Below are positions 1-64,000 of a stretch of 64,000 bases of DNA, piece after piece (the stretch's first letter is position 1; every line of letters begins with the position of its first letter). A program made the translations under genes and the position numbers. The notes beneath the pieces are model-generated. The model ran no database searches. It worked only from the letters and a program-made list of their open reading frames with translations, and was not told where the DNA came from. Source of the stretch: Pedobacter sp. (GTDB lineage: Bacteria; Bacteroidota; Bacteroidia; Sphingobacteriales; Sphingobacteriaceae); the NCBI RefSeq assembly GCF_031119335.1, contig NZ_JAVHXT010000003.1, forward strand, positions 271,355-335,354, read 5' to 3'.

Positions 1-94
1 AACTCATAAACAATGCGTAAGCGCCACGGTAATTAGGCTGAAGGGCTTACATAACCTAACACAATGCATCGCGTTGTGATTAATACAACAAGCT

Positions 95-114
95 AAAAAA
101 CGTCCTGAAAGGAC
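95..114 (-). terminator. putative intrinsic terminator downstream of the TauE-like gene
   Basis: Minus strand GTCCT-TTC-AGGAC followed by G and TTTTTT; 5-bp stem only. Confidence 0.45.
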
Positions 115-127
115 AGCATAGTCAACA

Positions 128-826
128 TTAATCACATCGCTCTACATTCCCGTAGGTAGAATGCGTATGCGGCGACAGAAAAGGAATATCTAAGTTGGCA
201 GAACGAAGAATAAACAAGGCTCCTATAAAAAGTGCAAACCAAGGAATGAGTTTTTGACTGTTGAACCTAAAGTACTTTTTAAGGTAAACGCCACCTAATG
301 AAATGAAAAGCATCAAAGGTGTAGTACCTAAACCGAAAAGCAACATAAAGCTTGCTCCAGATTGTGCCGTGCCCGAGTTAAGTGCAGTTGCTAGTGCCAA
401 GTAGACCATTCCACAGGGAATTAAACCATTCAGCATACCTGCAAAAAATCCCCAAAACGGCAGCTTAAAAACCTTGCCCATCAGCTTACTAATTGGGAGT
501 ACCATTTTATTTTGCACTTTTTGAAAAGAACTCACGTACCTCCCACTCAACTGCGCTATCGTAAAAAGTATCAATACAATGCCTATGATTAAGCTGAGCG
601 TTTCTTGCTTTGCAAAAACTGAAAATGTATTGCCAACCAAGCCAACCAGTAAACCTAGTAAAGTATAAATCGATATTCTTCCTAACTGATATAACGATAC
701 TTGGAAAACATTATGCCAAAGCTTTTTTTTGTCTAATGGCAAGCCAAGCACAATTGGTCCGCACATAACGGCACAATGTACACTTCCCAAAAAGCCCATT
801 AAAAAAGCCAAGGGTATCAAACTCAT
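128..826 (-). CDS. sulfite exporter TauE/SafE family protein (cbb3 oxidase cluster)
   Basis: Multi-TM protein with GxxGSVHCAVMCGPIV and GLIPCGMVY motifs; next to FixH and cco genes. Confidence 0.85.
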   Translation of the reverse strand: MSLIPLAFLMGFLGSVHCAVMCGPIVLGLPLDKKKLWHNVFQVSLYQLGRISIYTLLGLLVGLVGNTFSVFAKQETLSLIIGIVLILFTIAQLSGRYVSSFQKVQNKMVLPISKLMGKVFKLPFWGFFAGMLNGLIPCGMVYLALATALNSGTAQSGASFMLLFGLGTTPLMLFISLGGVYLKKYFRFNSQKLIPWFALFIGALFILRSANLDIPFLSPHTHSTYGNVERCD

Positions 827-1251
827 ATCGTGATATCTTTGGTAAATAAATAGTCTTTGCCGCTAGAGCGCCATTCTATTTTTAACGACCATAGTCCCCT
901 GTCTAAGTTTGAAGTTTCTATAATGATCGAGTTTTCATCTCCCACAGTTTTACCGCTCGTATTTACATCTTTCTTTTTAGCCGATGGACGCATTAACGTA
1001 AGCTGATAATCTGCCGCGTCTTTTAACTTCAAAACGATTTGACTTTGGCCAACAGTAACCTGGGGAATAGCATCATCGTTTAAAACATTGCTTTTCGCTG
1101 CGTATTCCTTATCGTAGTTGATGCCTTTTTCATAGTAATCTTCTTCCACTAAGGCATCGTTATCGTGATTTTTGAACATATAAACCACCATTCCTATAAT
1201 GAACGACATGAACAATGCCATGCCTAAAATTAATTTCGTTCCCCAATTCAT
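823..1251 (-). CDS. FixH family protein
   Basis: One N-terminal TM, VEEDYYEKGINYDKEY motif; in cco cluster. Confidence 0.85.
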   Translation of the reverse strand: MNWGTKLILGMALFMSFIIGMVVYMFKNHDNDALVEEDYYEKGINYDKEYAAKSNVLNDDAIPQVTVGQSQIVLKLKDAADYQLTLMRPSAKKKDVNTSGKTVGDENSIIIETSNLDRGLWSLKIEWRSSGKDYLFTKDITI

Positions 1252-1326
1252 TACTTAAATTGCTTTATTGATAAATTGTTTAATTGTTGATTAACTGAAA
1301 ACTGTCAATTGTTCACTGCCAACTGG

Positions 1327-2712
1327 CTAAGGTTGCGAAAAAAACGTTGTGCTTGTTTCACTAATCACCTTCCCTTCTACCACTATTTCAAATTTAACTT
1401 TACTTTTAAAATCTTCAATGTTTTTAGGCTGCTTAATTAAGAAGAAAGTTAAATGTGCTGAGCCTTCTTTTGGCAAAATTGTATCTGCTTGTATAAATTC
1501 AATTTTATCTTTCGCATCGTCGGATTTGAACATAAATTTCATATCCTTATTGGTTTTATTAATTAGCTCGGCGTTGTATAAATTGGCAATACTGCCATCT
1601 GGGCGTTTTTGATATAGCGTTCCACTGGCTCTTAAAACAGTCGTCTGTACATCTTCTCTTTTATAAATTAAGGATGAGAAAATGATCATCACCACTGCCA
1701 AAACAGCGGCATACCCCCAAGCTCTAGCACCTAATTTAAATTTGTTTCTATGTTGTATAAAATCGTGAGTATAAAAACCGATTAGTTTTTCGGGTTTACC
1801 TATTTTGATCATTACTTCATCGCAGGCATCAATACAAGCAGTACAATTTACGCACTCTAGCTGTGTACCTTGCCTAATATCAATTCCTGTTGGACAAACA
1901 TGTACGCACAAATTGCAATCTATACAATCTCCTTTCAAACTTTGGTCTAGGTTCTTTTGGATACGGCCTCTAGGCTCGCCACGTGTTTCATCATAAGCTA
2001 CGATCAAACTTTTATTATCCAACAAAACGCCTTGCAATCTGCCGTAAGGGCAAATAACCGTACAAACTACTTCTCTTACGTAAGAAAATACGAAGTAAAA
2101 AATAAAAGTAAATATCCAAATTGAGATAAAACCTACGGTATGTTCGCTGATAGGCTCTGTAATGATCTGGTATAATTTATCGGAACTAATGATATAAGCA
2201 AGAAATACATTGGAAATCAGAAAGGAAATCGCCAAAAACAAAAAGTGCTTAAATCCTTTTTTAAAGACTTTCTCCGCATTCCACTCTTGCGCATCTAGCT
2301 TCTTCTGTTGGTTGGCATCCCCTTCTATCCAGTACTCTATTCTACGGAAAACCATCTCCATAAAAATAGTTTGCGGACAAACCCAACCACACCACAACCT
2401 GCCTAAAACTACGGTAAAACAGACAATAAACAACACCAAAATCAGCATTGCTAAAGCAAAGAGATAAAAATCTTGCGGTGTGAAGATGAGGCCGATAAAT
2501 ACAAACTTCCTTTCTAAAAAGTTAAGCAGTACTAATTGCTCGCCATTGAGCTTAATAAAAGGCAGGGAAAATAAAAGCAGAAGCAATACATAACTTACCC
2601 ATTTCCTTTGGTTGTATAATTTACCAGAGGGTTTTTTAGGGTAAAGGAATGTTCTGCCTCCGCTCTTTTTATTGTTATTTTGGATTTTTGCCATCTCTAT
2701 ATCTTTCTGCAC
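1327..2712 (-). CDS. ccoG: cytochrome c oxidase accessory protein CcoG (polyferredoxin)
   Basis: CGWVCPQTIFMEMVFRRIEYWIEGD, two 4Fe-4S motifs (CIDCNLCVHVCP, CVNCTACIDACD). Confidence 0.93.
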   Translation of the reverse strand: MQKDIEMAKIQNNNKKSGGRTFLYPKKPSGKLYNQRKWVSYVLLLLLFSLPFIKLNGEQLVLLNFLERKFVFIGLIFTPQDFYLFALAMLILVLFIVCFTVVLGRLWCGWVCPQTIFMEMVFRRIEYWIEGDANQQKKLDAQEWNAEKVFKKGFKHFLFLAISFLISNVFLAYIISSDKLYQIITEPISEHTVGFISIWIFTFIFYFVFSYVREVVCTVICPYGRLQGVLLDNKSLIVAYDETRGEPRGRIQKNLDQSLKGDCIDCNLCVHVCPTGIDIRQGTQLECVNCTACIDACDEVMIKIGKPEKLIGFYTHDFIQHRNKFKLGARAWGYAAVLAVVMIIFSSLIYKREDVQTTVLRASGTLYQKRPDGSIANLYNAELINKTNKDMKFMFKSDDAKDKIEFIQADTILPKEGSAHLTFFLIKQPKNIEDFKSKVKFEIVVEGKVISETSTTFFSQP

Positions 2713-2766
2713 TTGTTCTTAAAAGATTGCTTCGTCGTTCCTCCTCGCAATGACGACAAAGGTTCC

Positions 2767-2877
2767 GTCATTTCGACCGTAGCGGAGAAATCTTTGGACT
2801 ATTCAAAAGAGCCTATTCAAAGATTTAACTCCGTTGATTTCCAATTCTCCATTTCGTTGCACTCCAGTCGAAATGAC
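2767..2877. repeat. palindromic repeat of GTCATTTCGA family
   Basis: Perfect 11-bp arms GTCATTTCGAC / GTCGAAATGAC. Confidence 0.65.
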
Positions 2878-2894
2878 GTATTATTAAAGCAAAC

Positions 2895-3827
2895 CTAATT
2901 AGCTACAGCTTCTGCCGCAGCTGGGTCATATTTTTCACCTTGTGGTGCTTTTGCATTTGCAGGTTTAGAACCTTGTAAAGAGATAATGTAATTGGTTACT
3001 GCACTGATATTTGCAGAGCTCATATTTTTCTCCCAAGCCACCATACCCTTTTCTGGCGCACCATATTTTACCAATTTGAAGATATCTTTTACGCTACCAC
3101 CATGTATCCAAAACTCATCTGTTAAGTTTGGTCCTACCAAGCCTTCGCCAGCAGCACCGTGACAAGCCACACAATTCGCATCGAAAACACCCTTGCCTAC
3201 CGCAATTTGCGATGGATCTATCTTCACAGAGTTTTCATCAACAGACGAAGTAGATTTAGCTAGAAACTTTTGTTTTGCGATATCGGCTTTTGCCATTTCG
3301 GTCTTGTACTCATCATCTTGTCTTTCGCCATGCTCACCAATATGATAATAGTAAAGATATCCTGCAGCGAAAATTAATGTACCATAGAAAAGCACGTTAA
3401 ACCAAGCCGGAACAGGATTATTCAACTCCTTAATGCCATCGTAAGAGTGCGGAATTTCTAAATCCTTTTCTGCCGAAAGTGGTTTTAAACTCAACAACTT
3501 GTTCCAAATACTAGGTTTTTCACCGTGTTGTTTTACCCATTCTTCGTACTCTAAAGCTCTTTCTTCCTTCGTTTTATACGGCGTTGGATTTTTACTTTCT
3601 TGGTAAATTACCTTAAAACTTTTATACAATGTGATGGCAACAAACAACAAGATAATTGAAAATACCAACAAGGTGATGATTAGTAATTCTGTTGTGCTCA
3701 TGCCTAAAGATGGCTCTGCAATAACTACCTTTGTTTCTTCTTCGGCAGCGGCAGCAGCTTCTTGTGCAAATGAACCAAAAGCTGTAGCCAAGAACATCAT
3801 TAATAAACTAAACTTCTTCATATCCAT
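2895..3827 (-). CDS. ccoP: cbb3-type cytochrome c oxidase subunit III (CcoP)
   Basis: N-terminal TMs, ELNNPVPAWFNVLFYGTLIF, one CVACH heme motif. Confidence 0.9.
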   Translation of the reverse strand: MDMKKFSLLMMFLATAFGSFAQEAAAAAEEETKVVIAEPSLGMSTTELLIITLLVFSIILLFVAITLYKSFKVIYQESKNPTPYKTKEERALEYEEWVKQHGEKPSIWNKLLSLKPLSAEKDLEIPHSYDGIKELNNPVPAWFNVLFYGTLIFAAGYLYYYHIGEHGERQDDEYKTEMAKADIAKQKFLAKSTSSVDENSVKIDPSQIAVGKGVFDANCVACHGAAGEGLVGPNLTDEFWIHGGSVKDIFKLVKYGAPEKGMVAWEKNMSSANISAVTNYIISLQGSKPANAKAPQGEKYDPAAAEAVAN

Positions 3828-3993
3828 CTGTTGTTTGAGGTTCGTTAAAAGGTAGATTACTCATTTCTGCAACTTGTGCTTTACTCATTTTGATAAGATA
3901 AATACCCACCAAGATGAAGAAAACCATAAATATGAGCAGTGATGCGATGAGATAAAACTCACCGCCTGCTAGATCTTTTATTTGCTTAAACAT
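3808..3993 (-). CDS. ccoQ: CcoQ-like small membrane subunit
   Basis: 61-aa single-TM protein between ccoP and ccoN. Confidence 0.7.
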   Translation of the reverse strand: MFKQIKDLAGGEFYLIASLLIFMVFFILVGIYLIKMSKAQVAEMSNLPFNEPQTTDGYEEV

Positions 3994-3998
3994 AATTT

Positions 3999-6140
3999 TT
4001 ACTGGTTAGATGGAATAGTTGTTTTGTTAGCTTTGATATCGGTACCCATACGTTGCAGGTAAGCAATTAGGGCAATGATTTCTCTGTCGCTCTTTACTTC
4101 GATATTGTTTTGCTTCAAATCTGCAGCAATTGCGTCTGCTTGCTCTTTCAATTTAGCTTGCGCAACTTTATCGAAATTTTCTCTGTATGGTACACCCAAT
4201 GTTTGCATTGCTCTAATCTTAGCTTCAGTCATGCTGATATCTAATTTTTGAGTAATTAACCAAGGGTAAGCTGGCATAATACTACCCGGCGACATAGACG
4301 TTGGATCTAACATGTGGTTATAGTGCCATGCGTTAGAATATTTACCACCAATACGGTGCAAATCTGGTCCGGTACGCTTACTTCCCCATAAAAACGGATG
4401 GTCGTACACAAACTCGCCTGCTTTACTGTATTCGCCGTAGCGCTCAGTTTCTGACCTAAACGGACGGATAGTTTGAGAGTGACAGTTCACACAACCTTCT
4501 TTGATATATAGATCTCTACCTTCTAATTCTAGCGGAGTGTAAGGCTTCACACTGGCTATAGTTGGCACGTTACTTTCAATAGTGAACGTTGGCATCATTT
4601 CTACCATACCACCAATCAAAATCACAATCATAGAAAGCACCATGAATTTCATTGGTTTACGCTCTAACACACGGTGCCATTTTTTATCAGCTGGGTCTTC
4701 GTGAGTGATTTCCTTTTCTAATGGCATTGCTTCAGCTTCCTCTTCTGCAACCAATTTACCTTTCAACATGGTTTTAGCCAAGTTGTAAGTCATCGCGATA
4801 GCGCCAATTAAGTACAATGCACCACCGATAGAACGTAGCACGTGCATCGGGATAATTTGCAGCGTAGTGGTTAAGAAGTTAGCATATTTCAACAAACCTT
4901 CGTCGGTAAATTCTTTCCACATTAAGCCTTGTGTAAAACCAGCCCAATACATTGGAATAGCATAGAATAAGATACCTAATGTGCCAATCCAGAAATGGAA
5001 AGAAGCTAGTTTTTTAGAAAATAACTCTGTTTTGTAGATACGTGGAATTAACCAATATAATATACCAAAAGTTAAGAAACCATTCCAACCTAATGCGCCT
5101 ACGTGTACGTGAGCTACAATCCAATCGGTAAAGTGGGCTACGGCGTTGATTTGTTTCAACGATAACATTGGCCCTTCGAAAGTTGCCATACCGTAAGCAG
5201 TAAGGGCAACTACCATGAATTTTAGGGTTACATCTTCACGAACTTTATCCCAAGCACCACGTAAGGTTAACAAACCGTTAATCATACCACCCCAACTTGG
5301 TGCAATTAGCATAATTGAGAAAGCTACGCCTAAAGATTGCGCCCATCCTGGTAAGGAAGTATATAACAAGTGGTGTGGACCAGCCCAGATGTAGATGAAA
5401 ATTAACGACCAAAAGTGAAGAATACTCAATTTATATGAGTAAACCGGACGATTAGCCATTTTAGGCAAGAAGTAGTACATCATACCCAAATATGGTGTGG
5501 TTAAGAAGAATGCAACCGCATTATGTCCGTACCACCATTGTACCAAGGCATCTTGCACACCGGCAAAAACATAGTAACTTTTTAAGAAAGATATTGGCAG
5601 CTGAAATGAATTTACGATGTGCAACACCGCAATAGTTACAAAAGTAGCAATATAGAACCAAATGGCTACGTAAAGGTGTCTTTCTCTACGTTTGATGATG
5701 GTACCGAACATATTGATACCGAAAACCACCCAAATTAAGGTGATGGCAATATCAATTGGCCACTCTAGCTCTGCATACTCATGCGATGAGGTAATACCTA
5801 AAGGCAAGGTTATAACCGCCGAAACAATGATTAATTGCCAACCCCAAAAGTGAATTTTACTTAATGCCGTACTAAACATTCTTGCTTTAAGCAAGCGTTG
5901 TAACGAGTAGTAAACACCCATAAAAATGGCGTTGCCCACAAAGGCGAAAATTACCGCATTGGTGTGGAGCGGTCTTATACGACCAAAAGTTGTGTACTGG
6001 TTGCCCAAGTTCATGCTTGGCGAAAACAGTTGCGTGGCAACAAGTAGTCCTACTAGCATTCCGATGATGCCCCAAACGATGGTTGCAATACCGAAATCTC
6101 GTACAATCTTGTTGTCGTAGGTAAATTTTTCTAGCTGCAT
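3999..6140 (-). CDS. ccoN: cbb3-type cytochrome c oxidase, fused CcoN-CcoO
   Basis: CcoN catalytic core (WYGHNAVAFFLTTPYLGMMYYFLPK) followed by a CcoO heme domain (CVNCHSQTIRPF, GPDLHRIGGKYS). Confidence 0.94.
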   Translation of the reverse strand: MQLEKFTYDNKIVRDFGIATIVWGIIGMLVGLLVATQLFSPSMNLGNQYTTFGRIRPLHTNAVIFAFVGNAIFMGVYYSLQRLLKARMFSTALSKIHFWGWQLIIVSAVITLPLGITSSHEYAELEWPIDIAITLIWVVFGINMFGTIIKRRERHLYVAIWFYIATFVTIAVLHIVNSFQLPISFLKSYYVFAGVQDALVQWWYGHNAVAFFLTTPYLGMMYYFLPKMANRPVYSYKLSILHFWSLIFIYIWAGPHHLLYTSLPGWAQSLGVAFSIMLIAPSWGGMINGLLTLRGAWDKVREDVTLKFMVVALTAYGMATFEGPMLSLKQINAVAHFTDWIVAHVHVGALGWNGFLTFGILYWLIPRIYKTELFSKKLASFHFWIGTLGILFYAIPMYWAGFTQGLMWKEFTDEGLLKYANFLTTTLQIIPMHVLRSIGGALYLIGAIAMTYNLAKTMLKGKLVAEEEAEAMPLEKEITHEDPADKKWHRVLERKPMKFMVLSMIVILIGGMVEMMPTFTIESNVPTIASVKPYTPLELEGRDLYIKEGCVNCHSQTIRPFRSETERYGEYSKAGEFVYDHPFLWGSKRTGPDLHRIGGKYSNAWHYNHMLDPTSMSPGSIMPAYPWLITQKLDISMTEAKIRAMQTLGVPYRENFDKVAQAKLKEQADAIAADLKQNNIEVKSDREIIALIAYLQRMGTDIKANKTTIPSNQ

Positions 6141-6214
6141 AATTGAATAGAAATAGAATTTGTAATGTTTATGACAAAGTTATGGCAGTGATGGAGCACT
6201 GGTGATGATTAGCA

Positions 6215-6403
6215 TTAGTCGGAAATGTGATTTTTATCACTTTTCTCGTTGATGTCATTTTTCACCTCATCGTCGAACAAAATTCGAACACTTGGTGTGT
6301 ATACATCATCGTGCTGACCAGTTTTGAGCGCCCAAAAGAAGGCTCCCAGAAAAACCAGTGCTACTAGCACGCTGCAACCGATTAAGAAATAGAGTATGTT
6401 CAT
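6215..6403 (-). CDS. ccoS: cbb3 oxidase assembly protein CcoS
   Basis: 62 aa, MNILYFLIGCSVLVALVFLGAFFWALKTGQHDD typical CcoS motif. Confidence 0.88.
   Translation of the reverse strand: MNILYFLIGCSVLVALVFLGAFFWALKTGQHDDVYTPSVRILFDDEVKNDINEKSDKNHISD
6227..6240. promoter_or_regulatory. FNR/CRP-like palindrome GTGAT-TTTT-ATCAC upstream of ccoN
   Basis: Perfect dyad matching TTGAT-N4-ATCAA except outer bases; inside the 3' end of ccoS, 87 bp before ccoN start. Confidence 0.45.
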
Positions 6404-6497
6404 TTGTTTGGTTAACTGTTGAAATTGTTTAATTGGTTAACTGTTGTTTGGTTCATTGGCCCATTTGTTCATTTGGTTTACTGCCTTTCATAGTACT

Positions 6498-6600
6498 TTT
6501 CTCTCCCTTTTAGGGAGAGATGCCGAAGGCAGAGAGGGTTAAACCTCTCCCTAACCCTCCCGAATAGTCGGGACAGGTACTCCTTGAAAAGGAGAGGAAA
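6498..6600 (+). repeat. dispersed palindromic element between ccoS and ccoI
   Basis: Outer arms TTTTCTCTCC/GGAGAGGAAA (1 mismatch), internal hairpin CTCTCCC-TTTTA-GGGAGAG. Confidence 0.6.
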
Positions 6601-6610
6601 TCGAGCAGTG

Positions 6611-9007
6611 CTAACTGCGTAACCCATTCTTCCTTGCAAAATACCTCGTTGCCAAACTTGTAAAACTGATGATTGTAATGGTGCTTATCGGCATTAAAAT
6701 AGCGGCAACTAAGGGATATAAAGTTCCTTGCACGGCGTAGTAAACCCCTATCAAATTATACGAAGTAGCTATAGCAAAGCTGATTTTTATCGTGGTTAAT
6801 CCATCCTTACTTAATTGGATGAAATTTGGCAACAAACCAAGCGAGCTACCACTCATAATGGCATCACAGCCCGGTGTAAAGTTGTTGATGTTGTCTGTAA
6901 TAGCTATACCGAAATTAGCTTGTTTCAAGGCACCAGCATCATTTAAACCATCGCCCAACATCATCACTTTTTTATTTCTGGCTTGCAAAGCTTTAATTTC
7001 ATCCAACTTTTGCACCGGACTTTGGTTAAACAGCATCGAGGTTGATGGCTTAAATATCTTCTTCAACTGCGGCTCGTCCTTATTCGTATCTCCAGAAAGT
7101 ACTTTTAGGTCATAATCTTCATTTAAATGGCTTATTAAAGGTTCGATACCTTCTCGCCATTGTTGCTCTACCGAGAAGCAGCCTTTGTATACTTCATCTA
7201 TCATGATGTGAACACCACCGTTTTCTTTATCTTGTGCTGCCGCAATTTCGAAAGGTAAGCCACGTTTACTTCCAGCGTAAATCATCCTTCCATTTACAAC
7301 ACCCATAATACCTTTACCCACTACTTCGTTGTACTTGGCAATACTGTAAATCTTACTCGGATTTAAAGCTTTTAGCACTTGTCTGCTCAGCGGATGCGAT
7401 GAATTGTAAAGCAGCGAGGCCACCAACAGCTTCTCGCCCGGAGTTAAATTCCCTTCAAAAGTAATTTCAGAGTGGTGCGTACTGGTCAGCGTTCCAGTTT
7501 TATCGAAAACCACCGTATCTAAATCTGCTAATTGCTCTACAGCATCAGTGTTTTTTACGTAGAAACCTTTTTTATCGAACACCGAAAGAATGGCCGAAAG
7601 CGTAAATGGCGTACTTAAAGCCAACACGCAAGGGCAAGCCACAATTACTACAGCGGTAAATGCCGACCAAGCTTTTGCATTATCACCCATCCACAACCAA
7701 TAACCTGTAGAAACAAAAGCAACCACAAATACACCGATACTGAAGTATTTGGCTATGCTATCGTTAAAATTCCTCTTCTTAAAATCGGTTTTGTAAAATT
7801 CTTTATTCCATAAACCCGTTAAGTAACTTTGCGAAGCCGGCTTAACTACTTCCAGCTCAATAGCTTCACCCATTTGCCTTCCGCCAGCATACACGATCTC
7901 ACCCAAAACCTTCTGCTGTGGCTCGGCTTCGCCAGTTACAAAACTCATGTCCAACCAAGCATCCCCCTTCATTAAGATGGCATCAGCTGGCACAAGCTCA
8001 CCATTGCGTATCAATAGTCGATCCCCAACGACTATCTCGCTAATAGCTACCGGTTTCTCCCGGTTATCTTTGAGGGTAGTTATTGCTATGGGAAAGTAAG
8101 AGCGATAATCCCTATCGAATGAAATATGATGATAAGTGCGTTGTTTTACCCATTTACCCATCAGCAATAAGAATACTAATCCCGTTAAGGTATCCCCAAA
8201 ACCTGGCCCATCATTAAATATGGTAGATATAGCAGTACGTATAAAAAGTACTGCTATAATTAATGCGAGCGGTGTATCCAGATTGATGTATTTTTGTTTT
8301 AAACTGGCATAAGCCGATGTAAAATATTCTTTAGCGCAATAGAAGGTTACCGGAATACAGAATGCCAAGTTTAGCCAAGCAAACAAATCTTGAAACTGTT
8401 TTTCTAAAGCAGATAAACCAAAATACTCTGGAAAGCTGAACAACATGACGTTGCCCATACAGAAGCCGGCAATGGCAATCTTCCAGATCAGCTGTTTGTT
8501 AACTGAGTTTCCTTTCTCCTTTACAACATCTTGTAAACTGATTAACGGCTCGTAACCAATTTGGTTAAGCACTTCTACAACTTGTCTTAAAGATACTTTA
8601 TCGTGCTTATAGCTAATTGTCACTTCTCTTTTCAGGAAATCTATACGAGAACTGAAAATGGCAGGGTTAATTTTATAGAGATGCTCTAACAACCAAATAC
8701 AAGAGCTGCAGTGAATGGCGGGAATGTAAAATGTAACTATAGAATTGTCCTTGTCTTTGTAATTGATGAGCTGGGCTATAATGGTTGGCTCATCCAAATA
8801 TTCGAAATGTCCATCATCTTTTATTCTTTGTCCAGGCGTATCGTTATAAGCGTAATAGTTGCACATATTGTTTTCAGATAAAATCTGATACACGCTTTGG
8901 CACCCTACGCAGCAAAAATCTTTCTCGTCGTAGTTTAGCTTTACAGCAGGCAATTTATCACCGCAATGGTAACATACTGAACTTTGGGTAACGGTTGGAT
9001 TGCTCAT
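6611..9007 (-). CDS. ccoI: heavy-metal translocating P-type ATPase (CcoI/FixI type)
   Basis: CxxCG metal-binding N-terminus, CPCVLALSTPF, DKTGTLT, GDGLNDAGAL. Start placed at MSNPTVTQ; the longer ORF (to 9091) runs into a repeat. Confidence 0.9.
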   Translation of the reverse strand: MSNPTVTQSSVCYHCGDKLPAVKLNYDEKDFCCVGCQSVYQILSENNMCNYYAYNDTPGQRIKDDGHFEYLDEPTIIAQLINYKDKDNSIVTFYIPAIHCSSCIWLLEHLYKINPAIFSSRIDFLKREVTISYKHDKVSLRQVVEVLNQIGYEPLISLQDVVKEKGNSVNKQLIWKIAIAGFCMGNVMLFSFPEYFGLSALEKQFQDLFAWLNLAFCIPVTFYCAKEYFTSAYASLKQKYINLDTPLALIIAVLFIRTAISTIFNDGPGFGDTLTGLVFLLLMGKWVKQRTYHHISFDRDYRSYFPIAITTLKDNREKPVAISEIVVGDRLLIRNGELVPADAILMKGDAWLDMSFVTGEAEPQQKVLGEIVYAGGRQMGEAIELEVVKPASQSYLTGLWNKEFYKTDFKKRNFNDSIAKYFSIGVFVVAFVSTGYWLWMGDNAKAWSAFTAVVIVACPCVLALSTPFTLSAILSVFDKKGFYVKNTDAVEQLADLDTVVFDKTGTLTSTHHSEITFEGNLTPGEKLLVASLLYNSSHPLSRQVLKALNPSKIYSIAKYNEVVGKGIMGVVNGRMIYAGSKRGLPFEIAAAQDKENGGVHIMIDEVYKGCFSVEQQWREGIEPLISHLNEDYDLKVLSGDTNKDEPQLKKIFKPSTSMLFNQSPVQKLDEIKALQARNKKVMMLGDGLNDAGALKQANFGIAITDNINNFTPGCDAIMSGSSLGLLPNFIQLSKDGLTTIKISFAIATSYNLIGVYYAVQGTLYPLVAAILMPISTITIISFTSLATRYFARKNGLRS

Positions 9008-9039
9008 TGGTTTGAGTTTTGTTTTTAACTGGGCTTCAA

Positions 9040-9129
9040 AACACCCCGCCCGTTGGGCACCCCTCGGGAAGAGGGGAATTGCATCCGACATTCCCCTCTT
9101 GCAGAGGGGTGGTCGAAGACCGGGGTGTT
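9040..9129 (+). repeat. 90-bp palindromic repeat (AACACCCCG...CGGGGTGTT) with two internal hairpins
   Basis: Perfect 9-bp terminal inverted repeat; hairpins CCCCTC/GAGGGG and CCCCTCT/AGAGGGG inside. Confidence 0.7.
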
Positions 9130-9140
9130 ATCTATACTAT

Positions 9141-10487
9141 CTATATCGCTGCACTAAATAATTGGGTTTTGGGTTGCTGCTGCCATAATCTTTCATCAAA
9201 AGCCATGCACACATTACGTAAGAAAGATTTTCCTAATGGAAGTATTTTAACTTCTTTATTTCTGATGGCCACTAGTCTATCTGCTATCATGGGTTGTAGG
9301 CGCTCAACTACTGCTGCCGGAATATCATCCACAAAGCAAGTTTCACTTTGGCACATCAAATCAAGAATTTGCCTTCTGATGCGTAAATCTTCCTCGCTTA
9401 GCAAATGACCTTTTTGCACAGCCAATTCATCCGACAGAATAAATTTTTTATATTCCTCTACCGTTTTGGCATTTTGGGCAAAGGCTGTACCGCAATCGCT
9501 GATGGACGATACTCCCAAGCCCAGTAAAATATGTGTATGTTGATCGGTGTAGCCCATAAAATTGCGATGCAACTTACCTTCCTCACTGGCGATGTACAGA
9601 CTATCTGTTTTTAATGCAAAATGGTCCATGCCAATTTCTTCATAACCCGCCGCCACTAGCATTTCTCTCCCTTGTTGGTACAAAGCAAATTTTTCATCGC
9701 CCTGCGGAATATCTTTCTCTGTAAAATGGCGCTGACCAGCTTTAATCCAAGGCACATGTGCGTAACTATAAAAGGCAATACGATCTGGCTTTAGTGCAAT
9801 TACTTCATTAATAGTTTCAATTAACCCACCCATGTTTTGACCAGGCAAACCATAAATTAAATCGTAGTTGATAGATTGATAACCGATACTTCGTGCCAGC
9901 TCAGTAATTTTTAAAACCTGTTCGGGAGTTTGGTAACGGTTAATCATAAACTGCACCTTCGGATCGAAATCTTGGATACCAAAGCTTACCCGTTTAAAAC
10001 CCAAGTTATAAAGCACTTGTAAATGATCTGCTGTGGTATTATCTGGATGTCCTTCGAAAGAACAAGCAGCATCGTCATTAAATTTTGAAGCACCCGCAAT
10101 GGTTTCTAAAAGCTGTTTGAGGTTATCGGCACTGAAGAAAGTTGGTGTACCGCCTCCTAAATGTATTTCCTTGATTTTTGGTCTCTCACCCAACAGTGCA
10201 CAATACATCTCCCACTCTTTTAACAAGGCATCGATATAAGGGAGTTCTACCCCGTGATTTTTCGTGATACGTGTATTACAGCCGCAATAAGTACATAAAC
10301 TTTCGCAAAAAGGCAAATGGATATAAAGACTAATTCCTTCATCTTTGTGCTCACCATAAGCTGTAACTAATCTGCGCTTCCATTGTGTTGCGCTAAAATT
10401 TTCGTTGTCCCAATATGGTACTGTAGGATAGCTGGTATATCTAGGTGCTGCAATGTTATATTTACGTAAGAGTTCGGCGGCTTCCAT
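9141..10487 (-). CDS. hemN: oxygen-independent coproporphyrinogen III oxidase
   Basis: Radical SAM motif HLPFCESLCTYCGCN; AAPRYTSYPTVPYW N-terminus. Confidence 0.94.
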   Translation of the reverse strand: MEAAELLRKYNIAAPRYTSYPTVPYWDNENFSATQWKRRLVTAYGEHKDEGISLYIHLPFCESLCTYCGCNTRITKNHGVELPYIDALLKEWEMYCALLGERPKIKEIHLGGGTPTFFSADNLKQLLETIAGASKFNDDAACSFEGHPDNTTADHLQVLYNLGFKRVSFGIQDFDPKVQFMINRYQTPEQVLKITELARSIGYQSINYDLIYGLPGQNMGGLIETINEVIALKPDRIAFYSYAHVPWIKAGQRHFTEKDIPQGDEKFALYQQGREMLVAAGYEEIGMDHFALKTDSLYIASEEGKLHRNFMGYTDQHTHILLGLGVSSISDCGTAFAQNAKTVEEYKKFILSDELAVQKGHLLSEEDLRIRRQILDLMCQSETCFVDDIPAAVVERLQPMIADRLVAIRNKEVKILPLGKSFLRNVCMAFDERLWQQQPKTQLFSAAI

Positions 10488-10927
10488 TAATGTCCCTCCT
10501 CTTCTTCTTTAGTGGTCTTTGCACAATCGTTAGGGCAACAACAAGCCTTACCTACACATTTCCCCGCAGCCCAATTATCAAGATTTTTAATCACCTGTTG
10601 CATTCTGGGCATTACCCCTTCTTCACCTTGCTTAAAAGGTACATTTGCAATTTTAAAACCAGCCACTCCAGCTGCATTTAAATTGATATGCTCGGTTTCG
10701 AAAGACGAAGTAGCAATATATTTAATGCCCAAAGCCCTTAATCCCATAATAAGTTCCTCATCTAAAGGATCTTCATTAAACACAATCAATGCTTCTTTAC
10801 CTTGCGCAAACGGCATAGTTTCCCTACTCAAACTATTGGCTATAATAGTGATATCATGTTTCTTATGATTAGCCAACACCAAGCACTCTTTTTCTTCAGG
10901 TTTAATATTATAAGCAATAGCCTTCAT
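10487..10927 (-). CDS. truncated D-2-hydroxyacid dehydrogenase-like protein with Cys-rich tail
   Basis: Resembles the N-terminal catalytic half-domain of D-LDH (MKAIAYN...ALGIKYIATSSFETEHINLNAAGVAGFKIANVP); tail KCVGKACCCPNDCAK; overlaps hemN start. Confidence 0.6.
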   Translation of the reverse strand: MKAIAYNIKPEEKECLVLANHKKHDITIIANSLSRETMPFAQGKEALIVFNEDPLDEELIMGLRALGIKYIATSSFETEHINLNAAGVAGFKIANVPFKQGEEGVMPRMQQVIKNLDNWAAGKCVGKACCCPNDCAKTTKEEEEGH

Positions 10928-10998
10928 GAAATCTTTTTATGTTTCACAAAACTAGCTAGCCATGTATCCTTCAGAGTTGAGCGTAGTTATCCAAAAAA

Positions 10999-11012
10999 GT
11001 GATATTCGTCAT
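10999..11012. promoter_or_regulatory. FNR/CRP-like box GTGAT-ATTC-GTCAT
   Basis: Near match to TTGAT-N4-ATCAA dyad, 72 bp upstream of the hemN operon start. Confidence 0.35.
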
Positions 11013-11260
11013 ATTTATCAAGTCATCATTTTACTAATCTTTTATAACAATCATTGTACATCACATTTTGTATTTCTCATAGTATTTTCAACTCATCAGT
11101 TGTTTTTTAAGAGAAGGGAACTTTAAATCTTTAGCTATTCCCAGACACAATGCAAGCTGGATGTTAAGAAACAGGTCTAAAAAAATAGCGAAAAAAAATA
11201 CATGTCAAAAGAGAAGAAATTAAACCATCAAGCAATACAGACATATTAAATAATTTTCAT

Positions 11261-11292
11261 AAAAAATCCCTCTCAAAATATTAGAGAGGGAT
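11261..11292 (-). terminator. intrinsic terminator downstream of lutC
   Basis: Minus strand ATCCCTCTC-loop-GAGAGGGAT followed by TTTTTT. Confidence 0.8.
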
Positions 11293-11389
11293 AGTTAACA
11301 AGGTTCTAGTTCTAATAGTAAAAGCAAACCAAGTTGACGTTATGCAACAAGTAAAAGAACCCGACATTCAACTATTACATAACAATTAT

Positions 11390-11998
11390 TTAAGTAGCCC
11401 ATTCATTAACCAAACACACTGTCATTGATCTTGGTCCATGCGCTCCCAAAACTAGCGACTGTTCTATATCTGCTGTTTTTGAAGGGCCAGCTATAAAAAC
11501 ACCATAACCATACGCATCCCGTCCAATTATTTCGTACGCTTGATGCATCGTAGGAACAAAAGCTTTTATTGAAACCAGTAAGATTAAATGTTGTGCTATA
11601 AATGGTAATACCCGCTGTAAGGTATTTACCTCGGGCAACCAACAAGCTCCGTTTTCCGCAACTGCAATATCAGCCCTTAGCACTGCCAGTTCTACATTGG
11701 CTAAACTATGCGGATCTGTATCAATAACGTCTAAACCATTAAACTTTAACAATTCGGGAATACTGGATAAAACACGGCCTCCCTGCTTAAAATTTTCATT
11801 AATATAGTTTTCAACTTCTTGTAGATGATCTAGCTCTACAAAATTCCCTCCTACATTACGAAGTGCTAATGCAAATTTGTTTGGAAGATCTTCTGTAGAT
11901 TGAGGGATATTGATATCTGCAAACGATACAAAATTAGGCTGATTTGCCTTTACTGCTTTTAATATGCGCTCTCTACTCGTAACCATATTAACTTTCAT
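11390..11998 (-). CDS. lutC: LutC/YkgG-like LUD domain protein
   Basis: LUD domain (VAENGACWLPE..., FIAGPSKTADIEQSLVLGAHGPRSMTVCLV). Confidence 0.88.
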   Translation of the reverse strand: MKVNMVTSRERILKAVKANQPNFVSFADINIPQSTEDLPNKFALALRNVGGNFVELDHLQEVENYINENFKQGGRVLSSIPELLKFNGLDVIDTDPHSLANVELAVLRADIAVAENGACWLPEVNTLQRVLPFIAQHLILLVSIKAFVPTMHQAYEIIGRDAYGYGVFIAGPSKTADIEQSLVLGAHGPRSMTVCLVNEWAT

Positions 11999-13358
11999 TT
12001 TTTGCTCTTTGTTTGTACCACTCTCTAAAAGATTGTTTTGCTGCGCTTGGCATTTCTCTTTGGTTGTACCAAGGGTTCAATTTATTGTTAAAAAGATATG
12101 GAGCAGCCGTCATCAATCTGCGTCCTACTTTACCTGCCCAACTAAATAAAGATGGATGAGCAAACAAAAAGCTCATTGCTTTCATCCCCCATTTTTTCTT
12201 CGCATCTACATATCCTGCGCTAACCAATTCTTGTCGCCATTGGTAAAGCTGGTTGTGGATATCAATTTTAACTGGGCAAACATTAGTACAAGAGCCGCAT
12301 AAAGTGGAAGCAAAAGGCAAATCAGCATGTTTTTTCATATCCAGATTGGGTGCCAGAATAGAACCTATAGGTCCCGAAATAGTGTATTGGTAACTATGTC
12401 CACCACTTTTTCTATAAACAGGACAGGTGTTCATACAAGCTCCACATCTAATACATTTTAGGGAGTTCCTGAAGCTTTCCCTCCCCAATTGTTGGCTCCT
12501 ACCATTATCAACCAATATAATGTGCATTTGCTGACCCGAACGGGGAGTTCTAAGATGACTAGAATAGGTAGTAATAGGCTGTCCGGTTGCACTACGGGCC
12601 AACAACCTCAAAAAAACTCCCAAATGCCTGCGTTGGGGAACAAGTTTTTCGATACCCATTGATGCAATGTGAACATCTGCCAAGTGCGCCCCCATATCCG
12701 CATTACCCTCATTAGTGCAAATCACCATTTCTCCAGTTTCGGCTACGGCAAAATTAACCCCTGTTAAAGCTGCCCTTCTAGTCAAAAAAACATTTCTTAA
12801 ATCTTGCCTTGCAGCTTCGGTCAATACTTGGGGATCTGCCTCGCCAACAGGCGTACCCAAGTGCTCATGAAACAATTCTCCTATTTCTTCTTTCTTTTTA
12901 TGGATACAAGGCAAAACGATATGACTTGGTGGCTCCTTCGCCAACTGAACAATTCTTTCTCCTAAATCCGAATCGATGACCTCAATGCCATTATTTTCTA
13001 AAAAAGTATTCAAATGGCACTCTTCTGTAAGCATCGACTTACTCTTCACCATTCGGTTAATGCCATTTCTCTTTAAAATTGATAAAACAATTTCATTGTG
13101 CTCGGCAGCATTGGCAGCCCAATGTACCTTTACGCCATTGGCCAAAGCTTTTGCCTCGAACTGCTCTAAATAAGCACTTAAATTAGAGAGCGTATGCTGC
13201 TTGATCTGTGAAGCATTTTCTCTCAATAGTTCCCATTCTGGCAATGTCTTCACGGCTTTATCACGCTTCTGACGTATCCACCAAAGGGTTTCATCGTGCC
13301 AGTTTACCCGCTGTTCATCTGCATTGAAAATAGCCGATAGCTCAGAATGATCTTTCAT
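11988..13358 (-). CDS. lutB: LutB-like iron-sulfur lactate utilization protein
   Basis: LUD domain plus CIRCGACMNTCPVY and CGSCTNVCPVKI. Confidence 0.92.
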   Translation of the reverse strand: MKDHSELSAIFNADEQRVNWHDETLWWIRQKRDKAVKTLPEWELLRENASQIKQHTLSNLSAYLEQFEAKALANGVKVHWAANAAEHNEIVLSILKRNGINRMVKSKSMLTEECHLNTFLENNGIEVIDSDLGERIVQLAKEPPSHIVLPCIHKKKEEIGELFHEHLGTPVGEADPQVLTEAARQDLRNVFLTRRAALTGVNFAVAETGEMVICTNEGNADMGAHLADVHIASMGIEKLVPQRRHLGVFLRLLARSATGQPITTYSSHLRTPRSGQQMHIILVDNGRSQQLGRESFRNSLKCIRCGACMNTCPVYRKSGGHSYQYTISGPIGSILAPNLDMKKHADLPFASTLCGSCTNVCPVKIDIHNQLYQWRQELVSAGYVDAKKKWGMKAMSFLFAHPSLFSWAGKVGRRLMTAAPYLFNNKLNPWYNQREMPSAAKQSFREWYKQRAKNES

Positions 13359-13369
13359 TGATTATCAAA

Positions 13370-14110
13370 TTAACTGGCATTTAAAATTTCTGCGATATGA
13401 ATAATCTGCACTTCGCTACCCTGTCTTTTTAATATTCCCTCCATGTGCATGAGGCAAGACAAATCAACTCCAGTAATATACGTAGCTCCGTTAGCAATAT
13501 GATCTGCAACCCTATCTTTCCCCATTTTTACGGAAACGGCTTCTTCTGCAACACAAAATGTACCACCAAAACCGCAACATTCATCTTTACGGGAAAGCGT
13601 AACCATTTCCAGCTCTTCTACCATGCTCAATAATTGCAAAGGTTTGGAAAATGCTGGTGCTACCAACTCACTCATTTGCGCTAATTTCAATCCCCTCAAA
13701 CCGTGGCAACTTTGATGCAAACCTACTTTATACGGAAACCTAGCCTCCAAATCCTGTACTTTCAATACATCTACTAAAAACTCTACCAACTCATATATCT
13801 TCAACTGTATTTGCTTGGCTTTCTCGGGATGCTTTGATGAATGCAAATGATCTTTTAGGTGTAATGCACAACTTCCAGATGGACAAACGATATAATCGAA
13901 ATCAGCAAAGCTTTTCGTAAACAATTCATCGCAAGCTTGCGTTAAATGGGCAAAGCCAGAATTTGCCATCGGCTGGCCGCAACAAGTTTGTCTTTCTGGA
14001 AAACATACTTTTACCCCTAGCTTCTCTAACAATTCTAATGTTGCTATAGCCGCCTTTGGATAAAACTGATCTACGTAGCAGGGAACAAATAATCCTACAG
14101 TCATCATCAT
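13370..14110 (-). CDS. lutA: LutA-like (Fe-S)-binding protein
   Basis: MTVGLFVPCYVDQFYPKAA, CCGQPMANSG, CCGFGGTFCV (CCG domains). Confidence 0.92.
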   Translation of the reverse strand: MMMTVGLFVPCYVDQFYPKAAIATLELLEKLGVKVCFPERQTCCGQPMANSGFAHLTQACDELFTKSFADFDYIVCPSGSCALHLKDHLHSSKHPEKAKQIQLKIYELVEFLVDVLKVQDLEARFPYKVGLHQSCHGLRGLKLAQMSELVAPAFSKPLQLLSMVEELEMVTLSRKDECCGFGGTFCVAEEAVSVKMGKDRVADHIANGATYITGVDLSCLMHMEGILKRQGSEVQIIHIAEILNAS

Positions 14111-16255
14111 TTAGTAATCGATATAATCACTGTATGGGGATTTGTTTTTCTTCATTGTTTTCCCCTCTCTGGTTTCGTACAGACTATAACCAATTTCCCG
14201 AACCTTCTCTATGGTTTCCCAATACGGGGTATCGCAAATATCCACCATGCCAACTTGAAAATTTTCGCCATCGAACCTACCAGTAGTGGCTTGATCTGCA
14301 AATTGGTGCCAATGTGTACCAATAATGCTTGGATGCTTTAAGGCTGATTTCACATAATTGAAATAAGCCTGGCCTCGTTCTTCTTGGTTTTTTGTTTTGA
14401 TTAAGCTAGGATGAAAAAGTCCTCTATCCAAAGCTCCAAAATGGAACTCACCGATTAATACAGGCTTATCGAGATTGTTTGGCAGCTTAAAATTATCAAG
14501 TGTTTGTGCATAAATATTGTAGCTCATCACATCACAATATTTAGCGCCTATGGTAACCGCGTTAATATTCGATCTTGCAAAACGACAGCCCAGATAAAGT
14601 TTATTTGGAGCCACTTTTTTAAACTCGGTTCTTACTTTTTTGAAATACTCTTCCGTGATTACTTTACTAAAAGCAATGCAATCTACTTTTGAGCCTAAAG
14701 GAGCTTTTTCTCTACTTTCTAATAGCGATTGCCAATCTTTAAAACTAGTTTTCCAAGCCGTATTTAATTGCTGTATGGTTTTATATTTGGTTTTAAGTGT
14801 TTCTACAAAAGCTATTTTTGCTGCTTGTGTAGCTGGCGATTGTAAAGTCCATTCGGCCAAAGTAGCTTCTTCTCCCCAATTGATTTCGTTATCTACAAAA
14901 AAACCTAAACACCAGGGATCGTTCAACTCCTTCTCCCTTTCCAACAATTGCCTTCTAAAATCGCTTGTAAATTGCGGATCAAAAGGATCGTTAAACTTCC
15001 ACCACATTCCTTTACTGCCTTCAATATAAGGAGATTTCAATTCAATTCTATCCGTGTAGGCCGTTTTACGCTGCATAAAAATCTGCTTATCCGAACTATT
15101 GGCAATAGTGTTCAATCCCCAACTTTTTAACCGCTGATGCGCCAAGTCTGCATAGATTTCACGCCAATTCTCACCATATTTACGTTTGATATTGGCCGCT
15201 GAGAAATCATAGGTACTGTCAATATTTCTAGCAGTATAATAGGGTTTCAGCAGTTCATCATGAGTGGTATAAAATTCGGCAAAGGCGTTATCTTTTTTTG
15301 GCAGATCAGAAAAGTAATGTTTCCTACCGTCTAAAGGCGTAATTCCAGAATGCGGCGTTACCCTAACCACACCATGCGACCAAAACAGATAGCCCTCTGG
15401 GTCTACCATCCACCATTTACCCTCTATTTTTTCTACTCTAAAAGAACCTGTTGCCTTTAATTTTGGACCATTTTTCCAACCACCAAACTTTGATCTTTCG
15501 GTTGGGCCAGCGTATTTTTCGAGACTGGCCAATTCTTTTTGTCTTGCATCTTTAAGTTCTTGGTCACTATGAATTTTCCCCGGCCACTCTTGGTACTTGA
15601 ATTGCCCGTATTGGTCTATAAAAGGGAAAAATTCTTTTTCTTGCAAACTCATCCAAGCAGGATTGGCTTGTTTTTCCCCAACTTCTGCTTTGATATAATT
15701 GACACTCCAATTCCAATTGTACCTAGGTTTATTGACATACACCGATAGCGAAACAACTTCCTTCAAATCTATATTAGATATCAGTCCCCATTTGGTAAAA
15801 GGTGTCATCCGCATCCCCACCAACTGTTCGTCTATCACTTTAGAAAAATCATTCGGAAGAGCAATACTCACTTTACTTGTCTGATTAGGGGCGATATATA
15901 TTCGCTCTAAAAACACGCCCCGCCTTTTGCCCATACTTGCCCCTTTATTTTCTAATACCACTGTCAATGGCAAATCCCCCAACAAATCATGATTAGTAAT
16001 TTCGAGCACAAGCTGGTTGCATTTAGATAAATCCCAGTTTCCTTTAATTTCGATGCCGGGAGCTTCTTCTTCCTGTTTTGTTTGCACATTCAATGCATTT
16101 CCTTGTAACTTCAAAACACTATTTTGTAGTGCTACAATAGGCTTAATTGATTTGTCGGTGCCCTTGAAAAAATAGATGGCGGGCTCTTCTTTAAACTTGA
16201 AAGCAACGAGCATTAAGCTTAAAAAGGCGATAAATAAATAACGGAAGTGGTTCAT
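14111..16255 (-). CDS. agarase-like glycoside hydrolase (GH50-like catalytic domain with N-terminal accessory domain)
   Basis: VEKIEGKWWMVDPEGYLFWSHGVVRV and GTHWHQFADQATTGRFDGENFQVGMVDICDTPY motifs. Confidence 0.65.
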   Translation of the reverse strand: MNHFRYLFIAFLSLMLVAFKFKEEPAIYFFKGTDKSIKPIVALQNSVLKLQGNALNVQTKQEEEAPGIEIKGNWDLSKCNQLVLEITNHDLLGDLPLTVVLENKGASMGKRRGVFLERIYIAPNQTSKVSIALPNDFSKVIDEQLVGMRMTPFTKWGLISNIDLKEVVSLSVYVNKPRYNWNWSVNYIKAEVGEKQANPAWMSLQEKEFFPFIDQYGQFKYQEWPGKIHSDQELKDARQKELASLEKYAGPTERSKFGGWKNGPKLKATGSFRVEKIEGKWWMVDPEGYLFWSHGVVRVTPHSGITPLDGRKHYFSDLPKKDNAFAEFYTTHDELLKPYYTARNIDSTYDFSAANIKRKYGENWREIYADLAHQRLKSWGLNTIANSSDKQIFMQRKTAYTDRIELKSPYIEGSKGMWWKFNDPFDPQFTSDFRRQLLEREKELNDPWCLGFFVDNEINWGEEATLAEWTLQSPATQAAKIAFVETLKTKYKTIQQLNTAWKTSFKDWQSLLESREKAPLGSKVDCIAFSKVITEEYFKKVRTEFKKVAPNKLYLGCRFARSNINAVTIGAKYCDVMSYNIYAQTLDNFKLPNNLDKPVLIGEFHFGALDRGLFHPSLIKTKNQEERGQAYFNYVKSALKHPSIIGTHWHQFADQATTGRFDGENFQVGMVDICDTPYWETIEKVREIGYSLYETREGKTMKKNKSPYSDYIDY

Positions 16256-16262
16256 ATCGGTA

Positions 16263-17426
16263 TTATTTAAAGTACTGGGTTTGGTCTGCAGGCCTGATAT
16301 CTGTTAAATTTCCCTGATAGTGACGAAGATTTCTGGCCTCGTAAGGATATTTCAAAATCGCTTCTTCATTGATATCAATGCCTAAACCTGGCGCATTGCC
16401 AATTAGCATTTCGCCATTTTCAAAAACGACTTTCTCTGTACTGATTTCGTTTCTGTAAGGAATATCGTTAGACATGGTTTCTAACAAATAGAAATTTGGA
16501 ATACAGGCCGCCAACTGTAGGGTTGCAGCATTTGCAATTGGCCCACTTGGATTATGCGGACAGATTGGAATATAATGTGCCTCGGCCATCGAAGCGATTT
16601 TCTTCAATTCCATTATCCCGCCAGCGTGAGAAACATCTGGTTGCCAGTAATCGGCGCATTCCATCCTCAGATAATCTACAAAATCGTACTTGCTGTACAA
16701 CCTCTCGCCACCCGAAACCGGTGTACTGATTTTTTTCCTAACCCAAGCAATTCCCGCTTTATCATCTGGCGGAATTGGTTCCTCGAACCATAAAATATCA
16801 AATTCGGCAAGGGCATTTCCTATTTTAACCGCAGTGGGCACATTGAACCTGCCATGTCCCTCTATAATTAAGTGAACCTGATCTCCTACCGCATCTTTTA
16901 CTGCCCTAATACAATCCAAAGCTTCTTTCAAGGCTTTAGGATCGATGTTCATATATTCTTTACCAAAAGGATCCCATTTAAGTGCTTTAAAACCAGCTTT
17001 AACCGCTATCTTTGCCTTTTCAGCAAATTCTTCTGGTTGTTTTGCCCCAGCAAACCATCCATTTGCGTAGCAAGGTACCGATGTTCTTACCTTACCACCT
17101 AACAATTGGTATACTGGCACTCCCAAATCCTTACCTTTGATGTCCCAAAGTGCCATTTCTACCCCTGCTAGTGCACTCATCAACACTACTCCACCTCTCC
17201 AATAAGCATCTCTATAAATATCATGCACAATGGCTTCTATATCATGTGGATCTCTGCCAACAATATATCGTTCCAACTCCTTTATGGCCGTTTCCACTGT
17301 TAATTCCCTCATCTCTAGGGTAGATTCGCCCACGCCATAAATCCCGGCATCGGTAAGTACTTTTACAAAAACCCAATTGGTTCTATACGAATGGCAAATA
17401 AATGTTTTAATTCCTGTGATCTTCAT
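16263..17426 (-). CDS. mandelate racemase/muconate lactonizing enzyme family sugar-acid dehydratase (galactonate dehydratase-like)
   Basis: Enolase-superfamily layout: LKWDPFG, EGHGRFN, WFEEPIPPDD, SGGERLYSKYDF, ICPHNPSGPIANAA. Confidence 0.85.
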   Translation of the reverse strand: MKITGIKTFICHSYRTNWVFVKVLTDAGIYGVGESTLEMRELTVETAIKELERYIVGRDPHDIEAIVHDIYRDAYWRGGVVLMSALAGVEMALWDIKGKDLGVPVYQLLGGKVRTSVPCYANGWFAGAKQPEEFAEKAKIAVKAGFKALKWDPFGKEYMNIDPKALKEALDCIRAVKDAVGDQVHLIIEGHGRFNVPTAVKIGNALAEFDILWFEEPIPPDDKAGIAWVRKKISTPVSGGERLYSKYDFVDYLRMECADYWQPDVSHAGGIMELKKIASMAEAHYIPICPHNPSGPIANAATLQLAACIPNFYLLETMSNDIPYRNEISTEKVVFENGEMLIGNAPGLGIDINEEAILKYPYEARNLRHYQGNLTDIRPADQTQYFK

Positions 17427-17427
17427 C

Positions 17428-19638
17428 TTATTGTACTTTTTTCCATGTCATTAATCGGATACTTTCGGCTGCTAATGGTTCATTTACGGCTACCGCAGCT
17501 TTGCCCGGTGCTGTTATGGTTTCGAGAACGTAGCCTGGAACATTCAAGGTAAACGGTTGTGCTGTAGCGCCATAGTTCCAAACTATCACACCCAACCTAT
17601 TTCCGTTTTCGAATGCTTTTGCTACTAGCTGATTGCCCGTAAAATCAAATTTCTTTCCATCTATATATTTGCCGTGCCATAGTAAGTCGGCATTTTCACG
17701 CTGAAAATCTATAATTGCTTTAGTATAGACTTTCATTGCAATTGGATCTTGAGAAGTCACCAATTCTAAATCTGGCTTACTGATAACATTCGCATAATCT
17801 TCGGGTACTGGAATACGGTTTTCTTTCAAATAACGTACATCCGCAGCGTACCTCGATTCCAACTCCTGACGGAAACCATAAACGGTAGCATAGTTCAAAA
17901 TCAGCCTGTTGTTTACCGGAGAAGGATTTCGGGTAGTGGTCAGCATTTCTGGAAAGGTGTACTTAAACATCTCCGGATATACCGAACTGTAGGCAGTTTT
18001 ACTATACTTTCCTTCAATTTCCTTTTGCGTAGGCACGTAAACGCCATTTTCGTAACCATGAAACCAAGCAACAGAATTGAGTACAACATCACTTAATCCT
18101 TCAGTCATCACAATAAAATCTGGGTTGATGGTTTTCATGGTGGTGGCAATTTTTCTTAAAAAGGCATATCTATCGCCAGTGTACATCACCTCTGGTGTTT
18201 TGTGATTATGGCTTGTAGCGTAGCAGTATTTTGGTGCTGTTACCGCAAGCTGATCGTAGATGATACCATCTGCGCCATAATCATTCGCCTCTTTCGCCAA
18301 TTGGAGCATTCGCTCGTACCACAAATCAGCACTTAAACAAGCCAAACCATGAAATCTTGCTGGCGCATCTTTATACTTATGCCATTTTTGGTAGTCTAGC
18401 TGTTTATCTTTTTTAACAATGTTGATGGATTTACCGATAGAATCCCAATAGTTGGTTCCATTTTGGTCCATTAGCTGACCGTTAACGTAAATAATGGAAC
18501 GTTTGCCCGCCTTTTTAATATCTGTCAAGGCTTTAACCAAAGCTTTGTGTCCGCCCATTAAAGTATCTGGATAATAATCTGGATAGAAACGGTCGTGGCC
18601 GCCATGTGCCCAGCCATACAAACCAATGATATCCAACCCTCTTTCTACAGAAAGTTTGTTCATTTCATTTAATGCCGGATAGTCCCACATTACTTCGTTA
18701 TTCTGTTGTTTAAGAATGGTCAACATCCAACCAGAAGCATTTTTTGCCCAAGTTGGCACTTCTACCAAAGGCATCGAAGTATCGAACCATTTACGATAAA
18801 CATCGGCTGCCTGGTGCCAACTCCCCTTGAAAGGATAAATCACCAGCGCAGGAAAATCGTATTGTGTTTGAGGATGAATAGCTACCTGATGACTGAAAGA
18901 AAAATCATATTGCTTTTGGTTCTCCACATAATTTACGTTGAATATTTTCGAACCATGCTTAACATCGTGGCTACCAAAGTAAACCCCACCGTTTTTTCCT
19001 TTAAAGGCGCACCATTGCATCGTTGCAAATCGAGATGGATAATGTGCGGTTAATCCGTAGCTTCCAGGATTAGCCTTGTCCGAAATCCATGATAGGCCGC
19101 CTTTAAAGCTCACTTTCTTAGCGGCAATTTTAGCTGTCGGCGTAATCACAAATTCTTGACCTACCCCATTCGGCATCATTAGGTTATAATCTTCCATTTT
19201 CAAGTTGATACCGTTTACAATAGGGCCATCAAACTCTACTACCACTAGTTTTTTTTCATTATTGCGTATTTTAGATGACAGGCTAAACTTTTGACCTTCG
19301 GTAGTGAAAATAATATCAAGTGCTATTTGGTAGCTCTGGGAAGCTTTCTTCAATTGCGTATAGGAAACCATAAAACCTCCCGCTATTTTTTTAACAGTAG
19401 AAGTTTGTCCTGAGCTTTGTAGCAAGATGGTGTCGAAATTTTGTTCTGGGTCTTCCAGTTTCAGTTTCCATTTCAAATCTGACAGAGAGGTAGCCGCCAA
19501 ACCATTGTTAAAGTTCATCTGGGTTTTTCCTTTTGCATAGCTAAGCTTACCCAAGGAAGTATTTAACGAATAGCTGTCCTGCTGGGCAAAACCAGAGAAC
19601 CAACTCATCAGTAATAGCAGTATTGTTGCAAATCTCAT
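17428..19638 (-). CDS. putative glycoside hydrolase (DUF6259-like)
   Basis: Signal peptide; TIM-barrel-like ADGIIYDQLAV...; in SusCD locus. Confidence 0.6.
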   Translation of the reverse strand: MRFATILLLLMSWFSGFAQQDSYSLNTSLGKLSYAKGKTQMNFNNGLAATSLSDLKWKLKLEDPEQNFDTILLQSSGQTSTVKKIAGGFMVSYTQLKKASQSYQIALDIIFTTEGQKFSLSSKIRNNEKKLVVVEFDGPIVNGINLKMEDYNLMMPNGVGQEFVITPTAKIAAKKVSFKGGLSWISDKANPGSYGLTAHYPSRFATMQWCAFKGKNGGVYFGSHDVKHGSKIFNVNYVENQKQYDFSFSHQVAIHPQTQYDFPALVIYPFKGSWHQAADVYRKWFDTSMPLVEVPTWAKNASGWMLTILKQQNNEVMWDYPALNEMNKLSVERGLDIIGLYGWAHGGHDRFYPDYYPDTLMGGHKALVKALTDIKKAGKRSIIYVNGQLMDQNGTNYWDSIGKSINIVKKDKQLDYQKWHKYKDAPARFHGLACLSADLWYERMLQLAKEANDYGADGIIYDQLAVTAPKYCYATSHNHKTPEVMYTGDRYAFLRKIATTMKTINPDFIVMTEGLSDVVLNSVAWFHGYENGVYVPTQKEIEGKYSKTAYSSVYPEMFKYTFPEMLTTTRNPSPVNNRLILNYATVYGFRQELESRYAADVRYLKENRIPVPEDYANVISKPDLELVTSQDPIAMKVYTKAIIDFQRENADLLWHGKYIDGKKFDFTGNQLVAKAFENGNRLGVIVWNYGATAQPFTLNVPGYVLETITAPGKAAVAVNEPLAAESIRLMTWKKVQ

Positions 19639-19654
19639 AAAATGATATTTTAAA

Positions 19655-20386
19655 TTATAGATTAAATATTTTAGCAGTTCCCGGCTCCATCAGTTCGCAA
19701 GTCAGGCCAAGTTCTTGAATAGATTGATTGAAAAAATCTGGTGCTACGGTATTCGATTCGAACATGCCGTAGTGCATGGGCATAGCAGCTTTTGGTCTAA
19801 ATGCTTTTACTACTTCTACCGCTTCTTCGTCAGTCATATTTCCCAATTTTCCGTTGATGCAAATCATCATTAAAGACAAACCTTCCTGTATCTCTTTTTT
19901 TAGCGAGGGAATGAGTTGAGCATCCAATAACGTATCGCCAGAAATATAGATTTGATGTTTGTGATAGGTAAAAACAAAACCAATGGAGTATGCATCGGTA
20001 TGAAAAGCGGGCACAGCATTTACACTAAAAGTGCGTGAATGATATATTTCGCCTTTATTTAATACCTGAAATTGCTTTGGGTTAAAACCTAACCTAGCGT
20101 AATGTTCGGCTACACTGTTTGGGCCTAAAAATTTGCAGATTGGATAATAGCTTGTTAGGGCAGTCACCGTTTCCTCGTCAAAATGATCGGCATGGTCGTG
20201 GGTGAATAGCACATAATCTGGGCGCAATTCTTCCGAAACAATAGGAATTGCGATCATTCGTTCTATCCCTCTTGCAGCCAAACTGTTTGACAAGTATGGA
20301 TCTACAACTACCCTTACTCCATCAAATTCAAACAAAAAGCCCCCCTGTCCCAACCAAATTACTTTTAAGGTTTCCATTTTGCTCAT
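19655..20386 (-). CDS. MBL-fold metallo-hydrolase (UlaG-like)
   Basis: FTHDHADHFDEETV, ISGDTLLDAQ, MPMHYGMFE. Confidence 0.8.
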   Translation of the reverse strand: MSKMETLKVIWLGQGGFLFEFDGVRVVVDPYLSNSLAARGIERMIAIPIVSEELRPDYVLFTHDHADHFDEETVTALTSYYPICKFLGPNSVAEHYARLGFNPKQFQVLNKGEIYHSRTFSVNAVPAFHTDAYSIGFVFTYHKHQIYISGDTLLDAQLIPSLKKEIQEGLSLMMICINGKLGNMTDEEAVEVVKAFRPKAAMPMHYGMFESNTVAPDFFNQSIQELGLTCELMEPGTAKIFNL

Positions 20387-20388
20387 CG

Positions 20389-21141
20389 TTATCTGATATA
20401 CATTCCACCATTGATATCAATGGTCACACCAGTTAAGTATTTAGATTCATCGGCGCACAAGAAAGCAACTACATTGCCCACATCGTCAACCGAGCCTAAA
20501 CCTAAGGGAACAGTTTTCGCCAATTGTTCTACTCCTTCTTTTCCATGTATTTTCTCTAGCAATTCGGTATGGATAATGCCTGGAGCAACCGCGTTAACCG
20601 TCACGTTATATGAAGCGCCCGTTCTGGCCAAGGTTTTCATTAAACCTAACTGACCGCTTTTAGATGCTGCGTAATGTGCATGGCCGTACAAAGCACCTTG
20701 TTGGGCAACCAAAGAGGAAACAAACACAATTCTGCCTGAATTTTGTGCCTTAAAGATTTGCATTGCTTTTTTTGAACAGAGAAACCCGCTACCCAAATTA
20801 ACCTCCATCATCTTATTCCAATCTTCGAAATCCAATTCGAAAATATCTTTAGCCTGCGAAGTACCTGCATTATTGATAAGAATATCTAACTTGCCATAGC
20901 GATCTGCGATTTCTTTGAATAGCCTTTCTACCTCGACTTCCTTACTTACATCGGCGTTAATCATTATTGCTTCTACGCCTAATCCTTTCAGTTCGTTTAG
21001 CGTTTCTTCCGCAACTTTATCATCGCCAATGTAATTGCCTATGATAGTTGCCCCTTTTTTGGCCAATGCTATGGCAATGCCCTTACCAAGCCCCTGCGAT
21101 GCACCCGTAACGAGTGCAATTTTATCTTTAAATTCGTACAT
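20389..21141 (-). CDS. SDR family oxidoreductase
   Basis: TGASQGLGKGIA, NNAG, YAASK. Confidence 0.88.
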   Translation of the reverse strand: MYEFKDKIALVTGASQGLGKGIAIALAKKGATIIGNYIGDDKVAEETLNELKGLGVEAIMINADVSKEVEVERLFKEIADRYGKLDILINNAGTSQAKDIFELDFEDWNKMMEVNLGSGFLCSKKAMQIFKAQNSGRIVFVSSLVAQQGALYGHAHYAASKSGQLGLMKTLARTGASYNVTVNAVAPGIIHTELLEKIHGKEGVEQLAKTVPLGLGSVDDVGNVVAFLCADESKYLTGVTIDINGGMYIR

Positions 21142-21146
21142 ATATT

Positions 21147-22367
21147 TTAATCAGCCCTCTTATTGCTTTCTTTTGTTTCTGTTAATGTTACCGATAGCTC
21201 GTCTACATGAAATGTCCCGATATCAATTTTTAGCTCTATTTTTAAAGGATGGTTAGGATCAGCTTTAAACTCTTCACGATAGTGCTGTTTCCCACTTTTA
21301 GTATCTTCAATATTCAATTCCATAGCTTTCTCCTCAAAAAAACCATACGAGGCCGTTACTACCACAAAGCCTCCCTCACCTAAAACAGTAAGTGGCACAC
21401 AAGTAATTCTATCTCTATTGACCTGTTGAATGGTATCTCCCAATGCAATGGTAGACACCCCAATTTGATAAGAGAAAGTAGCCTTTTGCTGAGGCTGGAT
21501 AGGTTTTAATGGTGATAACAGCTCAATTTCCAGATAAGGTGGATTTTGATGGATATTATTTGGAAACTCTTTAATGATGTTCCTAGAGTAGATCATTCCC
21601 CTGCCCTGTGTCCATATTTGTACGGTTGAGTTATCTGGATAAGGCTGGCCTAATTCCGTTTCAAAAAAATTGACATATACCTTTCCGTTTTCCTTGTTTA
21701 AATAAGCTACCCATCCTTGGTCGCTATCGGCAGCTATCTTTCCAATCAGATATTGAAAATTGAGCTTAAGTTGTTTATTTTCTATTCTTATTTGAGGATT
21801 ATTGACCAAGCCATGCATTACATAAAAACCTGTAGCATAACTACTTTTTTCTGCCAATGGCAAAATGAGTTCGTAAGAATTATTTTCAAAATTTTCTGCA
21901 TGCAACTGTGCTACTGGCCAGATGGCCCACTCTTTCACTTCCCCACTTTTATTTTCAAACACACAATCTACCTGAATAATCGTATTGCTATCATTAATAG
22001 AAACTGTTCTTGAAACCTGCAGACCTGTATATGGATCGACCTCGCTTTCCAGATAAAACTCGTTTCCATTTTTCTCTAACGCAAATACACCTCCATCCAA
22101 AACCACATCTGGTGGACCTGGCCAAAGTGTCTTCTTACCCCATCCTTGTGGGGCAGGCCAAAGCTTTTCACCACCATAATTGATCCACTGCCCCGCAGAC
22201 GCTTTTTCTCTATAGTTTTCGGTAATGATATTTGATGGATTATTGAACAAGAATGAATAGCCATCTAGGCTGATTTGCATGATCCTTCCACCAATTTCGG
22301 GCACAAACTGAACCTGAAGCCATTTGTTGACACCTTCTACTACCTTGAAATAATCTCGAAAACTCAT
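21147..22367 (-). CDS. DUF4380-like protein, possible aldose-mutarotase-like fold
   Basis: FVPEIGGRIMQISLDGYSFLFNNP..., GGEKLWPAPQGWG. Confidence 0.55.
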   Translation of the reverse strand: MSFRDYFKVVEGVNKWLQVQFVPEIGGRIMQISLDGYSFLFNNPSNIITENYREKASAGQWINYGGEKLWPAPQGWGKKTLWPGPPDVVLDGGVFALEKNGNEFYLESEVDPYTGLQVSRTVSINDSNTIIQVDCVFENKSGEVKEWAIWPVAQLHAENFENNSYELILPLAEKSSYATGFYVMHGLVNNPQIRIENKQLKLNFQYLIGKIAADSDQGWVAYLNKENGKVYVNFFETELGQPYPDNSTVQIWTQGRGMIYSRNIIKEFPNNIHQNPPYLEIELLSPLKPIQPQQKATFSYQIGVSTIALGDTIQQVNRDRITCVPLTVLGEGGFVVVTASYGFFEEKAMELNIEDTKSGKQHYREEFKADPNHPLKIELKIDIGTFHVDELSVTLTETKESNKRAD

Positions 22368-23602
22368 TTTTTAAGTGTTAGTTGTAATTTTTCGAAATCC
22401 TTTTTATAAAACCTGCGGTAACCGATAAACAGTATAATTGCGCAAACCAACCAAACTACCGACAGCAAAGAAATACCCGAAGCCAAACCTATCTGCGGCT
22501 TTAAATAGCCCAATACCAAAGGTGAGAGTGAGCCTACTGAAAATCCTATCATCTGCATCATGCCCGAAGCCGAAGAATGGTATTTTTCTGGAATTACATC
22601 GAATAGCACGGAGTAAGTGTTGGCATCGAAAAATGCCCTGGCAAAACCAAAACCTGCCAAACCAATGTAAACGGGCAATAAGGTGGTAGACTGCCCAACC
22701 AACAAAATAAACGGTATAGCAGCCAACAAGCCTATTGCCTGTAGCAACATTCGTTTCTGTGGATATCGTTCGGCCAGTTTATCAGAAAATTTTCCGGCAA
22801 AGAAGATGCCTACAAAAGCGGCAATATGTGTAAAAAACATCGACATAAAACCTGCCTTAGAAAGTGATAGGGAGAAGTTTTCGTAAAGATAAGTAGGTGT
22901 CCAAGTAAGGTAGCCCACCAAAACAAATATCAATCCGCTAAAAGCGATGGTAAGAATGAGTGCCGTAGGAGTTTTGAACAGAATTAATATGGCCTCTGTT
23001 AATTTAGGTTTCTCTTCTTCGGTTGTTGGTTCACTCTTTTTATCCTTCAACCTAAAAATCATATAGATACCATGAACAACTCCCACAGCCCCAAAAACAT
23101 AAAATGCATTACGCCAGCCCCAATTTTCGGCAATATAGCCAGCTAAAAAGCCACTGGCAATAATACCCACATAATAGGCTGTTTGATGGATAGACATGGC
23201 AAATGCCCTCGTTTCTTTATGATAACCTGCCAACAGGGAATAGTTTGCAGGCCCAAACATGGCTTCGCCCAATCCCGTGGCCGTACTTCTAAACAAGATG
23301 AACATCAACAAAGTAGAACTGATACCTGTAAGCATGGTTGCCCCACTCCATAAAATGATACTAAAAATGATGATCCATTTCTTGCTCCAGCTATTTCCTA
23401 GAATGCCTGAAATGGGAACAAACAGTGCGAATACCAAATTAAAGATTGTGGCTATCAATCCAATTTCTACATCAGTTAGGTGCATATCGGCCTTGATAGA
23501 GGGCAACACTACATTGAATATTTGCCTATCTGCCTGATTTAAGAAAAATGCAATCCATAAAAGGAAAAGCACTTCCCATTTGTATCTCTTATTGGTGTTC
23601 AT
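22364..23602 (-). CDS. MFS transporter
   Basis: 12-TM-like pattern, NQADRQIFNVVLPSIKADMHLTDVEIGLI. Confidence 0.88.
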   Translation of the reverse strand: MNTNKRYKWEVLFLLWIAFFLNQADRQIFNVVLPSIKADMHLTDVEIGLIATIFNLVFALFVPISGILGNSWSKKWIIIFSIILWSGATMLTGISSTLLMFILFRSTATGLGEAMFGPANYSLLAGYHKETRAFAMSIHQTAYYVGIIASGFLAGYIAENWGWRNAFYVFGAVGVVHGIYMIFRLKDKKSEPTTEEEKPKLTEAILILFKTPTALILTIAFSGLIFVLVGYLTWTPTYLYENFSLSLSKAGFMSMFFTHIAAFVGIFFAGKFSDKLAERYPQKRMLLQAIGLLAAIPFILLVGQSTTLLPVYIGLAGFGFARAFFDANTYSVLFDVIPEKYHSSASGMMQMIGFSVGSLSPLVLGYLKPQIGLASGISLLSVVWLVCAIILFIGYRRFYKKDFEKLQLTLKK

Positions 23603-23618
23603 CTTTAATATTGCGTGT

Positions 23619-25136
23619 TTAATAATTAAGGAATGCGCTTAAACCCGAAATCATTTGTGTTTGTTGATATACATTACCAAAACGATCGGTTGCCTTGACC
23701 ATATATTGTGCACTGGCATTTTGTGGTCTGTAATGAAAAATATGATCTGGTCTTCTAAACCATGTGGTTGAGGTGTTTGGCGTTGCAGGTTCTGCCTTGC
23801 CCAATCCTTTAAAAAACTGATAAGCCGCTTTATCATAATCTTCCATTCTACTCATATCTCCAGTTTCTACACCATTTTCAAAAAATTCTACTTTCCATGC
23901 TTCGTCTACATTCCATACATTGGCAGTAACATAACCAGAAAGATCGCCAAAAGAAAAGGCAGGATACATTCTTATCTGATAGCTTTTATCGAAGTTGGTT
24001 GACTTGTAGTACCAATTGCTTATAGTTTTATCAGAAATTTGGTACACACCATAACCATTCGGCGTACCATCGGCATTGATAGTTCCTGTCCACCAAGCAC
24101 CGCACGCAGCACCATGTACATGTTCGTAGGTATTGGCGGAAACCAGTACATTTTCATTATAGTGCGTATGTCCCGACATCACATGTACTTCTTTAAACTC
24201 AGACATCAGCGCCTGTGCATCTTTTAACCTAGCTACGCTGCTGCCATTACGTAAAGGGATATGTACAGCCAAAATTAGGAGCTTGTCTTTATCTACAAAT
24301 TTCAAATCGTCCCTTAACCATTTAATTTGTTGCTCGGTAAAGCCTGCCGTATAGTTTTGCTGCCCAGTGTACAATACATCGTCCATGACTACAATATGTG
24401 CATTGCCCCTATCAAAAGAATAATTAACCGGACCAAAAACATCCTCATAACCCATCATTGCATCAAAGTCATTATTGGTGGTCTGTAGGTGATCGTGGTT
24501 GCCAATTACCGGAAATAACTTGATATGATCTGATTTTACCGAGGTTTTCATAGGCTGCAGTAACGAAGGTGCATCGTAGATGATATCGCCCAACATCAAT
24601 CCATAAACATTGCTATGTGTTTTTGCCGAGTTGTTAATATCTACCATCGACTCTTTTTGGAAACGCCCCAAATCTGTATTGGTTCTTACTTGTGGATCGG
24701 CAATGGCATAAAGTGTGAAATCTTTTTCAATGCCATTTTCCAGCATCTCCAATGCAAAATCTTGTCTAAAGATAGCTTGCTGTTTATCAATTTTCACATA
24801 AAAATCTGGCAAACCATCTTTCATCTGCACTTTTGCTATAGCTGGAATAACATAATGAACAAATCTTGCATTAGAAGCACGACTTAGCTGATAGACGCCT
24901 TTTTCATCAGTCTGTACTACGCTGTAACCATCACTTACGGCAACGCCCTTAAGAGGTTGCTTTGTTTTTGCATCGGTAATGATCCCAACTAGGTTCATTC
25001 CTAATTTAACATCTATGCCTTCTAAATTTGTCTGGGGTGGCTTGGTTGGTTCAACCACTGGGTCTTTCTTTTTAGAACAGGCTATTAAACCACAGCAGAG
25101 AAGTATCAGCAATCTAAATTTTACAGTATTCATCAT
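23619..25136 (-). CDS. calcineurin-like metallophosphoesterase lipoprotein
   Basis: Lipobox LLCCGLIAC; GDIIYD, GNHDH, SGHTHYN motifs. Confidence 0.85.
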   Translation of the reverse strand: MMNTVKFRLLILLCCGLIACSKKKDPVVEPTKPPQTNLEGIDVKLGMNLVGIITDAKTKQPLKGVAVSDGYSVVQTDEKGVYQLSRASNARFVHYVIPAIAKVQMKDGLPDFYVKIDKQQAIFRQDFALEMLENGIEKDFTLYAIADPQVRTNTDLGRFQKESMVDINNSAKTHSNVYGLMLGDIIYDAPSLLQPMKTSVKSDHIKLFPVIGNHDHLQTTNNDFDAMMGYEDVFGPVNYSFDRGNAHIVVMDDVLYTGQQNYTAGFTEQQIKWLRDDLKFVDKDKLLILAVHIPLRNGSSVARLKDAQALMSEFKEVHVMSGHTHYNENVLVSANTYEHVHGAACGAWWTGTINADGTPNGYGVYQISDKTISNWYYKSTNFDKSYQIRMYPAFSFGDLSGYVTANVWNVDEAWKVEFFENGVETGDMSRMEDYDKAAYQFFKGLGKAEPATPNTSTTWFRRPDHIFHYRPQNASAQYMVKATDRFGNVYQQTQMISGLSAFLNY

Positions 25137-25155
25137 GACTATTCCAGCTTATAGA

Positions 25156-26892
25156 TTAATAATTAGGATTCTGCTTCAAATTAGGGTTGATTAATATATC
25201 TGATGCAGGAATAGGCCACAAATAGTGCTTATTCTTATCAAAAACCCTAGTTGATAGTTTTCTAATTAACGATTGGTTCATCGTTGCAAAATTTGGCGTA
25301 CCATCGTCATCAATGTCTGGTGTGCCCGGAAAGAACCATAAGCCAGGTACCACCAATTTAGTACGCAGATCGTTATTAGCTGCCAACAACCCGTAATTAG
25401 GTCTATTCATTACTTTTTCTGCTAATTTCCAACGTCTAATATCAAAATACCTCAATCCTTCGAAAGCCATTTCCATTCTTCTTTCCATTCTTAATTGCTT
25501 CCTTAAAGCTACTTGTCCAGTTACAGTAACCGCAGGATAGCTTGAAGTCTGTCCAACAGCTACACCATAGGCTCTTGCCCTTACCTGGTTAATGGCATCC
25601 AATACAGAAGCATCAATATCATTAAGCTCAATTTTGGCCTCGGCATACATGAGCAATACATCTGCGTAGCGCATCAATATTTTATCTGGTGCAGCCTGCA
25701 AATCATCAGTCCAATCGCCATCTATCCCTTTTTTCAATACCAGTCCGTTATAAGAAGCGTATTGGTCTCCAGCTTTAGAGTCTTTGTTGGCGATATAAAT
25801 GCCACTGGCATAACTCCATACCCTAGAAGAATCTGGATGTGGCGAATAAGTGAAACCCAAATGCGGTTTATCGAACTCAGCAATAGTTGCCGTACATCTA
25901 GGATCTCTGTTTAAAAATGGCTTACGTGGATTGTAAAGAGGCGATTCGTCAATAGGTTTGCCATCTGTACACAGATAAGAACAGAAAAGATCCCATGATG
26001 GATTACCTGTACTGGTTCCTCCTACCGTTCTTGGCAAGTAGGCAGTGATATTCCCTCCCCTTAAAGCAGCATTGAAATCTGCACTTAATTCAACCGATCT
26101 AGGAATGATAAATACTGACTCTACAGCATTTTTTGTTTTCGACAAAAAAAGTTCCGAGTATGAGGGATATAAACGATATTTCTGCAGCTTGATACATTCA
26201 TCGGCAGCAGTTTTAGCAGTTTGCCAATCTTCCATATACAAGGCTATTCTTGCTTTCATAGCGTAGGCAGCTCCTTTTGAAACCCTTTGCACCTCACTTC
26301 CACTAAAATCAACAGGAAGGTTTTGGATGGCATAATCAAAATCTTCATATACCTTTTGTAGCGCCACAGTCCTTGCCGTTCTGCCCATTTTAAAGGCTTC
26401 CTCTAGCTCTAGTTCCTCATTAAAATATACAGGATCTCCAAAAAGTGTAATAATTCTTGAATATTGGCATGCCCTAACAAATCGGGCGGTAGCTACATAT
26501 TTGCGATAATCTTGATCGCTAAGGTTAGCTTTTGCCCTGTCAATATTTGCCAATATGGTGTTGGCACGACTGATGGCCTTATAACTGTATGACCAAATAC
26601 CCCCAACCATTGCCGTTTGGCTATTGAAAGTGCCGCTGGTAAAAGAGAGTAAAGTTGTTCTATTGGTCCAATCATCTGCCAACTCATCAAAAGCTGCTGT
26701 AGCTGTTGGTATTTCTGTTTTTACTACTGGCCAAAACTGGTGCAAGAACAATGTATTTAGGCTCATTTCTATTTGAGCTTTGTTGGTGTACCAGGTTTCA
26801 TTAGAGGCCTCTGATAAGGGATGTAAATCTAGCTTGGTGCAAGAAGTTAATGCTGATATCCCTAATATCGATACTAAATATCTTAATTTCAT
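25156..26892 (-). CDS. RagB/SusD family nutrient uptake lipoprotein
   Basis: MKLRYLVSILGISALTSCTKLDLHP, SusD-type C-terminus; start moved in from ORF-track 26937. Confidence 0.92.
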   Translation of the reverse strand: MKLRYLVSILGISALTSCTKLDLHPLSEASNETWYTNKAQIEMSLNTLFLHQFWPVVKTEIPTATAAFDELADDWTNRTTLLSFTSGTFNSQTAMVGGIWSYSYKAISRANTILANIDRAKANLSDQDYRKYVATARFVRACQYSRIITLFGDPVYFNEELELEEAFKMGRTARTVALQKVYEDFDYAIQNLPVDFSGSEVQRVSKGAAYAMKARIALYMEDWQTAKTAADECIKLQKYRLYPSYSELFLSKTKNAVESVFIIPRSVELSADFNAALRGGNITAYLPRTVGGTSTGNPSWDLFCSYLCTDGKPIDESPLYNPRKPFLNRDPRCTATIAEFDKPHLGFTYSPHPDSSRVWSYASGIYIANKDSKAGDQYASYNGLVLKKGIDGDWTDDLQAAPDKILMRYADVLLMYAEAKIELNDIDASVLDAINQVRARAYGVAVGQTSSYPAVTVTGQVALRKQLRMERRMEMAFEGLRYFDIRRWKLAEKVMNRPNYGLLAANNDLRTKLVVPGLWFFPGTPDIDDDGTPNFATMNQSLIRKLSTRVFDKNKHYLWPIPASDILINPNLKQNPNY

Positions 26893-26914
26893 TTCTTTAA
26901 AGATTAATAATCCA

Positions 26915-29900
26915 CTATAGTTTAACTGAAAGTCCAAATACGATTGATTTGGTAATTGGATAGCCTGTACGGCTCACTTCTGGATCCCAGCCTTTAGGAT
27001 ACTTGCTGAAGGTAAAATAGTCTGTAACGTTGGTATACAGTCTAGCACCCTTAATTAAGCTCTTTTGTCCGAAAACATGATCAAAAGTATAACCTAAAGA
27101 AATATTCTTTATCCTTAAATAAGATCCATCAAACAGCCAATAATCAGACATGGCATAGTTGTTATCGCCGGTAGCATCAGATAGTCTAGGATATTTGGCT
27201 GCTGCATTTTGCGCTGCATTGTTGTAAACACTCCAATAGTTGCCATCTACAAAATCGGGTATATTGTACCATTGTGCTCTCAACGGACGCACCATTTCTT
27301 CTGTTAGCAATGCCGTTTGTTTAGCTACGCCTTGTATTACCATCCCAAAATCGAAATTCTTATAAGAAGCAGAGATATTTGCTCCAAAGAGATAACGAGG
27401 TAAAGAACCACCTAACAATACCCTATCAAATTCTGGAGAAATCACGCCATCAGGCACGCCATTTGGACCGCTGATATCCATATATTGTAGGTCTCCAGCG
27501 GTAATGGTATTGGCCGTACGAGGAGAATTAGTAGCACTTTGCGCACTCTGATAGATGCCTACACTTTTGTAACCATACCATTCATTAAACTCACTACCTT
27601 TAAACTTTACCTGGTTGCCCAAGAACTCAGTGCCCTTTAAATCTCCCATTACAGATCTATAGTCTGATAGGTTAGCTGAAACCGAATACCTGAAATCGTT
27701 TACCTTATCGTTCCAACTCAACTCCAGATCCCAGCCCTTGGTGTGCATCCTGCCCGCGTTCTGTTGCGGATTAGAGAAGCCCATATAGGTAGGAATTTGT
27801 AACGCCAACAACATATCTTTAGTAGTTTTCTTATAAACCTCAAACGAAACACCTAATCTGCTCTTCAAAAACTGCGCATCTACACCCAAATTGGTAGACT
27901 CAGTGGTTTCCCATGAGATATCCCTAATCACATATTGATAGGCCGAGGCTCCTTGTACGCCTGTCACATTACCGCCTTGATACAGCACTGGTGTATTAAA
28001 TTCTAAGGTAGACTGGTAAGGATAATTACCAATACGCTCGTTTCCTAACTGCCCCCAAGACCCTCTCAATTTGAGGTAAGAAATTGCCGGAATATTTTTC
28101 ATGAACTTCTCTTGACTGATTACCCAACCTGCAGAAACCGATGGAAATGTTCCCCAACGATTATCTTCATGAAACCTTGAAGAACCATCATACCTTAAAT
28201 TAGCTTGCAGGTAATATTTATTATCATAATTGTACATTAACCTACCGAAATAAGAACGATATGCATATTCATAAGCATTGCCAGAGTTGTTAACAAAATT
28301 CTTAGGTCCTGCATCTAAATATCCATAATAAGTCATGCTGTACTGATCTCTTGAAGCTGTAAGACTTTCGTAGAAAGAATAGAAATTTTCATAGCCAGCC
28401 ATTGCATTTAGGTTATGTTTACCAAACGACTTGGTATAATTTCCAATCAATTGAGTGGTAAACTTTTTATTATCTCCCCTAGACTCTAACAGGCTTGTTG
28501 TATTTGCCCCTTGAATAAAACCCGAAACAATAGAAGGATCATCATATTGAGTATAAGGAACCGCCAAAGAAAAGTTCTTAGATTTCGAAAAGTTGTACTC
28601 TGGCGAGAAGATAACCGACAGCTTTAAGCCTTCTAACGGCGTAACATCTAATACGCCACGTCCACCCAATTGGGTTCCTCCTTTATCTATCTTACCACCG
28701 TATCTTAATAATCCGTAAGGATTTGTACCCGTTTTACCTTCGGCTAAACGACCATCAAGATATTCGGCAGCATAAATTGGCGCTGCATAACGCATTTGTG
28801 CCGACGGACTATAAGAAGGATTTACATTCTTTTCTATATTAGAAAAAACATCTACCGAAGTTGAAATAAATTTATTGATCTTGATATCGTTGTTAATCCT
28901 TGCCGTTACACGATCGTAGGAAAGATTATATTTAAATAAACCTCCAGAATTATCGTAACCGATACCAATTTTAGTCCTACGCTTTTCATCTCCCCCAGAT
29001 ATGCTCAGGAAGTGATTATGTCTTAAAACATTATCTTTTAAGATGTAATCTAGCCATTTGGTATTTGGATACCTATCTGGATCTTGCGCATTCAAGGCAT
29101 CATAATCGGCAATCAATTGCTGAGGATGTATAGAATATTCGTTGTTTGGAAGATTGGCAATCTGGTTCCATGCCAATTCATTCTGCATTTGCATATAGCG
29201 GGTTGCACCCACAAAATCGGGCATATTGGTTGGTCGCTCTATAGCCGAAAATGTAGAATAATCTATGTTAACGCCAGATCTGCTACCACGTTTGGTTGTA
29301 ATAAGGATAACACCAGCGGCAGCCCTAGAACCATAAATAGAAGAAGAGGCTCCATCTTTAAGCACCGAGATTTGGTCTACATCTTGTGGATTAACATCAT
29401 TTATACTGGAAACAGGTACACCATCTACAACCACCAGTGGACTACTTTCCTGAATGGAAGTAACGCCTCTAATTAATATAGAAGCTCCAGTTCCTGGCGC
29501 AGAACTAGATCTGCTTACAGTAACACCTGCCACAGCTCCTTGTAAGGCTTCAGAAATTTGGGTGGTATTACGTTTACTTACTTTTTCTCCGCTAACCGAA
29601 CCAACCGCACCGGTTAAATCTTTTTTAGCCACCGTTCCGTAACCAATTACCACTACTTCGTTCAAATCGTTCTGCGAACTTTCCAGAACCACATTGATTT
29701 CTTTCTTACTACCAACAAGTATCTCCTGGGTAACATAGCCTATAGCAGAAAACACTAATACATCGTTGGCAGAAATACCGCCAATAGTGAAAGTACCATC
29801 ACCATCGGTCATCACTCCCTTGTTTTTAACATTTTTTACCGAAACCGATACACCTGGTATTACACCCGTAGCATCTTTAACTGTACCCCTTAACTGTGTT

Positions 29901-30022
29901 TGAGCGTAAGACAGGTTGCTCAGTAGTAAGAGCATAAGAACAAGCACCGAGTGCCATTTCCTACTTTGCAGCAAACGCCTTAACACAAGACCCTTGCAAA
30001 CCTTTTTGTTCATTTTTTTCAT
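26915..30022 (-). CDS. SusC/RagA family TonB-linked outer membrane protein
   Basis: CarboxypepD-reg domain, NEVVVIGYGT plug, SusC-type barrel C-terminus. Confidence 0.95.
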   Translation of the reverse strand: MKKMNKKVCKGLVLRRLLQSRKWHSVLVLMLLLLSNLSYAQTQLRGTVKDATGVIPGVSVSVKNVKNKGVMTDGDGTFTIGGISANDVLVFSAIGYVTQEILVGSKKEINVVLESSQNDLNEVVVIGYGTVAKKDLTGAVGSVSGEKVSKRNTTQISEALQGAVAGVTVSRSSSAPGTGASILIRGVTSIQESSPLVVVDGVPVSSINDVNPQDVDQISVLKDGASSSIYGSRAAAGVILITTKRGSRSGVNIDYSTFSAIERPTNMPDFVGATRYMQMQNELAWNQIANLPNNEYSIHPQQLIADYDALNAQDPDRYPNTKWLDYILKDNVLRHNHFLSISGGDEKRRTKIGIGYDNSGGLFKYNLSYDRVTARINNDIKINKFISTSVDVFSNIEKNVNPSYSPSAQMRYAAPIYAAEYLDGRLAEGKTGTNPYGLLRYGGKIDKGGTQLGGRGVLDVTPLEGLKLSVIFSPEYNFSKSKNFSLAVPYTQYDDPSIVSGFIQGANTTSLLESRGDNKKFTTQLIGNYTKSFGKHNLNAMAGYENFYSFYESLTASRDQYSMTYYGYLDAGPKNFVNNSGNAYEYAYRSYFGRLMYNYDNKYYLQANLRYDGSSRFHEDNRWGTFPSVSAGWVISQEKFMKNIPAISYLKLRGSWGQLGNERIGNYPYQSTLEFNTPVLYQGGNVTGVQGASAYQYVIRDISWETTESTNLGVDAQFLKSRLGVSFEVYKKTTKDMLLALQIPTYMGFSNPQQNAGRMHTKGWDLELSWNDKVNDFRYSVSANLSDYRSVMGDLKGTEFLGNQVKFKGSEFNEWYGYKSVGIYQSAQSATNSPRTANTITAGDLQYMDISGPNGVPDGVISPEFDRVLLGGSLPRYLFGANISASYKNFDFGMVIQGVAKQTALLTEEMVRPLRAQWYNIPDFVDGNYWSVYNNAAQNAAAKYPRLSDATGDNNYAMSDYWLFDGSYLRIKNISLGYTFDHVFGQKSLIKGARLYTNVTDYFTFSKYPKGWDPEVSRTGYPITKSIVFGLSVKL

Positions 30023-30061
30023 TTAATCTCAATTTTGCATAGCTTTATCCGCTTTAACCAC

Positions 30062-30077
30062 TGTAGTGTGGTGTGGT
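30062..30077. promoter_or_regulatory. putative operator copy 1, TGTAGTGTGGTGTGGT
   Basis: Identical 16-mer also at 30152-30167; built from TGTRG pentamers; lies beside a TAnnTTTG-like -7 element for susC (minus-strand CATTTTTG, 30086-30079). Confidence 0.6.
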
Positions 30078-30110
30078 GCAAAAATGCAAGCTATAGATTA
30101 GATTTAAGTT

Positions 30111-30118
30111 TATATTTG
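30111..30118 (+). promoter_or_regulatory. putative -7 element (TATATTTG) for the gntR gene
   Basis: Perfect TAnnTTTG match; no clear -33 TTG partner seen. Confidence 0.4.
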
Positions 30119-30151
30119 GTTAAGTTTTTGTTATCAACACCAAAACTGTAG

Positions 30152-30167
30152 TGTAGTGTGGTGTGGT
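30152..30167. promoter_or_regulatory. putative operator copy 2, TGTAGTGTGGTGTGGT
   Basis: Identical to copy 1, offset exactly 90 bp; extended by one more TGTAG unit upstream. Confidence 0.6.
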
Positions 30168-30224
30168 ATTCAAATGTAGAATTTAGTTTTTATTTCTACA
30201 AACTTTTTTATTTTTATTTCCGAT

Positions 30225-31250
30225 ATGATATTTAAGATCGAGGCAGATTCTGCCGTTCCAGTATATAAGCAGCTTCTAAACTCCTTTGAGGAGCAGCTCA
30301 AAAACCAACAGTTGAGCAATGGAGATATTCTACCTTCTATGAATGTGCTGAGCCAGCATTTGGGTATTTCTAAAGAAACCGTAAAAAAAGCCTATACTAT
30401 TTTACGTGAGATGAACTATATAGAATCTAGTCATGGAAAAGGTTTCTACGTTAACGTAACAAAAAATATAAACCAAAAAGTATTAGTTATTTTTGATAAG
30501 CTTTCTGCCTATAAGTTGCTTACTTATCAAGCATTGAAAGAATCGTTAGGCTACAGTGCCGATATTAATATCATTTTGCACGACCAAGACATTGAGCTTT
30601 TTGCCCAAATGGTTGAAACTAACTTAAACAACTACGATTTCTTTATTATCTCTGCAAATTTTAAATTAGAGAAAACTATACAGGACAAGTTGGTGCAGGT
30701 GCTAAAACGTATCCCAAACCGAAAATTATTGTTGTTAGATAAATTAGTAAACCAACTACCAGGAAATTTTGGAGCAATTTATCAGGACTTTGAAAATGAT
30801 GTTTACGATGCTCTTAGCGAAAAAGCCAAACTAATAACCAAATACGAAAAGGTAAACGTAATCTGCTCTCCCAATAGTTTATACTATACACTAATATCAA
30901 AAGGGATACAGAAATTCTGCAAGGAACACCAACTAAGCTTCTCAAACTTCACCAATTTTGATGCTGAGAATATTCAGCCCAATGAAATATATGTGGTACT
31001 TAACAGACAGCTCGACGAAGAACTTTTTAGTATCTTAAAGATGGTAAAACAGAAGAATTATAAATTGGGTAAGGATATTGGAGTTATCTCTTATAATGAA
31101 TCTCCTATCAACGAATTTATATTAGATGGACTTACCGTACTATCAACAGATTTTACAGAGATGGGCTTGTTAGCCGGAAATATGATTAAAGAAAAATCCT
31201 TGCGAAAGATCAGAAACAAGTTTGAATTGATTGTTCGTAAGACTTTATGA
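30225..31250 (+). CDS. GntR-type HTH regulator with LacI-like sensor domain
   Basis: N-terminal winged HTH (AVPVYKQLLNSFEEQLKN...SKETVKKAYTILREMNYIESSHGKGFYV) and periplasmic-binding-like C-terminus (GVISYNESPINEFILDGLTVLSTDFTEMGLLAGNMI). Confidence 0.9.
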   Translation: MIFKIEADSAVPVYKQLLNSFEEQLKNQQLSNGDILPSMNVLSQHLGISKETVKKAYTILREMNYIESSHGKGFYVNVTKNINQKVLVIFDKLSAYKLLTYQALKESLGYSADINIILHDQDIELFAQMVETNLNNYDFFIISANFKLEKTIQDKLVQVLKRIPNRKLLLLDKLVNQLPGNFGAIYQDFENDVYDALSEKAKLITKYEKVNVICSPNSLYYTLISKGIQKFCKEHQLSFSNFTNFDAENIQPNEIYVVLNRQLDEELFSILKMVKQKNYKLGKDIGVISYNESPINEFILDGLTVLSTDFTEMGLLAGNMIKEKSLRKIRNKFELIVRKTL

Positions 31251-31432
31251 AAATTGCTAAATGTTTTGTGTGTACCTGTAACCATATTATAGATAAATTT
31301 AGATCTTAGCTATTAGTACGGCTTTAGAATGAATGTACTATCCAGGTTCTGCAAAAGAAATCGGTATTTAAATTTTGTAGTTGAAAACATAAAAACGAAA
31401 ATTAAGGACAGGCTATAAAGTAATTTTACAAC

Positions 31433-31463
31433 AAAAAAGCCACCCAAATTAATGGATGGCTTT
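31433..31463 (-). terminator. intrinsic terminator downstream of tRNA
   Basis: Minus strand AGCCATCC-ATTAATTT-GGGTGGCTTTTTT. Confidence 0.75.
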
Positions 31464-31464
31464 G

Positions 31465-31538
31465 TGGGCCATGATGGGCTCGAACCATCGACCAAAAGAT
31501 TATGAGTCTTCTACTCTAACCAACTGAGCTAATGGCCC
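31465..31538 (-). tRNA. tRNA with CAT anticodon (Met or lysidine-Ile)
   Basis: Cloverleaf on minus strand GGGCCATTAGCTCAGTTGGTTAGAG...GAAGA-CTCATAA-TCTTT...GGTTCGAGCCCATCATGGCCCA; CCA not encoded. Confidence 0.92.
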
Positions 31539-31605
31539 ATCAAAAACGTATGTTGTTTTTGCGAGTGCAATGTTACATATTTGCAGCGAATTTTGGAAAC
31601 ACTCA

Positions 31606-32241
31606 ATGGAAAAAATTAAAAATATTATTTTCGATTATGGCAACGTGATATTTGCTATCGACTTCATAAGAACTCAAAACGCTCTATCACAATTGGGTAT
31701 CCCCAACGTTACAGATTTTTTTGCGCATAAGGGGCATAATCAATTATTTGACGATTTTGAAACTGGCAGCATCTCTCCTGCCCAGTTTAGAGATGGTATT
31801 AGAAAAGTTGCCGATAAATTAGACCTCACAGATCAACAAATAGACGATGCTTGGAACAGCCTTTTACTAGGTGTATCTGGCAACAACCACGACGTTTTGT
31901 TAGAAGTAAAACAAAAATATCGCACCTTCCTGCTCAGTAACAATAACAAAATTCATTACGATTGGATCATTGCTTACTTGCAGAAAGATTTTGGCTTCAA
32001 TAACTACGACGATTTCTTCGAACGAGCATATTTCTCTCAAGACACTACCATGCGCAAACCTAATGTAGAGATCTTTGAGATGGTTTTGAAAGAAAATAAC
32101 CTAAATCCTGAAGAAACTGTGTTTATAGACGACAGCCCACAGCATATTGAAGGCGCTAAAAAAGCTGGATTAAATACCTTGCTTATGGACGTTCATCCAG
32201 AGAAACTACGTGATTTTTTAGTGCATCACCAATTATTATAG
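31606..32241 (+). CDS. HAD family hydrolase
   Basis: MEKIKNIIFDYGNVIFAID..., FIDDSPQHIEGAKKAGL. Confidence 0.88.
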   Translation: MEKIKNIIFDYGNVIFAIDFIRTQNALSQLGIPNVTDFFAHKGHNQLFDDFETGSISPAQFRDGIRKVADKLDLTDQQIDDAWNSLLLGVSGNNHDVLLEVKQKYRTFLLSNNNKIHYDWIIAYLQKDFGFNNYDDFFERAYFSQDTTMRKPNVEIFEMVLKENNLNPEETVFIDDSPQHIEGAKKAGLNTLLMDVHPEKLRDFLVHHQLL

Positions 32242-32268
32242 TTAATTTTAGGGGTAATCCGTAAATGT

Positions 32269-32586
32269 ATGAGCACCAAAAAATACAAATCTCTACAAGA
32301 GTTTTATCCCTTTTATCTTAGCGAACATCAAAATACCACCAGCAGAGTACTTCATTTTATAGGGACAGCATTGGTTGTTATCTCTTTAATTGGCGGTATA
32401 TTATTTCACGATCTACGTTTTCTTATAGCCATCCCATTTTTGGGCTATGGCTTTGCATGGGTTGGCCACTTCTTTTTCGAAAAAAATAAACCTGCAACTT
32501 TTCAATATCCTGCGTACAGCTTAGCCAGCGATTTCATGCTGTTCTGGGATTTACTTAACGGCAAGCAATCTTTTAAGGTGAAATAG
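32269..32586 (+). CDS. DUF962/Mpo1-like protein
   Basis: FYPFYLSEHQNTTSRVLHFIGT, FAWVGHFFFEKNKPATFQYP. Confidence 0.85.
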   Translation: MSTKKYKSLQEFYPFYLSEHQNTTSRVLHFIGTALVVISLIGGILFHDLRFLIAIPFLGYGFAWVGHFFFEKNKPATFQYPAYSLASDFMLFWDLLNGKQSFKVK

Positions 32587-32761
32587 CTTCTGCCTATTTG
32601 CCTATAGAGAAAAGCACTTTGACATCATCAATTGCTTACCGTACCTTTAAATAACCAAAAGGTATGGACATAGCAAACAAAACAAACAAGCGAAATGTCT
32701 TTTCAATAGCATTTATAGCTATCGAAAAAATACCATACATCGTTAACTAAAAAATTAATAA

Positions 32762-35038
<2,277 letters not shown>

Positions 35039-35061
35039 GTCACAACCTTCTAAAATATCAC

Positions 35062-35154
35062 GTCGTCATTTCGAAACGAAACATAGTGATTGAGAAATCT
35101 AGCAACAATCTAACTATTGCTAGATTTCTCCTCCTTCGTTGTCGAAATGACGAC
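35062..35154. repeat. palindromic repeat of GTCATTTCGA family
   Basis: Perfect 13-bp arms GTCGTCATTTCGA / TCGAAATGACGAC, inner GAGAAATCTAGCAA / TTGCTAGATTTCTC. Confidence 0.75.
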
Positions 35155-35501
35155 TTTGCTTATACCAAAGTCCTCCTATTGTAACAAAAGCTTTTCTTTT
35201 TGCTTTTCTCCTTTAACAAAAGCATCTTTGTTAAAATGAGCAACAACAATACATCAGAAATAAAACCTAGCTTCTTGAAAAAGAAGAAGGAGATTGTATT
35301 GTCTTTCGCTCTTCCATCAACGCTATTTTTGAGCATCACTATTAATCCAATTGCTTTAAACGAGAGCAAGGATTTTATTAACTAAACCCCGATTTCAGCA
35401 TTTTTCTTTTAAGGATCTCGGGGAATAACCACCTACGATTTTAATTCTATGCCTTCGGCCTAACAGCCCAAGGCTATCTATTCATTAAATTTTCATATCA
35501 A

Positions 35502-35894
35502 ATGGAAACAAAATCAATTTTATTATCAAAAAGCGATTACAAATTTTTAAACGAGCATCTGGAAAAAGCTGTGATGAGCGACTACAACAAGTCTAGATTA
35601 AGAGAAGAAGTTAAAAATGCCAAAATATTTGATGACGACAAGCTTCCAACTGATGTTGTTTCGCTTTACACGGAGGCTAAGATAGAAAGCACAAGCAATG
35701 GTCAAACTTTTGTATTTAAACTCGTTTTACCTAAAGACGCTAATATAAAACAACAAAAAGTATCTATCTTTGCGCCTATCAGCATTGCCTTATGGGGTTA
35801 CCAAACCGGCGACCTTATAAATTGGGAAATGCCCGATGGCATCAAAGAGTTCAAAATCATTTCTGTAAGAAAACTTGCAGAAAACGAGCACTAA
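35502..35894 (+). CDS. GreA/GreB/Rnk-family elongation factor-like protein
   Basis: C-terminal FKLVLPKDANIKQQKVSIFAPISIALWGYQTGDLINWEMPDG. Confidence 0.75.
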   Translation: METKSILLSKSDYKFLNEHLEKAVMSDYNKSRLREEVKNAKIFDDDKLPTDVVSLYTEAKIESTSNGQTFVFKLVLPKDANIKQQKVSIFAPISIALWGYQTGDLINWEMPDGIKEFKIISVRKLAENEH

Positions 35895-35966
35895 TATTTA
35901 AACAGCTAACTTTCTAACGTTGGTGTCCTCGCCAACGTTCAAATTATAAATTTCAACCGTTAAGTT

Positions 35967-36089
35967 ATGAAGACAGAACGTTCAGAAAAACTAAAAAAGT
36001 GGATTAAAAAGCTTGGCTTTTGGGGCTTTATGTTCTTTTTAGTAAAGGGCTTGGTTTGGTTAGCTGTTGGTTATTTTATTGTGAAGTAA
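35967..36089 (+). CDS. 40-aa single-pass membrane miniprotein MKTERSEKLKKWIKKLGFWGFMFFLVKGLVWLAVGYFIVK
   Basis: Complete ATG-TAA ORF not in the supplied track (too short); basic N-terminus then hydrophobic helix. Confidence 0.65.
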   Translation: MKTERSEKLKKWIKKLGFWGFMFFLVKGLVWLAVGYFIVK

Positions 36090-36159
36090 GTTGCAAGCAT
36101 CAAGTTTTACAGGATGATTAGCTAAACTGAGCAAATAACGTAAAACTTGATATTCGACA

Positions 36160-37344
36160 CTAAATCCCTCTCCTAGTCTTCTCTTTGCTAATTAAACCTA
36201 ACTCTCTACCGGTTTGCCCAGCTACAGAAGTATTTTCTTGTGCTCTTCTAAATAAGTAAGGCATTACCGCTTTAATCGGTCCATAAGGAACGTATTTTGC
36301 AACATTATAACCAGCATTAGAAAGGTTGAAGCTTAGATTATCGCTCATCCCCAAAAGTTGGGCAAAATAAACGTGGGGATGGTTATGCGCTATCCCCTTT
36401 TCATCAATTAGTTCGGTTAATAAACGACTACTTTCTTCATTATGTGTACCACAAACAAAGCCAATTCTATCTATGTTTTCTACACAGAAACGCAATGAAA
36501 GGTTATAATCTCTATCAGTTGCTGTTTTATCTGGCTGTATTGGCGATGGGTACCCTTGCTCTTCGGCACGTTTACGCTCCTTTTCCATATACGCACCACG
36601 AACCAATTTAGCTCCTAAAACAAAACCGGCTTCTTTTGCAATGAGATAGTCGGCTTCCAAACCTGCTAGCTTATCATGGCGGTAGATTTGGTAGGTATTA
36701 AAAACAATCAGTTGTTCTTTATTGAACTTCATCATCATTTCTATCGCCAACAAATCAATGGTGTCTTGTATCCAAGTTTCTTCCGCATCTATCATTACTG
36801 GTACCTTTCTTTCAAAGGCTGTGCGACAGATTTTCTCGCAGCGTTGCTTTACTCGGTCAAATTCAGCGGTTTCAATTTCAGTCAGCTCTTGTTTGGCATC
36901 TAATTTTTCCAATAATGCAAATCGGCCAATGCCAGTAACTTTAAAAACTGTAATCGGTATTCTTGGATCGCCATCTGCACGCTCAATAGTTCTGATAATT
37001 TCTTCGCAGGTAAAATCGAAAACATGCTCTTCATCCTCACCTTCTACAGAATAATCTAAAATTGTTCCAACTTTTCCTTGATGCAACTGCTCAATGGTGT
37101 GCTCACATTCTGCAATGGTTTCGCCACCGCAAAACTGTTTAAAGATGGTTGCTTTAATGGCTCCTTGTATCGGCAAACCAATATTCAGCATAAAATTAGC
37201 TACCGGAGGACCAATTTTAGTTAGAAAATTACTTCCAATCATCTTAAAAAGCCAATACGCTTGTTTCAGTTCACCGTTAGATTTGTGTTTAAAAGCTACT
37301 TCAGTATTGTTGAAGTCTATTTTTTGCTTGGGAAAAGCATCCAT
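36160..37344 (-). CDS. proline dehydrogenase family protein
   Basis: KLVRGAYMEKERKRAEEQGYPSPIQPDKTATDRDYN, GTHNEESSRLL. Confidence 0.92.
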   Translation of the reverse strand: MDAFPKQKIDFNNTEVAFKHKSNGELKQAYWLFKMIGSNFLTKIGPPVANFMLNIGLPIQGAIKATIFKQFCGGETIAECEHTIEQLHQGKVGTILDYSVEGEDEEHVFDFTCEEIIRTIERADGDPRIPITVFKVTGIGRFALLEKLDAKQELTEIETAEFDRVKQRCEKICRTAFERKVPVMIDAEETWIQDTIDLLAIEMMMKFNKEQLIVFNTYQIYRHDKLAGLEADYLIAKEAGFVLGAKLVRGAYMEKERKRAEEQGYPSPIQPDKTATDRDYNLSLRFCVENIDRIGFVCGTHNEESSRLLTELIDEKGIAHNHPHVYFAQLLGMSDNLSFNLSNAGYNVAKYVPYGPIKAVMPYLFRRAQENTSVAGQTGRELGLISKEKTRRGI

Positions 37345-37436
37345 TTTTTATAAGTATTAGTCAGAACGCTGCAAAAATAGAAATAACTAGGCTACCTAGC
37401 ACGAAAGACTTTCAAATAATTGTAAATTGCGCCGTT

Positions 37437-37643
37437 ATGATACAATTTAAACTAGAAGGGGAATTTATCCCACTAATTGCATTGTTAAAAGCTACTGCAC
37501 TCGTTCAAAGTGGCGGAGAAGCACAATCTATTGTAGAAGAAGGACTTGTAAAAGTTAATGGAGTTACAGAAGAACGTAAACGCTTAAAGGTTCGTGTTGG
37601 TGATAAGGTTCAATTTTTGAGTAATACTATAGAAGTAATTTAA
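37437..37643 (+). CDS. S4-domain RNA-binding protein
   Basis: FIPLIALLKATALVQSGGEAQSIVEEGLVKVNGVTEERKRLKVRVGD. Confidence 0.88.
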   Translation: MIQFKLEGEFIPLIALLKATALVQSGGEAQSIVEEGLVKVNGVTEERKRLKVRVGDKVQFLSNTIEVI

Positions 37644-38701
37644 TGGAAGCTTTAAAAAACAACGACCATTTTATCCATTTCGAAAGTGGATTAGCACCAT
37701 TGAATGATATTCTTGCTGCAAAAAACTACAGCAAAGTTTTCGTTTTTGCAGACTCTACCACAGCTGAAGTTTGTATACCCGTATTTCAGGAGTTTTTACC
37801 TGATTTAGATAATTTTGACATCATAGAAACCGACCCGGGAGAAGAAAACAAGAACATTGATTTCTGCATAGGCATTTGGAAAACCTTATTAGATTTTGAG
37901 GCGGACCGTAAGTGTTTGATGATTAATCTTGGCGGTGGCGTAATTACCGATATGGGTGGTTTTGTTGCTTCTACCTACAAACGCGGTATCGATTTCATTA
38001 ACATTCCTACTACCCTGCTTTCGCAAGTAGATGCTTCTGTAGGTGGTAAAACAGGTATCGATATTGATAATGTGAAGAATATGGTAGGTACTTTCAGTTT
38101 GCCACAGGCTGTATTTATCGAAACCAAATTCTTGCAAACTCTGCCGCAACGTGAATTATTATCTGGCTTCGCCGAAATGATTAAGCATGGTTTAATTGCG
38201 GATGCGACTTATTATCAAGAACTAAAAGAAAGCGATTATACAAACATTAGTGCAGCAGCCATTTATCATTCTGTGAAAATTAAAAACGAGGTGGTATTGG
38301 CCGATCCGTTTGAAAGAGGTTTACGAAAGATTTTAAACTATGGTCATACTATCGGCCATGCCGTAGAGGGATATGCCTTAGTAAATGATAAAAAACCTTT
38401 AACCCACGGCGAAGCCATAGCAATTGGAATGATTTGCGAGGCTTATTTATCAGTGAAATACTGCAACTTATCTCAGGATGAGTTAACCGAAATTGCCAGT
38501 TATATCCTATCGTTGTATCCAAAATACGAAATTAAACCGAAGAGTTTTGAAGATCTGATGGTACTAATGCAAAGCGATAAAAAGAATGAGGATGGTTTTA
38601 TCATGTTTTCGTTGCTGGACCAAATTGGAAAATGTGCTTTCAATTGCAAAGTGACTAAGGAAGATATTTTTAATAGTTTTACTTACTACAATAGTTTGTA
38701 A
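37643..38701 (+). CDS. aroB: 3-dehydroquinate synthase
   Basis: GGGVITDMGGFVASTYKRGIDFINIPTTLLSQVDASVGGKTGID, NYGHTIGHAVEG. Confidence 0.95.
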   Translation: MEALKNNDHFIHFESGLAPLNDILAAKNYSKVFVFADSTTAEVCIPVFQEFLPDLDNFDIIETDPGEENKNIDFCIGIWKTLLDFEADRKCLMINLGGGVITDMGGFVASTYKRGIDFINIPTTLLSQVDASVGGKTGIDIDNVKNMVGTFSLPQAVFIETKFLQTLPQRELLSGFAEMIKHGLIADATYYQELKESDYTNISAAAIYHSVKIKNEVVLADPFERGLRKILNYGHTIGHAVEGYALVNDKKPLTHGEAIAIGMICEAYLSVKYCNLSQDELTEIASYILSLYPKYEIKPKSFEDLMVLMQSDKKNEDGFIMFSLLDQIGKCAFNCKVTKEDIFNSFTYYNSL

Positions 38702-38706
38702 TAAAA

Positions 38707-39636
38707 ATGACGTTTACCGGAAGTGATATTTCTGTAGGCACACTATTTAGTTTTGTGATCGTTTTGACCATAGTTGAGATGTATTTCAGCTATTCTCATG
38801 ATAAAAAGCTTTATACTAAAAAAGATACCTGGACCAACATTTATTTAATGGTCTGTGCCATATTGGTAAACTTAACCATGAAGTTTGCCACTTTCTATTT
38901 ATTGAATTATTTCTACGATTTTAGGCTTTTTGAGATACACAATCCATGGGTGTACTGGATTGTTTTGGTACTTGCGCAAGATTTGCTTTATTGGTTTTTA
39001 CACACCGTGGGGCATAATGTGCGTTTTTTTTGGGCTATGCACGTTACCCATCATTCGTCAGAACATTTTAACCTAACTACGGGATTTCGTTCTACAGTTT
39101 TTGAGCCTTTTTACAGAGTATTTTTTTACTTGCCTTTAGCTTTTATGGGTTTTAACGCTATGGATATCATGTTTGCCTATCTTATCACGCAGATTTATGG
39201 CAACTTGGTACACACCAGAACCGTGGGAAAACTCCATCCAGTTTTTGAATACATCTTCGTAACACCTTCTCATCACAGAGTTCATCACGCTTGTAACATC
39301 CGTTATTTGGATAAAAACATGGGTATGGTACTTATTCTATGGGATAGAATGTTCGGTACTTTCCAAGAAGAGTTACCTGAAGACGAAATAAAATATGGTT
39401 TAACTACACCACCTGAAGATAAAGGGGCTTTTAACATTATTTTTCACGAGTTTTTAGCTTTAAGTAAGGATGTAAAAAAGGCGCCAGCTTTTTCTGATAA
39501 GCTAAAATATATCTTTAATCCTCCTGGTTGGAGCCACGATGGCAGCACTCAAATTGCGAAAAAAATGCAAAAAGAGCTACTAGAAGTAGAAAAGGAAAGC
39601 CACTACATTGGAAACAGCGTTAAAACTTTCAGTTAA
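38707..39636 (+). CDS. sterol desaturase/fatty acid hydroxylase family protein
   Basis: His boxes HTVGH, HVTHHSSEHFN, HRVHHACN. Confidence 0.92.
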   Translation: MTFTGSDISVGTLFSFVIVLTIVEMYFSYSHDKKLYTKKDTWTNIYLMVCAILVNLTMKFATFYLLNYFYDFRLFEIHNPWVYWIVLVLAQDLLYWFLHTVGHNVRFFWAMHVTHHSSEHFNLTTGFRSTVFEPFYRVFFYLPLAFMGFNAMDIMFAYLITQIYGNLVHTRTVGKLHPVFEYIFVTPSHHRVHHACNIRYLDKNMGMVLILWDRMFGTFQEELPEDEIKYGLTTPPEDKGAFNIIFHEFLALSKDVKKAPAFSDKLKYIFNPPGWSHDGSTQIAKKMQKELLEVEKESHYIGNSVKTFS

Positions 39637-39694
39637 AATACCGTTTCGTTATTTGGTTCAAAAACCACAAAATAAAATTATTTTCATTTAACTA

Positions 39695-39725
39695 TTGACA
39701 AATTAAATTTGTTGGTGTACATTTG
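39695..39725 (+). promoter_or_regulatory. Bacteroidota-type promoter for the pheA leader
   Basis: TTG(ACA) at 39695 and perfect TACATTTG (TAnnTTTG) at 39718-39725, 20 nt apart. Confidence 0.7.
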
Positions 39726-39742
39726 ACACCAGAAGACAAAAA

Positions 39743-39805
39743 ATGAATTTTAACACTACATATTGGTTTGGTTACTTTTACTACTTTAGTAAGAGCCAGG
39801 GCTAG
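39743..39805 (+). CDS. aromatic-rich leader peptide MNFNTTYWFGYFYYFSKSQG (pheA attenuator)
   Basis: 20 aa with 4 Phe, 4 Tyr, 1 Trp; 8 of 9 residues aromatic in YWFGYFYYF; followed by antiterminator/terminator and pheA. Confidence 0.85.
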   Translation: MNFNTTYWFGYFYYFSKSQG

Positions 39806-39842
39806 TATGCAGAAAAATATATAAAAGATATTTAAAATGTGT

Positions 39843-39878
39843 AAAAAGGTCCTGGCTAAAAAGTCAGGACCTTTTTTT
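39843..39878 (+). terminator. attenuator terminator upstream of pheA
   Basis: AAAAAGGTCCTGGC-TAAAAA-GTCAGGACCTTTTTTT hairpin with U-tract; its 5' arm can instead pair with AGCCAGGGCT at the end of the leader ORF. Confidence 0.9.
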
Positions 39879-39891
39879 GTTTAGCGCAATT

Positions 39892-40725
39892 ATGAAGACA
39901 AAAACAAGGGTAGCCATACAAGGTATTAAAGCATCATTCCACGAAGAGGCAGCGTTCAAATTTTTCGGTAGAGATATTGAAACAGTTGAGTGCAACTCGT
40001 TTAAACAAACCTGCGATGTATTGGATGACGATAAAGCTGACTATGTAGTAATGGCAATTGAAAACTCTATTGCTGGTAGTTTATTACCCAACTACACTTT
40101 AATTAGAGAATACAATCTTGCCGTTGTTGGCGAAGTTTACCTACCTATCCAGTTACACTTATTGGCATTACCAGGTGTAAAATTCGAAGACATTAAAGTG
40201 GCTACATCCCACCCTATCGCCATTAGGCAATGTGTAGATTTTTTCGAGGAATTTCCTCAAATACAAGTAATAGAAGGAAATGATACTGCCGCTTGTGCTA
40301 AAAAAATAAAAGACGGACAGCTAAAAGATACTGTCGCTATTGCCAACGCCTTAGCTGCAGAAACTTATGGCTTAGATATCATTGAAAGAAGAATAGAATC
40401 TAATAAAAAGAATTTCACCCGTTTCTTAATTCTTAGAAAAGACAAAGCTGAAGTGGAAAAAGGGATCAATAAAGCCTCTATCTGTTTTCAGGTTGGTCAC
40501 CACGTTGGTGCTTTGGCTCAAGTACTTCAAATCTTTGCAGAATTGAATGTTAATTTAACAAAAATACAATCTATGCCAGTACTTGGTCGTAGAAACGAAT
40601 ACTACTTTTATGTAGATATCGAATGGAAAAGCATAGAAAACTATGATACCGCCATTAGAAAAGTGTTAAAGTACACTGTGAATTTCAACATCATGGGCGA
40701 ATACATTAAGAACGACAAAGTATAG
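39892..40725 (+). CDS. pheA: prephenate dehydratase
   Basis: VAIQGIKASFHEEAA, N-S/T motifs, SIAGSLLPNY, NFTRFLIL, ACT domain. ATG at 39892 preferred to TTG 39877 in the U-tract. Confidence 0.93.
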   Translation: MKTKTRVAIQGIKASFHEEAAFKFFGRDIETVECNSFKQTCDVLDDDKADYVVMAIENSIAGSLLPNYTLIREYNLAVVGEVYLPIQLHLLALPGVKFEDIKVATSHPIAIRQCVDFFEEFPQIQVIEGNDTAACAKKIKDGQLKDTVAIANALAAETYGLDIIERRIESNKKNFTRFLILRKDKAEVEKGINKASICFQVGHHVGALAQVLQIFAELNVNLTKIQSMPVLGRRNEYYFYVDIEWKSIENYDTAIRKVLKYTVNFNIMGEYIKNDKV

Positions 40726-40845
40726 GTTAACTGTTTAAACTGCGGATTTGGTTAACTGTCAACAGTACAATTAACCAATTTCAACAATTAACCAATTAAC
40801 CTCAACAACAATAAAGCAATTTAACAATACAAATTATCCTAAAAA

Positions 40846-41988
40846 ATGAAACTTAATTTAAACATCGAGCCTTTAGAAAACTGGCTAACGGCAAACAACC
40901 AGCCTTTATTAATCTCTGGACCTTGTAGTGCAGAAACTGAAGATCAATTATTAACTACTGCACATTTACTAGCTGCTACTGGCAAAGTAAGTGTTTTAAG
41001 AGCTGGTATTTGGAAACCTCGTACTCGTCCGGGAGAATTTGAAGGAATTGGCAGTATTGGTTTAGAATGGTTAAAACGTGCTAAAGCAGAAACTGGATTA
41101 CCTACAGCGGTAGAAGTTGCTAATGCAAAACACGTGGAAGAAGCTCTAGCTGCTGGCGTAGATATCCTTTGGATTGGTGCTCGTTCTACTGTAAACCCTT
41201 TCACAGTACAAGAAATTGCTGATGCTTTACAAGGACACGACATCCCTGTTTTGATTAAAAACCCAGTAAATCCAGATTTACAATTGTGGATTGGAGCTAT
41301 TGAGCGTATCAATAAGGCAGGAATTACCAAAATTGGTGCTATTCACCGTGGTTTCTCTTCGTTCGAGAAATCTTCGTTCCGTAACGAACCAATGTGGGAA
41401 CTTGCTATCCAATTAAAAACGCTTTGCCCAGATTTGCCAATCATTAACGACCCAAGTCACATTTGCGGTAACCGTGAACTAATTCCTTACATTTCTCAAA
41501 AAGCGTTAGACTTAGATATGCAAGGCTTAATGATTGAGTCGCACTTAGACCCATCAGTAGCCTGGACAGATGCTAAACAACAGTTAACTCCTGCCGCAGT
41601 AAGCGAATTAATGGACCGTTTAACAGTTCGTGAGCCAGAGTCGGCAAACGAAGCTTTTGTAGATAAATTAGCTGATTTACGTAAATCAATTGATAAGATT
41701 GATGATTTGTTACTGCAAAAATTAGGTGAGCGTATGTCTATCGTTGAGAAAATTGGCGAGTACAAACGTGATAACCAAGTAACTGTATTGCAAGTTAATC
41801 GTTGGGATGAAATCCTTAAAAAAGGAACTTCATTTGCTAAAGCTTTGAAATTAGATTTGCATTTTACTGAGAAATTCTTGGAATTGGTACACGGCGAATC
41901 TATCCGTAAACAAACTGAAATTTTAAACGCTGGCCAAGCTACTCAAGCAGGAATTGCAGCTGAGCAACACACAGAAGTAAAAGCTTAA
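40846..41988 (+). CDS. bifunctional 3-deoxy-7-phosphoheptulonate synthase/chorismate mutase
   Basis: SGPCSAETEDQ, KPRTRPGEFEGIG, DPSHICG; C-terminal CM domain LRKSIDKIDDLLLQKLGERMSIVEKIGEYK. Confidence 0.93.
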   Translation: MKLNLNIEPLENWLTANNQPLLISGPCSAETEDQLLTTAHLLAATGKVSVLRAGIWKPRTRPGEFEGIGSIGLEWLKRAKAETGLPTAVEVANAKHVEEALAAGVDILWIGARSTVNPFTVQEIADALQGHDIPVLIKNPVNPDLQLWIGAIERINKAGITKIGAIHRGFSSFEKSSFRNEPMWELAIQLKTLCPDLPIINDPSHICGNRELIPYISQKALDLDMQGLMIESHLDPSVAWTDAKQQLTPAAVSELMDRLTVREPESANEAFVDKLADLRKSIDKIDDLLLQKLGERMSIVEKIGEYKRDNQVTVLQVNRWDEILKKGTSFAKALKLDLHFTEKFLELVHGESIRKQTEILNAGQATQAGIAAEQHTEVKA

Positions 41989-42025
41989 GGATTTTACTCA
42001 TTTTTTAGGATAAAAATGCTTCAGT

Positions 42026-42114
42026 GTTCCGTCATTTCGACGAGGAACGAGGAGAAATCTAACAATTTGCTAGATATCTCACCCGAAGAATTATCGGGTT
42101 CGATATGACGGAAC
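42026..42114. repeat. palindromic repeat of GTCATTTCGA family
   Basis: GTTCCGTCATTTCGA / TCGATATGACGGAAC, 14/15 match; inner GAGAAATCT / AGATATCTC. Confidence 0.7.
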
Positions 42115-42157
42115 AACTGAAGTCTTTAACCTATATCGACCTAATACCAACCAAACC

Positions 42158-43423
42158 ATGCATAAAAATGCGATTGTTTCTTTTAAAGGAACACAAAATA
42201 TACAAGCGGAAATACAACTAACAGGCTCAAAAAGCGAATGCAACAGAGCACTGATTATCAAATCGTTGAGCAAGAAATTGGTAAAAGTAGAAAACTTATC
42301 AAACGCTGCCGACACCGTTACCCTAAATGCTATCCTTTCTGATTTAGATACCTATGAGAATGATAGCACTATCGAAAAAACTGTAGATGTAGGTCCAGCT
42401 GGCACTGCCATGCGTTTTTTATCAGCCTACCTATCTGCTAAAAATGGAAACTTCCTACTAACAGGAACCGAACGCATGAAGCAACGTCCCATTGGGATTT
42501 TAGCTGATGCCTTGAAAGAAATTGGTGCAGATATCAGCTATGCTGAAAAAGAAGGCTTCCCTCCGTTGGCTATCAACGGCCCATTAGCTCAAACAAGTTC
42601 GCACATCAAAATAAAAGGAGACATTAGCAGTCAATATATTTCGGCTTTGCTGATGTTAGCTCCTACCCTTAAACAAGGTTTAACCCTAGAAATTGTTGGC
42701 GAATTAACCTCTAAACCATATGTAGAAATGACTTTGGCAATGTTAGCCGAATGTGGCATTTCGCACGAATGGAATGGAAATTTAATTACCATCAAACATC
42801 AAGAATTTAAGCCCTCTACGCTTATTGTTGAACCAGATTGGAGCGCCGCTTCTTATTGGTACAGCATTGTAGCTTTGGCAAAACAAGCACAAATTACCTT
42901 ACCGCACCTGCGGGATAAAAGTTTGCAGGGAGATAGCCAAATCAAAACCATTATGGAGATTTTTGGCTTGAGTACTACTAAAACTGATAACGGAATAGCT
43001 TTTACAAAAGACCAAGCCATTAAAGACACCGATAAAGTTTTAGACTTAAAAACTTGCCCAGATTTGGCACAAACCATTGTAGTTGTTGCGGCTGCTTTGG
43101 GAATAAATATGGCTTTTACAGGTTTAGAAACCTTAAAAATAAAAGAAACCGACCGTGTTGCGGCATTGCAAAACGAGTTGGCAAAAATTGGCGTGAAGCT
43201 AAATGAAGATAACTTAGTTTACACTTTAGATTGCGCTGAACTTCATTTCCCTAAAAAGGTAAGCATCGCTACTTACGAAGACCACCGTATGGCAATGGCT
43301 TTTGCTCCTTTGGCTTTATTAATTGAGGAACTGGAAATTGAAGACTATAACGTAGTTGAAAAATCTTATCCTTATTTTTGGGAAGACTTAAAGAAGGTGG
43401 GATTTGAAATCAGTATTGCGTAA
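42158..43423 (+). CDS. aroA: 3-phosphoshikimate 1-carboxyvinyltransferase
   Basis: GSKSECNRALII, GPAGTAMRFLSAYL, GDISSQYISALLM, KETDRVAALQNELAK. Confidence 0.94.
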   Translation: MHKNAIVSFKGTQNIQAEIQLTGSKSECNRALIIKSLSKKLVKVENLSNAADTVTLNAILSDLDTYENDSTIEKTVDVGPAGTAMRFLSAYLSAKNGNFLLTGTERMKQRPIGILADALKEIGADISYAEKEGFPPLAINGPLAQTSSHIKIKGDISSQYISALLMLAPTLKQGLTLEIVGELTSKPYVEMTLAMLAECGISHEWNGNLITIKHQEFKPSTLIVEPDWSAASYWYSIVALAKQAQITLPHLRDKSLQGDSQIKTIMEIFGLSTTKTDNGIAFTKDQAIKDTDKVLDLKTCPDLAQTIVVVAAALGINMAFTGLETLKIKETDRVAALQNELAKIGVKLNEDNLVYTLDCAELHFPKKVSIATYEDHRMAMAFAPLALLIEELEIEDYNVVEKSYPYFWEDLKKVGFEISIA

Positions 43424-43532
43424 TGCGATTTGCGTATTGCGACATTACCCATAACTAAACAAAATACAGCTAACGCTATTTGCGTGCTGCAATTAATAAA
43501 CCAATAGACGAAACTGTATTGCACAAGAGTAT

Positions 43533-43560
43533 CTCAATACTCAATACTCAATACTCAATA
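43533..43560 (+). repeat. heptanucleotide tandem repeat (CTCAATA)x4
   Basis: Four exact 7-bp units ending 8 bp before the aroC ATG. Confidence 0.95.
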
Positions 43561-43568
43561 CTATAAAC

Positions 43569-44666
43569 ATGGCAGGCAACTCATTCGGACAATTATTTCG
43601 CATTACAACTTTTGGTGAATCTCATGGTGTAGCCATAGGCGTTATTTTAGATGGATGTCCGGCAGGATTGGAGATAGATTTAGATTTCATACAATCGGAG
43701 CTAGACAAAAGAAAACCTGGTCAATCGAAAATTACTACTCAACGTAAGGAAAGCGATACCGTTCAAATTCTTTCTGGAACTTTTGAAGGAAAAAGCACAG
43801 GAACGCCAATTGCGATGTTAATTCCAAACGAAGACCAGCGAAGTAAAGATTACGGGCACAATGTGGATGTTTACCGTCCAAGCCATGCAGATTACGTTTA
43901 CGATGCCAAATACGGCATTCGCGACCATCGTGGTGGCGGGCGTTCTTCGGCAAGAGAAACCGCAGCTAGAGTAGCCGCTGGCGCAGTTGCAAAATTGTTG
44001 TTAAAGCATCATGGCATTAATATTTTTGCTCACGTTACAGCAGTTGGAAAAATAAACGCACCTATTTTAGGAAGCGATAACATTGCTGAATTATTGGAAT
44101 TAAGAGAAGCTAATATTGTTCGTTGCGCCGACCCTGCAACAGCAAACGAAATGATTGAATTTATCGACAGCGTTCGTAAAGATGGTGATACTGTTGGTGG
44201 TAAAGTTTCTTGTGTGATAAAAGGATGTCCTGCGGGTTTAGGAGAACCAGTTTTTGATAAACTACATGCAGATTTAGGCAAAGCAATGCTGAGCATCAAT
44301 GCGGTTCATGGCTTTGAATATGGTTCTGGCTTTGAAGGTACTGAATTAAGGGGTTCTGAGCATAATGATGTCCCATTACCAAAATCTCAAGAAGAAAATC
44401 AATTTAAAACCATTACCAACCACGCTGGCGGTATTTTAGGTGGCATTTCTAACGGAATGGATATTACTTTTAAAGTGGGTTTTAAACCTGTAGCTACCAT
44501 TATGCACAATCAACAGACAATTAATGCTGCTGGCGAAGCTTCGGAGATTAAAGGCAAAGGTCGTCATGATCCATGTGTAGTACCAAGAGCTGTGGTAATT
44601 GTAGAAGCAATGGCTGCTTTGGTTTTGGCAGATCATCTGTTAAGGAATAAATCTTCTAAATTGTAA
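43569..44666 (+). CDS. aroC: chorismate synthase
   Basis: [61 protein letters not shown]. Confidence 0.97.
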
Positions 44667-44669
44667 AAA

Positions 44670-45281
44670 ATGTATCGGTATTTAACGTTGTTGATGTTTT
44701 TGGTAAGCAGCACTTGCTTCGCACAGTCTTTTAAGGAACAAATTGCTACACACCGCGAGCACTACAAAGCAGATTTTGTAAATAGCGAACGTGCACCACT
44801 AAAAGAACCTGATTTAAAATATCTTCAATTTTACGATGCCGATAGCACTTACAAAATAGACGCAAAAGTTACCCTGCTAGAAGGTGAAAAAGCCTTTAAA
44901 ATGCCAACTTATGCAGGCACCACTGCAGACTATATCCGCTATGCGAAACTGACATTTGAGTTAAAGGGCAAACCTGTACAGTTAACTTTATACAGAAACA
45001 TTGCCTTAGCTGCCAATGCTGCTTACAAAGATTATTTATTCTTACCTTTTACCGACCAAACCAACAACAAAGAAACTTACGGAGGTGGTCGTTACATCGA
45101 TTTAAAAACTACCGCTATTGTAGATGGGAAGTTAGAACTCGATTTCAATAAAGCATACAATCCATATTGTGCTTACAGCGATGGTTACCGCTGCCCTATT
45201 CCGCCAGAAGAAAATGATTTACAATTGGAAATTAAAGCTGGTGAGAAAAAATATACAGGCGAGAAAAAGAAACGAATTTAG
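44670..45281 (+). CDS. DUF1684 domain-containing secreted protein
   Basis: Signal peptide; GGGRYIDL, DFNKAYNPYCAYSDGYRCPIPPEEN. Confidence 0.85.
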   Translation: MYRYLTLLMFLVSSTCFAQSFKEQIATHREHYKADFVNSERAPLKEPDLKYLQFYDADSTYKIDAKVTLLEGEKAFKMPTYAGTTADYIRYAKLTFELKGKPVQLTLYRNIALAANAAYKDYLFLPFTDQTNNKETYGGGRYIDLKTTAIVDGKLELDFNKAYNPYCAYSDGYRCPIPPEENDLQLEIKAGEKKYTGEKKKRI

Positions 45282-45369
45282 TCACTATTTTCAATATCAG
45301 TAATTATAGGTATTCCTTTCTTTCGTAGAATTGTCGATTTTAGTTCTTCAACTACAAAAGAAAAGCGAT

Positions 45370-46413
45370 ATGCAAAATCTGTTAAAATATTGGCAGTGCC
45401 TACTTCTTATTTACCCGCTGTTACTAGGTTGTCCTGGTAAAAAAACTGATCCCGAACCAGAAAAACAACCTACTGCCCAAGAAGTAATGGCCGATTGGTC
45501 CAAAGAGGTTAGTTTTACAAAAATCACTGTTTCATCTGGAACTTGGAGCTATAAAGACATCGTTTTCAACAACGGAAATGCCGCTCTTTTAGATAACGAT
45601 AATAGGATTTTCTTCTCTTATGATAATGGCGTTACTTGGACCGAACGCGTAAAAATCTCTGGTAATACACTGCAAAGTATAGCCCTAAAACCCGATGGAG
45701 AAAAGCTATTTATTGGAGGTATTAGTTTAGGGCCATACACTTTCGGAGCTAAATTTTGGGTTTATAACACGCCAAAAAATGGAACTGTAAGCTTAGATTA
45801 CAACGGCGAAGCCATAACAGCTCAACTCAATGACCCTATTAACCACGATTTTCAGCGTACACAATGGAATGGTGATGGTGCTGTATACGCTAGCTTTGGT
45901 CGCAGCAATAAAATGGATGGCTTTTTCGGCAACATTACTCCCGATGGAAGAAAGATTTTTACTCGACGAACTCCTTCCTTTTCTCGTATAAACGATAAAA
46001 ACCCTACCCAAGCACCATCACACTGTGCCGGGTTTTACATCAAGAACAATAGCGAAACCACCATTCTTTGCGCTTACGAGTATATTCCATCTGGAATGAC
46101 CAATGTACTTACTCCCTACCAATCCGACACAAAAGGTAGTGGTAACAGTTGGCTAAATCTTTCTCTTTACTGGAAAGCCGATTTGGTGTACCACATTGGG
46201 CAAGACCTCACAGGAAAACATGCTGTATACGTATCGCAAGCCAATAGGCTGTTTTATGATGGAAAGCACCTCATTAACCATAAAAACCTACAAGGCGAAC
46301 TGCAATGCGCTTCTATAGACAATAATGGCTATTTGTGGGTTGGTACGAGTAACGGTTTATACAAAGCCACTAAAAAAATGCCCGATTTACCTAAAACCGT
46401 ATTCGATAAATGA
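45370..46413 (+). CDS. putative lipoprotein, sialidase/photosystem-repeat-like fold
   Basis: Lipobox LLLGC; start moved from 45331 to the ATG at 45370. Confidence 0.6.
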   Translation: MQNLLKYWQCLLLIYPLLLGCPGKKTDPEPEKQPTAQEVMADWSKEVSFTKITVSSGTWSYKDIVFNNGNAALLDNDNRIFFSYDNGVTWTERVKISGNTLQSIALKPDGEKLFIGGISLGPYTFGAKFWVYNTPKNGTVSLDYNGEAITAQLNDPINHDFQRTQWNGDGAVYASFGRSNKMDGFFGNITPDGRKIFTRRTPSFSRINDKNPTQAPSHCAGFYIKNNSETTILCAYEYIPSGMTNVLTPYQSDTKGSGNSWLNLSLYWKADLVYHIGQDLTGKHAVYVSQANRLFYDGKHLINHKNLQGELQCASIDNNGYLWVGTSNGLYKATKKMPDLPKTVFDK

Positions 46414-48053
46414 AAACGATAACACTTTCTCTTCTACTTCTTGGCTGCTTGTCAAACATACAGGCACAACAGTTATTTGTATCAGCTAACAGTAAGTTTA
46501 GCAGCGTTGACCCTGGTATAAGCGATGGTAAAAAATTTATAGTAAAAGCAGGAAAATACGAGCAAATTTATACCACAAAGAGTTGTTTTATAGCTGTAGA
46601 TAAAAATGGAGAAATTGATTTGCTTGATAGGAATACAGCAAAAAAAATTGGACAACAACGTTACAGATTCGAAGATGGTTTTGCTTGGAATATTAAAAAA
46701 ACTGTGGGAAGTCAACATTTAAAGCAATATGAACATCGATTTTATATCCTTCGTAACCAAAATAGCGAATACAAAAAATATGCTTTGTACAACTTAGATA
46801 TGAATCCTATAACCGACTTTGTTTACGATGGCATTTATGGAGACAGACAGCATTCTTCTAAAAAAATAGCACTAGAACGTTTAATTATTAAGAAGGACGA
46901 TAAGTTTGGTATAATGTTAGAAAACGGAACGGTACTTATTGAGCCTAAGTATAAAGCATTAAAAAAGGCAAGTGTATTAGTAGACGATATACATGATGTT
47001 TTTGAGGTAATGAACCCTGAAAAACCCAACGAATTACTGTACTACATTCACCCTGACGACAAAATTGCATATGGCGCCAATGCTTTAAAGTTCTTTCGAG
47101 TATCAAGCAATGAGTTTAATTTAAAAGAGGCCATGAATTACCTATTAAGTAATCTAAATAATTTAAAGCCTGAAGACAAGTCTGTAATAGGTTTTATAAA
47201 TATTTCGCCCTTTCATACCAAAACACCAAATAACGACGAAGGTTTTGAATGGCTTGTAAAAGCATATAAAGAAAAACAAACTTATTATACAGCACAAAAA
47301 TTAGCTTACTTTTTAGATAGAGAAAAGCAATATGTAAGTTACTTAGAGCAGTCTGATTTTTATATCGAATTATTAAAATACTTATCGAATTTTAGTAATG
47401 CTTATGCTTATAAATTAGGAGATGCATACGCTTATGGTAAAGGTGTAAATAGAGATGTAGATAAAGCCATTGAATACTATACTAAAACCACAAATACATC
47501 AGAAAATGTGTTGTATGACGCTACTGTTACTAGCGCATTTGGCGAGTTAGCTAAGCTGTATAATGAAAAAAGTGATGTTAAAAATAGAGACAGAGCCTTA
47601 TTATGGTACATGAGAGGTGGTAGAAAAGACAATCCACTAACCGGAAAAACATTTGCCAACAGATTAAGTGTTGGACAAGTAGTTAGCTACCAAAACAAAC
47701 CAGCTGCTATTGCTGCCATAACACTAGATGGGGTTATCCTAAGTGATGGACGAAAAATACCTGCAACATCAACAGAATATACTATTTTAAATACCAGTAA
47801 CGCTAACTATTTGGTAAAATGCAAGTATTGTTATGGTATCGGTAAGGTTACACGTACTTATAAAAATGTAACTACCTATTTACCTACCCACACCACAAAA
47901 GAATATATTGCTGGTTCTTCTATAACTGGACCTCAAATTAAAACTACAACTACTGGTGGTCCTATTACACAAGATATACATGTAGAAGGGCAATGTTCTC
48001 GTTGTAATGGCACTGGAAAAATAATACCCGCCAGTAGTTTAGAGAGAAATTAA
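46410..48053 (+). CDS. secreted protein with WG/Sel1-like repeats and two CxxCxGxG zinc motifs
   Basis: Signal peptide; AYKLGDAYAYGKGVNRDVDKAIEYYTK (Sel1-like); CKYCYGIG and CSRCNGTG. Confidence 0.65.
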   Translation: MKTITLSLLLLGCLSNIQAQQLFVSANSKFSSVDPGISDGKKFIVKAGKYEQIYTTKSCFIAVDKNGEIDLLDRNTAKKIGQQRYRFEDGFAWNIKKTVGSQHLKQYEHRFYILRNQNSEYKKYALYNLDMNPITDFVYDGIYGDRQHSSKKIALERLIIKKDDKFGIMLENGTVLIEPKYKALKKASVLVDDIHDVFEVMNPEKPNELLYYIHPDDKIAYGANALKFFRVSSNEFNLKEAMNYLLSNLNNLKPEDKSVIGFINISPFHTKTPNNDEGFEWLVKAYKEKQTYYTAQKLAYFLDREKQYVSYLEQSDFYIELLKYLSNFSNAYAYKLGDAYAYGKGVNRDVDKAIEYYTKTTNTSENVLYDATVTSAFGELAKLYNEKSDVKNRDRALLWYMRGGRKDNPLTGKTFANRLSVGQVVSYQNKPAAIAAITLDGVILSDGRKIPATSTEYTILNTSNANYLVKCKYCYGIGKVTRTYKNVTTYLPTHTTKEYIAGSSITGPQIKTTTTGGPITQDIHVEGQCSRCNGTGKIIPASSLERN

Positions 48054-48203
48054 TACAATAACAACTTATGGAAGTGTTAATATTTATATAGCTGCTAAAA
48101 TTAATTATACCAGCATAGATTATTACATCAATTTTAAAAATATAGTTAAACCAGCCATTTAACAAAGTCTTTTTAACGAAACCTTATATGATAAATACTT
48201 AGC

Positions 48204-48767
48204 ATGAACACCAGCTACACCTTTAAAAAATCGGCATTCGAGAAAATACAACATTGGGAACTAACCGATAACGGACTCTCGTTTAAGCAAGAAGGCAAGA
48301 CTGATGCACTCATCCCCTACCAATGTATTTCTACCATAAGGATGCAATACAAGCCTTTTCGATACAGAACCTATAACTACAGTTGTATCATATCAACGGG
48401 AACTAGCTCGGTCGAACTGTTTTCTACCAGTTACGAAGGCTTTGCCGATTTTAGCGATTTAAGAGAAACCTACACTCCATTTGTAAAAGAGTTGGTAAAA
48501 ACAGTTCAAGAAAATAATCCAAACTGCATTATCCAAGTTGGACAAACTTCTAGCGTGTTTTACGGCACTTTAGCCCTCAATATCTTTCTATTATTTGTGC
48601 TATTAGGACTAGTTTATTTCATTCCTATACAAGGCAGTATGTCTATCGTTATTAAGCTAGTACTTGTTGGTTACTATTTCTTTTACGTGGTAAAATCTTT
48701 CAAAAAGAACAAACCTAAACAAGCTACAAGCAGCGAAATTCCAAACGAAGTTTTACCCTCATTTTAA
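48204..48767 (+). CDS. hypothetical membrane protein
   Basis: Intact ORF with two C-terminal TMs. Confidence 0.6.
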   Translation: MNTSYTFKKSAFEKIQHWELTDNGLSFKQEGKTDALIPYQCISTIRMQYKPFRYRTYNYSCIISTGTSSVELFSTSYEGFADFSDLRETYTPFVKELVKTVQENNPNCIIQVGQTSSVFYGTLALNIFLLFVLLGLVYFIPIQGSMSIVIKLVLVGYYFFYVVKSFKKNKPKQATSSEIPNEVLPSF

Positions 48768-48772
48768 AACAG

Positions 48773-49567
48773 ATGAAGAAACTATACTATTTATCAATTT
48801 TACAATTCCTATTCCTTAGCACGTTCGCCCAGCATCACCTTATTGTAGGAGTAAACGGTACACAGCACGACATTAAAACAGCAAAGCTGAATAACTTTGT
48901 GAGCACCTTTAACAGCTATTACCAAGCCAACGGATTTGTTCCACTTACAGATTTTTCGTCGAAAATGCGTGGATTAGGTTTTAGTACTGGCTATCGCTTG
49001 ATGGGCAAAGAAGGGTTTAATTTAGGTATGATTTACGTGTTCAGCAAAAATGGACAAGACAATAGCACCACACTAGCTACAAAATCTGGCTACGATTTTA
49101 ATTATCGGGCAAAAAACCACGACTTTATTTTCGAGTTAGGTTATAATATCGGAGGTATTTTTACCATCAACGGTGTTTTTGGCATGGGTATACGTGGCAA
49201 CGATATGGAAGTTTGGAAAGTTTACGCCAACGGCGATAGAAGTTTTGGCTACGAAAACGATATTACAGGCCACTACAAAACCAATTCTTTTACTATGGAC
49301 TATGGCGGTTCTGTAGGTTTAAAACTTTGGAAATTCTACGTACCCATTCGTGTAACCTATGGCTCTGCCCTATTTAACAAAGGCGAAAGCGTACTAATGG
49401 ATTACAGTACCAATCGTTATCGTAGCAATGAATTTCCGCATGATTTTAAACAATGGATAGGTTCTAACACTACCTACGACGAAACCAACAGTATTGGTCA
49501 AAATGAATTTGTAGGTATGAAAATAAGTGTTGGTTTAGAATTTATGATACCACTAGGAAAAAAATGA
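48773..49567 (+). CDS. outer-membrane beta-barrel-like hypothetical protein
   Basis: Signal peptide, amphipathic strands, GLEFMIPLGKK end. Confidence 0.55.
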   Translation: MKKLYYLSILQFLFLSTFAQHHLIVGVNGTQHDIKTAKLNNFVSTFNSYYQANGFVPLTDFSSKMRGLGFSTGYRLMGKEGFNLGMIYVFSKNGQDNSTTLATKSGYDFNYRAKNHDFIFELGYNIGGIFTINGVFGMGIRGNDMEVWKVYANGDRSFGYENDITGHYKTNSFTMDYGGSVGLKLWKFYVPIRVTYGSALFNKGESVLMDYSTNRYRSNEFPHDFKQWIGSNTTYDETNSIGQNEFVGMKISVGLEFMIPLGKK

Positions 49568-49591
49568 TTGAATTACTAATGAACTAACAAA

Positions 49592-50056
49592 ATGAAAAAA
49601 ATATACTTTTCTATTTTAGCAATAAGTCTTTTACTTAGCATTTACGGCTGTAAAAAAGAAAGCTATCGCATTGGCGATAAAATGCTTGGCGAATGGAATA
49701 TCGATGTTTACCGTCGTTCTGAAATTAAAGCCGATGGCACCGAAACCATTACCAAAGACGAAAAAAATGTTGGTCACTGGCGCTTTTATAGTAACTCTAG
49801 CACCAAAAGCATTGTAGATTACGACTTCTCCTACACGGGTTCTCCGGCTGCAAGTATAACCGGTGGCGTTATCTTTATTTCTGAAGAAGGCAAGCGTATG
49901 ATTTTACCAAATTTCAAATGTAAAGGTATTGGCTGTGATGAAGCTTACACCATTCAAGAATTTTCTGGCAGAAAAATGGTAATAGAACAATACTCGCCAC
50001 AAACCAATACAGACCAATTGGTTTATAAACTGAGAATGGAGTTGAGTAAAAAATAG
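49592..50056 (+). CDS. lipocalin-like lipoprotein
   Basis: Lipobox SIYGC; LGEWNIDVYRRSEIKADG pattern. Confidence 0.55.
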   Translation: MKKIYFSILAISLLLSIYGCKKESYRIGDKMLGEWNIDVYRRSEIKADGTETITKDEKNVGHWRFYSNSSTKSIVDYDFSYTGSPAASITGGVIFISEEGKRMILPNFKCKGIGCDEAYTIQEFSGRKMVIEQYSPQTNTDQLVYKLRMELSKK

Positions 50057-50090
50057 CAGTAAAATCCATCTACAGTAAATTTTTAGCTTA

Positions 50091-50840
50091 ATGCCCATGA
50101 GTAAATACAAATGGCTTATGCCTAATGTAAACAACCTTTTAATATGGATGATGTCTATCATTATGCTATTAGGTGTACTTGTTTTTAACTGGCAGGCCGA
50201 AACCATACTGATCACTTACTTTTTTGAAACCATCATTATTGGCTTCATTCACATTTTTAAATTGCTAGCTACTTTTCTATTCAGTAAATCAGCCTCAACT
50301 GAAACAGGTAAGCACAAAACGTCAGATATTTTTCAAATTCCATTTTTTATATTCCACTATTTCTTTTTCATATTCATTCAGTCGACCTTTGTTTTTATGT
50401 ACCTCAGTTTTTTCATAAAAGGTATTAAAGACGACATTAATGTTTTAAAAAACTATCATTTTTTGCTTCAACAGCAAGATATGCAAATGGCTTTTATAAG
50501 TCTATCGTTATTTAGTGTGGCTATGGCATTAAAAAATTTCTTTTTACCTAAACGTTTTTTACATACCAACGTTAAAAAACTATTCATGCAACCCTACCTA
50601 CGTATATTTATACAACAGTTTGTTACCATAATAGCAGGTTTTGGAATTTTAATTTTCAACATGCCCATAGCTTTGGCAGTGTTACTCATCGTAACACGAT
50701 TGGTAGTAGATTTGGCTTTGCAAGAAGCTGCAAAAAATGAAGAATTCAAAAAGATTTTTGTCAAATATCTAGCACAATCGCAAAACGAAAAAGAAATAAA
50801 AAAAGTAGAAAAACAAGTTGAAACTTTTTTGAACGAATAG
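50091..50840 (+). CDS. DUF6498-like integral membrane protein
   Basis: Multi-TM, LVFNWQAETILITYFFETIIIGFIHIFKL. Confidence 0.65.
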   Translation: MPMSKYKWLMPNVNNLLIWMMSIIMLLGVLVFNWQAETILITYFFETIIIGFIHIFKLLATFLFSKSASTETGKHKTSDIFQIPFFIFHYFFFIFIQSTFVFMYLSFFIKGIKDDINVLKNYHFLLQQQDMQMAFISLSLFSVAMALKNFFLPKRFLHTNVKKLFMQPYLRIFIQQFVTIIAGFGILIFNMPIALAVLLIVTRLVVDLALQEAAKNEEFKKIFVKYLAQSQNEKEIKKVEKQVETFLNE

Positions 50841-50905
50841 TTTGGATAAAACATCCTTCTATAAATAAGTTCAAAATATCTACGAATACACTATATTTAG
50901 CAGAT

Positions 50906-51655
50906 ATGAAGATTAACTGCTTGATCATAGACGATAATGAAATCGAAAGAGATTTGTTAGAAACTTACTTACGCAAATTTAGCGAACTTGAAATTGTTGC
51001 TATTTGCGAAGATGGGATACAAGCACTAGAAGTACTGAGAAATCAAAAAGTAGACCTTGTTTTCTCAGATATAGATATGCCAGACCTATCGGGTATCGAT
51101 TTACTGAAGAACATCAAAAATGCACCAGCATTTATTTTTGTAACCTCACATTTAGAACATGCTGTAGAGAGCTTCGAACTTGATGCCTTAGATTTTATTG
51201 CCAAACCTTTAAGTATGGAAAGATTAACGAAATCAGTTAATAAGGCTTTAGATTACCTACACTTGAAAATTAGGGCTAATGGCGAGATTACAGATAAGTT
51301 AGCGGACAGTGAAGGCATTTTTTTCATCAAAGAAACTAAAGGATACACACGCCTAAACTACGATGAAATAGTTTACATTGAAAGTTTGGGAGATTTCTCC
51401 AAACTCTTTACCCCTCATGGCGTGCATATCACTTTAATAAACCTAAAAAATCTGGAGCACCAACTCCCTAATTATTATTTTAGGATCCACAAACAATATA
51501 TTGTCAATTTCAATAAAATCGTAAGCGTAAATACTCACGAAATTTTACTAGAAAACGATTATAAAGCTCCTTTAAGTCCTTCCTATCGGGATCAAATTCT
51601 CTCAGTAATTAACCAAAGAACCTTAATTAGAACCAAAAGAAAAGATCTTAATTAA
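50906..51655 (+). CDS. LytTR-family response regulator
   Basis: Receiver (DDNEIERDLLE, FSDIDMPDLSGIDLL) and LytTR domain (YFRIHKQYIVNFNKI). Confidence 0.93.
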   Translation: MKINCLIIDDNEIERDLLETYLRKFSELEIVAICEDGIQALEVLRNQKVDLVFSDIDMPDLSGIDLLKNIKNAPAFIFVTSHLEHAVESFELDALDFIAKPLSMERLTKSVNKALDYLHLKIRANGEITDKLADSEGIFFIKETKGYTRLNYDEIVYIESLGDFSKLFTPHGVHITLINLKNLEHQLPNYYFRIHKQYIVNFNKIVSVNTHEILLENDYKAPLSPSYRDQILSVINQRTLIRTKRKDLN

Positions 51656-51882
51656 TTTCTCATTTAAAGGCGACGTAGTTTGATCACATCTTGATAAACA
51701 TATATGCCAAAATTCATTAAGAATTTCCAAAAACTTTTACTTTTAAGATGTTTCATCGAGGTATGCGTTATCTAATTTCACATCCAAATTAGGCGAAAAA
51801 CCTTAAGCATTTTTTGCTAGTCGATGAAAGTATCATTTTAATATATGAAAGTATATGATGGGTATACGAAGAAATAATTGTG

Positions 51883-54177
51883 CTAAACCAAAGGCAAGCA
51901 AAAAGTAAAAATAGTACCTTTTGGCTGGTTAGTTGTCACAGTTAATTTAGCTGTCATCAAATTAGCGAATGATTTGCACAAAGTTAACCCTAAACCTGTT
52001 CCTTTTTCTTTGTTTGTACCTAAAGTGGTTTCCCCAAGTTGGTTTACATCAGTATTGAAGGCTTGAATTTGTGTTGCACTCATGCCTATTCCAGTATCAC
52101 TAATGGTTACACAAACTTTATCAGCTTTTTCTGCCAAATCAATCGTTATAATCCCTTCTTTGTCCGTAAACTTAATAGCGTTGTTAAGGATATTTCTTAT
52201 GATAAGCGAAGTCATATTCTCGTCTGCAATAGCACTGTAATTAGATATTGGTTGATAGCTAATATTAATTCTCTTTTGCTGTGCCTCTGCTTGTAAGGCA
52301 TCAACTGCCGATTGTACTACATTCGCAACATTAATAACTACTGGATTTGGTTTAAAGCCCTGCATCTGGCTGTAAGCCCAATTCAATAGATTTTCCATCA
52401 TGGCCGAAGTGTAACCTAAAGAGTTTTTAAGATTTGCTGCATATCTTTTCAGCTTTTCCTCACTTACATCTCCATTCTCTAATAGATTGATGAAAGAAAT
52501 AAGCGAATTTACTGGTGTACGCATATCATGACTTACTACGCTGAAAATTCTATCTTTTACCTTAGCTAAACTCTCCAGTTCTTCCTTCTGTAATAACACG
52601 AGCTTATTTAGCTTCGCGGTTTTACGCTGCGCTTGATAAACGTAAATTGAAGCAGTTAATAAAACTACTGCTAAAACACCAAAAAATATCGAGAAATTTC
52701 GATTGAGCTTGATTTCATTTTCCTTGATCAGAAGTTGCTGATCTGCTTGTTCTTTCTGCAGTTTTGCACCCAACCTTTGTTGTTTTAATTGGTTTTCCCG
52801 CTGGATTTTTTCACGCTCTAGGTTAGCCTGCTTTTGTAAGAAGCTTAACCTTTGGATATTCTTCTCTTTATCGCTAAGTGCTAGTTGTTGTTGCTTTAAA
52901 AGCAATTGTTGTTGTCGCTCTTTCACCAATAACACCTGTTTATCTAATGCTAAATTAGTAAGCTGCTGTTTGGTTTGATAATCTTTTTCCTTAACCGAAA
53001 AATCAAGCTGCATTTGCTTACGGGTAATCTCTTTCTCCTTCTCCTGATTAAAAATTTGTTCCTTAAATGAAATAAAGCTTCTAAAATTCTTTAATGCATC
53101 TGTAAATCTGCCATTCTTCTCATCTAGAGTAGTAAGTGCTAAATAACCATCTCTTTGCAGGCTTAAAATCTTATTTTGATTACCTATTTCGATAACTTCT
53201 TTAAGTAAAGGTTCGGCTTCAAGGTAAAGATCTTGGGCAATGTAAAAATTGGCTAGGCTTAACACACTTGATGCATATTCCTTTTTAGCAGTTGTATTCG
53301 CATAATAATCAACAGATTTCTGATAACTTATCTTGGCCAGTTCCTTATTGCCTATAGCTTTATAGATATCTCCCTTAGTCTGATAAATACTACCTTTTAG
53401 AGAGAAATTATCATCAACTTTCTCTGCATATTTCATAGCTTGGTCAAGGTTCCATAACGCTTTATCAAAATTTTCTGACTTAGCTACTTGAAGTTTTTTA
53501 AGATCTTCATCAGTAGCACTGAAATAAGCATCGCCTAAGTTGGCGTAGCATAAAGCAATTCCATACTCATTACCTTCAATATTTTTAAATATTTTTAATG
53601 CTTTATCTAAATACAGAATGGCACTGTGATACTGTTTCAAACCGGTGTATACACTCGAAATATTTACATAACAACCTCCTACGCTGCCAACATCCTTAAT
53701 TTCCGTGAAAACATCAACCGCTTTAAAGTTGGCATCCAAAGCTTTTGAATAATCTGGAATATTGGCATACATTGCACTCAAATTCTGATAAATACCACCA
53801 ATCCATTCCTTATCATTTAATTCAGTAAATTTCTCTAGCGCTTTTCGGTAGTATTCTTCAGCTATAAAGTACCTACTAAAAGTATGGTGATAAAATCCAA
53901 TTCTGTAGTAAGCATCAGCGATAAAAGTTGGCTTATTTAATTTTTTAGCGAGGGCTATGGTTTTTTCGATATAAATATTGACTTCAGTTGCTTTATTCAA
54001 CCTCATGTAATTTCTATACAACTGGTTATAGCGAGTTAGTTTTAAAGAATCTTCAATTTGGTGTTTAACATTTAATTCTAATATACTGTCGATCTTTTTT
54101 TGAGGATTACTTGATTGAGGCCAAACAAAATTGGAGTAAATACATAGCAAGAAAGCTAGCGACAAGAGAGACTTCAT
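51883..54177 (-). CDS. TPR-containing sensor histidine kinase
   Basis: TPR repeats, TM, VVSHDMRTPVNSL HisKA, HATPase_c (NAIKFTDKEG, DTGIGMS, GTGLGLTLCK). Confidence 0.93.
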   Translation of the reverse strand: MKSLLSLAFLLCIYSNFVWPQSSNPQKKIDSILELNVKHQIEDSLKLTRYNQLYRNYMRLNKATEVNIYIEKTIALAKKLNKPTFIADAYYRIGFYHHTFSRYFIAEEYYRKALEKFTELNDKEWIGGIYQNLSAMYANIPDYSKALDANFKAVDVFTEIKDVGSVGGCYVNISSVYTGLKQYHSAILYLDKALKIFKNIEGNEYGIALCYANLGDAYFSATDEDLKKLQVAKSENFDKALWNLDQAMKYAEKVDDNFSLKGSIYQTKGDIYKAIGNKELAKISYQKSVDYYANTTAKKEYASSVLSLANFYIAQDLYLEAEPLLKEVIEIGNQNKILSLQRDGYLALTTLDEKNGRFTDALKNFRSFISFKEQIFNQEKEKEITRKQMQLDFSVKEKDYQTKQQLTNLALDKQVLLVKERQQQLLLKQQQLALSDKEKNIQRLSFLQKQANLEREKIQRENQLKQQRLGAKLQKEQADQQLLIKENEIKLNRNFSIFFGVLAVVLLTASIYVYQAQRKTAKLNKLVLLQKEELESLAKVKDRIFSVVSHDMRTPVNSLISFINLLENGDVSEEKLKRYAANLKNSLGYTSAMMENLLNWAYSQMQGFKPNPVVINVANVVQSAVDALQAEAQQKRINISYQPISNYSAIADENMTSLIIRNILNNAIKFTDKEGIITIDLAEKADKVCVTISDTGIGMSATQIQAFNTDVNQLGETTLGTNKEKGTGLGLTLCKSFANLMTAKLTVTTNQPKGTIFTFCLPLV

Positions 54178-54237
54178 TTAGGAAAAGAAAAGTAGTTCGA
54201 TTTAGCCTCTAATATACAGAAAGATAGCGTGTAGAAA

Positions 54238-54269
54238 ACAGAAAAGGCGACAAATATCGCCTTTTCTGT
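54238..54269 (-). terminator. intrinsic terminator after E1 gene (possibly bidirectional)
   Basis: ACAGAAAAGGCGA-CAAATA-TCGCCTTTTCTGT perfect hairpin. Confidence 0.75.
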
Positions 54270-54291
54270 AAAATCAATTCAAAATTATAGA

Positions 54292-56715
54292 TCAATATAA
54301 TTTAGGATACCTATCTGGATTAGTTTCATTCATCATTGCATAAGCAATTTCAATAATATCATCTACAGATGGCTTTGCAAAATAGTCACCATCAGAACCA
54401 TAAGGCGGACGATGCGCTTTCGCTGCCAAAGTTTGAGGTTTACTATCCAACAAATAATAACCTTTTTGTACTTCTAAGATTTGTTGCAAGATATAAGCAC
54501 TTGCACCACCCGGCACATCTTCATCAACCACCAAAAGCTTATTTGTCTTTTGCAACGATGCAGCACACAACTGATCTAAATCAAATGGAAGCAATGTTTG
54601 TACATCAATAACTTCTAGTTCAATTCCAAAAGCTGCTAATTCTTCAGCTGCCTCTTCCACCAGCCTTAAAGTAGAACCATAACTAACCACAGTAATATCT
54701 GTTCCAGCTTTAATTATTTCGGCTTTGCCCAATGGTACGGTAAACTCACCCACATTATCAGGCAGTTTTTCTTTCAAACGATAACCATTCAAGCATTCTA
54801 TCACCAAAGCAGGTTCATCAGATCTGAACAAAGTATTGTACATACCAGCAGCCTGGGTCATGTTACGTGGTACACAAATGTGCATTCCTCTTAATGAACC
54901 TAAAATCATGCCCATTGGAGAGCCAGAGTGCCAAATACCTTCTAACCTGTGTCCTCTACTTCTAATAATTAAGGGTGCTTTTTGCCCCGCTTTTGTTCGG
55001 TAAGACAAAGTTGCTAAATCATCACTTAAAACGGTGATGGCATATAATAGATAATCTAAATATTGAATTTCGGCAATTGGCTTTAAACCTCTCATTGCCA
55101 AACCAATACCCTGTCCTACAATCGTTGCTTCTCTAATACCAGCATCAGTAACCCTTAAATCGCCGTACTTAGCTTGCAAACCTGCAAATCCCTGATTTAC
55201 ATCGCCAATGGCACCTAAATCTTCTCCAAAAGCTAGCAACCTAGAATCTCTGGCAAAGTTAGCATCAAAACAAGCGTTTAATATCTCCCTACCATCTAAC
55301 ATTTTGCTGGTTTCATTGTATTGAGCCGCAACGGTGTTAACATTGAAAGGACTTTCTATTCCTTCTGTGTGAAGTTTAGAGTTATATAATTCGGCAAATA
55401 CCGAAGTTTTATCTTCGTACCATTTAATTAAAGTACTTCTATCTGTAGATGGTAAATTCACACTTAAACGTATGGCTTTTCTTGCAGCAGAAACCACTTC
55501 CTTACGCAAAGCATCATGCGTAGAAGCTAACTGCGCTGCAATTTTAGTTAGTGTAGGATTTCCATTAGCCAAATTGTTGATCATCCGCACCACATCTGCC
55601 TGCTCTTGTTTAATCGAATCTAAAAACTCATTCCAAGCTTCTTTCTGCACTTCTTTAACATACTTTTTAGCACTCTCCTCTAGCTCGTCAAGTTCTTCTT
55701 TAGTTGCAATAGCAGATTCAAGCATCCAATCACGCATCTTCACAATGCAATCGTGTTCCTTTTCCCAAGCTAAACGTTCTTTGCTTTTATAACGTTCGTG
55801 AGAACCCGAAGTAGAATGGCCTTGTGGTTGCGTTACCTCGGTTACGTGAATTAAAACTGGTACGTGCTCGTTTCTGCAAACCTCAATAGCTTTAATGTAA
55901 GTTTCGCATAAAGCGGGATAATCCCAGCCTCTTACCTTGAAAATCTCGTAACCGTTAGTACCTTCTTCACGCTGAAATCCTTTTAGTACCTCAGAAATAT
56001 CTTCTTTTGTAGTTTGATATTTTGCAGGAACGGAGATACCATAGCCATCATCCCAAACGGAAATTGCCATTGGCACTTGCAGTACGCCTGCCGCGTTAAA
56101 AGCCTCGAAAAACACCCCTTCAGAAGTAGAAGCATTACCTATAGTACCAAAAGCAACTTCATTTCCATTAATAGAGAAGTTTTTTAAATAATCGAGTTCT
56201 TTATTTTGCTTGTAAAGTTTTGATGCATAAGCTAAACCCAACAAACGAGCCATTTGACCACCTGTGGTAGAAATATCTGCAGAGCTATTTTTTACTTCTG
56301 TTAAATTTTTCCAGCTACCATCTTCATTTAGGGAACGTGTAGCAAAATGCCCATTCATTTGTCGCCCAGCCGATGCAGGATCTGCATTAACATCTGGATT
56401 AGCATATAATTGTGCGAAAAATTCTTTAATGGTCGAAATTCCAGTAGCGAAGGCAAAAGTTTGGTCTCTGTAGTAACCAGCACGCCAATCGCCTTTTCTA
56501 AACATCTTGGCCATAGCTAATTGAGGAACCTCTTTCCCATCGCCAAAAATGCCAAACTTGGCTTTGCCTGTTAACACTTCCTTTCGCCCTAACAAACTCG
56601 CCTGACGGCTTTCTACAGCAATTCTGTAATCGTTTATTACGATGTCTTTAAAAGCATCAAAACTTAGTTCTGAAGCGTCTATCTCATTGGTAATAACTTT
56701 CCCGGCTGACCTCAT
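54292..56715 (-). CDS. fused alpha/beta 2-oxo acid (branched-chain type) dehydrogenase E1
   Basis: Alpha half (YYRDQTFAFATG, GNASTSEGVFFEAFN) and beta half (FGEDLGAIGDVNQGFAGLQAKYGDLRVTDAGIREATIVGQGIGLAMRG). Confidence 0.9.
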   Translation of the reverse strand: MRSAGKVITNEIDASELSFDAFKDIVINDYRIAVESRQASLLGRKEVLTGKAKFGIFGDGKEVPQLAMAKMFRKGDWRAGYYRDQTFAFATGISTIKEFFAQLYANPDVNADPASAGRQMNGHFATRSLNEDGSWKNLTEVKNSSADISTTGGQMARLLGLAYASKLYKQNKELDYLKNFSINGNEVAFGTIGNASTSEGVFFEAFNAAGVLQVPMAISVWDDGYGISVPAKYQTTKEDISEVLKGFQREEGTNGYEIFKVRGWDYPALCETYIKAIEVCRNEHVPVLIHVTEVTQPQGHSTSGSHERYKSKERLAWEKEHDCIVKMRDWMLESAIATKEELDELEESAKKYVKEVQKEAWNEFLDSIKQEQADVVRMINNLANGNPTLTKIAAQLASTHDALRKEVVSAARKAIRLSVNLPSTDRSTLIKWYEDKTSVFAELYNSKLHTEGIESPFNVNTVAAQYNETSKMLDGREILNACFDANFARDSRLLAFGEDLGAIGDVNQGFAGLQAKYGDLRVTDAGIREATIVGQGIGLAMRGLKPIAEIQYLDYLLYAITVLSDDLATLSYRTKAGQKAPLIIRSRGHRLEGIWHSGSPMGMILGSLRGMHICVPRNMTQAAGMYNTLFRSDEPALVIECLNGYRLKEKLPDNVGEFTVPLGKAEIIKAGTDITVVSYGSTLRLVEEAAEELAAFGIELEVIDVQTLLPFDLDQLCAASLQKTNKLLVVDEDVPGGASAYILQQILEVQKGYYLLDSKPQTLAAKAHRPPYGSDGDYFAKPSVDDIIEIAYAMMNETNPDRYPKLY

Positions 56716-56844
56716 AAGCTACAAGTTGGTTAAGGCGCAAAGATACAATTCTTTCTTACTTTGACTTAAGTATAGCGGCAAATAATATTTGGAATACTTT
56801 TTGTTTTAAACTATAAACACTAAATTTGTTCAAACACAAAAATT

Positions 56845-57237
56845 ATGAAAAAGTTACTTTTAATGTTAGTCGCAGTTGTTGGATTAGGCCTAGCTGCCAA
56901 TGCACAAACTAAACCAGCCGAGTTTAAGTTTGAGACTGAGACTCACGACTTTGGTAAAATAAAATTAGACCAAGCAGTTAGTTACACTTTCAATTTTACT
57001 AACGAAGGTGAAGCGCCATTAATTATATCTAAAGTAGAGCCAACTTGCGGTTGTACTGTAGGCGAATACACACAAACACCTGTTAAAAAAGGGGAAAAAG
57101 GTTTCATAAAAGTTACAGTAAAGAAATCAGGATCGCCACTACCATTTAATATGGCAGTAACAGTTACTTCTAACGCAAGAACTACCACTAAAGTGCTTTA
57201 TTTAAAAGGCGAAACCGTAGCAAATGCAACAAAATAG
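56845..57237 (+). CDS. DUF1573 domain-containing protein
   Basis: HDFGKIK...FTNEGEAPLIISKVEPTCGCTV. Confidence 0.9.
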   Translation: MKKLLLMLVAVVGLGLAANAQTKPAEFKFETETHDFGKIKLDQAVSYTFNFTNEGEAPLIISKVEPTCGCTVGEYTQTPVKKGEKGFIKVTVKKSGSPLPFNMAVTVTSNARTTTKVLYLKGETVANATK

Positions 57238-57268
57238 GTAGTTTCTATCCAATTAAATATTTTTCTGA

Positions 57269-57295
57269 GAACCTCGTTATTACAACGGGGTTTTC
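57269..57295 (+). terminator. intrinsic terminator after DUF1573 gene
   Basis: AACCTCGTT-ATTAC-AACGGGGTTTT. Confidence 0.65.
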
Positions 57296-57308
57296 TTATT
57301 TTTGTGCC

Positions 57309-58508
57309 ATGCCAAAAATATCAGAAAAAGGGCTTCAAATGCCCGCTTCGCCAATTAGAAAACTAACTCCGTTTGCCGATAAAGCTAAAACCGACGGAAA
57401 AAAAGTATATCATTTAAATATCGGTCAGCCAGATATTGAAACCCCAGAAGGAATGTTAAACGCCATTAAAAACATTGATTTTAATGTTTGGGCTTACACA
57501 CCATCTGAAGGAACATTGGCTTACAGACAAAAACTAACCGAATATTATAACAAATTAGGTTATAACATTACACCAGAAAACATCTTGGTAACAGTTGGTG
57601 GCTCTGAAGCCATCACTATCGCTATGCAAACTTGCGTAAACGAAGGCGATGAAATTATCATCCCGGAACCTTTTTACGCAAACTACAATGGTTTCGCCTG
57701 TATGAGCAACGTGGTGGTTAAACCAATTCTATCTTACATTGAAAATGGTTTTGCGCTACCTCCTATCGCCGAGTTCGAGAAATTGATTACCAAAAAAACC
57801 AAAGCGATTATCATCTGTAACCCAAACAACCCAACGGGTTATTTATATTCAAGAGAAGAGTTAGAAGCTCTAAAAGAACTTTGCGTTAAATACGATTTGT
57901 TCTTATTCTCTGACGAAGCTTACCGCGAATTCTGTTACGACGGCCGTGAGTTTATCTCGCCAATGCACTTAGATGGATTGGATGAAAACGTAGTGATTAT
58001 GGATACCGTTTCTAAACGTTATAGCGCTTGTGGTGCTCGTTTAGGCTGTTTAATCACCAAAAACAAGCAAGTAATTGCTTCGGGACTGAAGTTTGCGCAA
58101 GCTCGTTTAAGTCCGGGTATGGTAGAGCAAATTGCTGGTGCAGCTGCTGTAGATACGCCTGATAGCTATTTCGAGGCAGTAAACAAAGAATACACCCTGC
58201 GTAGAGATACTTTGGTAAATAGATTAAACAATATTGATGGTGTTTTCTGCCCTAACCCAGGTGGTGCGTTTTATGTAGTGGCTAAATTCCCAATCGACGA
58301 TGCTGATAAATTCTGTCAGTGGATTTTGGAAAGCTTCGAACATAACAATTCTACCGTGATGATGGCTCCTGCTACAGGTTTCTATTCGTCTGCTGGGTCT
58401 GGCAAAAATGAAGTGCGTATGGCATACGTGCTAAATGTTGATAATTTAAATGCAGCTATGGATTGTTTAGCGCTGGCATTGCAACAATATCCGGGAAGAA
58501 CTGTTTAG
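57309..58508 (+). CDS. class I/II PLP-dependent aminotransferase
   Basis: NPNNPTGYLYS, SDEAYREFCYDG, SVSKRYSACGARLG-like PLP lysine region (VSKRYSACGAR). Confidence 0.93.
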   Translation: MPKISEKGLQMPASPIRKLTPFADKAKTDGKKVYHLNIGQPDIETPEGMLNAIKNIDFNVWAYTPSEGTLAYRQKLTEYYNKLGYNITPENILVTVGGSEAITIAMQTCVNEGDEIIIPEPFYANYNGFACMSNVVVKPILSYIENGFALPPIAEFEKLITKKTKAIIICNPNNPTGYLYSREELEALKELCVKYDLFLFSDEAYREFCYDGREFISPMHLDGLDENVVIMDTVSKRYSACGARLGCLITKNKQVIASGLKFAQARLSPGMVEQIAGAAAVDTPDSYFEAVNKEYTLRRDTLVNRLNNIDGVFCPNPGGAFYVVAKFPIDDADKFCQWILESFEHNNSTVMMAPATGFYSSAGSGKNEVRMAYVLNVDNLNAAMDCLALALQQYPGRTV

Positions 58509-58530
58509 TTCGTTCTTAATGAAAAAGATT

Positions 58531-58558
58531 AGCCATTCCGTAAAGGGGTGGCTTTTTT
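58531..58558 (+). terminator. intrinsic terminator after aminotransferase
   Basis: AGCCATTCC-GTAAA-GGGGTGGCTTTTTT. Confidence 0.7.
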
Positions 58559-58770
58559 ATGTCATAAGGTTTTTATCTGAAGCGCAATTACAGCTTTTCA
58601 TTTTATTGGTAGTCCCGCTTTTTGCTACTGCCGATAAAATCGGCATCCACTTCAATCGGGGCTAGCTTGCAAAACCTGTGCTAATGGCTACATGAGGGGC
58701 TGCTAACCCAAAAGCTTTGCCTTTAAAAAATAAACCCGACTTAGCGAGAAAGCCCGCAATCCCGATTTTA

Positions 58771-58919
58771 TCCTATCGTGTGGACACATCTCATTCCTCC
58801 CCCTTGAATCCCCCTCCAAAGGGGGACACATAGCGCTTAAGCATTTTGCATATCCCCCTCTTCGAGGGGGCAGGGGGAGGAAAATGGCATTTGCTAATAT
58901 TTGTGTCCACACGATAGGA
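58771..58919. mobile_element. 149-bp MITE-like element, 18-bp perfect TIRs, TTTTA target duplication
   Basis: TCCTATCGTGTGGACACA ... TGTGTCCACACGATAGGA; flanked by TTTTA at 58766-58770 and 58920-58924; no ORF for a transposase. Confidence 0.75.
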
Positions 58920-59059
58920 TTTTATCGGGAGAGGACTTGATATTATCACTGCTTTACTAATATTTCTTGTTACCGCAGCTAGATTGGCATTTTATTTGTA
59001 CTTTTGTAATCGCTTTGGCAGGGTTGGTTAATTGTTAACTGTAAACTACCAATAGAAAT

Positions 59060-59426
59060 GGGGCTGTTCCTGGATTTGACAGGGTGGCGCTAAGTATGTA
59101 AGCATGCAGTGCGTTGTACGGTGAGCACTTTAAAGAGAACGTTCAAAACAATAATTGGCGAAAATAACTACGCCTTAGCTGCCTAATTTAGAATTACGCA
59201 AGCTTTTGTCTCGCTAACTGCCGCATAGTTAGGTTAGCATCAGAGGCATCGATATAACCATGCTAGCTTTTGTAGAGGTACGATACAATTGCGAAACAAA
59301 GTACCTAAGGATGTTGTTAAGGTCGGTTTCCAGCCCGACGCATCTCGAAAACTAATTGGAAAATAAGCACGTAGAAAGCATAATTTATCACACAACTGGA
59401 CAAGGGTTCGACTCCCTTCAGCTCCA
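59060..59426 (+). ncRNA. ssrA: tmRNA
   Basis: GGGGCTGTTCCTGGATTTGACAGG 5' end, tag reading frame GGC GAA AAT AAC TAC GCC TTA GCT GCC TAA (GENNYALAA*), GGTTCGACTCCCTTCAGCTCCA 3' end. Confidence 0.97.
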
Positions 59427-59430
59427 CTAG

Positions 59431-59467
59431 AAAAGTCTATCACCTAAAGTGATGGACTTTTTATTTT
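59431..59467 (+). terminator. tmRNA terminator
   Basis: AAAAGTCTATCAC-CTAAA-GTGATGGACTTTTTATTTT. Confidence 0.8.
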
Positions 59468-59535
59468 ATAGCATTTTTACAGCAAAAAAGCCCGCAGCGT
59501 AGTGCTACGAGCTTATTGATGTTCGTTAATTCTAA

Positions 59536-60624
59536 TTACCTTTTAGCTACAACAGGTTGGGTATGTGTAATCGCTCCATCTTTATCTACCTGTGCTACCC
59601 TAATATAAGTCGCTTTACCTGCCCTACTGCCATCTTCCAACCCTTGAAAACCATCATTATCTTTGGCGCAAGCTACTACCATAGATACCACTACGATCAA
59701 CATCCCCACCCTCATTAGTCTGTTTCTAACAGCAGGCAACAATAATAAGCCTAGCAAACCAAAGCCTGCCAATATGGTATCGCCCCATTGTCTAGAGAAA
59801 CTGTAAGCAATTTTCACAGACGAGTTGCCCCCGGGCGCTTTGGTAGCTACCGTTCCTAAATCCATCCAGGTTTTACCATCACTAGAACCTTGTACAACAA
59901 ACTTGTCATTATCTTTTTCGCTAACAGTATTCCAGTCTACAATTAAATTTCCACCTTGAATTTTAGCCGACAATCCCTCAAAAGCAACAGGAAGTGTTCC
60001 CGTAGGCGCTGCAACAGCATAATAAATTCGATAATCTACACCAACACCTAAGTTAATCAATGATGGATTGAATACAATTTCAACTTCATCAAATGGCTGT
60101 GAGGCAGTAAAATATACATCTACAGGAACGTTTGGTGTAGTTAAAAGTGAAAGTCCAATTAAGCTCGAACCAGGGGCTGTTTGTCTTAGCACACCACCTT
60201 CGTAGGTTTGGATTGAAAAACTATCCCCCAGCACATTTAGTCCAATAAGCTGGCTCGTTGCTATCCTGAAGCCAGCTTGGTGCCCTATTGGAGCAGAACT
60301 ACCTCCTGTATTTAATCTAGCACGTATAGAATAGTTTTGATTTTCGCAGCCTATTGGTAAACTTACTAGGCCAGAAATTTGAGCGTAGTTGGTCAGGTCT
60401 GCATCAGCCACATTTTGTCCATCGGTTAGTGTTGGTACAACACAGCTAGATCCGCTAGGTGTTATAATAGAAAAGTTGCCTGCGGGCGTTGCAAAATTTG
60501 AATAAAAGGTTTGCGCCCATGCGGTTGAAAATGATGCCAATAATATGAATGCCAACATAACCATTTTAAATTTATTAATGTTAACTGGCATTTGTTTTTC
60601 GTTTTTTAAAATAAGAGTTTGCAT
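59536..60624 (-). CDS. secreted/membrane protein with T9SS-associated FN3-like domain interrupted by TM helices
   Basis: LPVAFEGLSAKIQGGNLIVDWNTVSEKDNDKFVVQGSSDG..., then DTILAGFGLLGLLLLPAVRNRLMRVGMLIVVVSMVVACAKD, then ATYIRVAQVDKDGAITHTQPVVAKR. Confidence 0.6.
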   Translation of the reverse strand: MQTLILKNEKQMPVNINKFKMVMLAFILLASFSTAWAQTFYSNFATPAGNFSIITPSGSSCVVPTLTDGQNVADADLTNYAQISGLVSLPIGCENQNYSIRARLNTGGSSAPIGHQAGFRIATSQLIGLNVLGDSFSIQTYEGGVLRQTAPGSSLIGLSLLTTPNVPVDVYFTASQPFDEVEIVFNPSLINLGVGVDYRIYYAVAAPTGTLPVAFEGLSAKIQGGNLIVDWNTVSEKDNDKFVVQGSSDGKTWMDLGTVATKAPGGNSSVKIAYSFSRQWGDTILAGFGLLGLLLLPAVRNRLMRVGMLIVVVSMVVACAKDNDGFQGLEDGSRAGKATYIRVAQVDKDGAITHTQPVVAKR

Positions 60625-60980
60625 AAGAGATCAGATTAAAGTGAATATTTTTTATGACCTCACAGGAAGATGGATACAGAAAGATTTTTGATATTTAAGC
60701 GAATAGATCGATCAAAAACCAAATGCGCCAATATTAAGGTGCTAAGGGCCGAATACTTATGAAAAAGAATAATCTATACATGATTTTGTTATTAATTTTT
60801 GGTTAATCTGATAACAAATCATTTTTACAAATTGGAGACACTGCACCCTAAAATCAGGTACAAAAAGCATCAAATCTGGTATTTATTCTTGTAAGTTGTA
60901 ACTTTTACGCATTTTTTCTAGCAGGAATAGACAGTATAAATACCCACTTCTTTTAAGAAAATAGCACTTTTACGTCAAAA

Positions 60981-62408
60981 TTACTTTACTGCCGATGGCA
61001 CTGTAACTTGCTTGCCAATTACTACATCATTGAAAATAATATTCTCTGTATTGGATAAACTTAAAGCAGTAGTACATGAGTCAATCTTCACTTTAGTAAA
61101 ATGTACATCCCTCACCTTCTTATCAGGATAGCCTTGGATAACCAAACCTGCGTTATGAGCAGTCTTAAATCTCAGGTTATCAATAAATATATCGTGAATG
61201 TCTGTAGCAAAGCCTTTTCCCTCGCCATGATAATATGAGGTAATAAAAACTCCATCCTCCACATCACCAAACTCAACATTACTCACATAAATATTTTTAA
61301 TAAAACCACCTCTATCTGGATTTGATTTTAGGTAAATCCCTCTTTTGCAATAGCCTCCATAGGTACAATTTTCTACAAACACATTCTGTACCCCTGCAGA
61401 CATTTCGCTTCCAATTACCACACCATGCAAGCCTTTAAAGCGGCAGTTGCGGATAATGATATTTTCTGAAGAGATAGCTGTCTTTCTACCTTCGTGATCT
61501 CGTCCTGCTTTGATCGCTACGTTATCATCTGCATTGTTAAAGTCGATATCCTCTATTAAGACATTTTTGGAATACTCGGGATCAAAACCGTCGTTATTCT
61601 TATTAAAGGCATTGAATTTAACTTTCCTAGCGGTGATGTTCTCAGATTTTAAAAAATGTACCGACCAAAAAGGAGAATTAGCAATGGTTACCCCTTCTAT
61701 TAAAATGTTCTTGCAATCGTAAAATTGAATGAGGTGCGGACGCAGGTAATGCCCTTCGCCAAAAACGCGATCTTTCAAAGGTGTTTCTTCTTGGTTCATT
61801 TTTCTGCTTAATTGTTGACTTGGCTTTTGCAAATCGTACCATTTGCTGAACCCATCCTTGCCGTTGCCATCAATAGTTCCTTCACCTATAATAGCGACAT
61901 TTTCAACTTTATAAGCGTAAATCAGCGGGCTGTAGTTGTAGATAAAAGTACCTTCCCAGCTAGTTGGTACAACAGGCAAATAATCTTTTGCATTGGTACC
62001 GAATATCAACTTTGCACCTTTTTGTAGCTCAATGGTTGTGTTGCTCACAAATTGGATGGGTCCATTGACTATGTAAACACCTGGCGTTACGACAATTTTA
62101 GCTCCGCCTTTAGCTTTACTGGCTTGCATGGCTTTATCAAAAGCAGGTTTGTTATTAGCAGCAGAATCGCCTTTGGCCCCAAAATCTGTAAGCTGTAAAA
62201 TATAAGTGGAAATCTCGGGGACTTTAATGTCTCTTAAAATGGCATCTCTTTTCTCTTCTCTAGATAGTTCCTTTTTAGATTGACAGCAAATTAATGTAGT
62301 AGATATATATAAGGCAAATAACCAAATAGTTCTTTGAAGTATCATATTTTGTAAAGATGGCTTTAAAGGTAACTTATTAAGCGTAAAAATAGATAATCTG
62401 ATAAGCAA
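60981..62408 (-). CDS. glycosyl hydrolase family 28-like right-handed beta-helix protein
   Basis: LTDFGAKGDSAANNKPAFDKAM, GEGTIDGNG, NNDGFDPEYSKNVLIEDIDFNNADDNVAIKAGRD. Confidence 0.88.
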   Translation of the reverse strand: MLIRLSIFTLNKLPLKPSLQNMILQRTIWLFALYISTTLICCQSKKELSREEKRDAILRDIKVPEISTYILQLTDFGAKGDSAANNKPAFDKAMQASKAKGGAKIVVTPGVYIVNGPIQFVSNTTIELQKGAKLIFGTNAKDYLPVVPTSWEGTFIYNYSPLIYAYKVENVAIIGEGTIDGNGKDGFSKWYDLQKPSQQLSRKMNQEETPLKDRVFGEGHYLRPHLIQFYDCKNILIEGVTIANSPFWSVHFLKSENITARKVKFNAFNKNNDGFDPEYSKNVLIEDIDFNNADDNVAIKAGRDHEGRKTAISSENIIIRNCRFKGLHGVVIGSEMSAGVQNVFVENCTYGGYCKRGIYLKSNPDRGGFIKNIYVSNVEFGDVEDGVFITSYYHGEGKGFATDIHDIFIDNLRFKTAHNAGLVIQGYPDKKVRDVHFTKVKIDSCTTALSLSNTENIIFNDVVIGKQVTVPSAVK

Positions 62409-62464
62409 ACCATGTGTTTAAAGATCGCAACATTTTTGCTTTTAACTTAAAAACAACATAAGAA

Positions 62465-63364
62465 TTACTGTTTTAACAGCATCACTTGCTCCAGTAGTAT
62501 CGGCAACCCACTAGGATTTACCTGGTCATTATTCCAAAAACTCATTACGCAACTTACAAATCTTTCGCGTACTGGTGCCACAACAAAGTATATGGTCAAT
62601 GTTTTGCCTCCAGTCATACCAACAAGCACTGATGTTACCCCTTTAAAGTCATAAATTACCCTTTTTGCTTTTACTTCGCTTCCCTCAAAAACCACATTTA
62701 CCTCTTCTTCAGAAACTATCTTACCTTGCTTTTTAGATTGAATAACTTTATATTGATTTTCAACTGAAATTGCCGCATCTTGAGCAATTTTATGAATACT
62801 CCAATTCATTTGTCCGTTATAGGGACATTGCATATTAGCCACCCCCATCCATCTGCAATTTTTGCCCAACTTAATCTTGCGCCCCACGAAGTTAACACTG
62901 TCTACGGTGAGGCTTTCGTAATAAGAACGAGGAATTTTATTGTTGATAATTAACGGCACCAACTCTTTTTCCAATGCCTTATCAGTCTTGTTAACTCCTG
63001 CAAACGCAATTCCATTTATTCCATTAGAGGTCTCCACAAAATAATAAGTGGTATGTTGCAAGATGCCCGGAGCAATCTCAACCTTTTTCTCTACATAATA
63101 ATTTTGCTGTTTAATTGAGCTATCAGACAAAAGCAATTCTGTTTCTTTAACATTATAGTACTTAAACTTCTTAGCAATTGCCTTTTTTGAAAACTCTACC
63201 GATACAGCTGCGTTACTTATTTCTATTCCATCAATATTGAAAAAGTCAGTGCCATTATTAGATATGGCCTGCAGTCGCGAAAAAATTTCTTCTTTTGAGC
63301 CTTGCGCACAGCAATTAGTGCCGTAAATTAAAAGAAATAGAATGATTAGCGATTTAAAACTCAT
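62465..63364 (-). CDS. hypothetical secreted protein
   Basis: Intact ORF with signal peptide. Confidence 0.5.
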   Translation of the reverse strand: MSFKSLIILFLLIYGTNCCAQGSKEEIFSRLQAISNNGTDFFNIDGIEISNAAVSVEFSKKAIAKKFKYYNVKETELLLSDSSIKQQNYYVEKKVEIAPGILQHTTYYFVETSNGINGIAFAGVNKTDKALEKELVPLIINNKIPRSYYESLTVDSVNFVGRKIKLGKNCRWMGVANMQCPYNGQMNWSIHKIAQDAAISVENQYKVIQSKKQGKIVSEEEVNVVFEGSEVKAKRVIYDFKGVTSVLVGMTGGKTLTIYFVVAPVRERFVSCVMSFWNNDQVNPSGLPILLEQVMLLKQ

Positions 63365-63453
63365 GGCCGTAGCATTTTAAAGACCAAGATAACTGAAGCC
63401 TTTGATAACTACAAACAACTATCAGAAGCAATAACTAATCGTGCAATAATTCT

Positions 63454-64000
63454 TTACATATATCGCTTAATCGCTTCCCACAAAATTGGATCGTAATTGT
63501 AAACATCTGGCCTAAATTGAACGGTACCACTATCATCCGCCCATGCGGTATAATAAGCAATGAACACACCAATGCTCTTACGTGGCGAGTACCAAGTTGG
63601 CTTTAACTTAAATGTGTTAAGCGTATCTGTTTTTTTAGCCAATTTCTTTTGAAAGATGGCATTTTTGGTGGTATCAATTGGCGGTAAATCTACATCCATA
63701 CGTAAATTATCGTACTGATATTTATCTTTCACCATTAGCTCTGCAAACTTCAACGGCTGCTCTATACGTACACAACCGTGACTAATCGCTCTGTTCGCTA
63801 ATTTAAAGCCATATTTATTGTTAGTGTCATGTAGGTAGATACTAGAACTGTTATCGAAAACAAACTTAAATTTGCCTAAAGCATTACCATCTCCAGAACC
63901 CTGTTTGAAGCTAAAGGGAAGCTTTTCTCTCGGATATCTATTCCAATTGATAGTATCTGGGTCGGCAACTAATTTACCCTTGTAGTAAACCCTAATGTTA
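63454..64000 (-). CDS. L,D-transpeptidase family protein (partial, runs off window)
   Basis: Frame stays open past the ORF-track start at 63753; upstream translation contains LHDTNNKYGF...NRAISHGCVRIEQPLKFAE (YkuD SHGCVRI motif). Confidence 0.88.
   Translation of the reverse strand, partial: NIRVYYKGKLVADPDTINWNRYPREKLPFSFKQGSGDGNALGKFKFVFDNSSSIYLHDTNNKYGFKLANRAISHGCVRIEQPLKFAELMVKDKYQYDNLRMDVDLPPIDTTKNAIFQKKLAKKTDTLNTFKLKPTWYSPRKSIGVFIAYYTAWADDSGTVQFRPDVYNYDPILWEAIKRYM

Follow-up and report, generated by a model that had tools for sequence, protein, structure and literature searches.

The window, a stretch of 64,000 nucleotides, belongs to a Pedobacter-type genome whose closest named pheA genes come from Pedobacter xixiisoli, Nubsella zeaxanthinifaciens and Pedobacter helvus. 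On its forward strand, pheA (39892–40725) encodes a prephenate dehydratase with an ACT domain (Pfam PDT and ACT) and represents the first structural gene of an operon that continues with a DAHP synthase/chorismate mutase fusion (DAHPS/CM; 40846–41988; DAHP_synth_1 and CM_2), the EPSP synthase gene aroA (42158–43423; EPSP_synthase) and the chorismate synthase gene aroC (43569–44666; Chorismate_synt). Of 40 family loci viewed across several kb, nearly all preserve the order pheA–DAHPS/CM–aroA–aroC, often with aroB directly upstream of the operon. Since, moreover, a TAnnTTTG promoter was absent from all three intergenic gaps, joint control of the four genes by an attenuator in front of pheA appeared plausible. 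Two of the gaps contain repeats. Imperfect palindromes of the CCGTCATTTCGACGAGGAACGAG type lie between DAHPS/CM and aroA (42029–42110), with a similar copy upstream of trpE, and look like a REP-like dispersed repeat; a short tandem repeat, CTCAATACT, lies between aroA and aroC (43530–43562).

Upstream of pheA, we recognized a promoter of the Bacteroidota −33/−7 type (39695–39725), composed of TTG (39695–39697), a spacer of 20 nt and TACATTTG (39718–39725). It is the top-scoring sigma70-type site within 38–46 kb of the window and would place the transcript start near 39731. Downstream follows an ORF of 20 codons (39743–39805), whose translation MNFNTTYWFGYFYYFSKSQG contains F, Y or W at nine of 20 residues, with codons 7–15 (YWFGYFYYF) as putative sensing codons. 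An intrinsic terminator (39843–39878), consisting of a hairpin of 15 pairs (39843–39876) and seven T's (39872–39878), ends 13 bp 5′ of the pheA ATG (39892). Promoter, ORF and terminator had been proposed in an earlier note on this DNA and were confirmed base by base, including their coordinates. Between the two promoter boxes lies a perfect 7-bp inverted repeat (39698–39712; ACAAATT-A-AATTTGT). This element, ACAAATTAAATTT, recurs unchanged at 20 of 69 family loci, chiefly in the Pedobacter group, and is possibly an operator for some regulator.

A TAnnTTTG box was present upstream of 63 of the 69 family leaders. The median distance of 17 nt from the end of the box to the leader start codon indicates a very short 5′ UTR. 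Indeed, the 5′ UTR of the window leader would measure about 12 nt and contains no Shine–Dalgarno motif, so that efficient ribosome initiation on the leader is an assumption of our model. Likewise, a Shine–Dalgarno-like tetramer was found in none of the 69 family leaders within the stretch scanned before the start codon, and the 12 bases preceding this codon were 65% A.

With nine aromatic residues, the leader was unique among 609 ATG-started ORFs of 12–30 codons on both strands of the window, and its density of eight aromatics per ten codons was reached by none of 2000 dinucleotide shuffles of positions 39636–39891. Scanning for leader-plus-terminator candidates of several amino-acid classes revealed no others in the 64 kb. 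An aromatic leader preceded pheA at 69 of 70 loci of the family Sphingobacteriaceae, covering more than twenty genera; the sole leaderless locus carries a diverged pheA (42% identity). Among named Pedobacter-group loci, all 79 with enough upstream sequence possessed the leader, while the contig of the 80th was too short. A covariance model trained on 66 leaders matched in 151/151 genomes of the order sample and gave one strong match in the Pedobacter genome itself (118 bits, the next scoring 41). The 21 weaker matches in this genome (≤41 bits), several of them overlapping on both strands, were overall judged to be terminator look-alikes rather than further copies of the element.

The same switch precedes pheA in much of Bacteroidia. 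In a first distant set, a dense aromatic leader was detected at 20 of 33 pheA loci, compared to 0.34 expected by shuffling, and a second sample yielded leaders at 14/16 loci of the same class and 3/20 loci of other classes. A leader of such type was missing at 11/33 loci of the first set, 2/16 further same-class loci and 17/20 other-class loci; at least several leaderless distant loci have pheA inside an operon or a diverged pheA. The leader-bearing distant loci span about fifteen further family-level groups. Many distant loci share a GTCCCG-type terminator arm, which may point to common descent of their leaders.

Further regularities emerged from the leaders themselves. At the aromatic positions of the 66 aligned leaders, TTT, TTC, TAT, TAC and TGG replace each other, yet most positions remain aromatic. 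Nine of the 66 leaders stop within a few codons of the aromatic run, while the nucleotides of the segment that pairs with the terminator (segment 2, see below) persist past the stop. This finding suggested that what is retained is the RNA in the case of the SKSRD-type tail and the codons in the case of the aromatic run.

The leader RNA was far more stable than its shuffled counterparts (fold z-score −5.1) and can be divided into four segments. Segment 2 (39794–39803), the 5′ arm of the antiterminator, consists of AGCCAGGGCT within the last codons of the leader. It pairs over 10 bp, including two G–U pairs, with segment 3 (39848–39857; GGTCCTGGCT), which is common to antiterminator and terminator. 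Since the 3:4 terminator hairpin also requires segment 3, the two structures are mutually exclusive. The potential for this antiterminator pairing, described in the earlier note, was confirmed. In addition, we noticed a 1:2 'protector' hairpin that had been overlooked: the first part of the aromatic run (CATATTGG..) can pair with a stretch containing segment 2 (..CTAGTATG), as seen in the minimum free energy fold. Segment 1 (39760–39777), located in the first aromatic codons, forms the 5′ part of this hairpin.

Covariation was assessed in an alignment of 66 family leaders, three of the 69 being too divergent to align. Of the alignment cells, 94.9% were paired for the terminator (3:4), 87.4% for the antiterminator (2:3) and 93.7% for the protector (1:2). 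Double changes had occurred in 9 of the 12 terminator pairs and in 6 of the 10 antiterminator pairs; these counts do not represent independent events because the leaders are mutually related. Controls for the three helices, in which the pairing partners were slid by one to three columns, were only 21–72% paired. Segments 2 and 4 are almost identical, and both co-vary with segment 3; for instance, the arms read CCAGG/CCTGG in one Pedobacter group versus CCGGG/CCCGG in most others. Aligning relatives, a check proposed in the earlier note, thus revealed conserved aromatic codons as well as covarying terminator and antiterminator arms. RNAalifold, without guidance, recovered the inner 1:2 hairpin as well as the terminator. 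A longer antiterminator helix was discarded, as RNAalifold of the 2–3 region gave the known pairs only, and an extra helix predicted when the window RNA was folded alone was missing in the consensus.

We then modelled the effect of ribosome position. The nascent RNA was folded up to the end of segment 3, with a mask that covered the A-site codon together with 18 nt on its 5′ side and 13 nt on its 3′ side. In the leader of the window, the predicted antiterminator pairing was 0.99 at codons 8–13, 0.79 at codon 14 and 0.45 at codon 15, the final aromatic codon, and was close to zero from codon 16 onwards. All 66 family leaders showed high pairing while the A site occupied the first five aromatic codons (mean P(2:3) of 0.93) and none (0.00) at the stop codon, and in 63 of them the last permissive codon was the last aromatic codon or the preceding one. 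Distant loci, chosen without reference to this coincidence, behaved alike: at 21 loci with leaders of 16–40 codons, the mean distance between the largest drop and the last aromatic codon was 0.67 codon, compared to 5.36 for random positions, as computed from profiles rounded to one decimal. For a second set of 17 distant loci the corresponding values were 0.35 and 5.70. The coincidence was never equalled in 10,000 random draws. Within the limits of a folding model, this tracking of the last aromatic codon by the predicted switch point is the strongest evidence for ribosome stalling on the aromatic codons. At equilibrium, the terminator of the full-length RNA was predicted to win in every ribosome state, implying that the switch must be kinetic. 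In ribosome-free nascent RNA before the synthesis of segment 4, 2:3 pairing was predicted to prevail over 1:2 pairing (0.95 vs. 0.03), so that the protector role of the 1:2 hairpin is uncertain.

Taken together, conservation, covariation and ribosome-position folding lend strong computational support to the earlier proposal of ribosome-mediated attenuation with exclusive terminator and antiterminator. We consider it very probable that the element attenuates transcription of pheA–DAHPS/CM–aroA–aroC in response to the levels of charged tRNA-Phe and tRNA-Tyr. From the sequence, its conservation and covariation, the exclusive pairing and the ribosome-position dependence, all of which are established here, the last by folding, we infer the following course of transcription, coupled translation, response and downstream control. 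RNA polymerase would start near 39731, and a ribosome would load on the leader ORF without a Shine–Dalgarno sequence. If Phe or Tyr is scarce, the ribosome would stall at codons 7–15, masking segment 1 and leaving segment 2 free to pair with the emerging segment 3; no terminator would form and the operon would be read. If both amino acids are ample, the ribosome would get to the end of the ORF and cover segment 2, whereupon segment 3 would pair with segment 4 and transcription would halt before pheA.

The earlier note had envisaged a mixed Phe/Tyr/Trp sensor, of which the Trp part was not supported. All 66 family leaders contain at least two Phe and at least two Tyr codons (means of 3.6 and 4.2, respectively), while a Trp codon occurs in only 28. 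Furthermore, the trp operon of this genome is equipped with a Trp leader of its own, MINKTNTWQWRGNSKESFVNGLCKI. It lies upstream of trpE and is followed by a terminator (CCCGACG..CGTCGGG plus a T run), with predicted switching a few codons past the Trp codons; this leader gave no Rfam match, although a Bacteroid-trp family exists. Since Phe and Tyr codons are present in every leader, Trp is inconstant and the trp operon is separately equipped, the pheA leader is best read as a sensor of Phe plus Tyr. Such sensing fits the product range of the operon (chorismate, prephenate) and an unlinked tyrA without a visible leader, none being seen upstream of tyrA on inspection by eye. The sole prephenate dehydrogenase candidate detected is a 417-aa protein (contig C2; locus positions 1435–2688), unlinked to the pheA operon, which scores well below the curated bacterial NCBIfam cut-offs and which we presume may be of the fungal Tyr1 type. 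The same genome also encodes a phenylalanine-hydroxylase-like protein (contig C4:88834–89637; an open frame of 594 aa that matches Biopterin_H twice).

Mixed codons need not mean mixed sensing. The AroR leader of C. glutamicum, located ahead of aroF (DAHP synthase), resembles the pheA leader in carrying Phe and Tyr codons ahead of an aromatic-pathway gene, but belongs to Actinobacteria, has a short Phe-Tyr-Phe (F-Y-F) run and is described as responding to Phe, not Tyr (Neshat 2014, cited in PMC11802643). The same attenuator might thus effectively sense Phe only, with neutral Tyr codons, and pheA does represent the commitment to Phe. We nevertheless regard this as rather unlikely, because Tyr codons are conserved at least as well as Phe codons and the operon also yields the chorismate and prephenate required for Tyr, with tyrA lying elsewhere. 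Readings that dispense with the ribosome or the codons fared worse. Strong structure and a regulated terminator would by themselves fit a ligand- or protein-binding leader (riboswitch, T-box or TRAP-like) with an incidental ORF, which appears highly improbable: Rfam returned no family match at the locus at either the gathering or a relaxed threshold, and Rfam 15 at the gathering cut-off found only tmRNA and one tRNA in the whole window. Moreover, the aromatic codons stay while nearby RNA diverges, and the position of the switch shifts with the aromatic run. It is just as improbable that the ORF encodes a functional microprotein and is followed by a terminator. The peptide is conserved within the genus, but several lineages have shortened or replaced its tail (ending in YYPQ, YYKK or YYFR before the stop) while retaining the segment 2 nucleotides, and distant relatives keep the Phe/Tyr density only. 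An aromatic ORF that lies by chance ahead of an ordinary terminator is conceivable in an A/T-rich genome, where TTT and TAT codons are frequent; given the shuffling results and the dense leaders at distant loci, this reading is hardly credible and is refuted by conservation. The attenuator sensing Phe and Tyr therefore remains our preferred reading.

Leader-peptide attenuation is a textbook mechanism, and pheL before E. coli pheA is its classic case. As described in PMC11802643, the pheL–pheA attenuator (Zurawski 1978) shares its logic with the element reported here, having a Phe-rich leader peptide and a terminator ahead of pheA. In place of a run of Phe only, the present leader has a mixed Phe/Tyr run and no Shine–Dalgarno sequence, and a monofunctional pheA heads an operon with DAHPS/CM, aroA and aroC. 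In the same phylum, Flavobacterium psychrophilum and other Flavobacteriaceae have a structured 5′ element without Rfam match upstream of pheA, and the authors of that work saw clues for leader-peptide attenuation before amino-acid operons (PMC9723704). In its main text, neither a leader sequence nor a pairing is given for pheA; the element is probably the same as ours. For the Bacteroides thetaiotaomicron operon pheA>hisHb>aroA-aroQ>tyrA, an upstream attenuator was predicted from the Merino database (PMC1173090, Table 7), where terminator and antiterminator before pheA, as here, are listed by structure. Bacteroid-trp RNA (RF01692) is an attenuator-like leader in Bacteroidetes that likewise belongs to an amino-acid operon, but precedes trp genes (PMC2864571). 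Its model misses the pheA locus and gave matches of 23–28 bits in the genome, compared to 49 required. The view that such elements are little described in Bacteroidota was hence only partly borne out, in that the three sources above report prior elements and the attenuation idea itself is not new for the phylum. A comparative study by Lopatovskaya, Seliverstov and Lyubetsky from 2010 (Mol Biol 44:128) may also have predicted Bacteroidetes attenuators already. New aspects are the architecture in detail, the folding test of ribosome position, the occurrence across many families and the Shine–Dalgarno-free setting with a very short 5′ UTR.

In its widest form, our proposal is that of a Bacteroidia-wide, anciently inherited attenuator with dual sensing of Phe and Tyr, which acts independently of Shine–Dalgarno sequences on a 5′ UTR of about 12 nt and would hence show tight transcription–translation coupling in the phylum; we put this forward tentatively, as a serious possibility. 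The pheA leader and its RNA model merit an Rfam family and correct annotation. The element offers a concrete, testable amino-acid switch in a phylum in which few have been worked out, and could serve as a natural reporter of Phe/Tyr status. Attenuation of this ribosome-mediated kind requires a ribosome close behind RNA polymerase, and a conserved attenuator devoid of Shine–Dalgarno motifs would allow a direct test of transcription–translation coupling in Bacteroidota.
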